From Devosia sp. 66-22 (GTDB taxonomy: Bacteria; Pseudomonadota; Alphaproteobacteria; Rhizobiales; Devosiaceae): a stretch of DNA of 64,000 nt. The notes under the pieces are model-generated. The model saw nothing but the letters and a program-made list of their open reading frames with translations. It had not been told where the DNA came from and ran no database searches. Position numbers and translations under genes: made by a program. Below are positions 1 through 64,000 of this stretch, in pieces; position 1 is the stretch's first letter; each line of letters opens with the position of its first letter. The stretch covers positions 62,001-126,000 of the forward strand of contig MKUZ01000009.1 of assembly GCA_001899065.1 (NCBI GenBank). Direction: 5' to 3'.

Positions 1-149
1 ACCAAATCATCCTCGGGCCGCGCGGGCTCAAGGAGGGGCAGGCCGAGATCAAGCACCGCAAGACGGGCGAGCGCGAGACGCTGCCGCTCGCCGATGCGGT
101 CGAGCGGGTGCGCTCGCTGGTCGAGCCGCAGAGGCGGGACAAGGTTTGA
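1..149 (+). CDS. proS: Prolyl-tRNA synthetase, C-terminal end (partial)
   Basis: Only the last 48 codons are present, read in the frame that begins at base 3 and stops with TGA at 147-149. The visible peptide contains GPRGLKEGQ and RKTGERETLPL, which look like the end of the anticodon-binding domain of bacterial prolyl-tRNA synthetase. That enzyme charges tRNA-Pro in the cytoplasm. The stop codon overlaps the TTG start of the next gene (TTGA), so the two are probably translationally coupled. The order proS-lolC/E-lolD is common in alphaproteobacteria and supports the call. The catalytic core lies outside the window and cannot be judged. Confidence 0.85.
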   Translation, partial: QIILGPRGLKEGQAEIKHRKTGERETLPLADAVERVRSLVEPQRRDKV

Positions 150-1510
150 GCGACACCACGGCCGCTTCCGCCGACACGGCCGGCCCGTTCTCGCGCTTCG
201 AGTGGATGCTGGCGGGACGGTACCTGCGCGCCCGCCGGCGCGAGACCTTCATCTCGGTCATCTCCTGGCTGACGCTGATCGGCGTCGCTATCGGCGTTGC
301 CACGCTGATCGTGGTGATGAGTGTGATGAATGGCTTCCGCGCCGAGTTGCTGACCAAGATCCTGGGGCTCAACGGACACTTCACCGCCTATCCGATCGAC
401 GCCAAGTTCACCGACTACGACCAGACGGCGATCAAGCTCGAGACGGTCGACGGCGTGCTGTTCGCCATCCCTTACGTTGAAGGACAGGCGCTTGCTTCCG
501 GCCAGCAGGATTCGACCGGCGTGTCGGTGCGCGGCATCGAGGCGGCCTCGATCGACAAGCTGACGCTGCTCAAGAACGGCAACATCCTCGGTGGCTGGGA
601 CCAGTGGGACCAGTCGATGGGCGTCGCCATCGGACAGCGTCTCGCCGAAAAGCTCGGACTGACGATCGGCGATCCCATCACCATCATCAACCCCAACGGC
701 GCCAACACGCCCTTTGGCAAGACCGCGCAGATCCGCTCCTTCCCGGTGAACGTGATCTTCAATCTGGGGATGGTCGAGTTCGACAGCTTCTTCGTCTACA
801 TGCCGATGCAGGCGGCGCAGAGCTACTTCAAGATGTATGAAGACGTGCTGCGCCCCGGCTTCACGGAGCCGGCGCCCGACGCCACGGACGAGGAGATCGA
901 CGCCGCCTATGAGCGCCAGTACCAGGCGACGGCGGTCGAGGTGTTCATCGACGACCCCGACAACGTCAACGTCGTCCGCAACCGCATCCAGACCGACGTC
1001 GACCGGTCGCTGATCCTCTATGACTGGCAGCAGCGCAACGAGACGTTCTTCTCGGCGCTGCAGGTCGAGCGCGTGGTGATGTTCACGATCCTGTCGATGA
1101 TCATTCTGGTCGCTGCGTTCAACATCATTTCGAGCCTCGTCATGCTGGTGAAGGACAAGGCCAGCGACATCGCGATCCTGCGCACGATGGGCGCGACGCG
1201 CGGCTCGATCATGCGGATATTCTCCATGACGGGATTTGCGATCGGGCTTGCGGGCACGGCGATCGGGCTGATCCTGGGCGTTGTCGTCGCGTCGAATGCC
1301 GAGCCGCTGCGCGCCTTCATTTCCAGCCTCACCAACATCCCAATCTTCCCGCCGGAAGTGTTCCTCCTGTCGAGCCTGCCGTCCAAGATCGATGCCAGCG
1401 AGGTGACGGTGGTCGCCCTGCTGGCGCTCGGGCTGAGCTTCCTCGCAACGCTCTATCCGGCCTGGCGCGCGGCGCAGTACGACCCGGTCGAGGCGCTGCG
1501 GTATGAGTAA
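146..1510 (+). CDS. lolC: Lipoprotein-releasing ABC transporter, permease subunit (LolC/LolE)
   Basis: This 454-residue inner-membrane permease pulls mature lipoproteins out of the inner membrane and hands them to the LolA chaperone, powered by LolD. One N-terminal membrane span (about residues 39-63) is followed by a large periplasmic domain. Three more spans (about 310-345, 360-385, 420-440) belong to the FtsX/MacB-type permease domain, with the typical [12 protein letters not shown] loop and a C-terminal [18 protein letters not shown]. The TTG start at 146 overlaps the proS stop; the next in-frame ATG would remove the conserved lead-in to the first span. An acidic stretch near residues 240-255 may be a lineage-specific insertion. 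Alphaproteobacteria often have one permease gene, so LolC versus LolE is not resolved. Confidence 0.93.
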
Positions 1511-2189
1511 GCCACATCTGAGGCTGAGCGGCGTCCACCGGCATTTCGGCGAGGGCGAGACGCTGGTGCGCGTGCTGGAAGCGGCCGACCTCACGGTGGC
1601 GAGCGGCGAACTGGTGGCGATCGTCGCGCCGTCCGGGGCCGGCAAGTCGACGCTGCTCCACATGTGCGGACTGCTCGAGCGGCCGCAGGGCGGCGAGATC
1701 GAGATCACCGGCACGCCCACGACAAAGCTCTCCGAGCGCGGGCGCACGCTGCTCAGGCGGTCGACCATCGGGTATGTGTACCAGTTCCACCATCTGCTTC
1801 CCGAGTTCTCGGCCGTCGAGAACGTTTCCGTACCGCAACTGATCGCCGGCAAGGCGCCGGCGGCGGCGAACAAGCGGAGCATGGAGCTGCTCGAGCTGCT
1901 CGGGGTCGCGCACCGCGCCTCGCACCGCCCGGCGGAGCTGTCGGGGGGCGAGCAGCAGCGCGTGGCGATTGCGCGGGCGGCGGCAAACCATCCCAAGGTC
2001 ATCCTCGCTGACGAGCCGACGGGCAACCTCGATCCGGCGACGAGCGACCTCGTCTTCGGAGCGCTGCAATCGCTGATCCGCGACGAGGGCGCGGCGGGGC
2101 TGATCGCCACGCACAACCACGATCTCGCGCGCCGAGCGGACCGCATCGTGACCCTCAAGGATGGTCTCGTGCAGCCGCTTACGCTGTAG
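1503..2189 (+). CDS. lolD: Lipoprotein-releasing ABC transporter, ATP-binding subunit LolD
   Basis: This 228-residue ATPase powers lipoprotein release by the LolC/E permease. The Walker A motif is GAGKST, the Q-loop region is [16 protein letters not shown] (a LolD/MacB-type signature), the ABC signature is [14 protein letters not shown], and Walker B is [12 protein letters not shown]. An H-loop His follows in ATHNHDLA. Length matches the family. The ATG at 1503 overlaps the permease stop by 8 bases, so the pair is translationally coupled. A GC-rich hairpin follows the gene, which fits the end of a proS-lol transcript. Confidence 0.96.
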
Positions 2190-2200
2190 AGGAAAATGAA

Positions 2201-2236
2201 AGGCCCGGACCAGGAGGTGGAACTCCGGCCGGGCCT
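2201..2236 (+). terminator. Hairpin downstream of lolD
   Basis: A perfect 8-bp stem, AGGCCCGG at 2201-2208 and CCGGGCCT at 2229-2236, encloses a 20-base loop 11 bases after the lolD stop. No T-run follows, so it may be a weak or Rho-assisted terminator or simply a 3' end stabiliser. It also lies past the end of the convergent GNAT gene. Confidence 0.5.
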
Positions 2237-2309
2237 AAGCCAACCGGGCGGCGAAGCCCCGTCGGCGGCGGTGCGATAGCACGACTGATTGCGTGCGGCT
2301 ACCACTTCC

Positions 2310-2761
2310 TCAGCCCTCGAGCGACCGTTCCATCTGGATGCAGTCGGCAGCGATACCGCTCAGTTCCTCGCTATCCCATTCGCGGCGGTGCCAGCCTGTC
2401 GCCTCGTAGAAGCCGACGGCTTCGGGCGCGGCGTTGACACGAAGCAGGGTGACACCGCGGCGGCGCGCTTCGCGATCGACGAGCCGGCTCATCTGGCGGC
2501 CATGGCCTTGCCGCTGCAGGTCGGGCGCGATGGCGACGAGGCGGACGATGGCGACACTGCCCTCGATGTCGAGACGGGTGATGCCGGCCGGCCGGCCGCC
2601 AACACGGAGCAGCAATGGCAGGGGTGGCGGTCGTCGGGATGGTTTTCATCATAGACGATGCCCTGCTTGCGGAAGGGCGCGAACAGCACGTCGCGGCGCA
2701 GGCGGTGCATTTCCCGCCAGTCGTCCGGCGTCGCGACCTGCCTCAGCTCGTAGATCGTCAT
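2310..2761 (-). pseudogene. GNAT family N-acetyltransferase, broken by a one-base frameshift
   Basis: Two halves of one GNAT protein lie in different frames. The N-terminal half starts at ATG 2761 (MTIYELRQVATPDDWREMHR..., then GIVYDENHPDD) and runs into the wrong frame near 2615. The C-terminal half resumes there with LLLRVGGRPAGITRLD, the acetyl-CoA loop RQGHGRQM and FYEATGWHRREW, ending at 2310. The span of 452 bases is one short of a multiple of three. One extra T in the CATTG stretch at about 2613-2617 would restore HLLLRV and a protein of about 150 residues, the usual family length. It is either a recent pseudogene or a sequencing error. The start overlaps the stop of the upstream PEP mutase family gene as ATGA, so the two were built as an operon. 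Confidence 0.8.
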
Positions 2762-3588
2762 TGCTGCTCCCGGAGAATGGCCGAGACCTGCGCGGTGGTC
2801 ATGATGCCGTCGACATAGGTGAAGGTGCCGGCGTCGCGGACTTCGAGCGCGGCGTTGCGCAGGCCGGTGAGGGCCGCGCGCACGAAGGAGCCGCCGGCTG
2901 AAACGCGGCGGACGCCCGCTCCTTCGAGCTCGGCGAGCGTGAACGTGCCGCCCTTGAAGCCCTGGACGACATTGACTGGCTTGCCGACCTCGCGGCACAC
3001 GGTGGCGATGGCGTCGAGGCCGGGCAGGCCGGGCGCAAAAAGCACGTCGGCGCCGGCCGCCTCGAAGGCCTGGAGGCGCCGGAGCGTGTCGTCGAAGTCG
3101 GCGCGGCCATGCAGGTAGTTCTCGGCACGAGCGACGAAGACGAAGTCGGTGCCCAGCTTGCGGGACGCCTCGGCGGCGGCGTGGACGCGCTCGACAGCGA
3201 GGGTGAAGTCGTAGATGGGGTTTTGCGGGTCGCCGGTGGCGTCCTCGATGGAGCCGCCGACAAGTCCGGCCGCGTGGGCCTGGCGAATGGCCTCGGCGGC
3301 GTCCTCGGGGGAGGGGCCGAAGCCGTTCTCGAGGTCACCGGCAACGGGCAGCGAGGTCGCGCCCGCGACGAGGCGCGCATTGGCGATGGTTTCATCGCGC
3401 GAGACGAGCCCTTCGCCATCGACGCGGCCGAGCTGGAACGCCGTTCCGGCACTGGTGGTGGTGAGCGCCTCAAAGCCGAGCGAGGCGAGGATCTTGGCGC
3501 TTGCCCCGTCCCAGGGATTGGGGATCACAAACAGCTTGCTGCGGTCGTGCAGGGCGCGGAAGGCGCGGGCTTTGTCGGCCTGGGTCAT
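2758..3588 (-). CDS. Isocitrate lyase/phosphoenolpyruvate mutase family protein
   Basis: This 276-residue protein belongs to the (beta/alpha)8-barrel ICL/PEP mutase family, which cleaves or rearranges C-C or C-P bonds in small keto or hydroxy acids with Mg2+. Visible family motifs are VIPNPWDGASAKILASLGF, a TTSAG loop, DLENGFG (metal and substrate region), GGSIED and VARAENY. The KKCGH motif of true isocitrate lyases is absent, so a PEP mutase, oxaloacetate decarboxylase or methylisocitrate lyase-like reaction is more likely; the substrate is not identifiable. Start ATG 3588 is chosen for its GGAGGA box six bases upstream; an upstream extension to 3750 exists but lacks family character. The stop overlaps the GNAT start by four bases. 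Confidence 0.85.
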   Translation of the reverse strand: MTQADKARAFRALHDRSKLFVIPNPWDGASAKILASLGFEALTTTSAGTAFQLGRVDGEGLVSRDETIANARLVAGATSLPVAGDLENGFGPSPEDAAEAIRQAHAAGLVGGSIEDATGDPQNPIYDFTLAVERVHAAAEASRKLGTDFVFVARAENYLHGRADFDDTLRRLQAFEAAGADVLFAPGLPGLDAIATVCREVGKPVNVVQGFKGGTFTLAELEGAGVRRVSAGGSFVRAALTGLRNAALEVRDAGTFTYVDGIMTTAQVSAILREQQ

Positions 3589-3698
3589 CGATTCCTCCAT
3601 CGTTATCTGCGGCATAGCACAGGACGAGCGCGTGTGCCGGGCCGCCCTCGGGGCTCCCGGGTTTGGGGATGCTCCTCGCCCATCCGGGCAAGGGAGCG

Positions 3699-3764
3699 GC
3701 GAGGCGGGACCGTTGGTCCAGCCGGTTAGTCCGGCGAAGTAAGGGACCATTGGTCCCGCCTCGC
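3699..3764. repeat. Long imperfect inverted repeat with internal palindromes
   Basis: The arms at 3699-3719 and 3744-3764 pair over 21 positions, with 19 Watson-Crick pairs, one G-T pair and one mismatch. Each arm also contains its own palindrome (GGACCGTTGGTCC and GGACCATTGGTCC). The loop carries a further GCCGG-TTAGT-CCGGC hairpin at 3721-3735. Such nesting is typical of mobile palindromic elements or of a transcription end structure. No transposase or target duplication is visible. Confidence 0.6.
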
Positions 3765-3786
3765 GATCCGGGGCTTAGGTGATCCA

Positions 3787-3943
3787 CTGCCGGTCCCGGC
3801 CAACTTGACCGCGACGCGCGACGCCTGTCGGGAGGAACAGCGGGTGACGACGCACCCCCTCCTCCAGTCCGGAGAGCCTGTCGTGGCTCGCCGGCGGCGC
3901 CGGACCCCGGGTGCAGGATAGACTCACCCGCGGGCACCGGCAG
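3787..3943. ncRNA. Possible structured RNA, multi-branched fold, strand uncertain
   Basis: The ends pair as CTGCCGGT (3787-3794) with ACCGGCAG (3936-3943). Read on the minus strand, the enclosed sequence can form several nested helices: GGGTG with CACCC, a GTCCGG/CCGGAC helix enclosing a GAGCC/GGCTC hairpin, and GGAGGA with TCCTCC enclosing a second GGGTG/CACCC hairpin. A -10-like TATGAT on the minus strand lies upstream at about 4038-4043, without a good -35. It does not match RNase P RNA, tmRNA, 6S, SRP RNA or the common riboswitches as far as I can tell by eye. High GC makes chance stems easy, so confidence is low. Confidence 0.3.
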
Positions 3944-4154
3944 CGACCGCCTGATGTGGAACGACTCCCACACCACCCGGCCTCGCGCCGCAGATCACTC
4001 GTCATGATCCCGCTCTCTGCGGTGCGATGGGGAGATCATACCATCGCTGGAAGTCACGGGGATAAGTGGGAGAAATAAGTCCGGAGAGGCCAGGGTTCTC
4101 AGGGCGTTGCGGGGACAATTTTCGGTCACTTGCGGTCGGTTTCCGTCACCGATT

Positions 4155-4254
4155 GGCATCCCCGCGAAGGCTTGGGGGCCAGTTGTCCGCTTGTGCCAGC
4201 GCTCAGGAGGTCGGTGGGGGATGAGAGTTGGGTCCCCGCCTTCGCGGGGATGAC
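4155..4254. repeat. Inverted pair of REP-like units (GTCATCCCCGCGAA type)
   Basis: A degenerate plus-orientation unit (GGCATCCCCGCGAAGG..., 4155-4180) is followed by a minus-orientation unit (GTCCCCGC-CTTC-GCGGGGATGAC, 4232-4254). The second forms a TCCCCGC/GCGGGGA hairpin with a CTTC loop. The same family, again as an inverted pair, occurs upstream of trpG at 36301-36380, so it is a dispersed genomic repeat of the REP/BIME kind. Confidence 0.7.
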
Positions 4255-4370
4255 ATCACGGGTGGGGGGCTCCTGCGCGGTTGGTGGGGGCTTGGGGCTG
4301 AATCTGCCCCCTCGAACCAGGTCTGTCCTTGCCAGTCCCCGCCGCACTGGCACTTCCGGCGCAGAGCCGA

Positions 4371-4521
4371 GCCCCCACCCACCGGCTTCGCCGGTCCCCC
4401 CTCCCCGATGGGAGGGAGGGGCTCTGGGGCGCTATCGAGCCTCTGAACTTCGATGCGGAGCCACGGAGCCCATCCCTTCCCTCCGGGGAGGGGGGACCAT
4501 GCGGAGCATGGTGGGTGGGGC
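4371..4521. repeat. Inverted pair of C/G-rich intergenic repeat units
   Basis: The unit at 4371-4406 reads CCCCCACCCACC, a small hairpin (GGCTTCGCC), then GGTCCCCCCTCCCC. The unit at 4485-4521 is the same design in reverse: GGGGAGGGGGGACC, a CATGCGGAGCATG hairpin, then GGTGGGTGGGGC. The inner hairpins differ in sequence but keep their pairing, which suggests selection for structure. Related C-rich palindromic sequence is found at 29375-29397. This is a dispersed repeat family with no coding capacity. Confidence 0.65.
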
Positions 4522-4635
4522 TTGGGCTGGCGCTAACTGCCGATGTGTCGTGCCTGTGTGAAGGAGCGGGGAAGGCGGGGATGGGGGCGTTGGCGTTAAC
4601 GCCTGATTCACGGTTACACGGTTGTTGCTGGACGA

Positions 4636-4660
4636 GAACAAATACCGAACATATAAGAAC
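4636..4660 (+). promoter_or_regulatory. LexA (SOS) box upstream of the micropeptide
   Basis: GAAC at 4636-4639, seven bases, and GAAC at 4647-4650 give the alphaproteobacterial LexA box GAAC-N7-GAAC. A third GAAC follows at 4657-4660 after six bases. The same GAAC-N7-GAAC form occurs in front of lexA in this window (31630-31644). The box lies 35 bases upstream of the micropeptide start, overlapping a -10-like CATATA/TATAAG at 4650-4657 and downstream of a -35-like TTGCTG (4625-4630), where LexA would block RNA polymerase. Confidence 0.75.
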
Positions 4661-4684
4661 ACAACGGCAACAACGGAGGTCGAC

Positions 4685-4786
4685 ATGCTGAGTTTCGTGA
4701 AAGACGCGATGGCGATGGTGGTGCTGATCGGGTTTACCGGCGGGGTGCTCACCTGGATGGATATGGCCAGCCGACTCGTGGTCTGA
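4685..4786 (+). CDS. SOS-controlled single-span membrane micropeptide (33 aa)
   Basis: This short gene encodes 33 residues beginning MLSFVKDAMAMVVLIG and ending MASRLVV. About residues 8-25 are hydrophobic and could form one membrane span. Start ATG 4685 is preceded by a strong GGAGGT at 4675-4680. The LexA box at 4636-4650 sits directly upstream and dnaE starts 59 bases downstream, so both could be induced by DNA damage. Size, membrane span and SOS control resemble the Caulobacter cell-division inhibitor SidA, but this is an analogy of architecture; no sequence homology is claimed and I do not recognise the family. The call as a real gene rests on the combined ribosome site, operator and hydrophobic product. 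Confidence 0.7.
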   Translation: MLSFVKDAMAMVVLIGFTGGVLTWMDMASRLVV

Positions 4787-4845
4787 GCTGTGGATTGAAG
4801 ACGCGTCAGGTGGCCCGGCAGGGGCCACCGGCGTAGGACGATCTA

Positions 4846-7800
4846 ATGGCTGGCCCCGGTTTCATTCACCTGCATATCCACTCGCAGTACTCCCTCCTGG
4901 AGGGAGCGCTGAAACTGGGCACGCTGCTCGACCTGGCCAAGGCCGACAAGCAGCCGGCGCTGGGGATCGCCGACACCAACAATCTGTTCGGCGCGCTCGA
5001 ATTCTCCGAGAAAGCCGCCGGCAAGGGCGTGCAGCCGCTGCTGGGGGCCGAGCTGGCGCTCGATTTCGAGGCGGCGTCGGAACGCATCTACGACCGCAAT
5101 CACGACCGCGGGCAGTTCGGCAAATCGAGCGTCGTGCTGATCGCCGGCAATGAGGCGGGCTACGCCAATCTCAGCCGGCTGGTGAGCCGCGCTTATCTCG
5201 AAGGCGAAGCGGGCCGGGCGGCGGCGCAGCTGGCGTGGCTCGACCACGACAATGTGGCCGGCATCATGTGCCTGTCGGGCGGGCCGGAGGGCGCGATCGA
5301 TCCCTATTTCGCGGCGGGGCTCGACGGGCAGGCGGAAAACCGGCTCGAGGCGCTGCGGCATCTGTTCGGCGACCGGCTCTATATCGAGCTGCAACGGCAT
5401 GGCCGGCAGAACGAGATCGGCAGCGAGGCGCGGCTGATCGACTATGCCTATCGGCGCGGCGTGCCGCTGGTGGCGACGAACGAGCCCTATTTCGCCGGCA
5501 AGGGCGACTACGAGGCGCATGACGCGCTGCTGGCCATCGCGGCGGGCTCGGTGGTGGCGCAGACGGAGCGCCGGAAGCTCACTCCAGAACATCATTTCAA
5601 AACGCGCGCCGAGATGGGCGAGCTGTTCAAGGACCTGCCCGAAGCGCTCGACAATACGGTGGAGATCGCGCAGCGCGTGAGCTACCGGCCGCGCACGCGC
5701 GGACCGATCCTGCCGCGCTTTGCCGCCTCACCCGACCAGACGGCGGAAGAGGGCATGGCGGCGGAGGCGCAGCGGCTGCGGGTGGAAGCGCAGGAGGGGC
5801 TCAAGCGTCGCTTCGACAGTTACGGTATGGCCGAGGGGCACACGGTCGCCGAGTATGAAGAGCGGCTCGAGTTCGAGCTCGGCGTCATCATCAAGATGAA
5901 GTATCCGGGTTACTTCCTGATCGTGGCCGACTTCATCCAGTGGGCCAAGGCGCACGATATTCCGGTGGGGCCGGGGCGCGGCTCGGGCGCCGGCTCGCTG
6001 GTGGCCTATGCGCTCACCATCACCGACCTCGATCCGCTGCGCTACGACCTGCTGTTCGAGCGCTTCCTCAACCCCGACCGCGTGTCGATGCCCGACTTCG
6101 ATATCGACTTCTGCCAGGATCGCCGCGGCGAGGTGATCCACTATGTGCAGGAGAAGTATGGCGACAGCCAGGTGGCGCAGATCATTACCTTCGGGACGCT
6201 GCAGGCCAAGGCCGTGGTGCGCGACGTGGGCCGCGTGCTGCAGATGCCCTATGGGCAAGTCGACCGTATTTCGAAGATGATCCCGGCCAATCCGGCCAAT
6301 CCGGTGACGCTGGCGCAGGCGCTCGACCTCGAGCCGCAGCTCAAGGCGATGCGCGACACCGACGAGCAGGTGGCGACGCTGATCGAGATCGCCCAGAAGC
6401 TCGAGGGGCTTTACCGCCACGCCTCGACGCATGCGGCGGGCATCGTGATCGGCGAGCGGCCGCTCACCGAGCTGGTGCCGATGTACCGAGACCCGCGCTC
6501 GGATATGCCGGTGACGCAGTATTCGCTCAAATGGGTGGAGCCGGCGGGGCTGGTGAAGTTCGACTTCCTCGGCCTCACGACGCTGACGGTGCTGGACCAG
6601 GCGGTCAAGATGATCAACCGCAACGGCACCAAATTCGCGCTGACCGACATTCCCATCGACGATGCGCGCACCTTCGAAAAGCTCACCAAGGGCGACGTCG
6701 TCGGCGTGTTCCAGGTGGAAAGTCCCGGCATGCGGCGGGCGCTGGTCGACATGCGGCCGGACCGGTTCGAGGACCTTATCGCGCTCGTCGCGCTCTATCG
6801 CCCCGGTCCGATGGCGAACATTCCGACCTATTGCGCGCGCAAGCGCGGCGACGAGGAGGTGGAGTACCTGCATCCGCTGCTCAAGCCGATCCTCGAGCCG
6901 ACCTATGGCGTGATCACCTATCAGGAGCAGGTGCAGCAGACGGCCAAGTCGCTGGCCGGCTACACGCTGGCGGAGGCCGACCTGCTGCGCCGCGCCATGG
7001 GCAAGAAGATCAAGGCCGAGATGGACGCGCAGCGCAGCCGCTTCCTCGACGGCGCCGAAAAGCACAGCGGCATCGGCAAGGCGCTCGCCAACACGATCTT
7101 CGATGCCTGCGCCAAGTTCGCCGAATACGGCTTCAACAAGTCGCACTCGGCGCCTTACGCCTACATCACGTACCAGACGGCGTATCTCAAGACGCACTTC
7201 TTCCAGGAGTTCATGGCCGCCTCCATGACCTATGTCATGGCCAATACCGACAAGCTCAACGAGTTCCGCGAAGACGCCAAGAAGCACGGCATCGCGGTGG
7301 TGCCGCCCTCGGTGAACACGTCGGACGCGGTGTTTTCGGCGCGGGACGGCCAGATCTTCTACGCCATCGGCGCCATCAAGGGCGTGGGGCAGGCGGTGGC
7401 CGAGCACATCGTCGAGGCGCGGGGCGGCAGGCCGTTCAAGGACCTCGCCGATTTCGCGGCGCGGGTGGACAACCGCATCATCAACAAGCGGACGCTCGAG
7501 ACGCTGGTCAATGCCGGTGCGTTCGACTGCCTGGTGTCTAAGCGCGAGCAGGCGTTCCTCGCCATCGATGACGTGGTGGGACAGTCGCAGAGACTCAACG
7601 AAGACCGGGCGACGGGGCAGGGCGGCCTGTTCGACGACGGGACGCCCGAGGCGATCCGCCTGACGACGAACTACGAGCCCTGGGGACTGGTCGAAAGGCT
7701 GGACCGCGAACGCGCCGCGATCGGCTTTCACGTCTCGGCGCACCCGCTGGACGAGTATGCCGGCCTGTTCGGCGCGATGGGCGTGTGGACATATCAGCAG

Positions 7801-8310
7801 CTCGAGACCGAGGTTCGCGATCGCGGCGGCAGCGCCCGCAAGCTGGCGGGCACCGTCACCAGCCGGTCCGACCGGCGTACCAAGAAGGGCACGCCGATGA
7901 TGGTGGTGAAACTGTCGGACCAGACCGGCAGCTACGAGGTCATCGGCTTTTCCGAGGAGGTGCAGGCCTATGGCGCGATGCTGCAGCCGGGCGCCAATGT
8001 GATCATCGGCGTCAATGCCGACGAGCGGGACGACGGGATCAGCATCAGGGTCCAGTCGGTTCAGCCGCTCGACGAGGCTGCCCAGAAGGTCGGGAAATTC
8101 CTCGAGATCGAAGCCGACGACATCAAGTGCCTCGAACCGATCCACAAGCAGCTTAAGCCGGGCGGCAATGGCCGGATCAAGTTCGTGGTGGCGCGCGAGC
8201 AGGGGCGCCGGCTCTACGAGATCGACATCGGCGCGGGCTGGCAGATCAACCCGGCGCTGGCGGGAGCGATCAAGTCGTTCGACGGCGTGGTGGATGTGCG
8301 GCTGAACTAG
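4846..8310 (+). CDS. dnaE: DNA polymerase III alpha subunit (replicative, DnaE1 type)
   Basis: This 1154-residue polymerase is the catalytic subunit of the replisome. An N-terminal PHP domain starts with FIHLHIHSQYSLLEGA. The C-family polymerase core carries PGRGSGAGSL and PDFDIDFCQDRR, with the catalytic aspartates. A helix-hairpin-helix region (GAIKGVGQAVAEHI, about residue 845) follows, then an OB-fold (about 1000-1070). Length and the well-kept PHP domain fit replicative DnaE1 rather than the shorter error-prone DnaE2, which usually travels with imuA-imuB; neither is seen. Start ATG 4846 has only a weak ribosome site. The LexA box and micropeptide lie just upstream, an unusual setting for a replicative polymerase. 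Confidence 0.96.
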   Translation: MAGPGFIHLHIHSQYSLLEGALKLGTLLDLAKADKQPALGIADTNNLFGALEFSEKAAGKGVQPLLGAELALDFEAASERIYDRNHDRGQFGKSSVVLIAGNEAGYANLSRLVSRAYLEGEAGRAAAQLAWLDHDNVAGIMCLSGGPEGAIDPYFAAGLDGQAENRLEALRHLFGDRLYIELQRHGRQNEIGSEARLIDYAYRRGVPLVATNEPYFAGKGDYEAHDALLAIAAGSVVAQTERRKLTPEHHFKTRAEMGELFKDLPEALDNTVEIAQRVSYRPRTRGPILPRFAASPDQTAEEGMAAEAQRLRVEAQEGLKRRFDSYGMAEGHTVAEYEERLEFELGVIIKMKYPGYFLIVADFIQWAKAHDIPVGPGRGSGAGSLVAYALTITDLDPLRYDLLFERFLNPDRVSMPDFDIDFCQDRRGEVIHYVQEKYGDSQVAQIITFGTLQAKAVVRDVGRVLQMPYGQVDRISKMIPANPANPVTLAQALDLEPQLKAMRDTDEQVATLIEIAQKLEGLYRHASTHAAGIVIGERPLTELVPMYRDPRSDMPVTQYSLKWVEPAGLVKFDFLGLTTLTVLDQAVKMINRNGTKFALTDIPIDDARTFEKLTKGDVVGVFQVESPGMRRALVDMRPDRFEDLIALVALYRPGPMANIPTYCARKRGDEEVEYLHPLLKPILEPTYGVITYQEQVQQTAKSLAGYTLAEADLLRRAMGKKIKAEMDAQRSRFLDGAEKHSGIGKALANTIFDACAKFAEYGFNKSHSAPYAYITYQTAYLKTHFFQEFMAASMTYVMANTDKLNEFREDAKKHGIAVVPPSVNTSDAVFSARDGQIFYAIGAIKGVGQAVAEHIVEARGGRPFKDLADFAARVDNRIINKRTLETLVNAGAFDCLVSKREQAFLAIDDVVGQSQRLNEDRATGQGGLFDDGTPEAIRLTTNYEPWGLVERLDRERAAIGFHVSAHPLDEYAGLFGAMGVWTYQQLETEVRDRGGSARKLAGTVTSRSDRRTKKGTPMMVVKLSDQTGSYEVIGFSEEVQAYGAMLQPGANVIIGVNADERDDGISIRVQSVQPLDEAAQKVGKFLEIEADDIKCLEPIHKQLKPGGNGRIKFVVAREQGRRLYEIDIGAGWQINPALAGAIKSFDGVVDVRLN

Positions 8311-8325
8311 CCGCGGCGCGAGTGG

Positions 8326-8838
8326 TCACTCGCCGCTGAGATATCTGCGGTTCACCCAGCCCTCGTCGCCATCGACGCGGACCTTCTGCCAGCTGCCCAC
8401 CGCGTAGGGCAGGAAGGCGATATCGCACTGATCGGGATCGAGCTCGGCGACGATGCGCGAGACGGTGGAGGGATAGGCGCGCAGGTTGAGGACGTCGTCG
8501 TCATCGACGCCGCTGACGCAGTATAGCGCCGGCGAGACCATCGAGATGAACTTGTCGTTGACCCAGCCGGCATCGTGGCCGTCCTCGACCGGATACCAAT
8601 TGCCCTCGGGCGCGCCGGTCACGACGATGCCGCACTCGCCATAGCGCCAGCGGGCGACGATATCGCCGCGCGAGACGGGCTCGTCGCGGACATTGAGACG
8701 GTCCCAGGACGCGACATTGACCACACAATGCTCCTCGCCCTCGACGACGAAGGTGTCGACGGCAGCGGCCGGAAGGGCGTTCAGCAGCGCAGTGGCGGCA
8801 AGGCAGGCGAGGAGGGTAAGACGGGTGAGGCGGTGCAT
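8326..8838 (-). CDS. Exported protein with two bacterial SH3 domains
   Basis: This 170-residue protein has a clear signal peptide (MHRLTRLTLLACLAATALLN..., cleavage after the AAA near residue 26) and two SH3b repeats. The first spans about residues 38-95 (RLNVRDEPVSRGDIVARW ... GWVNDKFIS). The second spans about 100-168 (LNLRAYPSTVSRIVAELD ... DEGWVNRRYLS). Such domains usually bind cell-wall peptides or partner proteins in the periplasm; no catalytic domain is attached. Start ATG 8838 has GGAG nine bases upstream; an upstream in-frame start would bury the signal peptide. It is convergent with dnaE, 15 bases apart. The function is otherwise unknown. Confidence 0.8.
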   Translation of the reverse strand: MHRLTRLTLLACLAATALLNALPAAAVDTFVVEGEEHCVVNVASWDRLNVRDEPVSRGDIVARWRYGECGIVVTGAPEGNWYPVEDGHDAGWVNDKFISMVSPALYCVSGVDDDDVLNLRAYPSTVSRIVAELDPDQCDIAFLPYAVGSWQKVRVDGDEGWVNRRYLSGE

Positions 8839-8919
8839 GGCGATCTCCGGTGTTGGGGCGGAAGATCGGCGGGGGCGGTTGAACCGGGGGTGAATGGCGG
8901 ACGGTGACGCCCGCAACCC

Positions 8920-8948
8920 TTGCGCTGCCGGGCAAATCCTCCTATATG
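8920..8948 (+). promoter_or_regulatory. Probable sigma-70 promoter of rpsB-tsf
   Basis: TTGCGC (8920-8925) and TATATG (8943-8948) are separated by exactly 17 bases. They lie about 125 bases before the rpsB start and outside the divergent SH3-protein gene. This leaves a 5' leader of about 115 bases. Confidence 0.55.
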
Positions 8949-9011
8949 CGCCGCGCGTCCAGCATTTCCCGGGCGTAATTCACATGTGGAGCCGGCCCTT
9001 TCGAGGTCCAT

Positions 9012-9057
9012 CCGGTGACGGCTTTTGCCGTTGACCGCTCCGCAGAGGCAAAACCGG
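9012..9057 (+). promoter_or_regulatory. Leader hairpin upstream of the rpsB ribosome binding site
   Basis: TTTTGCC (9023-9029) pairs with GGCAAAA (9047-9053), and the flanking CCGGT (9012-9016) can extend with CCGG after a bulge. The hairpin ends just before the AAAGGAG ribosome site. Ribosomal protein S2 represses its own mRNA in E. coli through the rpsB leader; a similar role here is inference. Confidence 0.35.
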
Positions 9058-9071
9058 TAAAGGAGCCTTTC

Positions 9072-9842
9072 ATGGCATTGCCCGACTTTTCCATGCGTCA
9101 ACTGCTCGAAGCAGGCGTTCATTTCGGCCACCAGTCGCACCGCTGGAACCCGAAGATGGAGCGTTACATTTTCGGCGTTCGCAACGACATCCACATCCTC
9201 GACCTCGGCCAGACCGTGCCGCTGCTGCAGCGCGCGCTCCAGCTCGTGTCGGATACGGTTGCCGATGGCGGCCGCGTGCTGTTCGTGGGCACCAAGCGCC
9301 AGGCGGCGCCGGTGGTGGCGCAGGCGGCCCGTGACTCGGCTCAGTACTTCGTCAATTCGCGCTGGCTGGGCGGCACGCTGACCAACTGGCAGACGGTTTC
9401 GCAGTCGATCGCTCGCCTCCGCGAACTGGAATCCAAGCTCGCCGACGGCGGCGAGGGTGCCGGCGGGCTGACCAAGAAGGAACGCCTGCTGCTCGACCGC
9501 GAGCGCGAGCGCCTCGACCGCGACCTGGGCGGCATCAAGGACATGGGGAACCTCCCCAACCTGCTGTTCGTGATCGACACGAACAAGGAAGCCAATGCCA
9601 TCAAGGAAGCCCGTCGTCTCGGCATTCCGGTGATCGCGATCATCGACTCGAACTCGGATCCCGACACCGTCGACTACCCGGTGCCGGGCAATGACGACGC
9701 CGCCCGCGCGCTGGAACTTTACTGCGGCCTCATCTCGCGTGCGGCCATCGACGGTATCGGCCGCTCGTCGGCCGGCCGCGGTGCCGACCTTGGCGCCGCC
9801 GTCGAGGCTCCCGCCGAAGACGCGATCCAGGCCGCCGAATAA
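9072..9842 (+). CDS. rpsB: Small ribosomal subunit protein uS2
   Basis: This 256-residue protein is part of the 30S subunit. It shows the S2 signatures [20 protein letters not shown] near the N terminus, [11 protein letters not shown], and [30 protein letters not shown]. The start at ATG 9072 is set by AAAGGAG eight bases upstream; the open frame reaches 9015 but has no conserved sequence before this point. It is followed by tsf after 74 bases, the standard bacterial pair. A short Ala/Glu-rich C-terminal tail follows the core fold. Confidence 0.97.
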
Positions 9843-9916
9843 GCGGCCGTCACGGCATCTTCATTTTCAATCAATAGGCGCGGCCTGGATTCCAGGTCGC
9901 ATGAAAGGTGATCGAA

Positions 9917-10858
9917 ATGGCAGTCACTGCTCAGCAGGTCAAAGAACTCCGCGAGGCCACCGGCGTCGGGATGATGGACTGTAAGAAGGCTCTCGAGGAG
10001 ACCGGCGGGGACATGGAAGCGGCCGTGGACTGGCTGCGCACCCGCGGGCTCGCCAAGGCCGCCAAGAAGGCCGGCCGCATCGCGGCAGAAGGTCTTGTGG
10101 GCGTCAATGTCGAAGGGACCCAGGCGGCGATCGTCGAGGTGAACTCCGAGACCGATTTCGTGGCGCGCAACGAGCAGTTCCAGGCGATCGTGGGCAATGT
10201 TGCCAAGCTTGCCGTCGAGGCCGGCGGCAGCACCGACAAGCTCGCCGAGATGCCGTTCCCCGGCACCGGCCGCTCGGTCGCGGCCGAGCTGACCGACGCC
10301 ATCGCCAAGATCGGCGAGAACATGAATCTGCGCCGTTCGGCGGTGATCGACGTCAAGGACGGCGTGATCGGCTCGTATGTCCACAACACCGTCAAGCCCG
10401 GCATGGGCAAGCTCGGCGTGATCGTGGGCCTCGAGTCGACCGGTGACAAGAACGTGCTGCTCGCCTTGGGCAAGCAGATCGCCATGCACATCGCCAACAC
10501 GAACCCGGCGTCGGTTTCGGAAGCCGATATCGACCCGGCGCTCGTTGCCAAGGAGCGCGAGATCTTCACCGAGCAGGCCAAGGAAACCGGCAAGCCGGCC
10601 GAAGTCATCGCCAAGATGGTGGAAGGCCGCGTGCGCAAGTTCTTCGAGGAATCGACGCTGCTCGCCCAGACTTTCGTCATCGACGGCGAGAGCAAGGTGA
10701 AGGACGTCGTCGCCAGGGCCGAGAAGGACGCCGGCGCGCCGATCAAGGTGACCAAGTTCGTGCGCTACTCGCTCGGCGAAGGCATCGAGAAGGCCGAGAC
10801 CGACTTCGCCGCCGAAGTGGCCGCCACCTCCGGCGTGCCGCAGCAGCCGCAGGCGTAA
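9917..10858 (+). CDS. tsf: Translation elongation factor Ts
   Basis: This 313-residue factor exchanges GDP for GTP on EF-Tu. The N-terminal UBA-like domain is typical ([25 protein letters not shown]), followed by the core with [15 protein letters not shown], which contains the TDF contact to EF-Tu, and a second core repeat. Start ATG 9917 follows AAAGGTG. Length is normal for alphaproteobacteria. It is co-transcribed with rpsB. A strong hairpin after the stop separates it from pyrH. Confidence 0.97.
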
Positions 10859-10875
10859 AATCCTCAAAAAATGCA

Positions 10876-10902
10876 CGGCCGGGCTGGTATCCAGCCCGGC
10901 CG
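10876..10902 (+). terminator. Perfect 12-bp hairpin between tsf and pyrH
   Basis: CGGCCGGGCTGG (10876-10887) and CCAGCCCGGCCG (10891-10902) pair perfectly around a TAT loop, 18 bases after the tsf stop. No T-run follows, so it may pause polymerase or define the tsf 3' end while allowing read-through into pyrH. Confidence 0.55.
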
Positions 10903-10972
10903 AATGTCATCTAACCTGCCGTCGCTGCGCAGGATTCGTCGCGTAGCAGGTTCCCCCCTCCGCGAGGCGCTG

Positions 10973-11698
10973 ATGGCCAAACTTCCCTACAAGCGCATCC
11001 TGCTCAAAGTCTCCGGCGAAGTGCTGGCAGGCGACCAGCAGTTCGGCATCGAGCCCAAGTTCCTAACCGCCATGGCCGAGCAGATCGTCGCGGCATCCAA
11101 GGCGGGCGCCGAGATCGCCATCGTGATCGGCGCGGGCAACATCTTCCGCGGCATGGCGGTCGCCGCCGAGGGAACGGACCGGGTCACCGCAGACTTGATG
11201 GGCATGCTCGGTACCGTCATCAATTCATTGGCCCTGTCCAATGCCATCACCCGGGGCGGGGTGAAGGCCAAGGTGTTCTCGGCCCTCACCATGCCGTCGG
11301 TCGCCGACAGTTTTACGGCGCGCGCGGCCAAGGCGGCGCTGGACGACGGCTTCGTGGTGGTGTGCGCCGGAGGCACGGGCAATCCGTTCTTCACCACCGA
11401 CACCGCCGCGGCGCTCAAGGCGATCGAGCTCGATTGCGACGTGCTGCTCAAGGGGACCAAAGTCGACGGCGTGTACGACCAGGACCCCAAGAAGAATCCG
11501 AAGGCCAAGCGCTATGAAACCGTCAGCTATGACGAAGTCATTGCGCGCAACCTCAAAGTCATGGACACGGCGGCCTTCGCGCTTGCGCGCGACAACGGGC
11601 TGCCGATACTGGTCTATGCTCTCGACGACAAGGAAGGCCTGATGGGCGTATTGGGCGGCAAGACGCGCTCGACGTTCGTGGGCATCGACAAGAAGTAG
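10973..11698 (+). CDS. pyrH: UMP kinase
   Basis: This 241-residue amino acid kinase phosphorylates UMP to UDP for nucleotide synthesis. Family motifs are [13 protein letters not shown] at the N terminus, [25 protein letters not shown] and the nucleotide loop [13 protein letters not shown]. Start ATG 10973 gives the conserved N terminus; the upstream open frame includes the hairpin and is not coding. The order tsf-pyrH-frr-uppS-cdsA is conserved in proteobacteria. UDP made here feeds the UDP-sugar pathway used by the lipid A genes downstream. Confidence 0.96.
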
Positions 11699-11709
11699 GA
11701 GTTACGACA

Positions 11710-12276
11710 ATGGCCGCGCCGCCGACATTCGATCTCAACGAGATGAAGACCCGCATGCAGAAATCGATCGCCTCGCTGCGCGACGAACTGCAGGGGCTGC
11801 GGACGGGCCGCGCCAGCGCGAGCCTGCTCGAACCGGTGATGGTGGAGGCCTATGGCACGCGCATGCCGCTCAACCAGGTGGCGACCGTGACGGTGCCCGA
11901 GGCGCGGCTGCTCAACGTTTCGGTGTGGGACCGCTCGATGGCGCCCGCCGTCGACAAGGCGATCCGCAACTCCGGGCTGGGGCTCAACCCCTCGACCGAA
12001 GGCGCGACGATCCGCGTGCCGCTGCCGGAACTCAACGAGGAGCGCCGCCGCGAACTGACCAAAGTCGCGCATAATTATGCCGAGCAGGCCAAAGTGGCGA
12101 TCCGGCATATCCGCCGCGACGGCATGGACCTGCTCAAGACGCTCGAGAAGGGCGGCCATATCGGCCAGGACGACAGCCGCGGCAAGTCGGACCTCGTGCA
12201 GAAGGCCACCGACGACGCGATCAGCGAGGTCGATCAGGTGCTTGCCGCTAAGGAACAGGAAATCATGCAGGTCTAG
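11710..12276 (+). CDS. frr: Ribosome recycling factor
   Basis: This 188-residue protein splits post-termination ribosomes with EF-G. The three-helix domain is visible in [27 protein letters not shown] and [37 protein letters not shown] (read as the family pattern with small changes). A helical C terminus follows. ATG 11710 follows TAGGAGTT. It lies 11 bases after pyrH, in the same operon. Nothing unusual is seen. Confidence 0.97.
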
Positions 12277-12312
12277 ACTGCATGGAATTGCCCAGGGCCC
12301 GGAGGGCCGCCG

Positions 12313-13074
12313 ATGTCCACTGAACCTGCCATCCAGTCGCGTGCCGCTTCGCGGCCGGACCTGAGGATTCCGGCACATGTCGGGGTCATCATGGATGGCA
12401 ATGGCCGCTGGGCGAAGGCGCGCGGCAAACCGCGGACCGAGGGGCATGTCGCGGGCGTCAAGGCGCTGCGCGGGATGGTCGAGCACTGCATCAATTACGG
12501 CGTCGATTATCTGACGGTGTTCAGCTTCTCGTCCGAGAACTGGACCCGGCCCAAGGACGAAATCAGCTTCATTTTCGGGCTGTTGCGCCGTTTTGTCGCC
12601 TCTGATCTCGAGAAGCTGCACCGCAACAATGTGCGGGTGCGGATCATCGGGTCGCGGGACGGACTGGATGACAGCCTGCGCCGGCTGATCGCCGAGGTCG
12701 AAGCGACGACGGCGCTGAATACGGGGCTGCAGCTCCAGGTGGCGTTCAACTATGGCGGCAAGGCCGAGATCGCCGACGCGGTCCGGCGCATTGCCGGGCT
12801 GGTCGCAGCCGGCCGGCTGAAGGCCGAGGACATCACCGAAGACACCATCGGCCGGGCGCTCTACACGGCAGGCATGCCGGATCCGGACATCATCATCCGG
12901 ACCAGCGGCGAGCAGCGCATCTCCAATTTCATGCTCTGGCAGAGCGCCTATTCCGAGCTGGTCTTCGTCGAGGAGAACTGGCCGGACTTCAACGAGGCCG
13001 CCTTCCTGCGGGTCCTTGAAGAGTATTCGGGCCGCGATCGCCGCTATGGCGGGGTAGAGGCGCAGATAAGGTGA
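12313..13074 (+). CDS. uppS: Isoprenyl transferase (undecaprenyl diphosphate synthase)
   Basis: This 253-residue cis-prenyltransferase builds undecaprenyl diphosphate, the lipid carrier for peptidoglycan and O-antigen, from farnesyl diphosphate and isopentenyl diphosphate. The catalytic Asp is D28 in HVGVIMDGNGRWAKARG. The FSSENWTRP motif and the C-terminal DIIIRTSGEQRISNFMLWQ are intact. Its stop overlaps the cdsA start as GTGA, indicating coupling. It is the first envelope-lipid gene of the block. Confidence 0.96.
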   Translation: MSTEPAIQSRAASRPDLRIPAHVGVIMDGNGRWAKARGKPRTEGHVAGVKALRGMVEHCINYGVDYLTVFSFSSENWTRPKDEISFIFGLLRRFVASDLEKLHRNNVRVRIIGSRDGLDDSLRRLIAEVEATTALNTGLQLQVAFNYGGKAEIADAVRRIAGLVAAGRLKAEDITEDTIGRALYTAGMPDPDIIIRTSGEQRISNFMLWQSAYSELVFVEENWPDFNEAAFLRVLEEYSGRDRRYGGVEAQIR

Positions 13075-13925
13075 CAGCACCCGGTCCGTCAGGCGACGTC
13101 CCGCCACGTTCCGTCTCCTGGGCAGACCTGGGGCCCCGCGTCGTTTCCGCCGTTGTCCTCGTCGCCATCATCGCCACCGGGCTCTATTTCGGCGGTTACG
13201 TCTGGGCCATCCTCGCGGCCATCGTGTTTGCCATCACCTACCGCGAATGGGAGCAGATGGTGACGCTCAAGCCCATCGCGCCGCTCGGGCTGGTGCTGGG
13301 CTTCCTCCTCGCCGTCGCGTCGCTGGCCTATCCGGCGTTCGGACCGGTGGCGACACTCGCGGTGGCCGCGGTCGCGGTCGCGCTGTCGTTCCTGGGGGAG
13401 CGCCCGGTGATCGTCTGGCGCGTGGGCGGCATCATTTTCTTTGCCATCGTGCTGATCGCGGTGCAGGAGCTGCGCGGTACGGTGCCGGCGGGCATCATCG
13501 CCGGATGGTATCTGGGCATCGTGATTGCCTCCAACGATACCGGGGCCTATTTCGTCGGCCGCGTCGTGGGCGGACCCAAGCTCGCGCCGATGATTTCGCC
13601 CGCCAAGACGATCTCGGGCGCCGTCGGCGGCTGGCTGATCGGGACCATCGCCGGCACGATCTACTGGACGATCTTTACGCCCTCGCCCTGGTGGCTGGGC
13701 CTCGTGTTCTCGGCCGTGATCGGCGTTGTGGGGCAGGTGGGCGACCTCATCGAGAGCGCCATCAAGCGCCTGTTCCGCATCAAGGATTCGGGCGACATCA
13801 TTCCCGGCCATGGCGGCTTCATGGACCGGCTCGACAGCGTGACGTTCGGCCTGATCCTGCTGGTGCTGATCGGGCTGCTGCATGGCGGGCTGGGCAACGT
13901 GCCGGTCGGCTTCCTCTATTGGTGA
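13071..13925 (+). CDS. cdsA: Phosphatidate cytidylyltransferase
   Basis: This 284-residue integral membrane enzyme makes CDP-diacylglycerol, the precursor of all phospholipids, from phosphatidate and CTP. It has about seven or eight hydrophobic spans and the family signature near the C terminus: SAIKRLFRIKDSGDIIPGHG followed by GFMDRLDS. The GTG start at 13071 overlaps the uppS stop. In many proteobacteria the next gene is dxr; here it is rseP after 90 bases. Confidence 0.95.
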   Translation: MTAPGPSGDVPPRSVSWADLGPRVVSAVVLVAIIATGLYFGGYVWAILAAIVFAITYREWEQMVTLKPIAPLGLVLGFLLAVASLAYPAFGPVATLAVAAVAVALSFLGERPVIVWRVGGIIFFAIVLIAVQELRGTVPAGIIAGWYLGIVIASNDTGAYFVGRVVGGPKLAPMISPAKTISGAVGGWLIGTIAGTIYWTIFTPSPWWLGLVFSAVIGVVGQVGDLIESAIKRLFRIKDSGDIIPGHGGFMDRLDSVTFGLILLVLIGLLHGGLGNVPVGFLYW

Positions 13926-14015
13926 CCCAATAAGACCCCGGCGGCGCCGGCGCGGCGTCCAACTGTGACCGTAATCACCGTCTAGACCGCCCGGACTACC
14001 TCAGGAGCGTCCAAA

Positions 14016-15173
14016 CTGTCCTTCCTCCAGCTTCCGATCCTCTACGCCATTCCCGCGTTCATCCTGGTGCTGACGGTGATCGTCTTCGTGCACGAGATGG
14101 GACACTACCTGGTGGCGCGCTGGAACGGCGTTGCAATCCAGACCTTCTCGATCGGCTTCGGCAAGGAACTGTGGGGCTTCGACGACAAGCACGGCACGCG
14201 CTGGCGGCTGTCGGCGATTCCGCTGGGCGGCTATGTCCGCTTCGTGGGCGACCTCAACGCGGCGAGCATGCCAGATCCGGAAGCGGAGGCGTTGCTGCCA
14301 CCCGAAGAGCGCCAGCGGATGTTCATCAACAAGAACGTCTGGCAGCGCATGGCGGTGGTCGTCGCGGGGCCGGTGGCCAATATCCTGTTCACCTTCCTGC
14401 TGCTCTACGCCCTGCTGCTCGGCTATGGCCGCTACACGATCACGCCGGTCATCGGCGAAGTTGTCGCCGGCGGGGTGGCGGCCGAGGCTGGTCTGCTGGC
14501 GGGCGACCTCTTCACCTCGGTGGATGGCTTCAAGGTGCGCGGGTTCGAGGACGTGCAGCGCCTGATCGCGACGTCGCCGGGACGTCCGGTGACCGTGGTG
14601 GTCGACCGGGCGGGCGAAATCCTGACATTCGTGCTCACCCCCGAGATTGCCGAGACCACGGACAGATTCGGCAATGCCCACCGCGTGGGCCGGATCGGCG
14701 TGGGCCGCAGCGTCGAGGAGGGCGATGTCCGCTTCTATCGGCCCGATCCGGTCGAGGGCGTCAGCATGACGATCGAGGACATGAACCTGATCGTGGTGCG
14801 GACCGTGGCGTTCATCGGCGACCTGTTCACCGAGCGCCGGGACTTCCGCAATTTGGGCGGGCCGGTCGAAATCGCCAAGGCGTCGGGCGAGATCGCCTCG
14901 CTGGGGCCGACGGCGCTGATCTTCTTCATCGCCACCGTGTCGCTCAGCATCGGCCTGTTCAACCTGCTGCCGATCCCCATGCTCGATGGCGGCCACCTGG
15001 TCTTTTACATCGCCGAGGCGCTGCGCGGACGGCCACTCAGCCCGCAGGTGCAGGAGATCGGTTTCAGGGTGGGTTTTGCCGCCATCATGAGCCTGTTCAT
15101 CCTGGTGCTGGTGACCAATACGATCCCCAATACGCTGCCGCGGCTGTTCAGCGGCATTATGGGGCAGGGGTGA
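14016..15173 (+). CDS. rseP: RIP metalloprotease RseP (site-2 protease), probable CTG start
   Basis: This intramembrane zinc protease cleaves anti-sigma factors and leftover signal peptides. The first span carries the zinc motif HEMGH (residues 26-30 if started at 14016). A PDZ domain follows (about residues 135-215), and the last spans carry LLPIPMLDGGH, where the Asp completes the active site. The obvious in-frame start, GTG 14067, would cut the first span in half. The frame extends to CTG 14016, preceded by AGGAG eight bases away, and restores a full helix (about 385 residues). No ATG, GTG or TTG exists in between with a ribosome site. The start is therefore inferred as CTG. Confidence 0.9.
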   Translation: MSFLQLPILYAIPAFILVLTVIVFVHEMGHYLVARWNGVAIQTFSIGFGKELWGFDDKHGTRWRLSAIPLGGYVRFVGDLNAASMPDPEAEALLPPEERQRMFINKNVWQRMAVVVAGPVANILFTFLLLYALLLGYGRYTITPVIGEVVAGGVAAEAGLLAGDLFTSVDGFKVRGFEDVQRLIATSPGRPVTVVVDRAGEILTFVLTPEIAETTDRFGNAHRVGRIGVGRSVEEGDVRFYRPDPVEGVSMTIEDMNLIVVRTVAFIGDLFTERRDFRNLGGPVEIAKASGEIASLGPTALIFFIATVSLSIGLFNLLPIPMLDGGHLVFYIAEALRGRPLSPQVQEIGFRVGFAAIMSLFILVLVTNTIPNTLPRLFSGIMGQG

Positions 15174-15365
15174 GTCTCATAAGCCTTTGTTAACCTTGGT
15201 TTTCAGGGTGTTGCATGAATGCACGGGGACCAAGCATTCGCTAACGCAACGGCCCCTTCCAGCTTGCCCTTGGTTAAAAAACGGGTAAATGCTTCCGGGT
15301 GGAGTTAGCTGGGGGTGCTGTGCATGGCGATTCCCCAGCCTTTCGTCTGAGAGGCATATAGAATC

Positions 15366-17510
15366 ATGATCGATCCCACCAAGCTCGTGCGGAGTGCACT
15401 GTTGGCGCTCGCGCTGATGTTCTTGGCGCCGCTTGCGGGGGCAGGCGGATCGTTACTGGGGGTCGCCACTGCCCAGGCGAAGACCGCCCCACTCGTGGCG
15501 TCGGTGCTGTTCGAGGGCAATATCCGCTTCTCGGACGCCAACCTCGTGGCCATGATCGATACGGTCAATCGCGGTACGGCCGACGAGGCCGGGCTGGCGC
15601 GCGACGTTACCTCGATCACCAACGCCTACAAGGATGTCGGCTTCTCGGCCGTGCAGGTCAGCTACCGGCTCGAACCGGTGGCCGACAGCCGCGTGCGCGT
15701 CGTCTTCCAGGTCGTGGAAGGCACCCGCGCGGGCATCGCGGCGATCAATTTCACCGGCAACAACAACGTCACTGCCTGGCAGCTCAAGTCCGTGATGCGG
15801 ACCAAGGAGACGGGCTGGCTGAGCTGGCTGCTGCGTGACGATAACTATACGCAGGAACAGCTCGACATGGATCGCGAGCTGATCCGGCAGTACTACGCCA
15901 ATCACGGCTTCCCGGACGCGCAGGTGACCTCGGCGGTGGCCGAGTACGACTCCGCGCGGCAGGGCTATTTCATCAGCATCACGGTGCTCGAGGGGAATCC
16001 GATCGCGTTTGGCGCCATCGGGGTCGAAACCTCGATCGCGGGGCTCGACGCCAACCGGCTCACCGGTTCGATCCGCACCCGCGAGGGCACCCGCTTCTCG
16101 GCGGCAGAGCTCGCGCGTTCGGCGCAGGACATGGCGGTCGAGGCGACCAATCTGGGCTATCCGTTCGCCGACGTGCGTCCGCGCGTCGAACGCGACCAGG
16201 CGGCGGGCACCTTCTCTGTGACCTACCTCGTCGACGAGGGCCAGCGGCTCTATGTCGAGCGCGTTAACATCACGGGCAACGAGAAGACCCGCGACTTCGT
16301 GATCCGTCGCGAGCTGCCTTTTGCCGAAGGCGACCCGTTCAACCGCGCTCTGGTCACGCAGGGCAAGATGAACATCGAAGGGCTTGGCTATTTCTCGCGC
16401 GTCAATTTCGGCGTCGAGCAGGGCAGCGCCTCCGACAAGGTCGTGCTCAACATCATGGTCGAGGAAACCTCGACCGGCGACTACGGCATCACCGCCGGCT
16501 ACGACTCCTCGTCGGGTATCCTGGGCGAGCTGTCGCTGACCGAGCGCAACTTCCTCGGCCGCGGCCAGTATCTGCGTGCTGCCGTGGGCGCCAGCCAGAC
16601 GGGCAAGTCGTTCGACTTCTCGTTCACCGAGCCCTACTTCATGGGCCTCAAGATGTCGGCGGGTATTGATCTCTACCACCGCATCACGGACGAGACCTCG
16701 ACCAATGTCTACGGCCGCACCTCGACCGGCGGGCAGCTCCGCTTCGGCGTGCCGCTCACCCGCGACGTGAAGGCCCAGGTGTTCGCCGGCCTCGACCGCA
16801 CCATCGTCGATGACGACAGTCCGGCCGACTCCGCGGTGTTCGCCGACGGCGATGTGTTCGACAAGGCGTGGGTGGGCTACAGCCTGACCTACGAGAACCT
16901 CGACGATCACAAGAAGCCGACCGAGGGCCTGACCGCCTCGCTGACGCAGACCTATGTCGGCTGGGACTACAACTTCCTCAAGACGGAAGCCAAGGCACGC
17001 TACTTCATGCCGCTCAACTCGGACCTGGGTCTGGTGGCGAGCCTGAAGGCGCAGGGCGGCATCATCAACAACTTCTCCGGCACGGCGGTAAGCTCGCTCG
17101 AGACGTTCACCTACGGCGCCCAGCTCGTCCGCGGCTTCACGCCGGGCGGCATGGGCCCGAAGACGGTGGGCGGCGAAATCCTCGGCTACACCGCTTACGC
17201 GGGTATCTCGGCCGAGGTGAGCTTCCCGATCCCGATGCTGCCTGAAAGCTACGGCCTGTCGGGCGCGATCTTCGCCGATGCCGGCGTGATCGCCGGCAAG
17301 GGCCTCGGCCCGGCCGATCCGGCGTCGCTGCTGAGCCCGATCAAGAGCTCGGCCGGTGCGTCGATCATCTGGGACTCGCCGTTCGGCCCGCTGCGTGGCG
17401 ATATGGCGATCCCGCTGACCGGAAACTCGACCGACACCTACGCCCCGCAACCGTTCTGCTCCGGCGTGTACTGCCCGTCGTTTGCGCTGACGCTCCAGAC
17501 CTTGCTCTGA
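15366..17510 (+). CDS. bamA: Outer membrane protein assembly factor BamA, short form
   Basis: This 714-residue beta-barrel protein inserts outer-membrane proteins. A signal peptide ends at about residue 38 (ATAQA). POTRA repeats begin near residues 45 (VASVLFEGNIRFSDANLV), 122, 212 and 296 (LYVERVNITGNEKT), then a barrel from about 370 with the VRGFTPGGMGP motif and a C-terminal WDSPFGPLRGDMAIPL. Only four POTRA domains are seen. The first visible one aligns by pattern with POTRA2 of other alphaproteobacterial BamA, so POTRA1 seems missing; usual length is nearer 780-800. The last residue is Leu, not the usual aromatic. It follows rseP by 192 bases, where I see no gene, and ends at a clear terminator. 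Confidence 0.94.
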   Translation: MIDPTKLVRSALLALALMFLAPLAGAGGSLLGVATAQAKTAPLVASVLFEGNIRFSDANLVAMIDTVNRGTADEAGLARDVTSITNAYKDVGFSAVQVSYRLEPVADSRVRVVFQVVEGTRAGIAAINFTGNNNVTAWQLKSVMRTKETGWLSWLLRDDNYTQEQLDMDRELIRQYYANHGFPDAQVTSAVAEYDSARQGYFISITVLEGNPIAFGAIGVETSIAGLDANRLTGSIRTREGTRFSAAELARSAQDMAVEATNLGYPFADVRPRVERDQAAGTFSVTYLVDEGQRLYVERVNITGNEKTRDFVIRRELPFAEGDPFNRALVTQGKMNIEGLGYFSRVNFGVEQGSASDKVVLNIMVEETSTGDYGITAGYDSSSGILGELSLTERNFLGRGQYLRAAVGASQTGKSFDFSFTEPYFMGLKMSAGIDLYHRITDETSTNVYGRTSTGGQLRFGVPLTRDVKAQVFAGLDRTIVDDDSPADSAVFADGDVFDKAWVGYSLTYENLDDHKKPTEGLTASLTQTYVGWDYNFLKTEAKARYFMPLNSDLGLVASLKAQGGIINNFSGTAVSSLETFTYGAQLVRGFTPGGMGPKTVGGEILGYTAYAGISAEVSFPIPMLPESYGLSGAIFADAGVIAGKGLGPADPASLLSPIKSSAGASIIWDSPFGPLRGDMAIPLTGNSTDTYAPQPFCSGVYCPSFALTLQTLL

Positions 17511-17532
17511 TCCGGAGGGCGTGAAACAGTTC

Positions 17533-17570
17533 AAGGGCCGCGGTGCCTCGCCCCGCGGCCCTTTGCTTTG
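17533..17570 (+). terminator. Rho-independent-type terminator after bamA
   Basis: AAGGGCCGCGG (17533-17543) pairs perfectly with CCGCGGCCCTT (17553-17563) around a nine-base loop, followed by TGCTTTG. It lies 22 bases after the bamA stop. Its position argues that lpxD starts at ATG 17579 and not at the GTG 17543 inside the stem. Confidence 0.65.
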
Positions 17571-17578
17571 CTGATGTC

Positions 17579-18610
17579 ATGGTCGATACCCGCTTCCATC
17601 AATTTGCCGGCGTGCGCACGCTCAGCAGCCTGCTGGCGGCGATCGAACTGGCTGCCGAGCTCGATGGCGACGGCCCTCTGATCGAGGGGGTCGAGGAGCT
17701 GCACCTGGCGGGGCCGGGGCATGTCGCCCTCGCCGCACACCCCGAATATCGCAGCGCCCTGCAGGCGACCGGCGCCGGGGTGGTGATCGTCTCGAGCGAC
17801 CTGGCCGAGGACGTTCCCCCGGGAGTTGTCCGCGTCGTTGCGCGCGATCCGCACATGGCCTTTGTCGGACTGATCGAGCAGCTTTACCCGCAGAATACGC
17901 GCGGCACCGTGATGGCCTTGCTGGGGCCGTACGACACGCTGCCCTACACCGAGAACGACGTCCGCATCGGACCGGGCGTCGTGCTGGGGCCGGGCGTCGA
18001 GATCGGGCGCGGGACGGTCATCGGGCCGAACACGGTGATCGGCGCGGGCGTCACGATCGGCCGCAATGCGACGATCGGATCCAATTGCAGCATCGAATGC
18101 GCGCATCTGGGCAATGGCGTGGTGCTGCATGCGGGGGCGCGGCTCGGCTCGGAGGGATTTGGCTGGCTCGACCATGGACGATCGAACCGCAAGATTCCGC
18201 AGCTTGGCCGGGTCATCGTGCAGGACCGGGTGGAGATCGGCGCCAATACGACGATCGACCGCGGCGCGCTGGGCGATACGGTGATCGGCGAGGGCACCAA
18301 GATCGATAATCTGGTCCAGATCGGCCACAATTGCCGGATTGGCCGCAACTGCCTGCTGGCGGGGATGGCCGGGCTGGCGGGGTCGACCGTGCTCGAGGAT
18401 TCGGTGATGATCGGGGCCGCCGCGATCACGACCGGCCATCTGACGATCGGGGCCGGCTCGATAGTGCTTGCGCGCTCCGTCGTGACAAAGGATGTAAAGC
18501 GGGGCGGGCGTGTCGGCGGCTATCCAGCGCAGGACGTGCGCGACTGGCGGCGCGAAACGGCGACGCTGCGGATGATGAACAAAGGGAACAAGAGTGGACG
18601 CGAAAACTGA
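17579..18610 (+). CDS. lpxD: UDP-3-O-(3-hydroxymyristoyl)glucosamine N-acyltransferase
   Basis: This 343-residue acyltransferase adds the third step's N-linked acyl chain in lipid A synthesis. The N-terminal uridine-binding domain (to about residue 110) precedes a left-handed beta helix of hexapeptide repeats ([24 protein letters not shown] and so on). The catalytic His region is [12 protein letters not shown]. The substrate loop reads [17 protein letters not shown] 17579 is chosen because an upstream GTG lies in the terminator. Its end overlaps fabZ by 17 bases. Confidence 0.94.
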
Positions 18611-19079
18611 TCCGAGCCCGAGCGCAAGCAAGGAACTCACGTCGATCGATATCGACCGGATCCTGCAATTGCTGCCCCATCGCTATCCGTTCCTGATGAT
18701 CGACCGGATCATCGAGGTGGACAGCGACAACGCCGCGATCGGCATCAAGAACGTCTCGGTCAACGAACCGATCTTCCAGGGGCACTTCCCTGGCAACCCG
18801 GTGTTCCCCGGCGTGCTGATCATCGAGGGCATGGCGCAGACGGCGGGCGCGATCGCGATCGCCGCCGACCAGACCAAGGGCCGGCACATCGTCTACATGG
18901 TCACCGTCGACAAGTGTAAGTTCCGCAAGCCGGCGCGGCCCGGCGACGTCATCGAGTATCACATCAAGAAAATCCGCCGGCGCAGCGCCATGGGCTGGTA
19001 CGAAGCGCGCGCGATGGTCGGCTCGACGCTCATCGCCGAGGCCGAAGTCGGCGCAATGGTGATGGTCGAAGGCGAGTGA
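18594..19079 (+). CDS. fabZ: 3-hydroxyacyl-ACP dehydratase FabZ
   Basis: This 161-residue hot-dog fold enzyme dehydrates 3-hydroxyacyl-ACP in fatty acid elongation, competing with LpxA and LpxD for the same substrates. The catalytic His is H29 in [13 protein letters not shown] and the acidic residue is E78 in [12 protein letters not shown]. It starts at GTG 18594 within the lpxD end, preceded by AGGGA, and overlaps lpxA at TGATG-type spacing. The lpxD-fabZ-lpxA order is the classic one. Confidence 0.96.
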
Positions 19080-19885
19080 TGTCGAACTCCATTCACCCGA
19101 CGGCCATCATCGAGGATGGCGCGACGCTCGGCGAGGGCGTGAAGATCGGTCCCTACTGCGTGGTGGGGGCCGAGGCCAAACTGGGCGACGAGGTCGAGCT
19201 GCTCTCGCATGTGGTGGTCGTGGGCCGCACCAGCATCGGCGCGCGCTGCAAGGTCTACCCGTTCGCCTCGATCGGCCACCGGCCCCAGGACCTCAAATAT
19301 GCCGGCGAACCCTCGACGCTCGAGATCGGCGAGAACACGACGATCCGCGAGCATGTGACGATCAATCCGGGCACCGCCGGCGGCGGGATGCTCACCAGGA
19401 TCGGCAACAATTGCTGGATCATGATCGGCGTGCATATCGGGCACGACTGCATCATCGGCAACAATGTCGTGTTCTCCAACAACGTCACTTTTGCCGGTCA
19501 CTGCCGCGTCGACGACTATGTGGTGATGAGCGGCTATTCGGGAGCGACGCAGTTCGTCCATATCGGTGCCCATGCGTTCGTGGGCGGCCTGACCAAGGTC
19601 GAAAAGCACCTCATCCCCTACGGCGCGGCGGTGGGCAATCCGGCCGAGCTTTCCGGGCTGAACCTCGTGGGTCTCAAGCGACGCGGTTTCGACCGGGACG
19701 CCATCCACAATCTGCGCACCGCCTATCGCATGATCTTTGCAAGCGAAGGCACCCTGCGTGAGCGCGTCGAGGACGCGGCGGCGATCTTCCCCAAGGACGA
19801 ACTCGTCCAGGACGTGGTGAAGTTCATCGTCGAGGCCAAGGACATGCCCCTGACCCTGCCGCGCAACGGCCACAGCGACCTCTGA
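19079..19885 (+). CDS. lpxA: UDP-N-acetylglucosamine acyltransferase
   Basis: This 268-residue left-handed beta-helix enzyme catalyses the first step of lipid A synthesis, adding a 3-hydroxyacyl chain to UDP-GlcNAc. Motifs are SIHPTAIIEDGATLGEGVKI, the catalytic His region HIGHDCIIGNNVVFSNN, and GLNLVGLKRRGFDRDAIHNL in the helical C terminus. ATG 19079 shares its first base with the last base of the fabZ stop; a GTG one codon earlier is possible. It is followed directly by lpxI. Confidence 0.96.
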   Translation: MSNSIHPTAIIEDGATLGEGVKIGPYCVVGAEAKLGDEVELLSHVVVVGRTSIGARCKVYPFASIGHRPQDLKYAGEPSTLEIGENTTIREHVTINPGTAGGGMLTRIGNNCWIMIGVHIGHDCIIGNNVVFSNNVTFAGHCRVDDYVVMSGYSGATQFVHIGAHAFVGGLTKVEKHLIPYGAAVGNPAELSGLNLVGLKRRGFDRDAIHNLRTAYRMIFASEGTLRERVEDAAAIFPKDELVQDVVKFIVEAKDMPLTLPRNGHSDL

Positions 19886-20706
19886 TGAGCCGGCGTGTGA
19901 CGCTCGTGGCGGGAGGAGGCAACCTCGTCCCGCACGTGGCAAGCGCGATCCGCGACCGGGGCGATGTGCTGCAGGTGGTCGACCTCGTTGGCCGGCCCGG
20001 GATCGTGGCCGACCAAGTGCTGCGGGAGTCGCTGAGCGACGCGACAGCACTGCTGGCGGGGATCAAGGCGTTCGGCCCGTCCCACATGGTCCTGGCCGGC
20101 GGCGTCCACATCACCGACACCGACCGGCGGGGCCTGGCGGACGCATTCGGCCTCGCGGGCAAGCTCGCGAGCGGGCTCGGCGACGTCGGACTTGCCGGCA
20201 TGATCCTGCTCTACAGCAAGACGCAAGGCTGGAAGCTCGTCGGCGCCCATGAAGTGGCGCCGGAGCTGCTGACCCCCGCTGGTCACATTGCCGGGCCGCC
20301 GCTCAGCGCGGCGCTGGCGCCGGTCGCGGCATCGGCGATCCGGACGGCCAAGGCGATCGGGGCGATCGACCTGGGGCAGTCGGCGGTGGTGTCGGCGAGC
20401 CGGCCGATAGCGGTCGAGGATGCCGGCGGCACGGACGGGCTGCTGCGGCGCGTCGCCGAATTGCGGGCCGAGGGGCTGGTGGGCGAGCGCCACGGGCCGC
20501 TGGTCCTCGCCAAGGCGCGCAAGCCAAAGCAGCCGGCTTTCGTCGACCTGCCGGCGATTGGGGTGGACACGATCACCCGCGCCGCCGAAGCAGGGATTTC
20601 TGTGGTTGCGCTCGAAGCAGGAGCAAGCTTGCTGCTCGAGCGGGCGCTGATCGAGAGCGAGGCCGCCGCGCACGGCATCACGGTCGTCGGGCTGCGCCAT
20701 GGCTGA
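19885..20706 (+). CDS. lpxI: UDP-2,3-diacylglucosamine pyrophosphatase LpxI
   Basis: This 273-residue enzyme (former DUF1009 family) hydrolyses UDP-2,3-diacylglucosamine to lipid X plus UMP. LpxI is the alphaproteobacterial replacement for LpxH of gammaproteobacteria. The protein shows the family patterns LVAGGGNLVPHVA at the N terminus, LGQSAVVS in the middle and GAGISVVALEAGASLLLERA-like sequence (here AGISVVALEAGASLLLE) near the C terminus. Its position between lpxA and lpxB is the defining context. The start overlaps the lpxA stop and the end overlaps lpxB by eight bases. Confidence 0.93.
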   Translation: MSRRVTLVAGGGNLVPHVASAIRDRGDVLQVVDLVGRPGIVADQVLRESLSDATALLAGIKAFGPSHMVLAGGVHITDTDRRGLADAFGLAGKLASGLGDVGLAGMILLYSKTQGWKLVGAHEVAPELLTPAGHIAGPPLSAALAPVAASAIRTAKAIGAIDLGQSAVVSASRPIAVEDAGGTDGLLRRVAELRAEGLVGERHGPLVLAKARKPKQPAFVDLPAIGVDTITRAAEAGISVVALEAGASLLLERALIESEAAAHGITVVGLRHG

Positions 20707-21844
20707 GCCGATCCGGCTGTTCATCCTCGCAGGCGAGCCGTCGGGCGACCGCATCGGTGCCGATCTGGTCAAGCGGCTGCGCGTCCAGCACCGCGTGACC
20801 CTCACTGGCGTCGGCGGGGCGGAGCTTGAAGGCGAGGGGCTCAAATCGCTCTATCCGATGAGCGACCTGTCGGTGATGGGCCTGACGGACGTGATCAAGC
20901 GCCTGCCGCTGCTGCTGTGGCGGGCGCGGCAGACGTCACAGGCGATCCTCGCTCTGAGCCCCGACATGGTCGTGCTGATCGACTCGCAGGTGTTCAGCCA
21001 GACGGTCGCAGGACAGCTCCGCAAGGCCGGCTATGCGGGCAAGATCGTGCTCTATGTGGCGCCGAGCGTCTGGGCCTGGAAGCCCGAGCGGGCGCCGGCG
21101 CTGAAGCCGCTTTACGACGAGGTGCTGGCGGTGCTGCCGTTCGAGCCCGCCGTGATGCGAAAGCTCGGCGGGCCCGTTACGAGCTATGTGGGACATCCGG
21201 CGCTGGGGCACACGACGTTCAGGCCGAGCGAGCCCGAACGGGGGCCCATCCTGCTGCTGCCCGGCAGCCGCACCGGCGAGCTGCGCCGGCATCTGCCGCT
21301 GATGGAGCAGGTGGCGCGGGCGCTGCGCAACCATCCGCGCGTCACCGGTTTCGTGCTGCCGACGCTCAAGAGCGTCGAGGAAGAGGTGCTGCGCACCGTG
21401 ACGACGTGGAAGACGCCGGTGTTCGTCACCACCGGGTCGGAAGCCAAGCGCAAGGCGTTCGCGGAGTCGCTGGTGGCGGCGGCGGTGAGCGGCACCGTGA
21501 CGCTCGAGCTGGCACTGTCGGGCGTGCCGATGGCGATCACCTATGTCGGCGACCGGGCGCAGATGAAGCGCTGGCACAAATACAAGCCGCGCTTTGTCGG
21601 ACTGCCCAACATCCTCCACGGCAACGATTTGGTGGCGGAGTTCGTCGCCGGGACCCCGCAGCCGGAGCCGTTCGTCGACGAAATCGAGCGGCTGCTCGAT
21701 GAAGAGGGAGCCGTCGAGCGGCAGCGCGCCGGCTTTGCCCGGGTTCGCTCCGGCATGGAAAAAGGGGCGCCCGAGGCGCCCCTTGTCGATGCGGCGGACC
21801 GCGTCCTCGCGAACCTGCCTCAGCGCTTGGCGAGTGGCACGTAA
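20699..21844 (+). CDS. lpxB: Lipid-A-disaccharide synthase
   Basis: This 381-residue GT-B glycosyltransferase (family 19) joins lipid X to UDP-diacylglucosamine to form the lipid A disaccharide. Motifs are [17 protein letters not shown] at the N terminus, [16 protein letters not shown], and [17 protein letters not shown] in the C-terminal nucleotide-binding half. Its 3' end runs 25 bases into the convergent gltA gene. It closes the lipid A operon. Confidence 0.95.
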
Positions 21845-23109
21845 TCGCGCGACGGCGAGCCGTGATAGAGCTGGCGGGGGCGGCCGATCTTCTTCTGCGG
21901 GTCGGCGATCATTTCCTTCCACTGCGCGATCCAGCCCACGGTGCGGCTGAGGGCGAAGATGGCGGTGAACATCGAGGTGGGGAAGCCGATCGCCTCGAGG
22001 ATGATGCCCGAGTAGAAGTCGACGTTCGGATAGAGCTTGCGCGAGATGAAATACTCGTCGGTGAGCGCGATGCGTTCGAGCTCCTTGGCCACCTGCAGCA
22101 GGGGGTTGTTCTCGACGCCGAGGTGGTCGAGCACCTGCTTGGCGGTGTCCTGCATCACCTTGGCGCGCGGATCGTAGTTCTTGTAGACGCGGTGCCCGAA
22201 GCCCATGAGGCGGATGCCCGAGGACTTGTCCTTCACCTTCTCGATGAATTCGGGAATGCGATCGGGCGTGCCGATCTGCTTGAGCATGTTGAGCGCCGCC
22301 TCGTTGGCGCCGCCATGCGCCGGCCCCCAGAGGCAGGCAACGCCGGCGGCGATGCAGGCGAACGGGTTGGCGTCGGACGAGCCGGCGAGGCGGACCGTCG
22401 AGGTCGAGGCGTTCTGTTCGTGGTCGGCATGCAGGGTGAAGATCAGATCCATCGCGCGGGCCACGATGGGGTTCACCTGGTACTCCTCGGCGGGCACCGA
22501 GAAACACATGCGCAGGAAGTTGCTGGCGTAGTCGAGGTCGTTGCGCGGATAAACGAAGGGCTGGCCGATCGAGTATTTGTAGGCCATCGCGACGATGGTC
22601 GGCATCTTGGCGATGAGGCGGATCGAGGCGATCTCGCGCTGCATCGGATCGTTGATGTCGGTCGAGTCGTGGTAGAACGCCGCCATGGCGCCGACGACGC
22701 CGCACACCACCGCCATCGGATGCGCATCGCGGCGGAAGCCGCGATAGAGGAAGTGCATCTGCTCGTGGAGCATGGTGTGGGTGGTGACGCGATGGTCGAA
22801 GTCCTTCATCTGCGCCTTGGTCGGCAGCTCGCCGTAGAGCAGCAGGTAGCAGACCTCGAGGAAGTTCGACTTCTCGGCGAGCTGGTCGATGGGATAGCCC
22901 CGATACATCAGCTCGCCGGCATCGCCGTCGATGTAGGTGATGGTGCTGTCGGTGGCGGCCGTCGAGGTGAAGCCGGGATCGTAGGTGAACATCCCGGTCT
23001 TGGCGTAGAGAGATCGGATGTCGATCACGTCGGGTCCAACGGAGCCTGACAAGACCGGAAATTCGAAGGTCTTGTCGCCGATGGTGAGTTTCGCGACGGT
23101 GTCTGACAT
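21820..23109 (-). CDS. gltA: Citrate synthase
   Basis: This 429-residue type II enzyme condenses oxaloacetate and acetyl-CoA, the entry of the TCA cycle. Catalytic regions are [13 protein letters not shown] (His), [15 protein letters not shown] (His) and [16 protein letters not shown] (Asp). The N terminus fits hexameric, NADH-sensitive enzymes of Gram-negative bacteria. ATG 23109 has AAGGAG eight bases upstream. It lies downstream of gltX on the same strand, with a 145-base gap. The acetyl-CoA supply genes (pdh) are elsewhere in the window. Confidence 0.97.
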
Positions 23110-23254
23110 AGGGTGCTCTCCTTGAGGGCCGGCGGACTGAGCGAGCTCATTTTCGCGGGCCGGAAATGGGGCGGAATGCAGTGCGGATCAGGTAGCCGAT
23201 TTACCCCATCACTGCAACAGATGGGTGAACATCGCTGACCTATCCGCGGACGTC

Positions 23255-24670
23255 TCAGGCGGCGTGATCGCCGATGCGGGCGAGGCTCTCCTTCTTGCCG
23301 ATCAGGACCATCACCTCGAAGATTCCGGGCGAGACCGTGCGGCCCGTCAGCGCCACGCGCAGCGGCTGGGCGACCTTGCCGAGCTTGAGGCCGTGGACCT
23401 CCGCCAGGGCACGGACCGCCGCGTCGATGGCGGGCACCGACCAGTCGTTGAGGCCGCGCAGGGCTTCGAGCGCAGCGGCGAGCAGCGCGCGGGCGTCGCC
23501 GCTCACATGCTCGGCCGCCGCGGGATCGACCGTGATCGGGCGTACGGCATAGATGAACTGGGCGAGATCGATGAGCTCGAGCACGGTCTTGGCGCGCGGC
23601 TGCAGCTCGGGCAGGGCGGCGAGCGCGGTCTCGCGGTTGGCGAGCAGGCCTTCGTGGTCGACCTCGCGGCCGACTTCGCGCGCGGTTTCGACCATCACCT
23701 TGTAGAGGGCCTCGGGGCGGGCCTCGCGGATGTAGTGGCCGTTGACGTTCTCGAGCTTGACGAAGTCGAAGCGCGCCGCGCCCTTGTTGAGGCCCTCGAG
23801 CGAGAACCACTCGACCATCTGCTGGACGCTGAACAGCTCGTCGTCGCCATGCGACCAGCCGAGGCGGGCAAGGTAGTTGATCATGGCGTCGGGCAGGTAA
23901 CCCATCTGCCGGTAGGCGCCGACGCCGAGCGCACCATGGCGCTTCGACAGCTTGGCGCCATCGGGACCGTGGATCAGCGGGATGTGCGCCATCTCGGGCA
24001 CGTCCCAGCCCATGCCGTTGTAGATGATGATCTGGCGGGCGGCGTTGGTGAGATGGTCGTCGCCGCGGATGATGTGCGTGACGCCCATGTCGTGATCGTC
24101 GACGACGACGGCGAGCATGTAGGTAGGCGTGCCGTCGGAGCGCAGGATGATGAAGTCGTCGAGGTTCTCGGTCTTGAACACGACCTTGCCCTGGACGTGG
24201 TCGTCGACGACGATCTCGCCCGACAGCGGCGCCTTGATGCGGATGACGGGGGCGACGCCGGCCGGCGCCTCGGAGGGATCACGGTCGCGCCACATGCCGT
24301 TGTAGCGCGGCGGCTTGCCGGCGGCGCGCGCCTCTTCGCGCATGGTGGCGAGCTCTTCGGGCGAGCAATAGCAGTAGTAGGCCTGACCGCGGGCGAGGAG
24401 TTCGCTGGCGATTTCTGCGTGACGGGCGGCGCGGCCGAACTGCAGCGTCGGCTCGCCGTCCCACTGGAGGCCGAGCCAGGTGAGGCCGTCATAGATGGCC
24501 TGCACGGCGTCCTCGGTGGAGCGCTCGCGGTCGGTGTCCTCGATGCGCAGCAGGAAGTCGCCGCCGGTATGTCGCGCATAAGCCCAGGAGAACAGGGCGG
24601 TCCGGGCGCTGCCGATATGCAGGTAGCCGGTCGGGGACGGGGCGAAGCGGGTGACGACTTTCTTGGGCAT
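23255..24670 (-). CDS. gltX: Glutamate--tRNA ligase
   Basis: This 471-residue class I synthetase charges tRNA-Glu. The HIGH-type motif is in [19 protein letters not shown] (residues 9-27) and the KMSKS-type motif is KLSKRHGA. The cysteines of a possible zinc site, [13 protein letters not shown], are present, as in many bacterial enzymes. Its start is divergent from comEC across 70 bases, which must hold both promoters. Many alphaproteobacteria have two gltX copies with different tRNA preference; the copy number cannot be seen here. Confidence 0.96.
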
Positions 24671-24740
24671 AGCGCTCTTGGAGGGTTAGGCGGCCACCGT
24701 GTAGCATGGTCGATGGGGATCGCAAGGGCAGGGGGGCTCG

Positions 24741-26858
24741 GTGGCGGAGACCCTTTACGGCGCGCGTCATACTGGCGCGCCGCCCGAGCCGACGGTCCCG
24801 GTGATATTGCCACCGCGAACGGCCCGGACGAAGGCACGATCGACGGGATTGGCGGACTCGGTGCGCGCGGCGCTCGAGGAGCGGCGCGGCTTCGTGCTGC
24901 TGCCGTTCGCGGCGATCGCCGGATTGGTCGTGGCTGCCAGCGTGCCGCAGGAACCAGCGGTTTCGCTGCTGGCCATCGGTTGGGTGGTCATGGCGCTGGC
25001 ACTGGCGGCAGCGCGGTCGGTTGCCGCGGTGCGGGCGACCGTGATCCTTGCCGCGGCCTGGTTCGGCTTCTCGCTGTTGCCGCTCCACGGGGCGTTGCTG
25101 GGGACTCAGATGCTGGCGCGGCCGGCCTACGGGACCTATCAGGCGCGGGTCGACGAGATCCTGTCCGAGACGCTGAGCGAGAAGCGGGTGATCGTCTCGG
25201 CGATCACGCCGGTGGGCGACGCTCGCGCCCTGCCGATCCGGCGGGCGCGGCTGGTGGTGAAGGCAGGACCAGATCTGTCGCCGGGCGACGTGATCGAGGG
25301 ACCATTCCGCTTCGCGCCGGTGCCTGGGCCGATCTATCCGGGCGGCTTCGACACGCAGTTTCACGCCTATTTCGACGGCATCGGCAGCTATGGCAGCACG
25401 ACGCGGTCGCCGGCGATCGTCCGCGCCGGAAGCGAGGCGACGCCCGAGCATGTGATCGACGCCGTGCGGCGCGGGATTTCGGCCCGCATCGATGCGTCAC
25501 TGGGGCAGCCGGCGGCCGGCATTGCCCGGGCGATCATCAATGGCGACCAGAGCGCTGTCACGGACGGGGCGCGCGAGACGATGGCGACGGCGGGCATCGC
25601 GCATGTGCTGTCGGTGTCGGGCCTGCACCTGACGATCGTCGCGGGCGGTGTGTTCGCCGTGCTGCGGTTGCTGCTGTCGGGCTGGGAAGGCCTGGCGACG
25701 CGGGTGCCGGTGAAACGGGTCGCGGCGGCGGCCGGCATCGCCGCGGCGGTGCTGTACTTCGCCATCTCGGGCGGGAACGTCGCGGCGTTCCGCTCGACGC
25801 TGATGATCCTGCTGGTGTTCGGCGCCGTGCTGTTCGGACGGCGGGCGCTGACGATGCGCAATGTCGCGATCGCCGGAATCGTCGTGATCGCGACCGATCC
25901 AGCGAGCGTGTTCCGGCCGAGCTTCCAGTTGTCCTTTGCCGCGGTCGTGGCGCTGGTCGGGGCGTATGAGAGCCTCAGGAGCGAGCGGCTCAGGGACGCG
26001 AGCCTTGCGGCGCATGCCTGGGCGTACGGCAAGGGGATCGTCGTTTCGAGCCTCGTGGCGGGGGCGGCGACGCTGCTGTTTTCGGTGTACCATTTCCAGC
26101 AGACCTCGCCGCTGGGAGTCCTGGGCAACCTGCTGAGCCTGCCGCTCGTGGGTTTCGTGATGATGCCCGCGGCGCTGTTGGCCGTGCTGGCGATGCCGTT
26201 CGGGCTCGAGGGACCGGCGCTGGCGGCGATGGGCTGGTCGATCGAGCGGATGCTCGATGTGGCGCGGCTGGTGTCGGGCTGGTCGGCGCATCTGAGCGCA
26301 AGCCCGCTGCTGACGCCGCTGGCGCTGGTGATCGGGGTCGTGGCGCTCGCGTGGTTTGCGTTCCTGCGCAGCTGGTGGCGGCTGCTCGGGCCGCTGCTTG
26401 CAGCGCCGCTGGTGGTGCTGCTGGCGGTGGACCGGCCGCCCGATGTGCTGGTCGCCGACACGACGCAGGCCATGGCGGTGCGCGGCCCTACGGGACTGGA
26501 GCTGGCGGACGGCAAGGCGCAGAGCTTTGCGCTCGATGTGTGGCGCGAGACCTATGCGGAGCCGATCGCGACGGCCGCTGCCGTACGCTGCGACAGCGTT
26601 GCGTGCATCGGGGAGAGCAGTGCGGGGTTCAGCTATGCGATCGTCGCCGATCCCGCGGGCTTTGAGGAGGAATGCGGGCGCGACCTGGTGGTGACGCGCA
26701 TCCGGGCGCCGGGCTGGTGCGCGGCGGGCGTCGTGATCGATGCCGACGATCTCGCGTCGCACGGCGTCCACTGGCTGCGCTGGAACGCCGCTACAGAGAC
26801 GTTCGAGATGCGGCCGGCGATCGGTAGCCTCGAGCGGCCGTGGCGGATCAGGCCCTGA
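24741..26858 (+). CDS. comEC: ComEC/Rec2 family competence protein
   Basis: This 705-residue polytopic membrane protein is related to the channel that carries single-stranded DNA across the inner membrane during transformation. An N-terminal DUF4131-like part (about residues 40-220) precedes the competence domain with MATAGIAHVLSVSGLHLTIV (residues about 281-300) and many membrane spans to about residue 560. The C terminus is a short soluble part without the HxHxDH zinc motif of a metallo-beta-lactamase nuclease domain, as in many alphaproteobacteria. It starts at GTG 24741. The order lexA-comEC-gltX-gltA is common in rhizobia; here 4 kb of other genes split lexA from comEC. Whether the host is transformable is unknown. 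Confidence 0.9.
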   Translation: MAETLYGARHTGAPPEPTVPVILPPRTARTKARSTGLADSVRAALEERRGFVLLPFAAIAGLVVAASVPQEPAVSLLAIGWVVMALALAAARSVAAVRATVILAAAWFGFSLLPLHGALLGTQMLARPAYGTYQARVDEILSETLSEKRVIVSAITPVGDARALPIRRARLVVKAGPDLSPGDVIEGPFRFAPVPGPIYPGGFDTQFHAYFDGIGSYGSTTRSPAIVRAGSEATPEHVIDAVRRGISARIDASLGQPAAGIARAIINGDQSAVTDGARETMATAGIAHVLSVSGLHLTIVAGGVFAVLRLLLSGWEGLATRVPVKRVAAAAGIAAAVLYFAISGGNVAAFRSTLMILLVFGAVLFGRRALTMRNVAIAGIVVIATDPASVFRPSFQLSFAAVVALVGAYESLRSERLRDASLAAHAWAYGKGIVVSSLVAGAATLLFSVYHFQQTSPLGVLGNLLSLPLVGFVMMPAALLAVLAMPFGLEGPALAAMGWSIERMLDVARLVSGWSAHLSASPLLTPLALVIGVVALAWFAFLRSWWRLLGPLLAAPLVVLLAVDRPPDVLVADTTQAMAVRGPTGLELADGKAQSFALDVWRETYAEPIATAAAVRCDSVACIGESSAGFSYAIVADPAGFEEECGRDLVVTRIRAPGWCAAGVVIDADDLASHGVHWLRWNAATETFEMRPAIGSLERPWRIRP

Positions 26859-27729
26859 ACAGATGTTCGGGGAGGCCGGGAACGTCAACGTCGATGGCAA
26901 AGACGCTGCCGGCCAACTCTTCTTTCGCCAGCTCGGCCGCACTCATCCCTTCGCGGGCTGACGTGACGTAGAGCGTCCGGAGGTTCTTGCCGCCAAAGGC
27001 GGGGCAGGTGACGCGGCTCACGGGCAGCTTGACCACGCGGTCGACGCGGCCATCGGGCGCGATGCGGACGACGGCATTGCCCATCCAGCGGGCGCTCCAG
27101 ACAAAGCCCTCGGCATCGACGACGGCGCCATCGGGCTCGCCGGCAATGACGCCGTTGTCGACAAAGACCTGCCATGGACCGGAAGGCAGGCCCGTCTCGG
27201 GGTCGATCGCCACCTTGCGGATGACACCCGCGATGGTATCGGCGTAGTACGCCGTGCGCCCGTCGGGCGAAAAGCACGTGCTGTTGGGAATGTGCTGGTC
27301 GGCGAGCAGCTTGGTCACCACGCCGCCGCGGACCTGGTAGAGCGCGCCCGCCGCGACTTTGCCGGGATCGTTCAGACCCATGGTGCCGATCCAGAAGCCG
27401 CCCGCGGGATTGACCCGGCCGTCATTGGTGCGGGTCGTGCTGCTGTCGGGCTCGAGCGGGGTCAGAATCTCGCGCGTGTCGGTGGAGAGCGTCAGCTTGA
27501 ACAGGCCGGCGGCCGAAGCGATGGCAAGATTGTCGCTGTCGATGACGCCCGCGGCGGTGACCGTCGCATCGAAGGTGAAGCGGTCGACCATGATGCCGCC
27601 GGCGGTGGCCGAGTACAGCGTCTTGTTGATGATGTCGAACCAGAACAGGCGCTCCTGCAGCGGATGCCAGAACGGTCCCTCACCCAGCTCGCAGCGGCTG
27701 TCGATGAAGAGTTCGGCCGTATCGGTCAT
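26848..27729 (-). CDS. SMP-30/gluconolactonase family sugar lactonase
   Basis: This 293-residue six-bladed beta-propeller enzyme opens sugar-acid lactones using a divalent metal. Family motifs are CELGEGPFWHPLQERLFWFDI with the metal-binding Glu, NDGRVNPAGGFWIGTM, STCFSPDGRTAYYADT and GEPDGAVVDAEGFVWSA. It is the third gene of a dgoK-dgoA-lactonase operon, coupled to dgoA by an ATGA overlap, so the likely substrate is galactono-lactone (inference). Its end overlaps the convergent comEC end by 11 bases. Confidence 0.88.
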   Translation of the reverse strand: MTDTAELFIDSRCELGEGPFWHPLQERLFWFDIINKTLYSATAGGIMVDRFTFDATVTAAGVIDSDNLAIASAAGLFKLTLSTDTREILTPLEPDSSTTRTNDGRVNPAGGFWIGTMGLNDPGKVAAGALYQVRGGVVTKLLADQHIPNSTCFSPDGRTAYYADTIAGVIRKVAIDPETGLPSGPWQVFVDNGVIAGEPDGAVVDAEGFVWSARWMGNAVVRIAPDGRVDRVVKLPVSRVTCPAFGGKNLRTLYVTSAREGMSAAELAKEELAGSVFAIDVDVPGLPEHLFRA

Positions 27730-28340
27730 CTATCCTGTCCTTCGTCATAGGCGGCTACGGCGGCGCGGGCGCGCCGGTCGATCTCGCCCAGATCCATCCC
27801 CGGCTTGAAGATATAGCTGCCCAGGCCAAAGCCGGCACAGCCGGCGTCGAAATATTCCCGGAAATTGTCGGGGCTGGCGCCGCCGACCGCGAACAGCGGC
27901 AGGTCCCTGGGCAGCACCGCCTTCATGGCGCGAATGCCCTTGGGGCCGAGCACCTCGGCGGGAAAGAATTTGAGCCCGGTGGCGCCGGCGCGGATGGCGC
28001 GGAACGCATCGGTGGGCGTGAAGACGCCGGGGTAGGACGCCATTCCAAGCGCGCGCGTGCGGCGGATGACGTCCTCATTGGTATCGGGCGACACGACGAA
28101 GGCGCCGCCGGCAGCCTTGGTGTTTTCGACGTCCTCGACGCTGAGCGCGGTGCCGCAGCCGATCTGGGCGCGGCCGGCGAGGGCCTTTGCGGCAGCTTCG
28201 ATCGACTTGAGCGGCTCGGGCGAATTGAACGGCACCTCGATCAGCGTGATGCCGGCATCGCACAGGGTGCGGCACACATTGATGGCCTCAGGCGGGGTGA
28301 GCCCGCGGAGGATGGCGATGATCTGGCGGTGTCCGGTCAT
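27726..28340 (-). CDS. dgoA: 2-dehydro-3-deoxy-6-phosphogalactonate aldolase
   Basis: This 204-residue class I aldolase of the KDPG/KHG family splits 2-dehydro-3-deoxy-6-phosphogalactonate into pyruvate and glyceraldehyde 3-phosphate. The Schiff-base Lys lies in GATGLKFFPAEVLGP; the acidic residue is in LIEVPFNSPEPLKSI. The partner dgoK and the lactonase support galactonate rather than gluconate specificity. ATG 28340 overlaps the dgoK stop by four bases. KDPG aldolases of the Entner-Doudoroff pathway are close relatives, so the exact substrate is inferred from context. Confidence 0.9.
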   Translation of the reverse strand: MTGHRQIIAILRGLTPPEAINVCRTLCDAGITLIEVPFNSPEPLKSIEAAAKALAGRAQIGCGTALSVEDVENTKAAGGAFVVSPDTNEDVIRRTRALGMASYPGVFTPTDAFRAIRAGATGLKFFPAEVLGPKGIRAMKAVLPRDLPLFAVGGASPDNFREYFDAGCAGFGLGSYIFKPGMDLGEIDRRARAAVAAYDEGQDR

Positions 28341-29245
28341 GTTTGCGCCCGTGCTGCAATGAGGCCGGCGATGGTTGCGTCGGAGGCGTCGACCGGCTCG
28401 CCACTGAAGCCGATGAGCTTGAGCGCGGCGCCATAAAGTCGGCCGAAACGGGCCGAGCCGATGAGCGGCACGCCCGGGCCGTCGAGCCAGTCGCGATGGC
28501 CGCCGATCTCGACGCCGACGAGGAGGCCGGAGAGGTAACCCGAGCACCAGTCGGCGCCCTTGCCCGCAAGCAGCGCGGCGGCGCGGGTGCGGAAGACGAG
28601 CGAGGTGGCAAGGGCAGGACTGTCGAGCCCGGCGCGCATGCCTTCGGCGATGCCGTCCTCGATCTCGGGGCCGTCGATAGCGCCGGAAGCGAAGGAGTGG
28701 CGCAGCACCGAGTGCTGCGACAGGATTTCGTAGAGCTCGCCGGTCATGGCGGTCGAGAAGCGGACGATCCGGCCGTCGCGGATCTCGACCCATTTGGAGT
28801 GCGTGCCGGGAAGGATCGCCGTGCCCTCGAAGCCGGGCCGCAGGGCGAGCAGACCGAGGAGCTGGGTTTCCTCGCCGCGCATCACGTCCTCATGGCCGAC
28901 GGTGCGCTGGGAGACGCCGGGAAGAATGCGGGCGGCAAAGCCGGAGCCCTCGGGGCGAACGGCGCCGCCAGCAAGCCGGGTCAGGTCGGCGGGTGTATCG
29001 AGATAGGGCGCCTCGAGCCAGCCCTGGCGGGCGCCGGCCATGCCGCAGATGACGGTGTCGGTCCCTGCCGGGGCATTGTCGCCGATCAGTTCGGCGAGCA
29101 CGGCGGGATAGTCGGCGCGGCCGATCTTGCCCATGCCGCGCTCGGACTGGCTCGAAAAGGTGTGGCTCCCATCGGCGGCGATGCCCCAGGCGCGCACGTT
29201 AGACGTGCCCCAATCGACGGCCACCCACTCTGTCTTCGACGTCAC
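28337..29245 (-). CDS. dgoK: 2-dehydro-3-deoxygalactonokinase
   Basis: This 302-residue kinase phosphorylates 2-dehydro-3-deoxygalactonate, the substrate for DgoA. The N-terminal nucleotide motif is VAVDWGTSNVRAW, followed by GMAGARQGW, LPGTHSKWVEI (phosphate loop) and FRTRAAALL. The open frame extends to 29350, but GTG 29245 with GGAG seven bases upstream gives the family length and N terminus. It leads the galactonate operon. No dgoD dehydratase, transporter or regulator is adjacent, so the pathway must be completed elsewhere. Confidence 0.9.
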   Translation of the reverse strand: MTSKTEWVAVDWGTSNVRAWGIAADGSHTFSSQSERGMGKIGRADYPAVLAELIGDNAPAGTDTVICGMAGARQGWLEAPYLDTPADLTRLAGGAVRPEGSGFAARILPGVSQRTVGHEDVMRGEETQLLGLLALRPGFEGTAILPGTHSKWVEIRDGRIVRFSTAMTGELYEILSQHSVLRHSFASGAIDGPEIEDGIAEGMRAGLDSPALATSLVFRTRAAALLAGKGADWCSGYLSGLLVGVEIGGHRDWLDGPGVPLIGSARFGRLYGAALKLIGFSGEPVDASDATIAGLIAARAQT

Positions 29246-29374
29246 CAGCGACTCCGCAACACAACGCGGCGCGACCCTAGTGCATCGTGGCGCGCGAGGG
29301 GAGGGCAACAGGGCAAAAAAGCGGACGGTGTGAGCGTGGTGCCCCCGCAATCGCAGCCAGGCTGGAGGCCGGGC

Positions 29375-29397
29375 GCCCCTCCCCGGCGGGGAGGGGC
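29375..29397. repeat. C/G-rich palindrome between metY and dgoK
   Basis: GCCCCTCCCC (29375-29384) and GGGGAGGGGC (29388-29397) form a perfect 10-bp hairpin with a GGC loop. It sits 20 bases past the metY stop and resembles the C/G-rich units at 4371-4521. It may end metY transcription, although no T-run follows. Confidence 0.55.
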
Positions 29398-29416
29398 TGT
29401 GAGCATGCGGGCAGGA

Positions 29417-30691
29417 TCAGGCGACCTTGGCGAGGGCCTGTTCGACGTCGGCGATGATATCGTCGATGTGCTCGATACCCACCGAGATGCGGACGAGATC
29501 CTCGGAGACGCCGGCGCGCGCCAGCTCCTCGGGGGAAAGCTGGCGGTGTGTGGTGGAGGCCGGGTGACAGGCGAGCGACTTGGCGTCGCCGATATTGACC
29601 AGCCGGAAGATCATCTGCAGCGCGTCGATGAACTGGCCACCGGCGACGGCGCCGCCCTTGATGCCGAAGCTGACAATCCCCGAAGCCTTGCCGCCGGTGA
29701 TCTTCTTCGCCGTCGCATTGTATTTACTGGCGGGCAGCGCGGCGTAGTTCACCCAGCTGACCTTGGGGTGCTTTTCGAGCCAGGCGGCGAGCTTTTCGGC
29801 GTTCTCGCAATGGCGCTCCATGCGCAGGCCGAGAGTTTCGAGGCCCATGAGGAACAGGAACGCACTGTGCGGCGAGAGCGCGGCGCCTGTGTTGCGCAGC
29901 GGCACGACGCGGGCGCGACCGATGAAGGCGGCGGGCCCGAGCGCCTCGGTGTAGACGACGCCGTGATAGGACGGGTCGGGCTCGTTGAGCAGCGGGAAGC
30001 GGTCCTTGTTGGCCTTCCAGTCGAACTTGCCGCTGTCGATGATGATGCCGCCGATCGAATTGCCGTGGCCGCCGATGTATTTGGTCAGCGCGTGAACGAC
30101 GATGTCGGCGCCCAGCTCGATCGGGCGGCAGAGATAGGGCGTCGCCACGGTGTTGTCGACGATCAGCGGCACGCCGTGCTTGTGGGCGATCTCAGCCAGA
30201 CGCTGGATGTCGACGACATTGCCGGCCGGGTTGCCGATGGATTCGCAGAACACGGCCTTGGTGTTCTTGTCGATGAGCCGGTCGACGGCATCGAAATCGC
30301 CCTGGTCGGCGAGGCGGACCTCGATGCCCTGGCGCGGGAAGGTGTGGACGAACAGATTGTAGGTGCCGCCATAGAGCTGGCTGATCGAGACGATATTGTC
30401 GCCGGCGCTGGCGATGGTCTGGATGGCGTAGGTGATGGCCGACATGCCCGAGGCGAGGGCGAGGCCGGCGATGCCGCCCTCCATCTGCGCGACGCGGGCT
30501 TCGAGCACCGCGGTCGTGGGGTTCATGATGCGGGTGTAGATGTTGCCGGGGACCGCGAGGTTGAACAGGTCGGCGCCGTGCTGGGTGTTGTCGAAGGTGT
30601 AGGAGGTGGTCTGGTAGATCGGCACCGCGGCCGACTTAGTTGTCGCCTCCGGCGTGTAGCCGTGGTGGAGGGCGATGGATTCGAGTTTCAT
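29417..30691 (-). CDS. metY: O-acetylhomoserine aminocarboxypropyltransferase (MetY type)
   Basis: This 424-residue PLP enzyme makes homocysteine (or methionine) directly from O-acetylhomoserine and sulfide. Family motifs are PIYQTTSYTFDNTQHGADLF, YTRIMNPTTAVLEARVA, ASGMSAI, and the PLP lysine in VHALTKYIGGHGNSIGG. The C-terminal HPASTTHRQLS is typical of the Cys/Met metabolism PLP family. Length and the NLAVPG region favour MetY over MetB or MetZ. It stands alone between the galactonate operon and lexA. The 5' leader (30692-30830) shows no SAM-II type signature to my eye. Confidence 0.92.
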   Translation of the reverse strand: MKLESIALHHGYTPEATTKSAAVPIYQTTSYTFDNTQHGADLFNLAVPGNIYTRIMNPTTAVLEARVAQMEGGIAGLALASGMSAITYAIQTIASAGDNIVSISQLYGGTYNLFVHTFPRQGIEVRLADQGDFDAVDRLIDKNTKAVFCESIGNPAGNVVDIQRLAEIAHKHGVPLIVDNTVATPYLCRPIELGADIVVHALTKYIGGHGNSIGGIIIDSGKFDWKANKDRFPLLNEPDPSYHGVVYTEALGPAAFIGRARVVPLRNTGAALSPHSAFLFLMGLETLGLRMERHCENAEKLAAWLEKHPKVSWVNYAALPASKYNATAKKITGGKASGIVSFGIKGGAVAGGQFIDALQMIFRLVNIGDAKSLACHPASTTHRQLSPEELARAGVSEDLVRISVGIEHIDDIIADVEQALAKVA

Positions 30692-30830
30692 TGTTCGGGC
30701 TCCCCGTTCTTATCTCGCGCCTCACTGGTAGCCAGCGGGCGTCGCGATGGCCAGCGGCCAGAAGAGAACAGCGCCGCGCGCATCGCCGCAGGCAGGGAAT
30801 GTTTTGCCGGATCAACGGTTTTTGCGGGGC

Positions 30831-30857
30831 CAAAACAAAACCCCGCCACTGGCGGGG
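30831..30857 (-). terminator. Rho-independent terminator of lexA
   Basis: On the minus strand, CCCCGCC and GGCGGGG (30857-30851 and 30847-30841) pair around a three-base loop. TTTTGTTTTG follows (30840-30831). This is a textbook intrinsic terminator 24 bases after the lexA stop. Confidence 0.85.
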
Positions 30858-30880
30858 GCATGAGATCGGGACCCGGCCCG

Positions 30881-31606
30881 TCAGTACTTGCGCAGCAGGC
30901 CCACGAGGCGCCCCTGCACCTTCACCCGGTCGGGCGGGAAGATGCGGGTTTCGTAGGCGGGATTGGCGGCCTCGAGGGCGACCGAATTACCGCGGCGGCG
31001 GAGGCGCTTGAGCGTCGCTTCCTCGTCGTCCACCAAGGCGACGACGATCTCGCCGGTGGCGGCCGTGTCCTGCCGCTTGATGACGACGGTGTCGCCGTCG
31101 AAGATACCGGCCTCGATCATCGAGTCACCGCGCACCTCGAGCGCGAAGTGCTCGCCGCCGCCCAGCATTTCAGGTGGCACGACCACGGTGTGGCTCTGAT
31201 CCTGGATGGCCGAAATCGGGGTACCGGCGGCGATGCGGCCCATGACCGGGATGGCGACGGGACGGCCGGCTTCGGACATGCCCGGCATTTCGGGTGCCGA
31301 CCGGCGCGGCGGGGTCGAGACGCGGCCAAGGCTGCCATCGATGACCGCCGGCTCGAAGCGCGCTTTCTTGCCGCCGAGCGAGGGGTTCATCGAGTCCGGC
31401 AGGCGGACCACTTCGAGCGCCCTCGCCCGATTGGGCAGGCGGCGGATGAAACCGCGTTCTTCCAGCGCCGTGATCAGCCGGTGGATCCCCGATTTGCTGC
31501 GCAGGTCCAGCGCGTCCTTCATCTCGTCGAAGGAGGGAGGAATGCCGCTCTCCTTCATGCGTTCGTGGATGAACATGAGAAGTTCGTGCTGCTTGCGCGT
31601 GAGCAT
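30881..31606 (-). CDS. lexA: SOS repressor LexA
   Basis: This 241-residue repressor turns off DNA-damage genes until RecA filaments trigger its self-cleavage. A winged helix-turn-helix (residues 1-66, [21 protein letters not shown]) is followed by a linker, the cleavage site A127-G128 in GRIAAGTPI, and the Ser-Lys dyad S162 (RGDSM) and K200 (ATLKRL). Start ATG 31606 has AAGGAG eight bases upstream and matches the conserved MLTRKQ N terminus; the open frame extending to 31711 would read through the operators. Two LexA boxes in front indicate self-repression. Confidence 0.96.
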
Positions 31607-31629
31607 CGCGGTCTCCTTCAGGAGAATCG

Positions 31630-31670
31630 GAACAAAGGCTGAACGATCTATAGGCGTTCTGGCTATGTTC
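31630..31670 (-). promoter_or_regulatory. Two LexA boxes upstream of lexA
   Basis: The first box is GAAC (31630-31633), seven bases, GAAC (31641-31644). The second is GTTC (31656-31659), seven bases, GTTC (31667-31670), the same motif in the opposite orientation. Both match the alphaproteobacterial LexA consensus and lie 24-64 bases before the lexA start. They anchor the motif used to interpret the box at 4636. Confidence 0.88.
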
Positions 31671-31732
31671 TGCAACATTCCGGTGAAGGAAGCGTTAGCG
31701 GCCCGCAACAACCGGGCCGCTAACGTATGGAA

Positions 31733-32107
31733 TTAGGCCGTGAGGCCGGCGCGGTTACGCAGGACGATCCAGCCGAAGATCAGCATGGCGAGCATTTCGA
31801 GGCCGCCGCCGATCGCCGCGAGCAGCGGGGTGGTGCCAAGGATGGCGAGCGCGATGCCGATGGGGAAGATGAGATTGGCGACGAGCGTGATCCAGAAATG
31901 CACCGTCGCGAGGCGACCGATCGCTGCTGGAACGGCGCGATAGTAGAGCCCGTAGATCGCCATCGTAACCCAGCCGAGCAGGTTGTTGTGCGCATGCGCG
32001 CCGGCCAGCAGGTGGTTCTCGCTACCGGCCATATACATGCCGTAGCCCATGCCCAGGAGTGCGAAGATCACCGAAGCGGCGATGAAGTAGAACGGCAGAC
32101 TTTTCAT
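31733..32107 (-). CDS. Small four-span membrane protein with HAHNNLLGW motif
   Basis: This 124-residue protein has four hydrophobic spans (about residues 5-27, 40-62, 68-90, 94-116). The motif AGAHAHNNLLGWVTMAIYGL resembles the histidine-bearing helix of heme-copper oxidase subunit I-like and related heme-binding membrane proteins. A heme or copper role is inference; the enzyme itself is far too short to be an oxidase. GGGGGA lies six bases before ATG 32107. It sits between moeA and lexA, with its end 22 bases short of the lexA leader. It could be a small heme sensor or a hypothetical membrane protein. Confidence 0.75.
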   Translation of the reverse strand: MKSLPFYFIAASVIFALLGMGYGMYMAGSENHLLAGAHAHNNLLGWVTMAIYGLYYRAVPAAIGRLATVHFWITLVANLIFPIGIALAILGTTPLLAAIGGGLEMLAMLIFGWIVLRNRAGLTA

Positions 32108-32176
32108 GCTGTGTCCCCCAACGGGCGAAATGCCCCGGACGCAGTGATACGCCGAGTCTCGTCGCGGGGTGAGGGA

Positions 32177-33385
32177 TCAGCCGGTCAGGTTCAGCGGGAT
32201 GATTTCGACGATTTCGCCGGCGGGGATGAGGGGGCTGCCTTCGGGCTGGACGATGAGGGCGTCGGCCTCGGCCAGCGAGGAGCTGTGGTTGCTGTCGGTT
32301 TCGGCGATGGGGAGCGCCTCGAGGAAGCCGGCGTCGTTGCGGTTGAGCTTGGCGCGCACGTAGTGGCGGCGCTCGTTGTTGGCGGGGAGATCGGCGCCGA
32401 GGGGAACGCCCATCATGGGCCAGAACGGATCGGTGTGGCCGGTCATGAGCTTGAGCGCGGGGCGCACCAGGACCATGGCGGTGACGAAGGCGGAGATGGG
32501 GTTGCCGGGCAGACCGAAGACGAGGGTCTTGCCGCGAGTGCCGAACATCAGCGGCTTGCCGGGACGCATCAGGACTTTCCAGAAGTCGAGATTGACGCCC
32601 AGGTCGCGCAGCACATCCTGCACATAGTCGCGCTCGCCCACGCTCGCGCCGCCGGTGGTCAGCAGCACTTCGACGCCGTAGTCGAAGGCGCCCAGAATGG
32701 CGTTCTCGAGCTGCCGCTTGTCGTCGGGGACGATGCCGAGGTCGATGACCTTTTCGGCATAGGGCGCAAGGAGCGGGATGAGGGCGTAGGAATTGGACGC
32801 GACGATCTGGTCCGGACCGATATCGCTGCCGGGAGCGACGAGCTCGTCGCCGGTGGCGAGGATGGCGATCCGCGGGCGTTTGGCGACGGTGAGCTCGGGA
32901 TAGTTGGCAGAGGCGGCGAGGTTGAGCATGGCCGGCGTCAGCGGCACGCCCGCGGGCAGCAACTCCTTGCCCTCGGTGAAGTCGAAGCCCTTCCTGCGGA
33001 TCGACTGGCCGGGGCGCGGAGCTTTCTCGAAGCTTACCTGGTTGCCGCGGGCGGTGGCCTGCTCCTGCATGATGACGGCGTCGGCGCCGATGGGCAGCGG
33101 GGCGCCGGTGAAAATGCGGACGCACTCGCCGCGCTGCATCATGCCGGTGAAGCGCGCCCCAGCCTGGCTGGTGCCGGCGAGAAACAGCGGCTGGCCGGGG
33201 ACGACATCGGCGGTGCGCACGGCATAACCGTCCATCGCCGAGGCGTCGAAGGGCGGCTGGGTATGCTGCGCGATCATCGGGCGAGTGAGCACGCGGCGAT
33301 GGGCGCGGGCGAGCGGTATGGTCTCGGGCAGCGGCGTGGGGATGCGCGTGAAGATGCGATCGAGCGCGTCGTCGACACTGATCAC
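32177..33385 (-). CDS. moeA: Molybdopterin molybdotransferase MoeA
   Basis: This 402-residue enzyme inserts molybdate into adenylylated molybdopterin. The N-terminal part has PPFDASAMDGYAVR and GECVRIFTGAPLPIGADAVI. The MoCF-like domain has ILATGDELV, TTGGASVGERDYV and GLPGNPISAFV, with a C-terminal barrel domain. All the expected motifs are present. ATG 33385 overlaps the moaC stop by four bases. The trp-moaC-moeA linkage is a known alphaproteobacterial arrangement. Confidence 0.95.
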   Translation of the reverse strand: MISVDDALDRIFTRIPTPLPETIPLARAHRRVLTRPMIAQHTQPPFDASAMDGYAVRTADVVPGQPLFLAGTSQAGARFTGMMQRGECVRIFTGAPLPIGADAVIMQEQATARGNQVSFEKAPRPGQSIRRKGFDFTEGKELLPAGVPLTPAMLNLAASANYPELTVAKRPRIAILATGDELVAPGSDIGPDQIVASNSYALIPLLAPYAEKVIDLGIVPDDKRQLENAILGAFDYGVEVLLTTGGASVGERDYVQDVLRDLGVNLDFWKVLMRPGKPLMFGTRGKTLVFGLPGNPISAFVTAMVLVRPALKLMTGHTDPFWPMMGVPLGADLPANNERRHYVRAKLNRNDAGFLEALPIAETDSNHSSSLAEADALIVQPEGSPLIPAGEIVEIIPLNLTG

Positions 33386-33852
33386 CGGCGGAAATCTCCA
33401 GATTTGCCGCCGGACTTTTCCATGAGCTCGATGGCGGTGATGCGCATGGCGCGGTCGATGCCCTTGGCCATGTCGTAAAGGGTGAGCGCGGCGACCGAAG
33501 CGGCGGTCATGGCTTCCATCTCGACGCCGGTGCGGTCGCTGGTTTCGGCGGTGGCAAGGACGACGAGGTTGCCGCCCTCGACCGTGATGTCGACTTCGAC
33601 CTTGTTGAGGCCGATGGGGTGGCAGAGGGGGATGAGGTCGCTGGTCTTCTTGGCGGCCATGATGCCGGCGATACGGGCCACGGCGATGGCGTCGCCCTTC
33701 TTGAGCGTGCCGCCGTCAATGGCCTCGATGGTGGACGGCGCGGCTTCGAGCACGGCACGGGCGACGGCGCGGCGGGCGGTGACGGGCTTGGCGCCGATAT
33801 CGACGATGTGGGCCTCACCGCGCTCGTTGAGATGGGTGAGTTTTGCGCTCAC
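33382..33852 (-). CDS. moaC: Cyclic pyranopterin monophosphate synthase MoaC
   Basis: This 156-residue enzyme works with MoaA to make cyclic pyranopterin monophosphate from GTP, the first step of molybdenum cofactor synthesis. Motifs are [33 protein letters not shown] and a C-terminal LYDMAKGID with the catalytic Lys. Start GTG 33852 overlaps the trpC stop as GTGA; the frame extends to 33873 but without a start signal. MoaA is not in the window. Confidence 0.95.
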
Positions 33853-34658
33853 GGCCGGCCCTTGTCGCCCCACAGGAGGAGCTGGGTGGCGCGGGTGACG
33901 TCCTGCTGGCGCATCAGGCTTTCGCCGACGAGGAAGGTGCCGATGCCCGAGGTATCGTGCAGGCGGGTGACGTCGGCGTAGTCGGCGATGCCGCTCTCGG
34001 CGACGAGGTGGACAGTGCGGGGGACACCCAGCGCGAGGTCGACCGAGGTCTGGAGCGTGGTTTCAAAGGTGCGCAGATTACGGTTGTTGATGCCGATGAA
34101 CTCGGCGTCGAGAGCAAGGGCGCGGTCGAGCTCGATCTGGTCGTGCACCTCGACGAGCGCATCCATGCGCCACTCGGCGGCGGCGTCGAGCAGATAGCGG
34201 GCGGTGTCGTCGCCGACAGCGGCGAGGATGATGAGGATGCAGTCGGCACCCCAGGCCCGGGCCTCGGCGACCTGATAGGTCTCGAACATGAAGTCCTTGC
34301 GCAGCACCGGAAGCTGCGTGGCGGCCCGCGCCTCGATCAGGTAGTTGGGGGCGCCCTGGAAGCTCGGCCGGTCGGTGAGGACCGAAAGGCAGGCGGCGCC
34401 GCCCAGCTCATAGGCGCGGGCGATCTCGGCTGGGTTGAAGTCGGGCCGGATGAGGCCCTTGGAGGGGCTCGCCTTCTTGACCTCGGCGATGAGCGCATAG
34501 TCGCCCGTCTCGCGCTTCTTCTTGAGGGCCGAGAGGAAGCGGCGGACGGGGGGCGCGTCGTGCGCCTCGGCCACCACCTCGTTCCACGGCCGCAGCGACT
34601 TTGCGGCGGCAATCTCTTCGCGCTTATAGGCCTCGATGCGTTGCAGGATGTCGGACAT
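33849..34658 (-). CDS. trpC: Indole-3-glycerol phosphate synthase
   Basis: This 269-residue TIM-barrel enzyme closes the indole ring in tryptophan synthesis. Motifs include [45 protein letters not shown] and [11 protein letters not shown]. It is a stand-alone IGPS without the fused TrpF found in E. coli. The ATG shares a base with the trpD stop (TGATG), so the genes are coupled. Downstream it overlaps moaC. Confidence 0.96.
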
Positions 34659-35671
34659 CAGGCGTTCGAGACCTTCACGAGTTTGTCGAGCGTCGCCCTG
34701 GCGCGGCCGGAGTCGATCTCGCGCGCGGCGAGGTCGGCGCCCAGCTTGAGGGTGTCGGCGCGACCGGCGACGATGAGGGCGGCGGCGGCGTTGAGGAGGA
34801 CCACGTCGCGATACGGGTCCCTGGAGCCGTCGAGCAGGGCTGTGAGGCGGCCGGCATTGTACGCCGGGTCGCCGCCCTTGAGGTCGGAGAGGCTGGCGCG
34901 CGGCAGGCCGGCATCCTCGGGGCTTACCTCGAAGGAGGTGAGATTGCCGCCCTTGATCGAGCCGACGAGATTGGGGCCGGTGGTCGAGAGTTCATCGAGG
35001 CCGCCATCGCCATGGACGACCCAGGCCGAGACGGCGCGGTTGGCGAGGAGCGCCGCAGCCACCGGTTCCACCCACTGCTTGGAATAGACGCCGAGCAGAT
35101 AGCGGCGGGCATTGGCAGGGTTGGACTGCGGGCCGAGCAGGTTGAACATTGTGCGCGTGCCCAGCTCGGCGCGGCTCGGGCCGACATGCTTCATGGCCGG
35201 GTGATGGGCGGGCGCGAACATGAAGCCGATGCCGGCTTCGCTGATGCAGCGGCTGATGGTTTCGGGGCCGAGGTCGATCTTGACGCCGAGCGCCTGCAGT
35301 ACGTCGGATGCGCCCGACTTGCTCGAGACCGCGCGGTTGCCGTGCTTGGCAACAGGCACGCCGGCCGCGGCGGTGACGATGGCCGTCGCGGTCGAGATGT
35401 TGAGGGTTTCGGCGCCGTCGCCGCCGGTACCGACGATGTCGATGACGTCGTCGGGGGCTTCGACCGCGACCATCTTCTCGCGCAGGATCGACACGGCGGC
35501 AGCGATCTCGCCGACGCTCTCGCCCTTGACCCTGAGGCCCATGAGGAAGGCGCCGATCTGGCTGGGGGTGGCTTCGCCGGCCATGATGGTCGACATCACG
35601 GCGCGCATTTCGACGCCGGTGAGGTCCTGGCGCGCGGCGATCTTGTTGAGTGCCTGCTTGATGTCCATCAC
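34658..35671 (-). CDS. trpD: Anthranilate phosphoribosyltransferase
   Basis: This 337-residue enzyme transfers a phosphoribosyl group from PRPP to anthranilate. Family motifs are [56 protein letters not shown] and [14 protein letters not shown]. It is not fused to the TrpG glutaminase, which is a separate gene overlapping by four bases. Length is normal. Confidence 0.96.
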
Positions 35672-36264
35672 GCGGCCCGCTTGAGCCCGAAGTCGCGGGC
35701 GAGGTTGAGGAAGTTCTGGAGCAAGGCGTGACCGTTCTCGCTGGCGATGCTTTCGGGGTGGAACTGCACGCCGTGGAGCGGCAGCGTCCGGTGCTGGAGG
35801 CCCATGATGAGGCCGTCATCGGTGGTCGCGGTGATCTCGAGGCTCTGCGGCAGCGTCTCGGGCCTGACCGTGAGCGAGTGGTAGCGGGTCGCCTCGAAGC
35901 CGGAATTGAGGCCGCGGAACAGGCCCTTGCCCTGGTGATTGATGCGGCTGGTCTTGCCGTGCATCAGCTCCGGCGCGCGGACGACGTCGCCGCCCATTGC
36001 CTGGCCGATGGCCTGGTGGCCGAGGCAGACGCCCAGGATCGGGGTCGTGTCCTTGAAGCGGTCGATCAGGGCGAGGCAGATGCCGGCCTCGTTGGGCGTC
36101 GCGGGGCCGGGCGAGAGCACGATAGCCTCGGGAGCGAGCGCCGCGATCTCGTCGAGCGTGATCCTGTCGTTGCGGACCACCTGGCTCTGCGCGCCGAGGT
36201 CGCCGAGGAAGTGGACGAGGTTGTAGGTGAAGCTGTCGTAATTATCGATGACGAGCAGACGCAT
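35668..36264 (-). CDS. trpG: Anthranilate synthase component II (glutamine amidotransferase)
   Basis: This 198-residue glutaminase supplies ammonia to TrpE. The triad Cys is C80 in [12 protein letters not shown], and the His-Glu pair is in [11 protein letters not shown]. The N terminus is [20 protein letters not shown] 36264 has AAGGAA five bases upstream; the frame extends far upstream through a repeat region that is not coding. About 145 bases holding an inverted REP-like pair separate it from trpE, the only gap in the trp run. Confidence 0.96.
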
Positions 36265-36300
36265 TGCGGTTCCTTGCTTGCGTTCGGTTCTAACCACTGG

Positions 36301-36380
36301 GTCATTCCCGCGAAAGCGGGAACCTCTCTTGGTCAGACCCGCCATCGCCAAACGGAGGCCCCCGCTGTCGCGGGGATGAC
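36301..36380. repeat. Inverted pair of REP-like units between trpE and trpG
   Basis: A plus-orientation unit (GTCATTCCCGC-GAAA-GCGGGAACC, 36301-36324) is followed by a reversed unit (CCCCGC-TGTC-GCGGGGATGAC, 36360-36380). The first has a TTCCCGC/GCGGGAA hairpin, the second a CCCCGC/GCGGGG hairpin. The pair matches the arrangement at 4155-4254. The first unit also resembles the ATTCCC-N8-GGGAAT pattern of neisserial dRS3 repeats. Its place inside the trp run could cause partial termination or mRNA processing. Confidence 0.75.
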
Positions 36381-36409
36381 GCCGTGGACAGGACAGGGAA
36401 CTCCGATCA

Positions 36410-37915
36410 TCATTGCCCCACTCTCGCCTCTCCGGCGTAGCGTAGCGCCTCTTCCGCGGCGCTGAAAAGGGCGCGGGCCTTGTTTTCGCATTCGAGCTGC
36501 TCGAGCTCGGGCTTGCTGTCGGCGACGATACCGGCGCCGGCCTGCACGTAGACCTTGCCGTCCTTGACGATGGCGGTGCGCAGCACAATGCAGGTGTCCA
36601 TCGTGCCGTCGGCGCCGAAATAGCCCACGCAGCCGCCATAGATGCCGCGGCGGTCGGTCTCGAGCTCGTCGATGATCTCCATGGCGCGCACCTTGGGGGC
36701 GCCGGAGACGGTGCCGGCCGGGAAGCCGGCGGCGAGAGCATCGACGAAGTCCTTCGTCGGATCGAGCTCGCCGACCACATTCGAGACGATGTGCATGACG
36801 TGGGAATAGTATTCGAGGAAGAACTTGTCGGTGACCTTGACGGTCCCGATCCTCGCGACGCGGCCGACGTCGTTGCGGCCGAGGTCGAGCAGCATCAGGT
36901 GCTCGGCGAGTTCCTTGGGGTCGCTCAGCAGCTCGTCGGCCAGTTCCTTGTCGCGCGTCGGCGTGGCGCCGCGCTTCCTGGTCCCGGCGATGGGACGGAT
37001 GGTGACCTGGCCCTTCTCGACCTTGACGAGGATTTCGGGGCTCGAGCCGACGACGGCGAAGCCGCCAAAGTCGAGCAGATACATATAAGGCGACGGGTTG
37101 GTGCGGCGCAGCGCGCGGTAGAGCGCGGTGGGCGGCAGCGAGAACTCGGCCTCGAAACGCTGGCTCAGCACGACCTGGAAGATGTCGCCGGCGCGGATGT
37201 ATTCCTTGGCGTCCTGCACCATGCGGTCGTACTGGGCGACGCTGGTGTTGGAGGTGACGGCGATCCTGTCGAGATCGGCCGGCACGCCGCCATAGGGCAG
37301 GGTGCGGCCGAGGCGACCGATGGCTTCGTCGATCCGCGCCCGCGCACCTTCCCAGGCTTGCCGGGCCGTGGTGCCGGGGCGCACATAGACGGGCGCCGTG
37401 AGGTAGAGCTCGTCCTTGAGCGTGTCGAAAATGGCGAGGACCGTGGGGCGCATCAGCAGCGCGTCGGGGAGGCCGAGGCCGGCGCCGTGGCGGTCGGGCA
37501 GGCGCTCCATCAGGCGGACCATCTCGTAGCCGAGATAGCCGTAGATGCCCGCCGCGGTGGAGGGCAGGCCCTCGGGAATATCGGCCTGGCTCTCGGCGAC
37601 GAGCGCGCGCAGCACATCGAGCGGCGGCTCGCTGACCGGCGCGAAGCCGTCGCCGGCCTGGACATTGCGATTGATGCTGGCCGTGCCGGACTCGACCTTG
37701 AGGATGATGTCGGGATCAAAGCCGATCATCGAGTAGCGGCCCTTGGTGGCACCGTCCTGCACGCTTTCGAGGAGGAACGTGTTCTGCCGCCCCTCGGAGA
37801 GCTTCAGATAGGCGCCGATGGGCGTTTCGAGGTCGGCGACGACGCGCTGGAAGACGATCTGGGCCCGCCCAGCGTCGTAACCCCTGGCGAAGCGCTCGAA
37901 GCTCTGGTCCGCCAT
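36410..37915 (-). CDS. trpE: Anthranilate synthase component I
   Basis: This 501-residue chorismate-utilising enzyme makes anthranilate with TrpG. The N-terminal half carries the tryptophan-binding [18 protein letters not shown] region. The catalytic half has [35 protein letters not shown] and [21 protein letters not shown]. The gene begins only four bases after the ppiD stop, leaving no room for a trp leader/attenuator, unlike the attenuated trpE(G) of some rhizobia. It is probably co-transcribed with ppiD. Confidence 0.96.
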
Positions 37916-37919
37916 CGCA

Positions 37920-39815
37920 TCACTGTGCCGTTGTGGTGGTCAGCAGCGTGAGCATGCGCTGATAGGCGCCGCCGCGCGCGTTCGGCGGCCACATCTCGTC
38001 GGTGAGCCCGGTGATGAGGTCGGCGTAGAGACCGTCACGCGTGGCGTTGGTCAGAAAGTCGGTGATGTCCTGGCCCGGAGCGGTAGTGGGCGGGGTGACG
38101 TCGGTGACGTGGTAGACCAGGTAGTCGCCATCGCCATTGACGGCCCAGCCATGCGTGTCGGGACCGGACGAGAAGATGCTGGTCGCCACGGCCTGATTGA
38201 ACACCGGCGTGTTGTCGCCATCACGCGTCATCGGCGCCGAGATGGTGGCAAACTGGCCACGTTCAGTCGCCACGTCCTGGAACGGGGTGCCGCTATCAAG
38301 GGCGGCGACGATCTCGTCGACCTCGGCCTTGAGCAACTCGTCGGTCCTGGCGGTGGTCCAGGCGGTGGTGACGGCGTCGCGGACTTCGTCCAGCGTCTGG
38401 TCGCGGGCAACCTCGATAGTGTTGAGGTCGAACCAGAGGTTGTTGTTGGCATTGTAGGTGATGGTCGCGCTCAGTTTGCCCACTTCGGCGGCAAAGATCG
38501 CCTGCGCTGCCTTGGCACGGTCGGCTTCGGCGAGGCCGGGAACGACCGAGAGCTCGGTGCCCGAGGCGGTGAGGGCGACGGTCGTGACCGGCAGACCGTA
38601 GCGCTCGCTGATCTGCTTGAGCGGCTGGAACGCAGCGCGCAGCTCTTCGATCTGGTCCTGGATGTCGACATACGCGGCGCGCGCCTTGTCGGTGGCGAGG
38701 CGCTTGGCGATATCGCCCTTGGCTTCCTCATAGGCGATGGTGCCGCCGGCCTCGATCGCGGTGACGGCGACGACGCGCTTGCCGCCGATGCCGGCGATGA
38801 TGGTGAAGCTCCCGGCGGCCGGCAGGGCGAAGGCCGCGTCGGCGAGGGCGGTGTCGCTGACCTGGGATTTAGCCAGGGTGCCGATGTCGGTGGCGGTCAG
38901 GCCGGAGGCGGCCAGGGCGGCGTCGAAGCCGGTGCCCGCGGCCTGCGCGTCGGTGAAGACCTTCTCGGCGGCGGCATCGGGCAGGGAGACCTGTTTGATG
39001 GTGCGCTTTTCGAGCTTGGTCAGGCTGTCCTTGACTCGCTCATACTCGGCGCGGACCTCGTCCTCGGCCGGTTGGTAGTCGGGGAGGGCCGACAGCGTCT
39101 CGAGCGTCAGCACCAGCACATCGGCGGTGCGGGTTTCCAGCGTGCGGTAATTGGTCTGGTTCGCGGTGAGATAGGTCGTCAGATCCTCATCCGTGGGGAC
39201 CGGAATCTCGGGCAGGCTGGTCGAATTGAGGGTGAAGTACTCGACCGTGCGCAAATCGTTGCGGTAGCGGTTGAGCAGGTCCAGCCCGGTCTTGGAGATC
39301 TGGCTGCCGGCGAACAGGCCGATGGCGATCTGCTCGCGGCGGGCCGCCTTGCGCTGCGTCTCGAAATACTGCTCGCTGGTCAGACCCTGCTGGCGCAGCG
39401 TCTGGTCGTAGATTGAGCGGTCGAAGCTGCCCAGCACGCCGAAGAAGGTCGGGTCCTGCCGGACCAGTTCGGCCAGCTTGGCATCGGAAACACCGATACC
39501 ATTGCGGATGGCGAACTGGTTGATGGCGGCGCGGGTGGTGAGCTGGTTGAGGACGGAGGTCGGGATGCCGAACTGGATCGCCTGCTCGTTGGTGGGGAGC
39601 TGGCCGGTCTGCTGGGCGAAGGCGTTGAGATTCTGCTGGTAGAGCCGTTGGAAATCGGCTGCCGTGATGTCCTCGTCACCCACGCGGGTGATGGTGTTGG
39701 CGTCGAGCGTCGCCAGGATCGAGGGGACGCCGAAGGCGCCCAGGGCAATGACGAGAGCCACGCCGAGAATCTTGCCGCCCAGAGAATTGGCGAACCGGCG
39801 CATAAAGTGCAGCAT
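37920..39815 (-). CDS. SurA-N/PpiD-like periplasmic peptidyl-prolyl isomerase
   Basis: This 631-residue protein has one N-terminal membrane anchor (about residues 15-35, GKILGVALVIALGAFGVPSI) and a large periplasmic part. The SurA-type N-terminal domain (about 40-200) is followed by a parvulin-like region (about 250-350). Its catalytic motifs look degenerate, as often in PpiD-type chaperones. It should hold newly exported proteins for folding. ATG 39815 is chosen, giving MLHFMRRFANSLGGK; an in-frame ATG four codons later is possible. It is divergent from tpiA across 85 bases and leads into trpE, a frequent alphaproteobacterial order. Confidence 0.9.
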   Translation of the reverse strand: MLHFMRRFANSLGGKILGVALVIALGAFGVPSILATLDANTITRVGDEDITAADFQRLYQQNLNAFAQQTGQLPTNEQAIQFGIPTSVLNQLTTRAAINQFAIRNGIGVSDAKLAELVRQDPTFFGVLGSFDRSIYDQTLRQQGLTSEQYFETQRKAARREQIAIGLFAGSQISKTGLDLLNRYRNDLRTVEYFTLNSTSLPEIPVPTDEDLTTYLTANQTNYRTLETRTADVLVLTLETLSALPDYQPAEDEVRAEYERVKDSLTKLEKRTIKQVSLPDAAAEKVFTDAQAAGTGFDAALAASGLTATDIGTLAKSQVSDTALADAAFALPAAGSFTIIAGIGGKRVVAVTAIEAGGTIAYEEAKGDIAKRLATDKARAAYVDIQDQIEELRAAFQPLKQISERYGLPVTTVALTASGTELSVVPGLAEADRAKAAQAIFAAEVGKLSATITYNANNNLWFDLNTIEVARDQTLDEVRDAVTTAWTTARTDELLKAEVDEIVAALDSGTPFQDVATERGQFATISAPMTRDGDNTPVFNQAVATSIFSSGPDTHGWAVNGDGDYLVYHVTDVTPPTTAPGQDITDFLTNATRDGLYADLITGLTDEMWPPNARGGAYQRMLTLLTTTTAQ

Positions 39816-39900
39816 ATTCAGGCGTTCCAGGCGGTGACGTTTGCGTTGAGAGGGGTTATGGCAAACTCCCCTCCCGCGCAAGAGCAAGGATTTCCGCCAA

Positions 39901-40656
39901 GTGGCTCAGAACATTACCCCGCTGATCGCCGGCAACTGGAAAATGAACGGGCTGCGCGTCAGCCTGTTCGAGGTGGAAAAGCTTGCCAGCCATCTGACGT
40001 CGGGCGAGCCGCCGCGCTGCACGGTGGCGCTGTGCCCACCGGCGACGCTGATCGCGGCGATGAACCGGATCGCGGCGCCGGCTGGAATCGTCGTGGGTGC
40101 GCAGGACTGCCATCCGGCCGCGTCCGGGGCGCATACGGGCGACCTGAGCGCGCCGATGCTGGCCGACGCCGGGGCGCAACTGGTGATCGTGGGGCATTCG
40201 GAGCGGCGGACCGACCATCACGAGACGGACGAGCTGGTGCGCCAGAAAGCACAGGCGGTGCTGGCGGCGGGCCTGACGCCGATCATCTGCGTGGGGGAGA
40301 CTCTGGCCGAGCGTGAGGCGGGGCGGGCCGATGCGGTCGTGTCCCGCCAACTTGCGGCGTCGGTGCCCGAGGAGGCGGCCGAACTCGACGTGGTGATCGC
40401 CTATGAGCCCGTCTGGGCGATTGGCACGGGGCTGACGCCGACGTCAGCCGATATCGCGCAGATGCACAAAAGCCTGCGCGATCAGCTTGTTGCGCGGTTC
40501 GGGGCGAAGGGCGAGACGATCCGGCTGCTCTATGGCGGCTCGCTGAAGCCGGCCAATGCGCGGGAAATCCTCGCCATCGCACACGTCAATGGCGGGCTGG
40601 TGGGCGGCGCCAGTCTCCTGGCGGACGATCTGTTCGCCATTATCTCGGCCGCGTAA
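39901..40656 (+). CDS. tpiA: Triosephosphate isomerase
   Basis: This 251-residue TIM-barrel enzyme interconverts dihydroxyacetone phosphate and glyceraldehyde 3-phosphate. The catalytic Lys is K14 in IAGNWKMNG, the His is in VIVGHSERR, and the Glu is in VIAYEPVWAIGTG. The phosphate loop is LLYGGSLKPANA. It starts at GTG 39901. Some rhizobia carry a second, sugar-specific tpi, but this position next to secG-pyrG is the housekeeping copy. Confidence 0.96.
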   Translation: MAQNITPLIAGNWKMNGLRVSLFEVEKLASHLTSGEPPRCTVALCPPATLIAAMNRIAAPAGIVVGAQDCHPAASGAHTGDLSAPMLADAGAQLVIVGHSERRTDHHETDELVRQKAQAVLAAGLTPIICVGETLAEREAGRADAVVSRQLAASVPEEAAELDVVIAYEPVWAIGTGLTPTSADIAQMHKSLRDQLVARFGAKGETIRLLYGGSLKPANAREILAIAHVNGGLVGGASLLADDLFAIISAA

Positions 40657-40779
40657 GAGCACCGACCGGACAAACTATTGGCGCAAGCGGCTGGCAATTG
40701 CTGGAAATCGCGTATATGACGCGCGCCGACCAGCGGCACGCCCAGCGCGCCGCTGACATCTATTGAAAGACCGCCCGTA

Positions 40780-41280
40780 ATGGAAAATGTCCTCCTCGTC
40801 GCCTACCTGCTGATCGTGCTCGCGCTGATCGCGGTGATCCTGCTGCAGCGCTCGGAAGGCGGCGGCCTGGGGATGGGCGGCAATGCCGGCGGTCTGATGA
40901 CGGTGCGCGGTTCGGCGAACCTGTTGACTCGCACCACGGCAATCCTTGCGGCGCTGTTCTTTGCGACGGCGATCGGCCTGACGATCCTCGCCGAGCTCAA
41001 TCGCAGCACCTCCGACATTCTCGATTCTGCGGCGCAACCGGGTGAGGCAGCGCCCTCGACCGTGCTCGACGCGCTCAGCCAGCTCGGCGGCGGCGACACG
41101 CTGCCGCTGCCGAGCGCCGCCTCGTCCGAGGCCGCGCCGACCACCGATACCGCTTCGAGCGCGCCGGCCGCGGCCGACCCGGTCGAAACCACCGATCCCG
41201 GACTGGCCCTGCCGGTCGCCCCGGCTCCCAGCGAGCCGGTCCAAGAGAGCGCCGCCAGCAGCAGCGCTCCGGCACCCTAA
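40780..41280 (+). CDS. secG: Preprotein translocase subunit SecG
   Basis: This 166-residue protein is the small subunit of the SecYEG export channel. Two membrane spans (about residues 1-22 and 50-72) flank the conserved QRSEGGGLGMGGNAGGLMTVRG-like loop with LLTRTTAILAALFF. The C-terminal half is a long Ala/Pro/Ser/Glu-rich tail, longer than in E. coli but normal for alphaproteobacteria. It is followed by a clear terminator. The order tpiA-secG-pyrG is conserved. Confidence 0.93.
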   Translation: MENVLLVAYLLIVLALIAVILLQRSEGGGLGMGGNAGGLMTVRGSANLLTRTTAILAALFFATAIGLTILAELNRSTSDILDSAAQPGEAAPSTVLDALSQLGGGDTLPLPSAASSEAAPTTDTASSAPAAADPVETTDPGLALPVAPAPSEPVQESAASSSAPAP

Positions 41281-41300
41281 GGTGCCCCGGATACAAACCT

Positions 41301-41336
41301 GAAGGAGGGGATGGAGACATCCCCTCCTTCGTTTTT
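41301..41336 (+). terminator. Rho-independent terminator of secG
   Basis: GAAGGAGGGGATG (41301-41313) pairs perfectly with CATCCCCTCCTTC (41318-41330) around a GAGA loop. GTTTTT follows at 41331-41336. This 13-bp stem with a T-run is a textbook intrinsic terminator, so pyrG has its own promoter in 41337-41434. Confidence 0.93.
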
Positions 41337-41428
41337 GGCGCGTGAGCGCGATCAATTTGATGAACTTCCGAGGCTGTGGGCGCAGTGCTTCGGGGGTTCC
41401 GAATCATTGTTGCGCGCCCATAAGGTGA

Positions 41429-43063
<1,635 letters not shown>

Positions 43064-43111
43064 GACGGGCCTGCGCAGGACTTGTTGCGCACCAATAGTG
43101 ACCGGCGTAGT

Positions 43112-43145
43112 CTCGTCGCATACTTAGACAAGTATTGGCGACGAG
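43112..43145 (+). promoter_or_regulatory. Dyad covering the ribosome binding site of the EEP-family gene
   Basis: CTCGTCGC (43112-43119) and ATACTT (43120-43125) pair with AAGTAT (43130-43135) and GCGACGAG (43138-43145), leaving an AGAC loop and a two-base TG bulge. This is a 14-bp helix. The last bases of the 3' arm are part of the GAGGG ribosome site of the gene starting at 43152. It could be an mRNA hairpin that hides the ribosome site or a DNA operator. Confidence 0.55.
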
Positions 43146-43151
43146 GGCATC

Positions 43152-44390
43152 ATGTTCATCAAGCTCGCCTCCTGGAATATCGGCTGGTTCGGCAATCTGC
43201 TGCAGGGACGCAAGCGGGACCTCATTGCGACCCAGATCACCAGTGGGGCCGGCAGGGCGCTGCAGAAGAAGCAGCGCCGGCAGATCGCCCGCGAGATCGA
43301 ACTGATCGATGCCGACATCCTGTGCATCCTCGAAGGGCCGGCGATGAGCGGGGCCGCGCTGCTCGAGGCGTTCTGCGCGCACGACCTCAACGGCGCCTAT
43401 ACGGTGATCAAGCGGCCGGCGGGCGATCCGTCCTTCGTGCGCGGGGCGCAGGGCATCTGGTTCATCGTGCGCAGCACGCTGGTCGAGAGCCTGTCGCCAT
43501 CGCTGCTGCCCATCGACAGGTGGCGCGAGGCGACCGAGTATGAGAGCCGCCCTTCGCCCAACCAGCCGGGCGACCACAGCAAGCAGGGGACCTGGCCGAT
43601 CCGCCATCCCTGGTTCAAGCCGCTGGTCTCGACCAAGACGGAGGTCGCCAAGCTGGGGAACGCCGCCGGCGACCCGCCGGTCCCGCAATTGCGGGCGAGG
43701 GAACATTTCCACTGGCGCCACCCGCAGGTTCTCGTGTGCGAGATCAAGGGACGGCGCGTGGATTTCATCGGTCTCCACCTCAAGTCCAAATTCCAGGACG
43801 TCAACGAGTACAAGAAGGCGGCGGCAGTGCTGGAGAAGGCCAACCCAACCGCGGCGGAGATCGCCCTGGTAGAGAAGGTCGAACAGAAGGCCATCGAGTC
43901 CCGCATCAAGCTGACGACGGAGGCGATCGACGTCCGGCTCTATGTCGACAACCGGTTCCGCAACGAGCAGAACCCCATCATCTTCATGCTGGGCGATCTC
44001 AATGACGGGATCGGCAAGGAGTATTTCGAGCGGCTCTACCTGTTCCACGACCTGCTGACGAATTTGCAGGGCGACGTCTTCTTCTCGCGGCGCTTCTTCA
44101 ATCATGCGCTGTTCGACTACGGCATCGAATCCGACGACAACTTCCGCTGGACCGCGCATTTCCAGGACGCCTGGGACCCGTACCGACCGCCGGAAATCCT
44201 GCTCGACCACATCATGTTCACGCAATCGGTCGTCGGGCCCAAATTCGCCCTCGCCCCGCTCGATGTTGCGGGCAAGGCGGGCAAGGTCGAGCACGACGCC
44301 CATGTCGCCGCCAACGCCGTCTTCGCCAGCGCCGAGGAGGGGACGAGCGATCACCGCGCGGTGTCGGTGATGGTCGAGGTCGAGAGCTGA
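43152..44390 (+). CDS. Endonuclease/exonuclease/phosphatase family protein
   Basis: This 412-residue protein has the whole catalytic set of the EEP fold, a metal-dependent hydrolase family that cleaves nucleic acid or phosphate esters. Motifs in order are LASWNIGWFG (Asn), CILEGPAMSG (Glu), FIGLHLKSKF (His), MLGDLNDGIG (Asp, Asn), LLDHIMFTQ (Asp-His) and EGTSDHRAVSVMV (SDH). No signal peptide is seen, so it is probably cytoplasmic. The substrate cannot be told; it is unlike exonuclease III. It stands alone after pyrG, with a hairpin over its ribosome site, and has the look of an accessory gene. Confidence 0.8.
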   Translation: MFIKLASWNIGWFGNLLQGRKRDLIATQITSGAGRALQKKQRRQIAREIELIDADILCILEGPAMSGAALLEAFCAHDLNGAYTVIKRPAGDPSFVRGAQGIWFIVRSTLVESLSPSLLPIDRWREATEYESRPSPNQPGDHSKQGTWPIRHPWFKPLVSTKTEVAKLGNAAGDPPVPQLRAREHFHWRHPQVLVCEIKGRRVDFIGLHLKSKFQDVNEYKKAAAVLEKANPTAAEIALVEKVEQKAIESRIKLTTEAIDVRLYVDNRFRNEQNPIIFMLGDLNDGIGKEYFERLYLFHDLLTNLQGDVFFSRRFFNHALFDYGIESDDNFRWTAHFQDAWDPYRPPEILLDHIMFTQSVVGPKFALAPLDVAGKAGKVEHDAHVAANAVFASAEEGTSDHRAVSVMVEVES

Positions 44391-44428
44391 GTTTGACAGG
44401 CTGCGGGGATGGGCCTAGCCAGCGCGGC

Positions 44429-44605
44429 ATGGCCGACATCCTCTCCCTCAGCAAAGCCCGCAAGAGCAAGGCGCGTGCCGACAAGGAGGCCGCGGCCGCC
44501 GAGAACCGGGCGAAGTTCGGGCGCAGCAAGGCGCAGAAGGCCGTCGATGAGTCCCGGAAGTCCGCCGCGGAAAAGATGATCGACGCGCACAAGCGTGAAC
44601 CGTAA
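44429..44605 (+). CDS. DUF4169 family small charged protein
   Basis: This 58-residue, highly charged helical protein begins MADILSLSKARKSKARADK and ends in AEKMIDAHKREP. The pattern of a short N-terminal NLRQARK-like segment, an ENRAKFGRSKAQK middle and a C-terminal DxHKREP fits the DUF4169 family, which is widespread in Rhizobiales and of unknown function. ATG 44429 is chosen for this conserved N terminus. It lies 38 bases after the EEP-family gene, possibly co-transcribed. Confidence 0.75.
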   Translation: MADILSLSKARKSKARADKEAAAAENRAKFGRSKAQKAVDESRKSAAEKMIDAHKREP

Positions 44606-44637
44606 GGTTCGGGTCCTTCCTCAACGATCCGAACCAG

Positions 44638-45114
44638 ATGACCTCACTTTCCGATTTCGACGAAACGCGCCTCGGCGGCGCGACTGAAGCCCTGTCGGCC
44701 TATGCCGGCCGTGTGGTTCTGGTGGTCAATGTCGCCAGCCAGTGCGGGAACACGCCGCAATATGAGGGGCTGGAGGCACTGTACCGGCAGTACGAAAGGC
44801 AGGGACTGGCGATCCTGGGGTTCCCCTGCAACCAGTTCGGCGAACAGGAGCCGGGGACGTCGGCGGAAATCGCCGAGTTCTGCTCGCTGACCTACAATGT
44901 GACTTTCCCCATGTTCGAGCGCATCGAGGTCAACGGAGCCGGGGCCGACCCGCTCTACAGATGGCTGAAGCGCGAGACGCCCGGCTCGGGCGATGCCGAT
45001 GTCGAGTGGAACTTCGCCAAGTTCCTGATCGACCGCGACGGCAGACCGGTGAAGCGGTACGGCGACAAGTTCCCGCCGGCCGATATCGCGGGCGACATCG
45101 AAAAGCTGCTCTAG
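44638..45114 (+). CDS. Glutathione peroxidase family protein
   Basis: This 158-residue thioredoxin-fold peroxidase reduces hydroperoxides with glutathione or thioredoxin. The peroxidatic Cys lies in NVASQCGNTPQYEGLE. The catalytic Gln and Trp are in GFPCNQFGEQEPG and WNFAKFLIDRDG. It is the cysteine form, not selenocysteine. Two further Cys (in FPCNQ and EFCSLTYN) could serve as resolving residues. Convergent msrA lies 14 bases away, so two oxidative-repair genes meet here. Confidence 0.92.
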   Translation: MTSLSDFDETRLGGATEALSAYAGRVVLVVNVASQCGNTPQYEGLEALYRQYERQGLAILGFPCNQFGEQEPGTSAEIAEFCSLTYNVTFPMFERIEVNGAGADPLYRWLKRETPGSGDADVEWNFAKFLIDRDGRPVKRYGDKFPPADIAGDIEKLL

Positions 45115-45128
45115 AAGCGCGTTCGCCT

Positions 45129-45833
45129 CTAGAGCGTGCCGACCAGCACCGGGTCCTTCTGCCAGACCGCCGGGAACAGCTTTTGCAGCGCCTCGACCTT
45201 GGGCAGGTCGTTGATGACGATATAGGGCCAGGTCGGGTTCAGGGTCAGGAAATCCTGATGGTACTGCTCGGCCGGGTAGAAGGCTTCGAGCGGCTCGAGC
45301 GTGGTGACGATCGGCGCGGGGTAGACCGTGGCGGCATCGAGCTGGGCGATGTAGGCCGCAGCGACCTGCTTTTCCTCGTCGGACTGGAAGAAGATGGCGT
45401 TGCGGTACTGCGTGCCGTGGTCCGGCCCCTGGTAATTGAGCTGGGTGGGGTTCATCGCGACCGAGAACAGGATCTGCAGCAATTGGCCGTAGCTGACGAC
45501 GGCGGGATCGTAGGTGATTTCGACCGCCTCGGCGTGGCCGGTCTGGCCCGAGCCGACCATGTCGTAATGGGCGGTGTCCGCCTCGCCGCCGGCGTAGCCC
45601 GATACGGCGTTCTTGACGCCCTTCACATGCTGGAAGACGCCCTGCACGCCCCAGAAGCAGCCGCCGGCAAAGATCGCCTTGGCTTCGGACCCTGCAACCG
45701 GGAAGTCGATAGCGGGCCGGGGGATCACGACGGGTTCCTCCTGCGCGCCAACAGTCGAATGCCAGAGGCCGAGGGCAGCTGCGGCGCTCAGCACGCTGAC
45801 TGCGGCCACCTTGGCGATGCGGCTTAGATTCAT
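45129..45833 (-). CDS. msrA: Exported peptide-methionine (S)-S-oxide reductase MsrA
   Basis: This 234-residue enzyme reduces methionine-S-sulfoxide in proteins. A signal peptide (MNLSRIAKVAAVSVLSAAAALG..., cleavage near VGA at residue 29) places it in the periplasm. The catalytic Cys is in AIFAGGCFWGVQGVF, followed by GYAGG, HAEAVEITYDP and GTQYRNAIFF. It has only this one Cys in the mature part, so it lacks the usual resolving Cys and would need an external reductant such as a DsbD-type partner (inference). No MsrB is next to it. It is divergent from the PRC-barrel gene. Confidence 0.92.
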   Translation of the reverse strand: MNLSRIAKVAAVSVLSAAAALGLWHSTVGAQEEPVVIPRPAIDFPVAGSEAKAIFAGGCFWGVQGVFQHVKGVKNAVSGYAGGEADTAHYDMVGSGQTGHAEAVEITYDPAVVSYGQLLQILFSVAMNPTQLNYQGPDHGTQYRNAIFFQSDEEKQVAAAYIAQLDAATVYPAPIVTTLEPLEAFYPAEQYHQDFLTLNPTWPYIVINDLPKVEALQKLFPAVWQKDPVLVGTL

Positions 45834-46072
45834 CGATATCTCCCTGGGCCAGCCGGCCCGATTTGCGTTGGTCCTATGTCGCGCCGGGCGGCGCGGAAAT
45901 CCAGCGCCGGTGGCGGGGTTGTGAACGGCGTGGCGAGCGCCGTGAGGGCCCGTGAGAGGAGATACGGGTGGGCGAGGCACGAAGTTTGCAGTCGGCCCCG
46001 GACGCCGCCGCGCCGGAACCGTGCTCGACGTGCCTCGTTTCGCTTCCATCAACCTCATTGAAGGAGACGAGA

Positions 46073-46519
46073 ATGCCCACAGCAACGGGACATACGACGG
46101 CCATTCGCGCGTCGCGCGTGATCGGTACGGACGTCAAGGACACCCAGGGCGAGGTGATCGGCAAGGTGGAGGATCTGATCCTCGACAAGACCGATAACGC
46201 CATCATGTTCGCGGTGGTCGGCTTCGGCGGCTTCCTCGGCATGGGCGAGAAGTTCCACCCGCTGCCCTGGTCGTCCCTCGACTTCGATCCCGAGCTCGAT
46301 GCCTATGTCGTGCCGTTCAGCAAGGACCAGCTCAAGGCGGCGCCTGCCGACACGATCAAGGAGCTGACCAAGGACGACGGCACCTTCATGCGCGACCGCA
46401 GCTACGACTACTACAAGCCGAGCCCTACTGGCACTAAGCCGGCCAGCCAGTCGACGGGATCGGGCGGCCTCCGGGCCGCCCTGCATTTTGTCGCGCCACG
46501 CCGCCGCAGGGTAAGCTAG
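46073..46519 (+). CDS. PRC-barrel domain protein
   Basis: This 148-residue protein carries one PRC-barrel domain (about residues 10-90). Visible patterns are IRASRVIGTDVKDTQGEVIG, VEDLILDKTDNAIMFAVVGFGGFLGMGEKFHPLPW and LDAYVVPFSKDQL. Such proteins occur as stress-related or scaffold proteins in Rhizobiales; the function here is unknown. ATG 46073 has AAGGAG seven bases upstream. The 238-base gap to msrA shows no gene and must hold both promoters. The C terminus is a low-complexity Ser/Gly/Arg tail. Confidence 0.85.
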   Translation: MPTATGHTTAIRASRVIGTDVKDTQGEVIGKVEDLILDKTDNAIMFAVVGFGGFLGMGEKFHPLPWSSLDFDPELDAYVVPFSKDQLKAAPADTIKELTKDDGTFMRDRSYDYYKPSPTGTKPASQSTGSGGLRAALHFVAPRRRRVS

Positions 46520-46548
46520 CCTGCCGCTGATTCATCGGGGAGTGCGGC

Positions 46549-47496
46549 GTGCGGATCGTCATCATCGGGGGCAGCGGGCATGTGGGGACGTATCTGGTTC
46601 CCATGCTGGTCGGGGCCGGGCACCAGGTCGTCAATGTGAGCCGCGGGCGGGCGGTGCCCTATACGCCGAACGCAGCGTGGGATGCGGTGGAGACGGTTGT
46701 GGCGGACCGGACGGCAGAGGATGCGGCGGGGACTTTTGGGTCGCGGATCGCCGCCCTTGGCGCCGATGTCGTGGTCGACATGATCTCGTTCACGCTCGAA
46801 AGCACGCAGCAGCTCGCCAATGCGCTGCGCGGCAGAGCGGAGCATTTCCTTCATTGCGGGACGATCTGGGTCTACGGGCACAACCCGGCCGTGCCGGCGA
46901 CCGAGGACGATCCGCTCAACGCGATCGGTGAATACGGCACGCGGAAAGCGGCGATCGAGGCCTGGCTGCTGGGCGAGGCCAGGGACGGCCTACCGGCGAC
47001 GGTGTTCCGGCCGGGCCACATCGTCGGACCGGGCTGGGCGCCGCTCAATCCGGCGGGGCATTTCAACCTCGATGTGTTCGCCCGGATGCGGCGCGGCGAG
47101 GAGCTGGCGCTGCCCAATTTCGGGCTCGAGACGGTGCATCACGTGCATGCTGCCGACGTCGCGCAGATCGCGTTCCGCGCCATCGCCAGCCGCGAGGCGG
47201 CGGTCGGGCAGGCGTTCAACGCGGTTTCGGCGCAAGCGCTGAACCTCAGGGGCTATGCCGAGGCGATGTTCCGCTGGTTTGGGCACGAGCCGCGGATCAG
47301 CTACCTGCCGTTCGAGCAGTGGGCGGCGACGCAGCGGCCCGAGGATGCGGCGGCAACGCTCGAGCATATCAGCCGAAGTCCGGCGCATTCCATCCACAAA
47401 GCGCGCTCTTTGCTCGGATATCGGCCCCGCTATTCGAGCCTTGCGGCGGTCGAGGAGGCCGTGACCTGGCTGATCGGGAGCGGAAAGCTCGGCTGA
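46549..47496 (+). CDS. NAD-dependent epimerase/dehydratase family protein
   Basis: This 315-residue short-chain dehydrogenase-type protein begins with the nucleotide-binding MRIVIIGGSGHVGTYLVPML. It continues with VVDMISFTLES, a YGTRK segment in place of the usual YxxxK active site, and VFRPGHIVGPGW. The fold is that of sugar-nucleotide epimerases and reductases, but the substrate is unknown and no sugar cluster is nearby. It starts at GTG 46549 after GGGAG. It precedes eno with a 90-base gap. Confidence 0.82.
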   Translation: MRIVIIGGSGHVGTYLVPMLVGAGHQVVNVSRGRAVPYTPNAAWDAVETVVADRTAEDAAGTFGSRIAALGADVVVDMISFTLESTQQLANALRGRAEHFLHCGTIWVYGHNPAVPATEDDPLNAIGEYGTRKAAIEAWLLGEARDGLPATVFRPGHIVGPGWAPLNPAGHFNLDVFARMRRGEELALPNFGLETVHHVHAADVAQIAFRAIASREAAVGQAFNAVSAQALNLRGYAEAMFRWFGHEPRISYLPFEQWAATQRPEDAAATLEHISRSPAHSIHKARSLLGYRPRYSSLAAVEEAVTWLIGSGKLG

Positions 47497-47546
47497 ACCG
47501 GAAATATTGCGCGCGCCCCCTTCCGATTGTCACATGACGGTTCTAG

Positions 47547-48868
<1,322 letters not shown>

Positions 48869-48869
<1 letters not shown>

Positions 48870-49390
48870 TGACCGCCGGCGCGGAGGTCGAGATCGACGA
48901 AGCGTCGGTAGACGACGCGGATGCGCTCTCGGCCCTCGCGATCCGGACCTACGTCGCTGCCTTCGGGCACAGCTTCGCGCCCGACGAGCTGACCCACTAT
49001 CTCGACCGGAAGCTGTCGGCGGTCCGCTGGGTGGAGTATCTGGCGCGCGACCGCGTGCTGCTGGCGCGGATCGCGGGGCGGCCGGTGGGCTACATCCAGT
49101 TCGGGCCCGAGGAGGCGCGCGAGGGCGTCGACATTCGCCGGCTCTACATCGACGCCGCCCACCAAGGCCAAGGGATCGGGACGTCGCTCCTCGAAGCGGT
49201 GTTGGGGTCGCCCGAAGTGGCAGCGGCGCCTGCCGTCTACATCGACACCTGGGACGAGAACACCGGCGCGCGGCGGCTCTATGACCGCTTCGGCTTCCGG
49301 CACGAGGGTGAGCTGAAACCCTTCCGCCTGAGCACCGGCGAGATCGACGGCTACGACATCATTCTCGTACGGCGCCGGACCGAGCCTTAA
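48869..49390 (+). CDS. GNAT family N-acetyltransferase
   Basis: This 173-residue acetyltransferase carries the acetyl-CoA motif RRLYIDAAHQGQGIGTSLL and the GNAT C-terminal patterns TWDENTGARRLYDRFGF. Its substrate is unknown. The ATG shares a base with the eno stop, so it is translated with eno. The context eno-GNAT-ftsB-pdhA shows no pathway link. Confidence 0.85.
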
Positions 49391-49424
49391 CCGGGGCTCA
49401 ACCATGGCGGGGTAGGGTGCCGGC

Positions 49425-49820
49425 ATGTCCACCCGCCTTCGTCGTCCATCCATCTGGCGCGGCCTGCTCGTTACGGCGGGCCTCGTGGCATTTCAGGGCT
49501 ATCTGGGCTGGAGCGCGATCGGCGGGAACTTCGGCACCGAGAGCCAGAAGCTGATGAAGGCCGATATCGTCGACCTCAAGGTGCAGTCGGCGGCGCTGCA
49601 GGCCGAGATCGACGCCTACCGGCACAAGGTCGATCTGTTCGACCCCAAGAAACTCGATCCTGATATCCTCACCGAACGGGCCCGGGCGCTGCTGTCGATG
49701 GCGCAGGTGGGCGACCTCGTGATCATGGTCGATCCGCAGACCGGTAAACTGCTTTCCGGTTCAATCATGTCGTCAACCGAAAACCAGTCAATGCCAAAAA
49801 TAGAAGCTGGCATAGACTGA
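49425..49820 (+). CDS. ftsB: Septum formation initiator FtsB/DivIC family protein
   Basis: This 131-residue single-span protein has a short cytoplasmic N terminus, a membrane helix (about residues 12-32) and a periplasmic coiled coil (about 40-75), the design of FtsB. FtsB joins FtsL and FtsQ in the divisome. The ILTERARALLSMAQVGDLVIM segment is typical of the family in alphaproteobacteria. Position between eno and pdhA is conserved in rhizobia. The C terminus after residue 100 is variable. Confidence 0.85.
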   Translation: MSTRLRRPSIWRGLLVTAGLVAFQGYLGWSAIGGNFGTESQKLMKADIVDLKVQSAALQAEIDAYRHKVDLFDPKKLDPDILTERARALLSMAQVGDLVIMVDPQTGKLLSGSIMSSTENQSMPKIEAGID

Positions 49821-49849
49821 TAGCGGGCGTTGCTCGTGTCATGAGCGCG

Positions 49850-49879
49850 TTGTGCGGCAGGAAATGCTTGCGCTATTCT
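49850..49879 (+). promoter_or_regulatory. Possible sigma-70 promoter of the pdh operon
   Basis: TTGTGC (49850-49855) and TATTCT (49874-49879) are 18 bases apart and lie 51 bases upstream of the pdhA start. The 109-base ftsB-pdhA gap holds no gene. It fits a housekeeping promoter but is not unique in this GC-rich sequence. Confidence 0.4.
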
Positions 49880-49929
49880 GGCCGGCAGTGGCGTAATGCC
49901 ATCCTATTGCGGTCCTCCGGAGCAGAATA

Positions 49930-50952
49930 ATGGCGCGCAAGCCTGCCGCGGCGAAAGCCGCAAAATCCGCTTCCCTCCCCAATGCCCCCCAGTTCAGCAA
50001 GGAAGACGAGCTCAAGGCCTTCCGCGACATGCTGCTGATCCGCCGCTTCGAGGAGAAGGCGGGGCAGATGTATGGCATGGGGCTGATCGGCGGCTTCTGC
50101 CACCTCTATATCGGCCAGGAAGCGGTGGTGACCGGCATCACCATGGCGAGCCAGAAGGGCGACGCGCAGATCACCGGCTATCGCGACCACGGGCACATGC
50201 TGGTGATGGGGCTCGATCCCAAGGGCGTGATGGCCGAACTCACCGGGCGCGAGGGCGGCCTGTCGAAAGGCAAGGGCGGCTCGATGCACATGTTCTCCAA
50301 TGAGCACCGCTTCTATGGCGGCAACGGCATCGTGGGCGCGCAGGTATCGCTGGGCACGGGCCTCGCCTTCGCCGCCAAATATCGCGGCGAGAACAGCGTG
50401 GCGATCACCTATTTCGGCGATGGCGCGGCCAACCAGGGCCAGGTCTACGAGTCGTTCAACATGGCCAAGCTGTGGAACCTGCCGGTCCTCTACATCATCG
50501 AGAACAACCGCTACGCCATGGGCACGTCGGTCGAGCGGGCGACGGCACAGGCGGATTTCTCCAAGCGCGGGCTGAGCTTCAACATTCAGGGCGAACAGGT
50601 CGACGGCATGGATGTGCGGATGGTGCATGACGCGACACGGCGCGCCATCGACCACATCCGCGGCGGCGGTGGCCCGTACATTCTCGAGATGATGACCTAT
50701 CGCTACCGTGGCCATTCCATGTCCGACCCGGCGAAGTACCGCAGCAAGGACGAAGTGACCACCATGCGGGCCGAGCGCGATCCGATCGAGCAGGTCAAGA
50801 GCCGCATTCTGGAAAAGCGTTTCGGCACCGAAGAGACGCTCAAGCAGATCGAGACCGAGGTTCGCGCCATCGTCACGGAAGCGGCGGATTTTGCCACGAG
50901 CGATGCGGAGCCGCCGGCCAGCGAGCTCTGGACGGACATCTACGCGGCGTAA
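49930..50952 (+). CDS. pdhA: Pyruvate dehydrogenase E1 component, alpha subunit
   Basis: This 340-residue thiamine diphosphate enzyme subunit starts the conversion of pyruvate to acetyl-CoA together with PdhB. The TPP/Mg motif is FGDGAANQGQVYESFNMAKLWNLP followed by YIIENNRYAMG. The regulatory-type loop YRYRGHSMSDPAKYRSKDEV is present. It is the alpha2beta2 type of alphaproteobacteria and mitochondria, not the single-chain AceE of E. coli. ATG 49930 has CGGAG upstream. A small membrane gene separates it from pdhB. Confidence 0.96.
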   Translation: MARKPAAAKAAKSASLPNAPQFSKEDELKAFRDMLLIRRFEEKAGQMYGMGLIGGFCHLYIGQEAVVTGITMASQKGDAQITGYRDHGHMLVMGLDPKGVMAELTGREGGLSKGKGGSMHMFSNEHRFYGGNGIVGAQVSLGTGLAFAAKYRGENSVAITYFGDGAANQGQVYESFNMAKLWNLPVLYIIENNRYAMGTSVERATAQADFSKRGLSFNIQGEQVDGMDVRMVHDATRRAIDHIRGGGGPYILEMMTYRYRGHSMSDPAKYRSKDEVTTMRAERDPIEQVKSRILEKRFGTEETLKQIETEVRAIVTEAADFATSDAEPPASELWTDIYAA

Positions 50953-50965
50953 GGCGGAAACGGCG

Positions 50966-51247
50966 ATGGCGACGATCGTCACGACAGTTCTGGCGGCCCT
51001 GGGCTTCTTCGCCTGGGGCATTGCCGTGCTGTCTGCGTTCCGCATCGTGTCGCTGGCGCCCAAGGGGCAGAAGCTCAGCGTCTACGGTCAGGTCGGCTGG
51101 TGGCAGTTCGACAAGATCCGCGCCGCGCTCGGCCCCGACGCCGATCCCCACATCCGCGCCTATCAGCGCGCCTTCCTCACCTTCATCGGCTGCGTCCTGA
51201 TAGCCATGGTCGCCGGCACCTTGCTTGCCGCGCAGGCGCAGAACTAG
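50966..51247 (+). CDS. Small two-span membrane protein between pdhA and pdhB
   Basis: This 93-residue protein has two hydrophobic spans (about residues 4-24 and 70-88). The loop between them is conserved-looking (SVYGQVGWWQFDKIRAALGPDADPH). ATG 50966 follows pdhA by 13 bases and ends 18 bases before pdhB, so it is surely co-transcribed. I do not recognise the family. A role in anchoring or regulating the pyruvate dehydrogenase complex is possible but unsupported. Confidence 0.75.
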   Translation: MATIVTTVLAALGFFAWGIAVLSAFRIVSLAPKGQKLSVYGQVGWWQFDKIRAALGPDADPHIRAYQRAFLTFIGCVLIAMVAGTLLAAQAQN

Positions 51248-51265
51248 TTTTCGGAGAACACTCCA

Positions 51266-52657
51266 ATGCCCAATATCCTGATGCCCGCGCTGTCGCCGAC
51301 CATGGAGGAGGGGAAACTCTCCAAATGGCTGGTCAAGGTCGGCGATACGGTCAAGCCCGGCGACGTGCTGGCCGAGATCGAGACCGACAAGGCGACGATG
51401 GAAGTCGAGAGCGTCGACAGCGGCGAGGTCAAGGAACTGCTGGTGGCCGAGGGCACCGAGGGGGTGAAGGTCAATACGCCCATCGCCGTGGTGCTGGGCG
51501 AGGGCGAAAGCGCCCCGGCTCCGACACCGGTGGCCAGGACCGCTCCCGAGCCGGCTGAAGCGCCGGTGGTCGCCGCCGAGAAAGCGGCGGATGCCGCGCC
51601 CGCCGCGGCGGCGGCACCCGCTGCGCCCAAGTTCGAGGCCGCGGCCGATCCGGACCTGCCGGCCGGCGTCGAGATGGTCGAAATGACCGTGCGCCAGGCG
51701 CTCAACGAGGCGATGGCCGAGGAGATGCGCCGCGACAAGGACGTCTTCGTGATGGGCGAGGAAGTCGCCGAGTACCAGGGCGCCTACAAGGTGACACAGG
51801 GCCTGCTGCAGGAGTTCGGACCGCAGCGCGTTGTGGACACGCCCATCACCGAGCACGGCTTTGCCGGCATCGGCGTCGGCGCGGCGTTCGCGGGCCTGAG
51901 GCCGATCGTCGAGTTCATGACCTGGAACTTCGCCATGCAGGCGATCGACCAGATCATCAATTCGGCGGCCAAGCAGCTCTACATGTCGGGCGGGCAGGTG
52001 ACGGCGCCCATCGTGTTCCGTGGCCCCAACGGCGCCGCGGCCCGCGTTGCGGCGCAACACAGCCAGGATTTTTCGGCCTGGTACAGCCACGTGCCCGGTC
52101 TCTATGTCGTCGCCCCGTTCACGGCAGCCGACGCCAAGGGGCTGCTGAAGGCAGCAATCCGTACCAATACGCCGGTGGTGTTTCTCGAGAACGAGATTCT
52201 CTACGGCTCGACGGGTCTCGTGCCCAAGGTCGACGACTTCGTGCTGCCGATCGGCAAGGCCCGTATCGCGCGGCAGGGCAAGGACGTGACGATCGTGTCG
52301 TTCTCGATGGGTATGCGCTACGCGACGCAGGCGACCGAGAAGCTCGTGGCTGCGGGCGTCGATGTCGAACTGATCGACCTCAGGACGCTGCGGCCGATGG
52401 ATTCGGCGACCGTTATCGAGAGCGTCAAGAAGACGGGCCGACTGGTGACCGTCGAGGAAGGCTGGCCGCAGGGCGGCATTGGCGCGGAGCTCACGGCGCG
52501 CGTCGTCGCCGAAGCGTTCGACTATCTCGACGCCCCGCCGACCCGTGTCACCGGCAAGGACGTGCCGATGCCGTACGCCGCCAATCTCGAGAAGCTGGCG
52601 CTGCCCAATGTCGACGAAGTCATCGCGGCGGTGAACGCCGTGACCTATCGGAGCTGA
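51266..52657 (+). CDS. pdhB: Pyruvate dehydrogenase E1 component, beta subunit, with N-terminal lipoyl domain
   Basis: This 463-residue protein joins a lipoyl domain (residues 1-76, lipoyl Lys K42 in [11 protein letters not shown]), an Ala/Pro linker (about 85-130), and the E1-beta transketolase-like domain from about 140. E1 motifs are [37 protein letters not shown] and [15 protein letters not shown]. The extra lipoyl domain on E1-beta is typical of alphaproteobacteria. It would be a substrate of the LipA encoded downstream. ATG 51266 follows GGAGAAC. Confidence 0.96.
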
Positions 52658-52662
52658 GGCGC

Positions 52663-53115
52663 GTGGCCACTCAAGCAGAGATGGACCGCAGATTCCTCGA
52701 TGCCGCCTATGACGAGGCGCAGAAGGGGCTGGCCGAGGGCGGCATTCCCATCGGCTCGGTGCTGGTGCGCAATGGCGAGATCATCGGGCGCGGGCACAAC
52801 CGGCGCGTGCAGAAGGGTGACCCGATCCTGCATGGCGAGATGGACGCGATCCAGAACGCCGGCCGGCAGCGGACCTACAAGGACGTTACCTGCTACACCA
52901 CGCTCAGCCCCTGCATGATGTGCACGGGGACGATCATCCAGTTCGGCATCGCCCGCGTGGTGGTGGCCGAGAGCAAGAATTTCAAGGGTTTCCAGGATGT
53001 GCTCAGCCTCGCGGGCGTCGACGTTGTCGATTACCACGAGGCGCGTTGCGAGCACATGATGACGGACTTCATCGAGAAGAATCCGTCGCTGTGGAACGAA
53101 GACATCGGCGAGTGA
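52663..53115 (+). CDS. Nucleoside deaminase, cytosine deaminase-like
   Basis: This 150-residue zinc enzyme has the cytidine deaminase fold: [11 protein letters not shown] (zinc His plus catalytic Glu) and [17 protein letters not shown] (two zinc Cys). It resembles the small fungal-type cytosine deaminases and related CDA-superfamily proteins more than tRNA deaminase TadA, which has PCxxC with a different neighbourhood. Its substrate is uncertain. It starts at GTG 52663, five bases after pdhB, and ends seven bases before pdhC, so it is embedded in the pdh operon. Confidence 0.85.
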
Positions 53116-53122
53116 GGACGCG

Positions 53123-54481
53123 ATGAGCATCAACATAACCATGCCGGCACTCTCTCCCACGATGGAAGAGGGCAAGCTCGCCAAATGGCACGTCAAGGAA
53201 GGTGACAGCGTCTCCTCCGGCGACGTGATCGCCGAGATCGAGACCGACAAGGCGACCATGGAGGTCGAGGCGGTCGACGAAGGCAGGATCGGGCAGATCG
53301 TCGTTCCAGAGGGAACGGAGAATGTGAAGGTCAACGCCGTGATCGCGGTGCTCCTGACCGAAGGGGAGAGCGCCGCCGACGCCAAGGCGGCCCCGGCGCC
53401 CGCGCCCAAGGCCGCAGAGGTACCCAGGCCGGAAGCGCCAAGAGCAGCGGAGGCGCCGAAGGCGGCTCCGGCGCCAGTGGCGTCGGCCGTGAGCGGGACC
53501 GCCGCGGTGACGGCATCGGCGCCGAAGCCTCCCGCCGGCGCGAACGGCGCGCGGGTGTTTGCGTCGCCGCTGGCCAAGCGGCTCGCCAGGGAAGCCGGCA
53601 TCGACGTCGGCGCGATCAATGGCTCGGGGCCGCATGGCCGCGTGGTGCGCTCGGACGTCGAGGCCGCCAAGTCGGGCAAGGTGCCGCTCAAGGCCGCTCC
53701 AGCCGCTGCCCCCGCCTCGGGCGGCGCCGCACTCGCAGGCGGCATGAGCAAGCAGCAGGTGCTGGCGCTCTATCCGGAGGGCAGCTACGAACTCGTGCCC
53801 AATGACGGCATGCGCAAGGTCGTGGCGGCGCGCCTCACCGAAGCCAAGCAGACCATCCCGCATTTCTACCTGACGCTCGACTGCCGGATCGACGCCTTGA
53901 TGGCGGCGCGCGAGCAGATCAATGCGGCCGCGCCGCTCAAGGACGGCAAGCCGACCTACAAGCTCTCGGTCAACGACTTCGTGATGAAGGCGTGGGCGGC
54001 GGCCCTGATGAAGGTGCCGACGGCGAACGCCACGTGGGCTGGGGACTCGATCCTCTACCACAAGCATGCCGACGTGGCCGTGGCGGTCGCGGTGCCGGGC
54101 GGGCTGTTCACGCCGGTGGTCAAGGCGTGCGAGACCAAGTCGCTGCGCCAGATTTCGGACGAGGTGAAGGATCTCGCGAGCCGCGCCCGCAGCAAGAAGC
54201 TGAGCCCGGCCGAGTACCAGGGCGGCACCTCCTCGGTGTCCAACCTCGGCATGTATGGCATCACCAATTTCGCGGCGGTGATCAATCCGCCGCACGGCAC
54301 GATCCTCGCTGTCGGCGTCGGTGAAGAGCGGGTCTATGCCGAGAAAGGCGAGATCAAGGTGGGCCAGTTCATGACGGTGACGCTGAGTTGCGACCACCGC
54401 GCGGTGGACGGCGCGCTCGGCGCGGAACTGCTCGCCGCCTTCAAGGCCCTGATCGAAACTCCTGTGATGATGCTCGCATGA
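53123..54481 (+). CDS. pdhC: Dihydrolipoyllysine acetyltransferase (pyruvate dehydrogenase E2)
   Basis: This 452-residue core protein accepts the acetyl group on lipoate and passes it to CoA. It has one lipoyl domain (residues 1-77, lipoyl Lys K43), a long Ala/Pro linker, a peripheral subunit-binding domain (about 145-182, [20 protein letters not shown]), another linker, and the catalytic domain from about 220. The active-site His-Asp are in [20 protein letters not shown] 53123 follows GAGGACGCG. The stop overlaps the next gene as ATGA. Confidence 0.96.
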
Positions 54482-55128
54482 AAACCATTCTTGCCTTTGG
54501 CGACAGCATCACCTTCGGTGCCAACCCCGTGATGGGCGGGCCGCGGCTCGCCTATGAGCACCGCTGGCCCACGGTCCTCGAAGCCGGACTCGGCGGCGCG
54601 GCGCGAGTCATCGCGGAGGGGCTGGGCGGCCGCACCACCGTGCATGACGACTGGTATGCCAATGCCGACCGCAACGGCTCGCGCATCCTGCCGACCCTGC
54701 TTGCCACGCACAATCCGCTCGATGCGGTGGTGATCATGCTGGGCACCAACGATCTCAAGACGATCCATGGCCGGGCCGCGCTCGAGGCGTCCTACGGCAT
54801 GCGCCGCCTGGTGCAGGTGGTGCGGGCACACGCCGCCACCGACAATCTGCCGCCACCGGCGATCGTGATCGTGGCGCCGCCACACATCACCGAGACGAGC
54901 ATCCATCCCGAGATGATGGAGGTTTTCGGCAAGAAGACGGCGATCGAGGAAAGCCGACTCTTCGGCAAGTACTACAAGCGCCGCGCGGAGGAACTTGGAA
55001 CGGCGTTCTTTGATGCCTCGACGGTGGCACGGCCCGACCCCCATGACGGCGTGCATCTGGACGCGGCGAACACGCGCGCGATCGGCGAGGGGCTCGTGCC
55101 GGTCGTCAAATCCCTTCTCGGACTCTAG
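54478..55128 (+). CDS. SGNH/GDSL family hydrolase
   Basis: This 216-residue esterase-type hydrolase has the block I Ser in [11 protein letters not shown], the block III GTNDLK and the block [13 protein letters not shown] with Asp and His of the triad. No signal peptide is seen, so it should be cytoplasmic. It may act as an arylesterase or deacetylase; the substrate is unknown. ATG 54478 overlaps the pdhC stop by four bases and it ends nine bases before lpdA, so it belongs to the pdh operon. Confidence 0.88.
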
Positions 55129-55137
55129 GAGGCCCTG

Positions 55138-56577
<1,440 letters not shown>

Positions 56578-56588
56578 CGGAGGCTGCC

Positions 56589-56846
56589 ATGTCGCCCGAA
56601 CTCCAGTCGCTCCTGATCTTCCTGCTCACCGGCCTCGTGGCCGGCTGGATCGCCAGCCTCGTTCTGGGTGGGGGCGGGCTGCTGCGCAATCTCGTCGTCG
56701 GCGTGGTGGGCGCGCTGGTTGGCGGCTACGTGCTCAAGTTCGCGGGCGTGACGCTGCCGATCGGCAATGCCTGGGTCAGCGATCTCGTGACGGCGGTGAT
56801 TGGCGCCATCATCGTCATCGTCGTGGCCCGCATCATCGCGAGATAG
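56589..56846 (+). CDS. GlsB/YeaQ/YmgE family membrane protein, copy 1
   Basis: This 85-residue protein has three hydrophobic segments with the family pattern FLLTGLVAGWIASLVLGGGG, a glycine-rich second span (VVGVVGALVGGYVLKF) and a C-terminal GAIIVIVVARIIAR. The family is linked to general stress response. It lies 11 bases after lpdA. A second, related copy lies at 57152. Function is unknown. Confidence 0.88.
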   Translation: MSPELQSLLIFLLTGLVAGWIASLVLGGGGLLRNLVVGVVGALVGGYVLKFAGVTLPIGNAWVSDLVTAVIGAIIVIVVARIIAR

Positions 56847-56855
56847 GGGACCTCA

Positions 56856-57098
56856 ATGACACCGGCACGCTGGACGTTCATCATCATCTTCGGGGGCTGT
56901 CTGCTGATCGGGCTGGGGATGGGCGTGGTCAATCTGATCGCACCCGGCACCGCCACCATCACCTTCAACGACCAGCCGGCGACCGGGATGACAGGGGTGG
57001 GTGTTGCAACGACCACATGGGGCGTTCTTGGCCTCATCTTTGGGCTCATCGTTGCCGGCATCGTCGCCCTGTTCACGCGCCGCAAGAAGGTGGCTTGA
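56856..57098 (+). CDS. Small two-span membrane protein
   Basis: This 80-residue protein has two hydrophobic spans (about residues 8-30 and 52-72), a short periplasmic-type loop and a basic C terminus (RRKKVA). It lies nine bases after the first GlsB-type gene, with GGGGA upstream. I do not recognise a family. Confidence 0.65.
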   Translation: MTPARWTFIIIFGGCLLIGLGMGVVNLIAPGTATITFNDQPATGMTGVGVATTTWGVLGLIFGLIVAGIVALFTRRKKVA

Positions 57099-57151
57099 TC
57101 CGGACGGGCGGCATCTCGATATGTCACCCGGGTCATCGAGAGGCTTGAAAC

Positions 57152-57454
57152 ATGAACATGCCTGAGCGGCAGCACACAGACGGAGGGCGGGTCCTGGACA
57201 ACAACAATACGCGCGCCCTCATCATTTTCCTCGTGATCGGCCTGATTGCGGGCTGGCTGGCGAGCTGGATCGTGGGTGGCGGCGGGCTGCTGACCTATCT
57301 GGTGAGCGGCGTGCTCGGCGCGTTCGTGGGCGGCTATCTGTTCAGTGCGCTCAAGATCAGCCTGCCCATCCGCAATGTCTGGGTGAGCCAGATTATCACC
57401 TCCACGGTGGGCGCCATCATCGTGGTGATCGTTGCCCGGCTGATCGCCGGCTAA
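57152..57454 (+). CDS. GlsB/YeaQ/YmgE family membrane protein, copy 2
   Basis: This protein is clearly related to copy 1 (IGLIAGWLASWIVGGGGLL, VSGVLGAFVGGYLF, GAIIVVIVARLIAG). From ATG 57152 it is 100 residues, with a hydrophilic N-terminal extension. A CTG at 57194, seven bases after GGAGG, would give 86 residues, the length of copy 1; which start is used is not clear. The tandem pair with the two-span protein between suggests a duplicated stress-membrane module inserted between lpdA and lipA. Confidence 0.8.
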   Translation: MNMPERQHTDGGRVLDNNNTRALIIFLVIGLIAGWLASWIVGGGGLLTYLVSGVLGAFVGGYLFSALKISLPIRNVWVSQIITSTVGAIIVVIVARLIAG

Positions 57455-57463
57455 GGAGTTCCC

Positions 57464-58405
57464 TTGGTTACGCTGCTCGAAGGCCGCATGCGGCATCCCG
57501 AGAAGGCCCACCGGCCCGACACGGAGGTGCTGCGCAAGCCGGACTGGATCCGGGTGAAGGCGCCGGGCTCGCCCGTCTACAACGAGACGCGGCAGATCGT
57601 GCGCGAGAACAATCTCGTGACGGTGTGCGAGGAGGCGGGCTGCCCCAATATCGGCGAGTGCTGGAGCAAGAAACACGCGACCATGATGATCATGGGCGAG
57701 ATCTGCACCCGCGCCTGCGCCTTCTGCAACGTGGCCACCGGCATCCCGACACCGCTCGATCCCAACGAGCCCGAAAACGTCGCCAACGCCGTGGAAAAGC
57801 TCGGTCTGCACCATGTGGTGATTACCTCGGTCGACCGCGACGACCTGCCCGACGGCGGGGCGGAGCATTTCGCCCGGGTGATCCGCGCGATCCGCAAGCG
57901 GACGCCGCAGACCACGATCGAAATCCTGACGCCGGACTTTTTGCGCAAGGACGGCGCGCTCGAAGTGGTCGTCGCGGCCAAGCCCGACGTGTTCAACCAC
58001 AATCTCGAGACGGTGCCGTCGAACTATCTCAAGGTCCGGCCGGGCGCCCGCTACTTCCACTCGATCCGGCTGCTGCAGCGGGTCAAGGAGCTCGACCCCA
58101 CGATGTTCACCAAATCGGGCATCATGGTGGGACTGGGCGAGGGGCGGAACGAAGTCCTGCAGCTGATGGACGACCTCCGCTCGGCGGACGTCGATTTCCT
58201 CACCATCGGGCAGTACCTGCAGCCGTCGCGCAAGCACCATCCGGTGATCAGCTTCGTGACCCCCGACGAGTTCAAATCCTACGCCACGGTGGCCCGGACC
58301 AAGGGCTTCCTGCTCGTCTCGTCGAGCCCGCTGACCCGCTCGTCGCACCACGCCGGAGAGGACTTCGCCGCACTCAAGGCGGCCCGGCTCGCGCGCCATG
58401 CCTGA
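57464..58405 (+). CDS. lipA: Lipoyl synthase
   Basis: This 313-residue radical SAM enzyme inserts two sulfurs into octanoyl groups on lipoyl domains. The auxiliary cluster uses C55, C60 and C66 ([12 protein letters not shown]). The radical SAM cluster uses C81, C85 and C88 (CTRACAFC). The C terminus has [10 protein letters not shown], where the RSSxxA Ser ligates the auxiliary cluster. It starts at TTG 57464 after AAGGAG. It follows the pdh genes whose E1-beta and E2 lipoyl domains are its substrates. The 3' end overlaps the next gene by eight bases. Confidence 0.96.
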
Positions 58406-58841
58406 CCTGTTCTTCGAACGGCATGTGCCGCACCTGCCCGAGCGCATGTTCGGGCTGGTGGGCGATCTCGAGGACTATCCGCGCTTCCTGCCCAATGTGA
58501 GCGGGATGGACGTGACGCGGGACCGCGGCGCAACCGGCGACGTTCGCTTCGCACGCATGACGATCCGGTTCGGGCCGGTGACGCAGGCCTATACCAGCCG
58601 GGTCGAGGCCGACCCGAAAGCCCGCACGATCACCGCCAAAGCGATGGATGGCCCGTTCGCCTATCTCGACAGCAAATGGTCGTTCGAGCCCGAGGGCGAG
58701 GGCACGCGGGTGCGCTTTGACATCGACTTCAAGATTTCGAACCCGCTGATCGCTGCCGTCGCCGAACCGGCCTTCGCCGCCAAGCAGGAAGAAATCATCG
58801 ACGCCTTCGTCACCGAGGCCGACCGGCGCTTCGGCGTCTAG
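58398..58841 (+). CDS. RatA/COQ10-type START domain protein
   Basis: This 147-residue helix-grip protein belongs to the RatA/COQ10 (polyketide cyclase) family. Patterns are [25 protein letters not shown] near the N terminus, [13 protein letters not shown], and the C-terminal helix [22 protein letters not shown]. Relatives bind coenzyme Q or act on ribosomes; a ubiquinone-binding role is the more general guess. It overlaps lipA. Its TAG stop lies on the CTAG that also ends cinA on the other strand. Confidence 0.85.
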
Positions 58842-59338
58842 GGCCGGGCGACACCGAGGCCGTCGAGCACGAGGCCGAGCGCTGTCTTGACCGTTTCTTC
58901 ACGGACGACCTGGCGGCCGAGGTCGCCGAAGCGCTTTTCGACGTGGATGGTCTTGCTCGCATCGGCGTAGGCGAAGTGCACGAGGCCCACCGGCTTGCCC
59001 TCGGTGCCGCCGCCGGGGCCGGCAATGCCGGTGACGGCAATGGCGATGGCCGCGCCACTGGTTTTGAGCGCGCCCTCGGCCATGGCGCGGGCGACCTGCT
59101 CCGACACAGCGCCGTGCGCGCGGATCAGGTCGCGGTCGACGCCGATCATGCCGGCCTTGGCCTCATTGGCGTAGGTGACGTAGCCGCCGAACACAGCGTC
59201 CGAGGAGCCGGGGACGTCGGTCAGCGCGCCGGCGATCAGCCCGCCGGTGCAGCTTTCGGCGGTGACGATCATCTGCCGGCGGCCGATGAGGGTGTGGTTG
59301 ACCGTTTCGGCAAGGCGGATGATCGAGGTGTGGAACAT
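58838..59338 (-). CDS. pncC: CinA family protein, nicotinamide-nucleotide amidohydrolase
   Basis: This 166-residue protein has only the C-terminal CinA (PncC) domain, which deamidates nicotinamide mononucleotide for NAD recycling. Family motifs are VTAESCTGGLIAGALTDVPG with the catalytic Ser, YANEAKAGMIGV and AIAVTGIAGPGGG. The N-terminal MoaB-like domain of full CinA is absent, as is normal in many proteobacteria. The ATG shares a base with the ispDF stop. Confidence 0.9.
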   Translation of the reverse strand: MFHTSIIRLAETVNHTLIGRRQMIVTAESCTGGLIAGALTDVPGSSDAVFGGYVTYANEAKAGMIGVDRDLIRAHGAVSEQVARAMAEGALKTSGAAIAIAVTGIAGPGGGTEGKPVGLVHFAYADASKTIHVEKRFGDLGRQVVREETVKTALGLVLDGLGVARP

Positions 59339-60513
59339 CAGTCGTCTCCGCGCGGCAGTTCGACCGTGGCCGTGGCAAGCGAGGTCAGGCCCTCGCCCCG
59401 GCCGACAAAGCCAAGCTTTTCGGACGTGGTTGCCTTGATGGCGACGCGGGCGGGGGAGATGCCGCATGTCTCGGCGATCACCGCCTTCATGGTGGGCACG
59501 TGCGGCGAGATCTTGGGCGCTTCGCTGACGATGGTGATGTCGAGATTGACGATCCGGCCGCCGCGGGCCGCGACAAGGCGGGCGGCGTGCTCGAGGAACA
59601 CGCTCGAGGCCGCTCCTTTCCAATGCGGATCGGAGGGTGGAAAGAACGTGCCGATATCGCCTTCGCCGAGCGCGCCATAGAGGGCATCGGTGAGGGCATG
59701 GAGCGCCGCGTCGGCGTCGGAGTGCCCCTTGAGCCTGGCGGTATGCGGAATGCGGACGCCGCCAAGCCAGACGGCGTCGCCGGGCTCGAACGGGTGGACG
59801 TCGTAGCCGGTGCCGGTACGGGTTTCCATGGGTCTGCCTCCCAGCAAACGCTCGGCGCGCTCGAAATCCTCGGGGTGCGTGAGCTTGATGTTGCGCGGCG
59901 AGCCCTTGGTGAGGGTCACGGGGATGCCTGCCCATTCGGCAATCGCCGCGTCATCGGTGAACTCGGTGGGTTCGCTCGCGGCGCGGCGATGGGCGTCGAG
60001 GATGGCCGGGTAGGCGAAGCCCTGCGGCGTCTGCGCGGCGAACAGGGTGCGACGGTCCTCGGTGCCTTCGGCAAGACGTCCGTCGGAGGACCGCTTGATC
60101 GTGTCGGTGACCGGCAGGACGGGCAGGGCGGCCTCGCCCAGCGCTGCGAGCACGCCCGAAATGGTGTCGTCGTCGATCAGCGGCCGGGCCGCATCCTGGA
60201 TCAGGACGAGATCGGGCCGGTGCGGGGCAAGGGCTTCGAGGCCGGCCAGGACCGAGCCCTGCCGCGTCGGAGCACCGCCGACGGCAGGCAAGAGCTTGGA
60301 GCCGTTGAGATTCAGCGCGGCATAGAGGTCGGTGTGGGAGGGATTGAGGACCGGCAGCACCCAGGTCACGTCGGGGCGGGCGGTGAAGGCGGCGATGGTG
60401 CGGGCGAGGACGGGGGTGCCGGCGAGGGGCCGGTACTGCTTGGGGCCGCCGCCCATGCGCTCGCCGATTCCGGCGGCGACGATGATGACGGCGATGGTTT
60501 TTTGGTCAGGCAT
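59338..60513 (-). CDS. ispDF: Bifunctional IspD/IspF, MEP pathway enzyme
   Basis: This 391-residue fusion carries two steps of non-mevalonate isoprenoid synthesis. IspD (residues 1-225) has VIIVAAGIGERMGGGPKQY, a CTP-binding loop, and LIQDAARPLID. IspF (from about 232) has TGTGYDVHPFEPG with metal-binding Asp and His, LKGHSDADAALHALTDAL and GDIGTFFPPSDP. The fusion is typical of alphaproteobacteria. ATG 60513 is chosen by the IspD N terminus. The pathway's DXR (dxr) is not in this window. Confidence 0.95.
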   Translation of the reverse strand: MPDQKTIAVIIVAAGIGERMGGGPKQYRPLAGTPVLARTIAAFTARPDVTWVLPVLNPSHTDLYAALNLNGSKLLPAVGGAPTRQGSVLAGLEALAPHRPDLVLIQDAARPLIDDDTISGVLAALGEAALPVLPVTDTIKRSSDGRLAEGTEDRRTLFAAQTPQGFAYPAILDAHRRAASEPTEFTDDAAIAEWAGIPVTLTKGSPRNIKLTHPEDFERAERLLGGRPMETRTGTGYDVHPFEPGDAVWLGGVRIPHTARLKGHSDADAALHALTDALYGALGEGDIGTFFPPSDPHWKGAASSVFLEHAARLVAARGGRIVNLDITIVSEAPKISPHVPTMKAVIAETCGISPARVAIKATTSEKLGFVGRGEGLTSLATATVELPRGDD

Positions 60514-60630
60514 GGGAACGCTGTATCGTCGATGAATCGCCCCGGCAAGCCGACGGTCACCAGTTGTGCTGCGGGAGATTTTGACTATTGTTCGCGCACT
60601 TCCGGGAACTGCGTAAAAGTGGAGCAATGC

Positions 60631-61632
60631 GTGCGTGGTGATGCCTGCGGCTTAAGCATCGGCGGGCAGATGATCGGCAAGCGGGCGTTTCTCGCGCCGA
60701 TGGCCGGCATCACCGACCGGCCGATGCGTCGGCTCGCCGCCCGCTATGGCGCCGGGCTGGTGGTCTCGGAGATGATCGCCAGCGGCGCGCTGACCACGGG
60801 CCATCGCGACATGGTGCGCAAGATGGCGGCATCGCCGGGACTGCCGCACATGGTGCAGCTCGCCGGCTGCGAGGCGGGCTGGATGGCGGAAGCGGCGCGG
60901 ATCGCCGAGGATGCGGGCGCCGACATCGTCGACATCAATTTCGGCTGTCCGGCCAAGCGGGTGACCAACGGCTATGCCGGCTCGGCGCTGATGCGGGTGC
61001 CCGATCTGGCGCAGTCGCTTGTCGAGGCCGTGGTCGGGGCGACGTCGCGTCCGGTGACCGTCAAGATGCGGCTCGGCTGGGACGACGACAGCCTCAACGC
61101 ACCGGAGATCGCGCGGCGCGCCGTCGCGGCCGGGGCGCAGATGGTCACCGTGCACGGACGGACGCGGCAGCAGTTCTACAAGGGCAGCGCGCGCTGGGCG
61201 CCGGTGCGGGCGGTGGTCGAGGCGGTGGCGGTGCCGGTGGTGGTCAATGGCGACATCACCGATCTTGCGAGGGCGCGCGAAGCGCTGGAACTGTCGGGCG
61301 CCGCGGCGGTGATGATCGGGCGCGGGGCGCAAGGGCAGCCCTGGGTGGTCGGCCAGGTCGCGGCGGGGCTCGTGGGCGAGGATGCGGACGATGCGCCGAC
61401 CGGAGCGGAACTCACCGCGATCGTTGTCGAGCACTATGAAGGCGTGCTGGGCGAGTACGGCGTCGAGGTCGGCGTGCGGGCGGCGCGCAAGCATCTCGAC
61501 TGGTACCTCGAAGCCTCAAACCTGCCGGTATCGAAGGCGACGCGTAGGATGATGCTCGAGTCGCAGACTCCAGCAGAAGTCATTGGCCTGATTGAATCAA
61601 TCTTCTCCGGTGAGCGGCAGGAGGCGGCATGA
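60631..61632 (+). CDS. dusB: tRNA-dihydrouridine synthase DusB (NifR3)
   Basis: This 333-residue flavoprotein reduces uridines in tRNA to dihydrouridine. Motifs are [38 protein letters not shown] with the catalytic Cys, KMRLGWDD and [15 protein letters not shown] 60670 would trim the N terminus; GTG 60631, with GGAG six bases upstream, restores GLSIGGQ before MIGKRAF as in relatives. An open frame continues far upstream but is antisense to ispDF. It leads the dusB-ntrB-ntrC operon known from rhizobia as nifR3-ntrBC. Confidence 0.94.
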
Positions 61633-62762
61633 ATGAGCTCGTCGCGCCGGGGCTCAGCACAGCCGTGCTGCAGGCCCTGCCGCAGCCGGTGATCGTGATC
61701 GACGAGGACCGCAAGATTGTCTTCGTGAACTATGCGGCCGAGACCTTCTTCGGCGCCTCGACCAGCGTGCTGAGCCGGCAGCGGCTCGACGATCTGATCG
61801 CCTTCGGCTCGCCCATCGTGGCGCTGGCGCAGTCGGTGGCGGAGCGACGCGCGCCGATGACCGAGTATCGCGTCCGCGTCGGGTCGGCGCGGTTCGGCGA
61901 CGCGGCGGACGACAGGATCGTGGACGTGTTCGCCAGCCCCATCTCCGACTTCGATGCGCGCGTGGCGCTGCTTTTCCAGGAGCGTACGATGGCCGACAAG
62001 ATCGACCGGCAGCTGGTCAGCCGCGGCGCGGCGCGCTCGGTGACCGGCCTCGCCTCGATGCTCGCCCATGAGATCAAGAACCCGCTGTCGGGCATCCGGG
62101 GCGCGGCGCAGCTCCTCGAACAGTCGGTGACGGCGGACGAGCTGCCGCTAGCCCGGCTCGTGCGCGAGGAGGTGGACCGGATCGTCGACCTGATCGACCG
62201 CGTCGAAGTGTTCGGCGACGACCGGCCGATCGAGCGCGAGGCGATCAACATCCACGTCGTGCTCGACCGGGTTAAGCTGCTCGCCAAGAACGGCGTGGCG
62301 CGGAACATCACCTTCTCGGAGGACTACGATCCGTCGCTGCCGCCGGTCTATGGCAACCGCGACCAGCTCATCCAGGTCTTCCTCAATCTGGTGAAGAATG
62401 CCGCGGAAGCCCTTGAACGGACACCGAAAGGCGAAATCCGCATCTCGACGGCCTTCCGCCCAGGCATCCGCATCGCGGTGCAGGGCGTGGCGCAGCGTAT
62501 CTCGCTGCCGCTCGAGATCGTCATCGAGGACAACGGGCCGGGCGTACCGGCCGACCTCCTGCCGATCCTGTTCGATCCGTTCGTGACGACCAAAGCCAAT
62601 GGAAGTGGCCTGGGACTTGCATTGGTAGCCAAGATTGTCGGCGACCACGGTGGCGTGATCGACCACGACAGCCGTCCGGGCCGCACGCGCTTCCGCGTGC
62701 TGCTGCCGGTCGCGAGAGGTTTAGAGATGCCTGAAGAGACGTCCGGGGGCGCTGTCCAATGA
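61629..62762 (+). CDS. ntrB: Nitrogen regulation sensor kinase NtrB (GlnL)
   Basis: This 377-residue cytoplasmic histidine kinase signals nitrogen status, under PII control, to NtrC. A PAS domain (about residues 10-120) is followed by the dimerisation helix with the phosphorylated H147 in [15 protein letters not shown]. The ATP-binding domain has [10 protein letters not shown] (N box), IEDNGPGVP (G1) and [12 protein letters not shown] (G2). No membrane span is present, as expected. ATG overlaps the dusB stop by four bases and its end overlaps ntrC by four. Confidence 0.95.
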
Positions 62763-64000
62763 GCCATACGATCCTGCTCGCCGATGACGACGCGGCCATC
62801 CGCATGGTGCTCAACCAGGCGCTGTCGCGCGCCGGCTACGAGGTGCGCCCGACGGGCAATCTGTCGACCATGTGGAACTGGGCGAGCCGCGGCGAGGGCG
62901 ACCTGCTGATCACCGACGTGATGATGCCGGACGGCAATGCCTTCGAGATCATGCCCAAGATCAAGAAGCTCCGGCCCGACCTGCCCATCGTGGTGATGAG
63001 CGCGCAGAACACCTTCATGACGGCGATCCGCGCCAATGAGGTGGGGGCGTATGAGTACCTGCCCAAGCCGTTCGACATCACCGAAGTGCTCTCGGTGGTG
63101 GCGCGGGCGCTCGCCGATGCGAGAAAGCCGGGCAAGGACAGCAAGAAGGCCGACGAGCCAGGCGAGACGATGCCGCTGGTCGGCCGGTCGGCCGCGATGC
63201 AGGACATCTACCGCGCGCTGGCGCGGCTGATGCAGACCGACCTGACGGTGACCATCACCGGCGAGAGCGGCACCGGCAAGGAACTGGTGGCGCGCGCGCT
63301 GCACGATTTCGGCCGGCGCCGGAACGGGCCGTTCGTCGCCATCAACATGGCGGCGATCCCGCGCGATCTGATCGAGGCCGAACTGTTCGGACACGAGAAG
63401 GGCGCCTTCACCGGCGCCACGTCGCGGTCGTCGGGCCGCTTCGAGCAGGCCGAAGGTGGAACGCTGTTCCTCGACGAGATCGGCGACATGCCCATGGACG
63501 CCCAGACGCGGCTGCTGCGCGTGCTGCAGGAGGGCGAGTACACGATGGTGGGCGGGCGCACGCCGATCAAGTCGAACGTGCGCATCGTCGCCGCCACGCA
63601 TCGCGACCTCGGCCAGATGATCCGGCAGGGCCTGTTCCGCGAGGATCTCTATTATCGCCTGAACGTCGTTCCAATCCGACTGCCGCCGCTGCGCGAGCGC
63701 ACCGACGACATCACCGATCTGGTTAACCATTTCCTGCGCGCGGCGCAGCGCGAGGGCGAGCCGGTCAAGACCATCTCGCCCGACGCGATCAAGCTGATGC
63801 AGGCCTATGCATGGCCGGGCAATGTGCGCGAGCTCGAGAACCTCGTGCGGCGACTGAGCGCGCTCTATGCCGATGAGAGCATCTCGCGCGAGATCGTGCA
63901 GACCGAGCTCAACATCGCCGACCGGCAGTCGGTGCCGGTCGCGTCCGATCCGATGGACGTGTCGTCGGCGGTCGAAACGCATGTGGCGCAATTGCTGCGC
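62759..64000 (+). CDS. ntrC: Nitrogen regulation response regulator NtrC (GlnG), partial
   Basis: This sigma-54 activator is cut by the window end after 414 codons. The receiver domain has the phosphorylated D53 in [11 protein letters not shown] and the Lys in YLPKPF. The AAA+ domain has [15 protein letters not shown] (Walker A), [11 protein letters not shown] (the GAFTGA loop that contacts sigma-54), [13 protein letters not shown] (Walker B) and [15 protein letters not shown]. The C-terminal Fis-type DNA-binding domain lies beyond 64000. ATG 62759 overlaps the ntrB stop. It would activate glutamine synthetase and other nitrogen genes. Confidence 0.96.

Follow-up and report, generated by a model that had tools for sequence, protein, structure and literature searches.

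What does the short open reading frame (ORF) that lies between a LexA-type box and the replicative polymerase gene dnaE of Devosia sp. 66-22 encode, and does it belong to the SOS response? The locus is part of a 64,000-nucleotide stretch of contig MKUZ01000009.1, referred to here as the window, the features of which are collected in Table 1. An earlier note on this DNA had described a GAAC-N7-GAAC box, a GGAGGT ribosome site and a 33-codon ORF with a single hydrophobic span shortly before dnaE, and had proposed a SidA-like SOS division inhibitor of unrelated sequence, or a peptide acting on the replisome or the membrane. Reading the window again confirms all of these elements and their spacing to dnaE, together with the two further copies of the same box form in front of lexA, a gene assigned by TIGR00498 whose start was picked by the analyst at MLTRKQ within its ORF.

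Table 1. Features of the micropeptide-dnaE locus and of the lexA locus, in window coordinates
Feature	Position	Strand	Basis or remark
Candidate -35-like element TGGACG	4629..4634	+	sequence; 17 nt before the -10-like element
LexA-type operator (putative) GAACAAATACCGAAC, GAAC-N7-GAAC	4636..4650	+	between the -35-like and -10-like elements
Candidate -10-like element TATAAG	4652..4657	+	sequence
Third GAAC	4657..4660	+	six bases after the second GAAC
Ribosome-binding site GGAGGT	4675..4680	+	sequence
Micropeptide gene, SidA-type, 33 codons, MLSFVKDAMAMVVLIGFTGGVLTWMDMASRLVV	4685..4786	+	ATG 4685, stop 4784-4786
Gap between micropeptide gene and dnaE, 59 nt	4787..4845	+	GC-rich hairpin, no terminator-like site
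dnaE, DNA polymerase III alpha (DnaE1 type)	4846..8310	+	NCBIfam NF004226, 1413 bits; Pfam
lexA	30881..31606	-	TIGR00498 (NCBIfam), 140 bits
LexA-type operator upstream of lexA	31630..31644	+	motif search
Second LexA-type operator upstream of lexA	31656..31670	-	motif search

The box fills the space between the -35-like and -10-like elements, and the 17 nt that separate these elements are the usual sigma-70 spacing; a strict-consensus promoter scan calls no promoter at this pair. The encoded micropeptide (P0001), of 33 aa with a single hydrophobic stretch, is predicted as one helix over residues 2-32, which is weak evidence because the prediction is made from a single sequence, and it has no Pfam or NCBIfam match. 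Moreover, searches of phage and plasmid collections return no match at E ≤ 1, and the plasmid search also misses the diverged Sinorhizobium meliloti form described below. On the upstream side, lolD and the micropeptide gene are about 2.5 kb apart (window 2190-4684), with repeat-like GC-rich DNA and opposite-strand ORFs that look acetyltransferase-like and lyase-like by eye in this interval, in contrast to a S. meliloti record in which the ABC gene preceding dnaE ends only about 470 nt from it.

One account of the locus is a chance ORF next to a chance box, and the box counts alone do speak for it: the plain GAAC-N7-GAAC pattern has 4 exact matches in the window versus 1.57 expected, a count of 4 is attained in 8 of 100 shuffles, and the box by itself is therefore near chance level within the window and constitutes weak evidence. 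Genome-wide, the plain box has 112 matches versus 46 for the reversed pattern, and a stricter form, GAACAWANNNNGAAC, has 15 versus 1 for its control. The strict box precedes lexA, uvrA, ssb, dinB and an imuA-like gene (ImuA match of 36 bits, E 5e-9); a second PolIII-alpha gene is situated about 4 kb from this imuA-like gene. This gene set, identified for part of the 15 strict boxes and from scanned fragments, so that most scores lie under curated cut-offs, is by its predicted functions an ordinary SOS regulon. Strict LexA-type boxes also occur upstream of cas5d, a type I-C CRISPR gene by TIGR01876, at about 19 nt from its likely start MSYGVRL (L396, G000:C30:9002-9016), which gives a hint of a possible SOS control of the CRISPR operon, and near a PA0069-family radical SAM gene (L390, G000:C17:98523-98537).

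Conservation within the host's own family, the check that the earlier note had suggested, comes out in favour of a gene. Specifically, the micropeptide is matched at E ≤ 1 in 129 of 136 own-family genomes and in 16 of 16 genera, with at least one of the 129 matches looking like chance (G108, inside a 640-aa frame). At the 69 own-family loci read, dnaE is found just downstream in 67, the two exceptions (L013 and L025) being loci where dnaE was not found on the sequence piece examined; an exact box stands within 90 nt at 57 loci, 11 others have a box that deviates by one base, which makes 68 together, and one locus has lost it. The locus without a box (L069, G041:C1:1678600-1679900) carries a dnaE-linked peptide that lacks both the operator and the N-terminus and represents a natural loss case.

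The conservation extends to the whole promoter, as the block T.GACA-N-GAACAAAN4GAAC-NTATAA is nearly constant across the 68 aligned own-family loci. The alignment was placed by score for the two GAAC motifs and ATATAA, and those columns are favoured, whereas the -35 columns are unscored; in the latter, T.GAC shows no variation at its T, A and C, and its G is kept in 65 loci. The -35-like element has at most two mismatches to TTGACA in 68 of 68 loci and the -10-like element at most two to TATAAT in 64 of 68, a third GAAC occupies the matching place in 57 of 68, and purine-rich stretches like GGAGGT are visible by eye, uncounted, in own-family and Caulobacteraceae loci. The SOS control put forward in the earlier note is thus borne out at the level of the DNA by a putative LexA-type operator that sits inside the candidate promoter and is conserved with it.

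The reading frame itself is under constraint. In 62 micropeptide sequences, single-base codon differences counted in frame are silent in 4275 cases and changing in 2838, versus 1763 silent and 5209 changing, and 761 and 6068, in the other two frames; the compared pairs are up to 35% different and are not independent, and the codon pattern is that expected of selection at the amino-acid level on the micropeptide. This result bears on the idea that the ORF is a regulatory upstream ORF that governs dnaE by translation or transcription and whose peptide has no function. Such a role would suit the recurrent place before dnaE and the GC-rich hairpin in the 59-nt gap, yet it is very unlikely in view of the amino-acid-level constraint, of a distance to dnaE that spans about 22 to about 590 nt in the loci examined, and of a fold of positions 4660-4870 that is no better than that of shuffles (z-score -1.0). 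Because the peptide, the box and the promoter block are conserved across the own family, the combination of box and ORF goes beyond chance; with the codon constraint and the box-ORF association found in class regions (see below), the probability of a chance pairing becomes negligible, and the micropeptide ORF is, on this evidence, a real and conserved gene of putative SOS type.

The same data help to place the gene among hydrophobic SOS peptides. The TisB/DinQ class comprises small, single-span products controlled by an SOS operator, and the micropeptide fits this class in size, span and operator. A LexA-controlled hydrophobic toxin of this kind, which would depolarise the membrane, is nevertheless highly improbable, since the gene holds a core chromosomal position conserved throughout the own family and has a strong ribosome site, and an Rfam search of positions 3500-5300, which bears on the antisense RNA partner that such toxins have, returns nothing at the gathering score.

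A look-alike of 34 aa (L067:1129-1233, G000:C23), which matches the micropeptide with 41% identity across 29 residues (E 0.05), follows immediately on a gene of the same genome that is AAA-ATPase-like by eye. It is without a LexA box and was found in none of the 18 other genus genomes searched, and the remaining matches in this search fall at the dnaE-linked peptide.

Beyond the own family, the distribution was followed with a hidden Markov model (HMM) built from 37 family peptides and, separately, with the box. At E ≤ 0.1, the own-family HMM matches 30 of 387 class genomes and 57 of 249 order genomes, and many of these matches are due to chance: dnaE is on the examined piece in 6 of 29 class loci and 16 of 19 order loci beyond the own family. 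An exact GAACN7GAAC stands beside the peptide in 20 of these 22 dnaE-linked loci (all except L136 and L138). Stronger evidence comes from a box-led survey of 129 class dnaE-upstream regions, in which the peptide sequence was not used. Specifically, GAACN7GAAC is present on the dnaE strand in 23 regions, and 21 of the 23 have, 10-90 nt after the box, a short hydrophobic ORF that comes with a ribosome site, compared with 23 of 4163 random anchors in boxless class regions. The box-plus-peptide unit is patchy, since 106 of the 129 regions are without GAACN7GAAC on the dnaE strand. Likewise, among 80 dnaE loci listed by a Caulobacteraceae DnaE query, 21 are boxed in either orientation and 18 of the 21 have a short hydrophobic ORF, including Stappia stellulata, Ancylobacter polymorphus and a Sneathiella MAG; the dnaE-upstream region of Methylobacterium bullatum has neither box nor such an ORF. 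A 28-aa version lies behind a box 150 nt before dnaE in Sinorhizobium meliloti CP090106.1 (labelled pSymB, carries dnaE), and another of 28 aa about 163 nt before dnaE in a Shinella record. Sinorhizobium and Shinella also give the best DnaE matches among the plasmid sequences searched, at 55% identity. The peptides in this position among relatives measure 26-47 aa, and their linkage to dnaE persists across families.

A different arrangement is seen at seven loci, six from the 129 regions of the survey plus one further named locus (L201, L235, L238, L251, L262, L155 and L380): GTTC-N7-GTTC stands about 50-86 nt ahead of dnaE, no peptide unit is found, and in 5 of the 7 a TGAC comes within a few bases after the repeat. 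This arrangement might reflect direct LexA control of dnaE or the site of another factor.

The Caulobacteraceae offer the point of contact with a characterized system. SidA is described in the cited passages as a 29-aa division inhibitor of the inner membrane that is LexA-controlled and acts on FtsW (PMC4211646, PMC12700426), with GTTCN7GTTC given as the Caulobacter LexA consensus (PMC12700426); the allele ftsW(A31K) is known to suppress SidA. As for its position, the passages cited give sidA as CCNA_02004 (PMC11034885), CCNA_02005 as a nucleoside hydrolase (PMC3667746) and lexA as CCNA_01979 (PMC11535069); in the older numbering, dnaE is CC1926 and lexA CC1902 (PMC1839093), and recN is given as CC1983, equal to CCNA_02062. 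The tag offsets from lexA and recN lead to dnaE being expected at CCNA_02003 to 02005, and as 02004 is sidA and 02005 the nucleoside hydrolase, dnaE would be CCNA_02003, beside sidA, if the numbering runs in order. Arithmetic on locus tags thus implies that sidA adjoins dnaE in Caulobacter.

A peptide of the length of SidA is indeed found in that place. The family f56 entered the analysis via the box survey, through a 29-aa peptide beside dnaE (L171), and not via the own-family HMM; by DnaE it is Caulobacteraceae, the nearest sequences among the matches listed being Caulobacter, Phenylobacterium and Brevundimonas at 72-86% identity and the next reaching 60% or less. The L171 peptide is matched at E ≤ 1 in 119 of 149 f56 genomes. 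In the best 30 of these 119 loci, a 29-aa reading is obtained in 29 and the remaining one (L285) contains one, and the peptides are placed about 22-121 nt before dnaE. At the named Caulobacteraceae loci among the matches listed, a peptide of such a kind is present in 8 of 8 and an exact box in 5 of 8.

The claim that the micropeptide would be unrelated in sequence to SidA has to be dropped, as the dnaE-linked place is common to the Caulobacteraceae 29-aa peptides and the own-family HMM recovers these over nearly all shuffles. Specifically, 14 of 14 analyst-chosen Caulobacteraceae peptides score 9.8-20.2 bits, values that 0-5 of 500 shuffles reach, and a one-against-one hhalign comparison of the two groups gives a probability of 91.9% (E 7e-7) over 18 columns of the N-terminal half, to which the similarity is confined. 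The shared core, read by eye, is roughly F-x-[KR]-[DE]-x2-A-[LF]-x-S-[LV]-x2-F. The reverse test with a Caulobacteraceae HMM is weaker than the forward one: 23 of 37 own-family peptides pass, a pass meaning that 5 or fewer of 500 shuffles are as good in both shuffle kinds, and the micropeptide of the window itself scores 6.4 bits, with 19 and 24 of 500 shuffles as good.

Peptides from other groups fill in the series to different degrees. Those of Rhizobiaceae, Stappia and Bauldia, which entered the analysis independently of the HMM, obtain 17-24 bits from the own-family HMM, a level attained by 0 of 500 shuffles, and those of f190, f191, f166, f169 and f171 score 22-33 bits, but were found by the same HMM. 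The peptides of f3, f7, f12, f106, f108, Ancylobacter and Hellea range from 7 to 22 bits, and 0-14 of 500 shuffles do equally well. Several groups that the own-family HMM detects, namely f171, f166, f7, f106 and Bauldia, score at chance-like levels with the Caulobacteraceae HMM. Lastly, the peptides at the dnaE-linked place in f37, f70 and Parvularculaceae are not clearly above shuffles and resemble neither model, and the locus may therefore sometimes carry unrelated peptides.

The gene, its operator and promoter layout, their conservation, the coding constraint, the adjacency to dnaE and the N-terminal similarity to Caulobacteraceae peptides are observed. The reading that we prefer, with a probability of roughly three in four, is that the micropeptide is an orthologue of SidA that has diverged, and that it is a division inhibitor under LexA repression, probably with FtsW/FtsI/FtsN as its target; the SidA-like role raised in the earlier note is thus, judging by sequence, the best reading of the locus. 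In this mechanism, LexA would block the promoter by binding to the direct repeat that separates its -35 and -10 elements, and RecA-triggered cleavage of LexA after DNA damage would open it, as is expected from the known SOS pathway. The single-helix peptide would then be made and presumably placed in the inner membrane, where, by homology with SidA, it may hold the FtsW/FtsI/FtsN complex inactive, and septation would be delayed until repair. Part of the induced transcript may also run on into dnaE, a read-through that is possible because the gap has no terminator-like site, a strict-consensus terminator scan finding none between the two genes. LexA control possibly extends to dnaE in this way; in other families, the distance of up to about 590 nt suggests that dnaE probably has its own promoter.

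A rival reading concerns the target. An SOS-induced membrane micropeptide of common ancestry might have changed its target, for instance to the contact between replisome and membrane, to the proton gradient or to a different protein of division or of the envelope, and the own-family C-terminal half (W.D...RL), which differs from the Caulobacteraceae form, as well as the dnaE linkage kept across families, would agree with such a shift. However, the micropeptide has the features of SidA in its single span, its SOS operator and the N-terminal half that is common to both groups, and the linkage to dnaE is implied for sidA too, whose product acts on FtsW; a changed target is accordingly unlikely, and the action on the replisome envisaged in the earlier note has nothing for it beyond the gene neighbourhood. 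For a diverged SidA orthologue, the restriction of the similarity with the Caulobacteraceae peptides to the N-terminal half predicts that the contact with the divisome lies there.

SidA, the standard SOS division inhibitor of Caulobacter, has FtsW and not FtsZ as its target. Should the series form one family, this checkpoint would be spread over several alphaproteobacterial families and would be no peculiarity of Caulobacter. Genes of this type are so short that they are easily missed: the single annotated record checked, CP090106.1, lists no gene at the 28-aa ORF, although the PLSDB gene tables are incomplete. The recurrent neighbour raises the question of whether an essential polymerase is co-induced in the SOS response. 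A bolder and doubtful extension is that an ancient SOS unit of the alphaproteobacteria joins the SidA-type peptide to the replicative polymerase, in which one LexA-controlled transcript would give a division brake and extra DnaE, the brake lasting as long as replication restart needs the polymerase. The portions of the literature searched hold no description of a SidA-type peptide before dnaE outside Caulobacter, and an earlier report is possible; any novelty may lie in how widely the dnaE-linked series is distributed, the kind of system being already known.

Among the known systems, YneA and SosA of Gram-positive bacteria resemble the micropeptide as SOS-induced division inhibitors, and YneA, in the source passages available, interacts with FtsW as well. 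Both are larger and have extracytoplasmic parts, by which description they are set apart from the micropeptide. DidA (CCNA_03212) is likewise a small inhibitor of division with one span, and DNA damage induces it too; it is described in the cited passages as a 71-aa protein that is SOS-independent, being induced via DriD, and that interacts with FtsN (PMC4211646). The micropeptide, with 33 aa and a LexA-type operator, differs from DidA in size and in its predicted LexA control, and is not assigned to that system. The closest counterpart is SidA, which differs in having 29 aa, and the Caulobacteraceae C-terminal half has an FVWM form in place of the W-x-D-x3-R-L found here. Conversely, the micropeptide shares with SidA the tiny single-span build, here as one predicted helix, the LexA-type operator in the form of a direct repeat, which reads GTTCN7GTTC on the other strand, the place beside dnaE, at 59 nt here and implied by locus tags for sidA, and an N-terminal stretch of 18 residues that can be aligned with the Caulobacteraceae peptides at that place, these rather than the published SidA sequence being the comparator.
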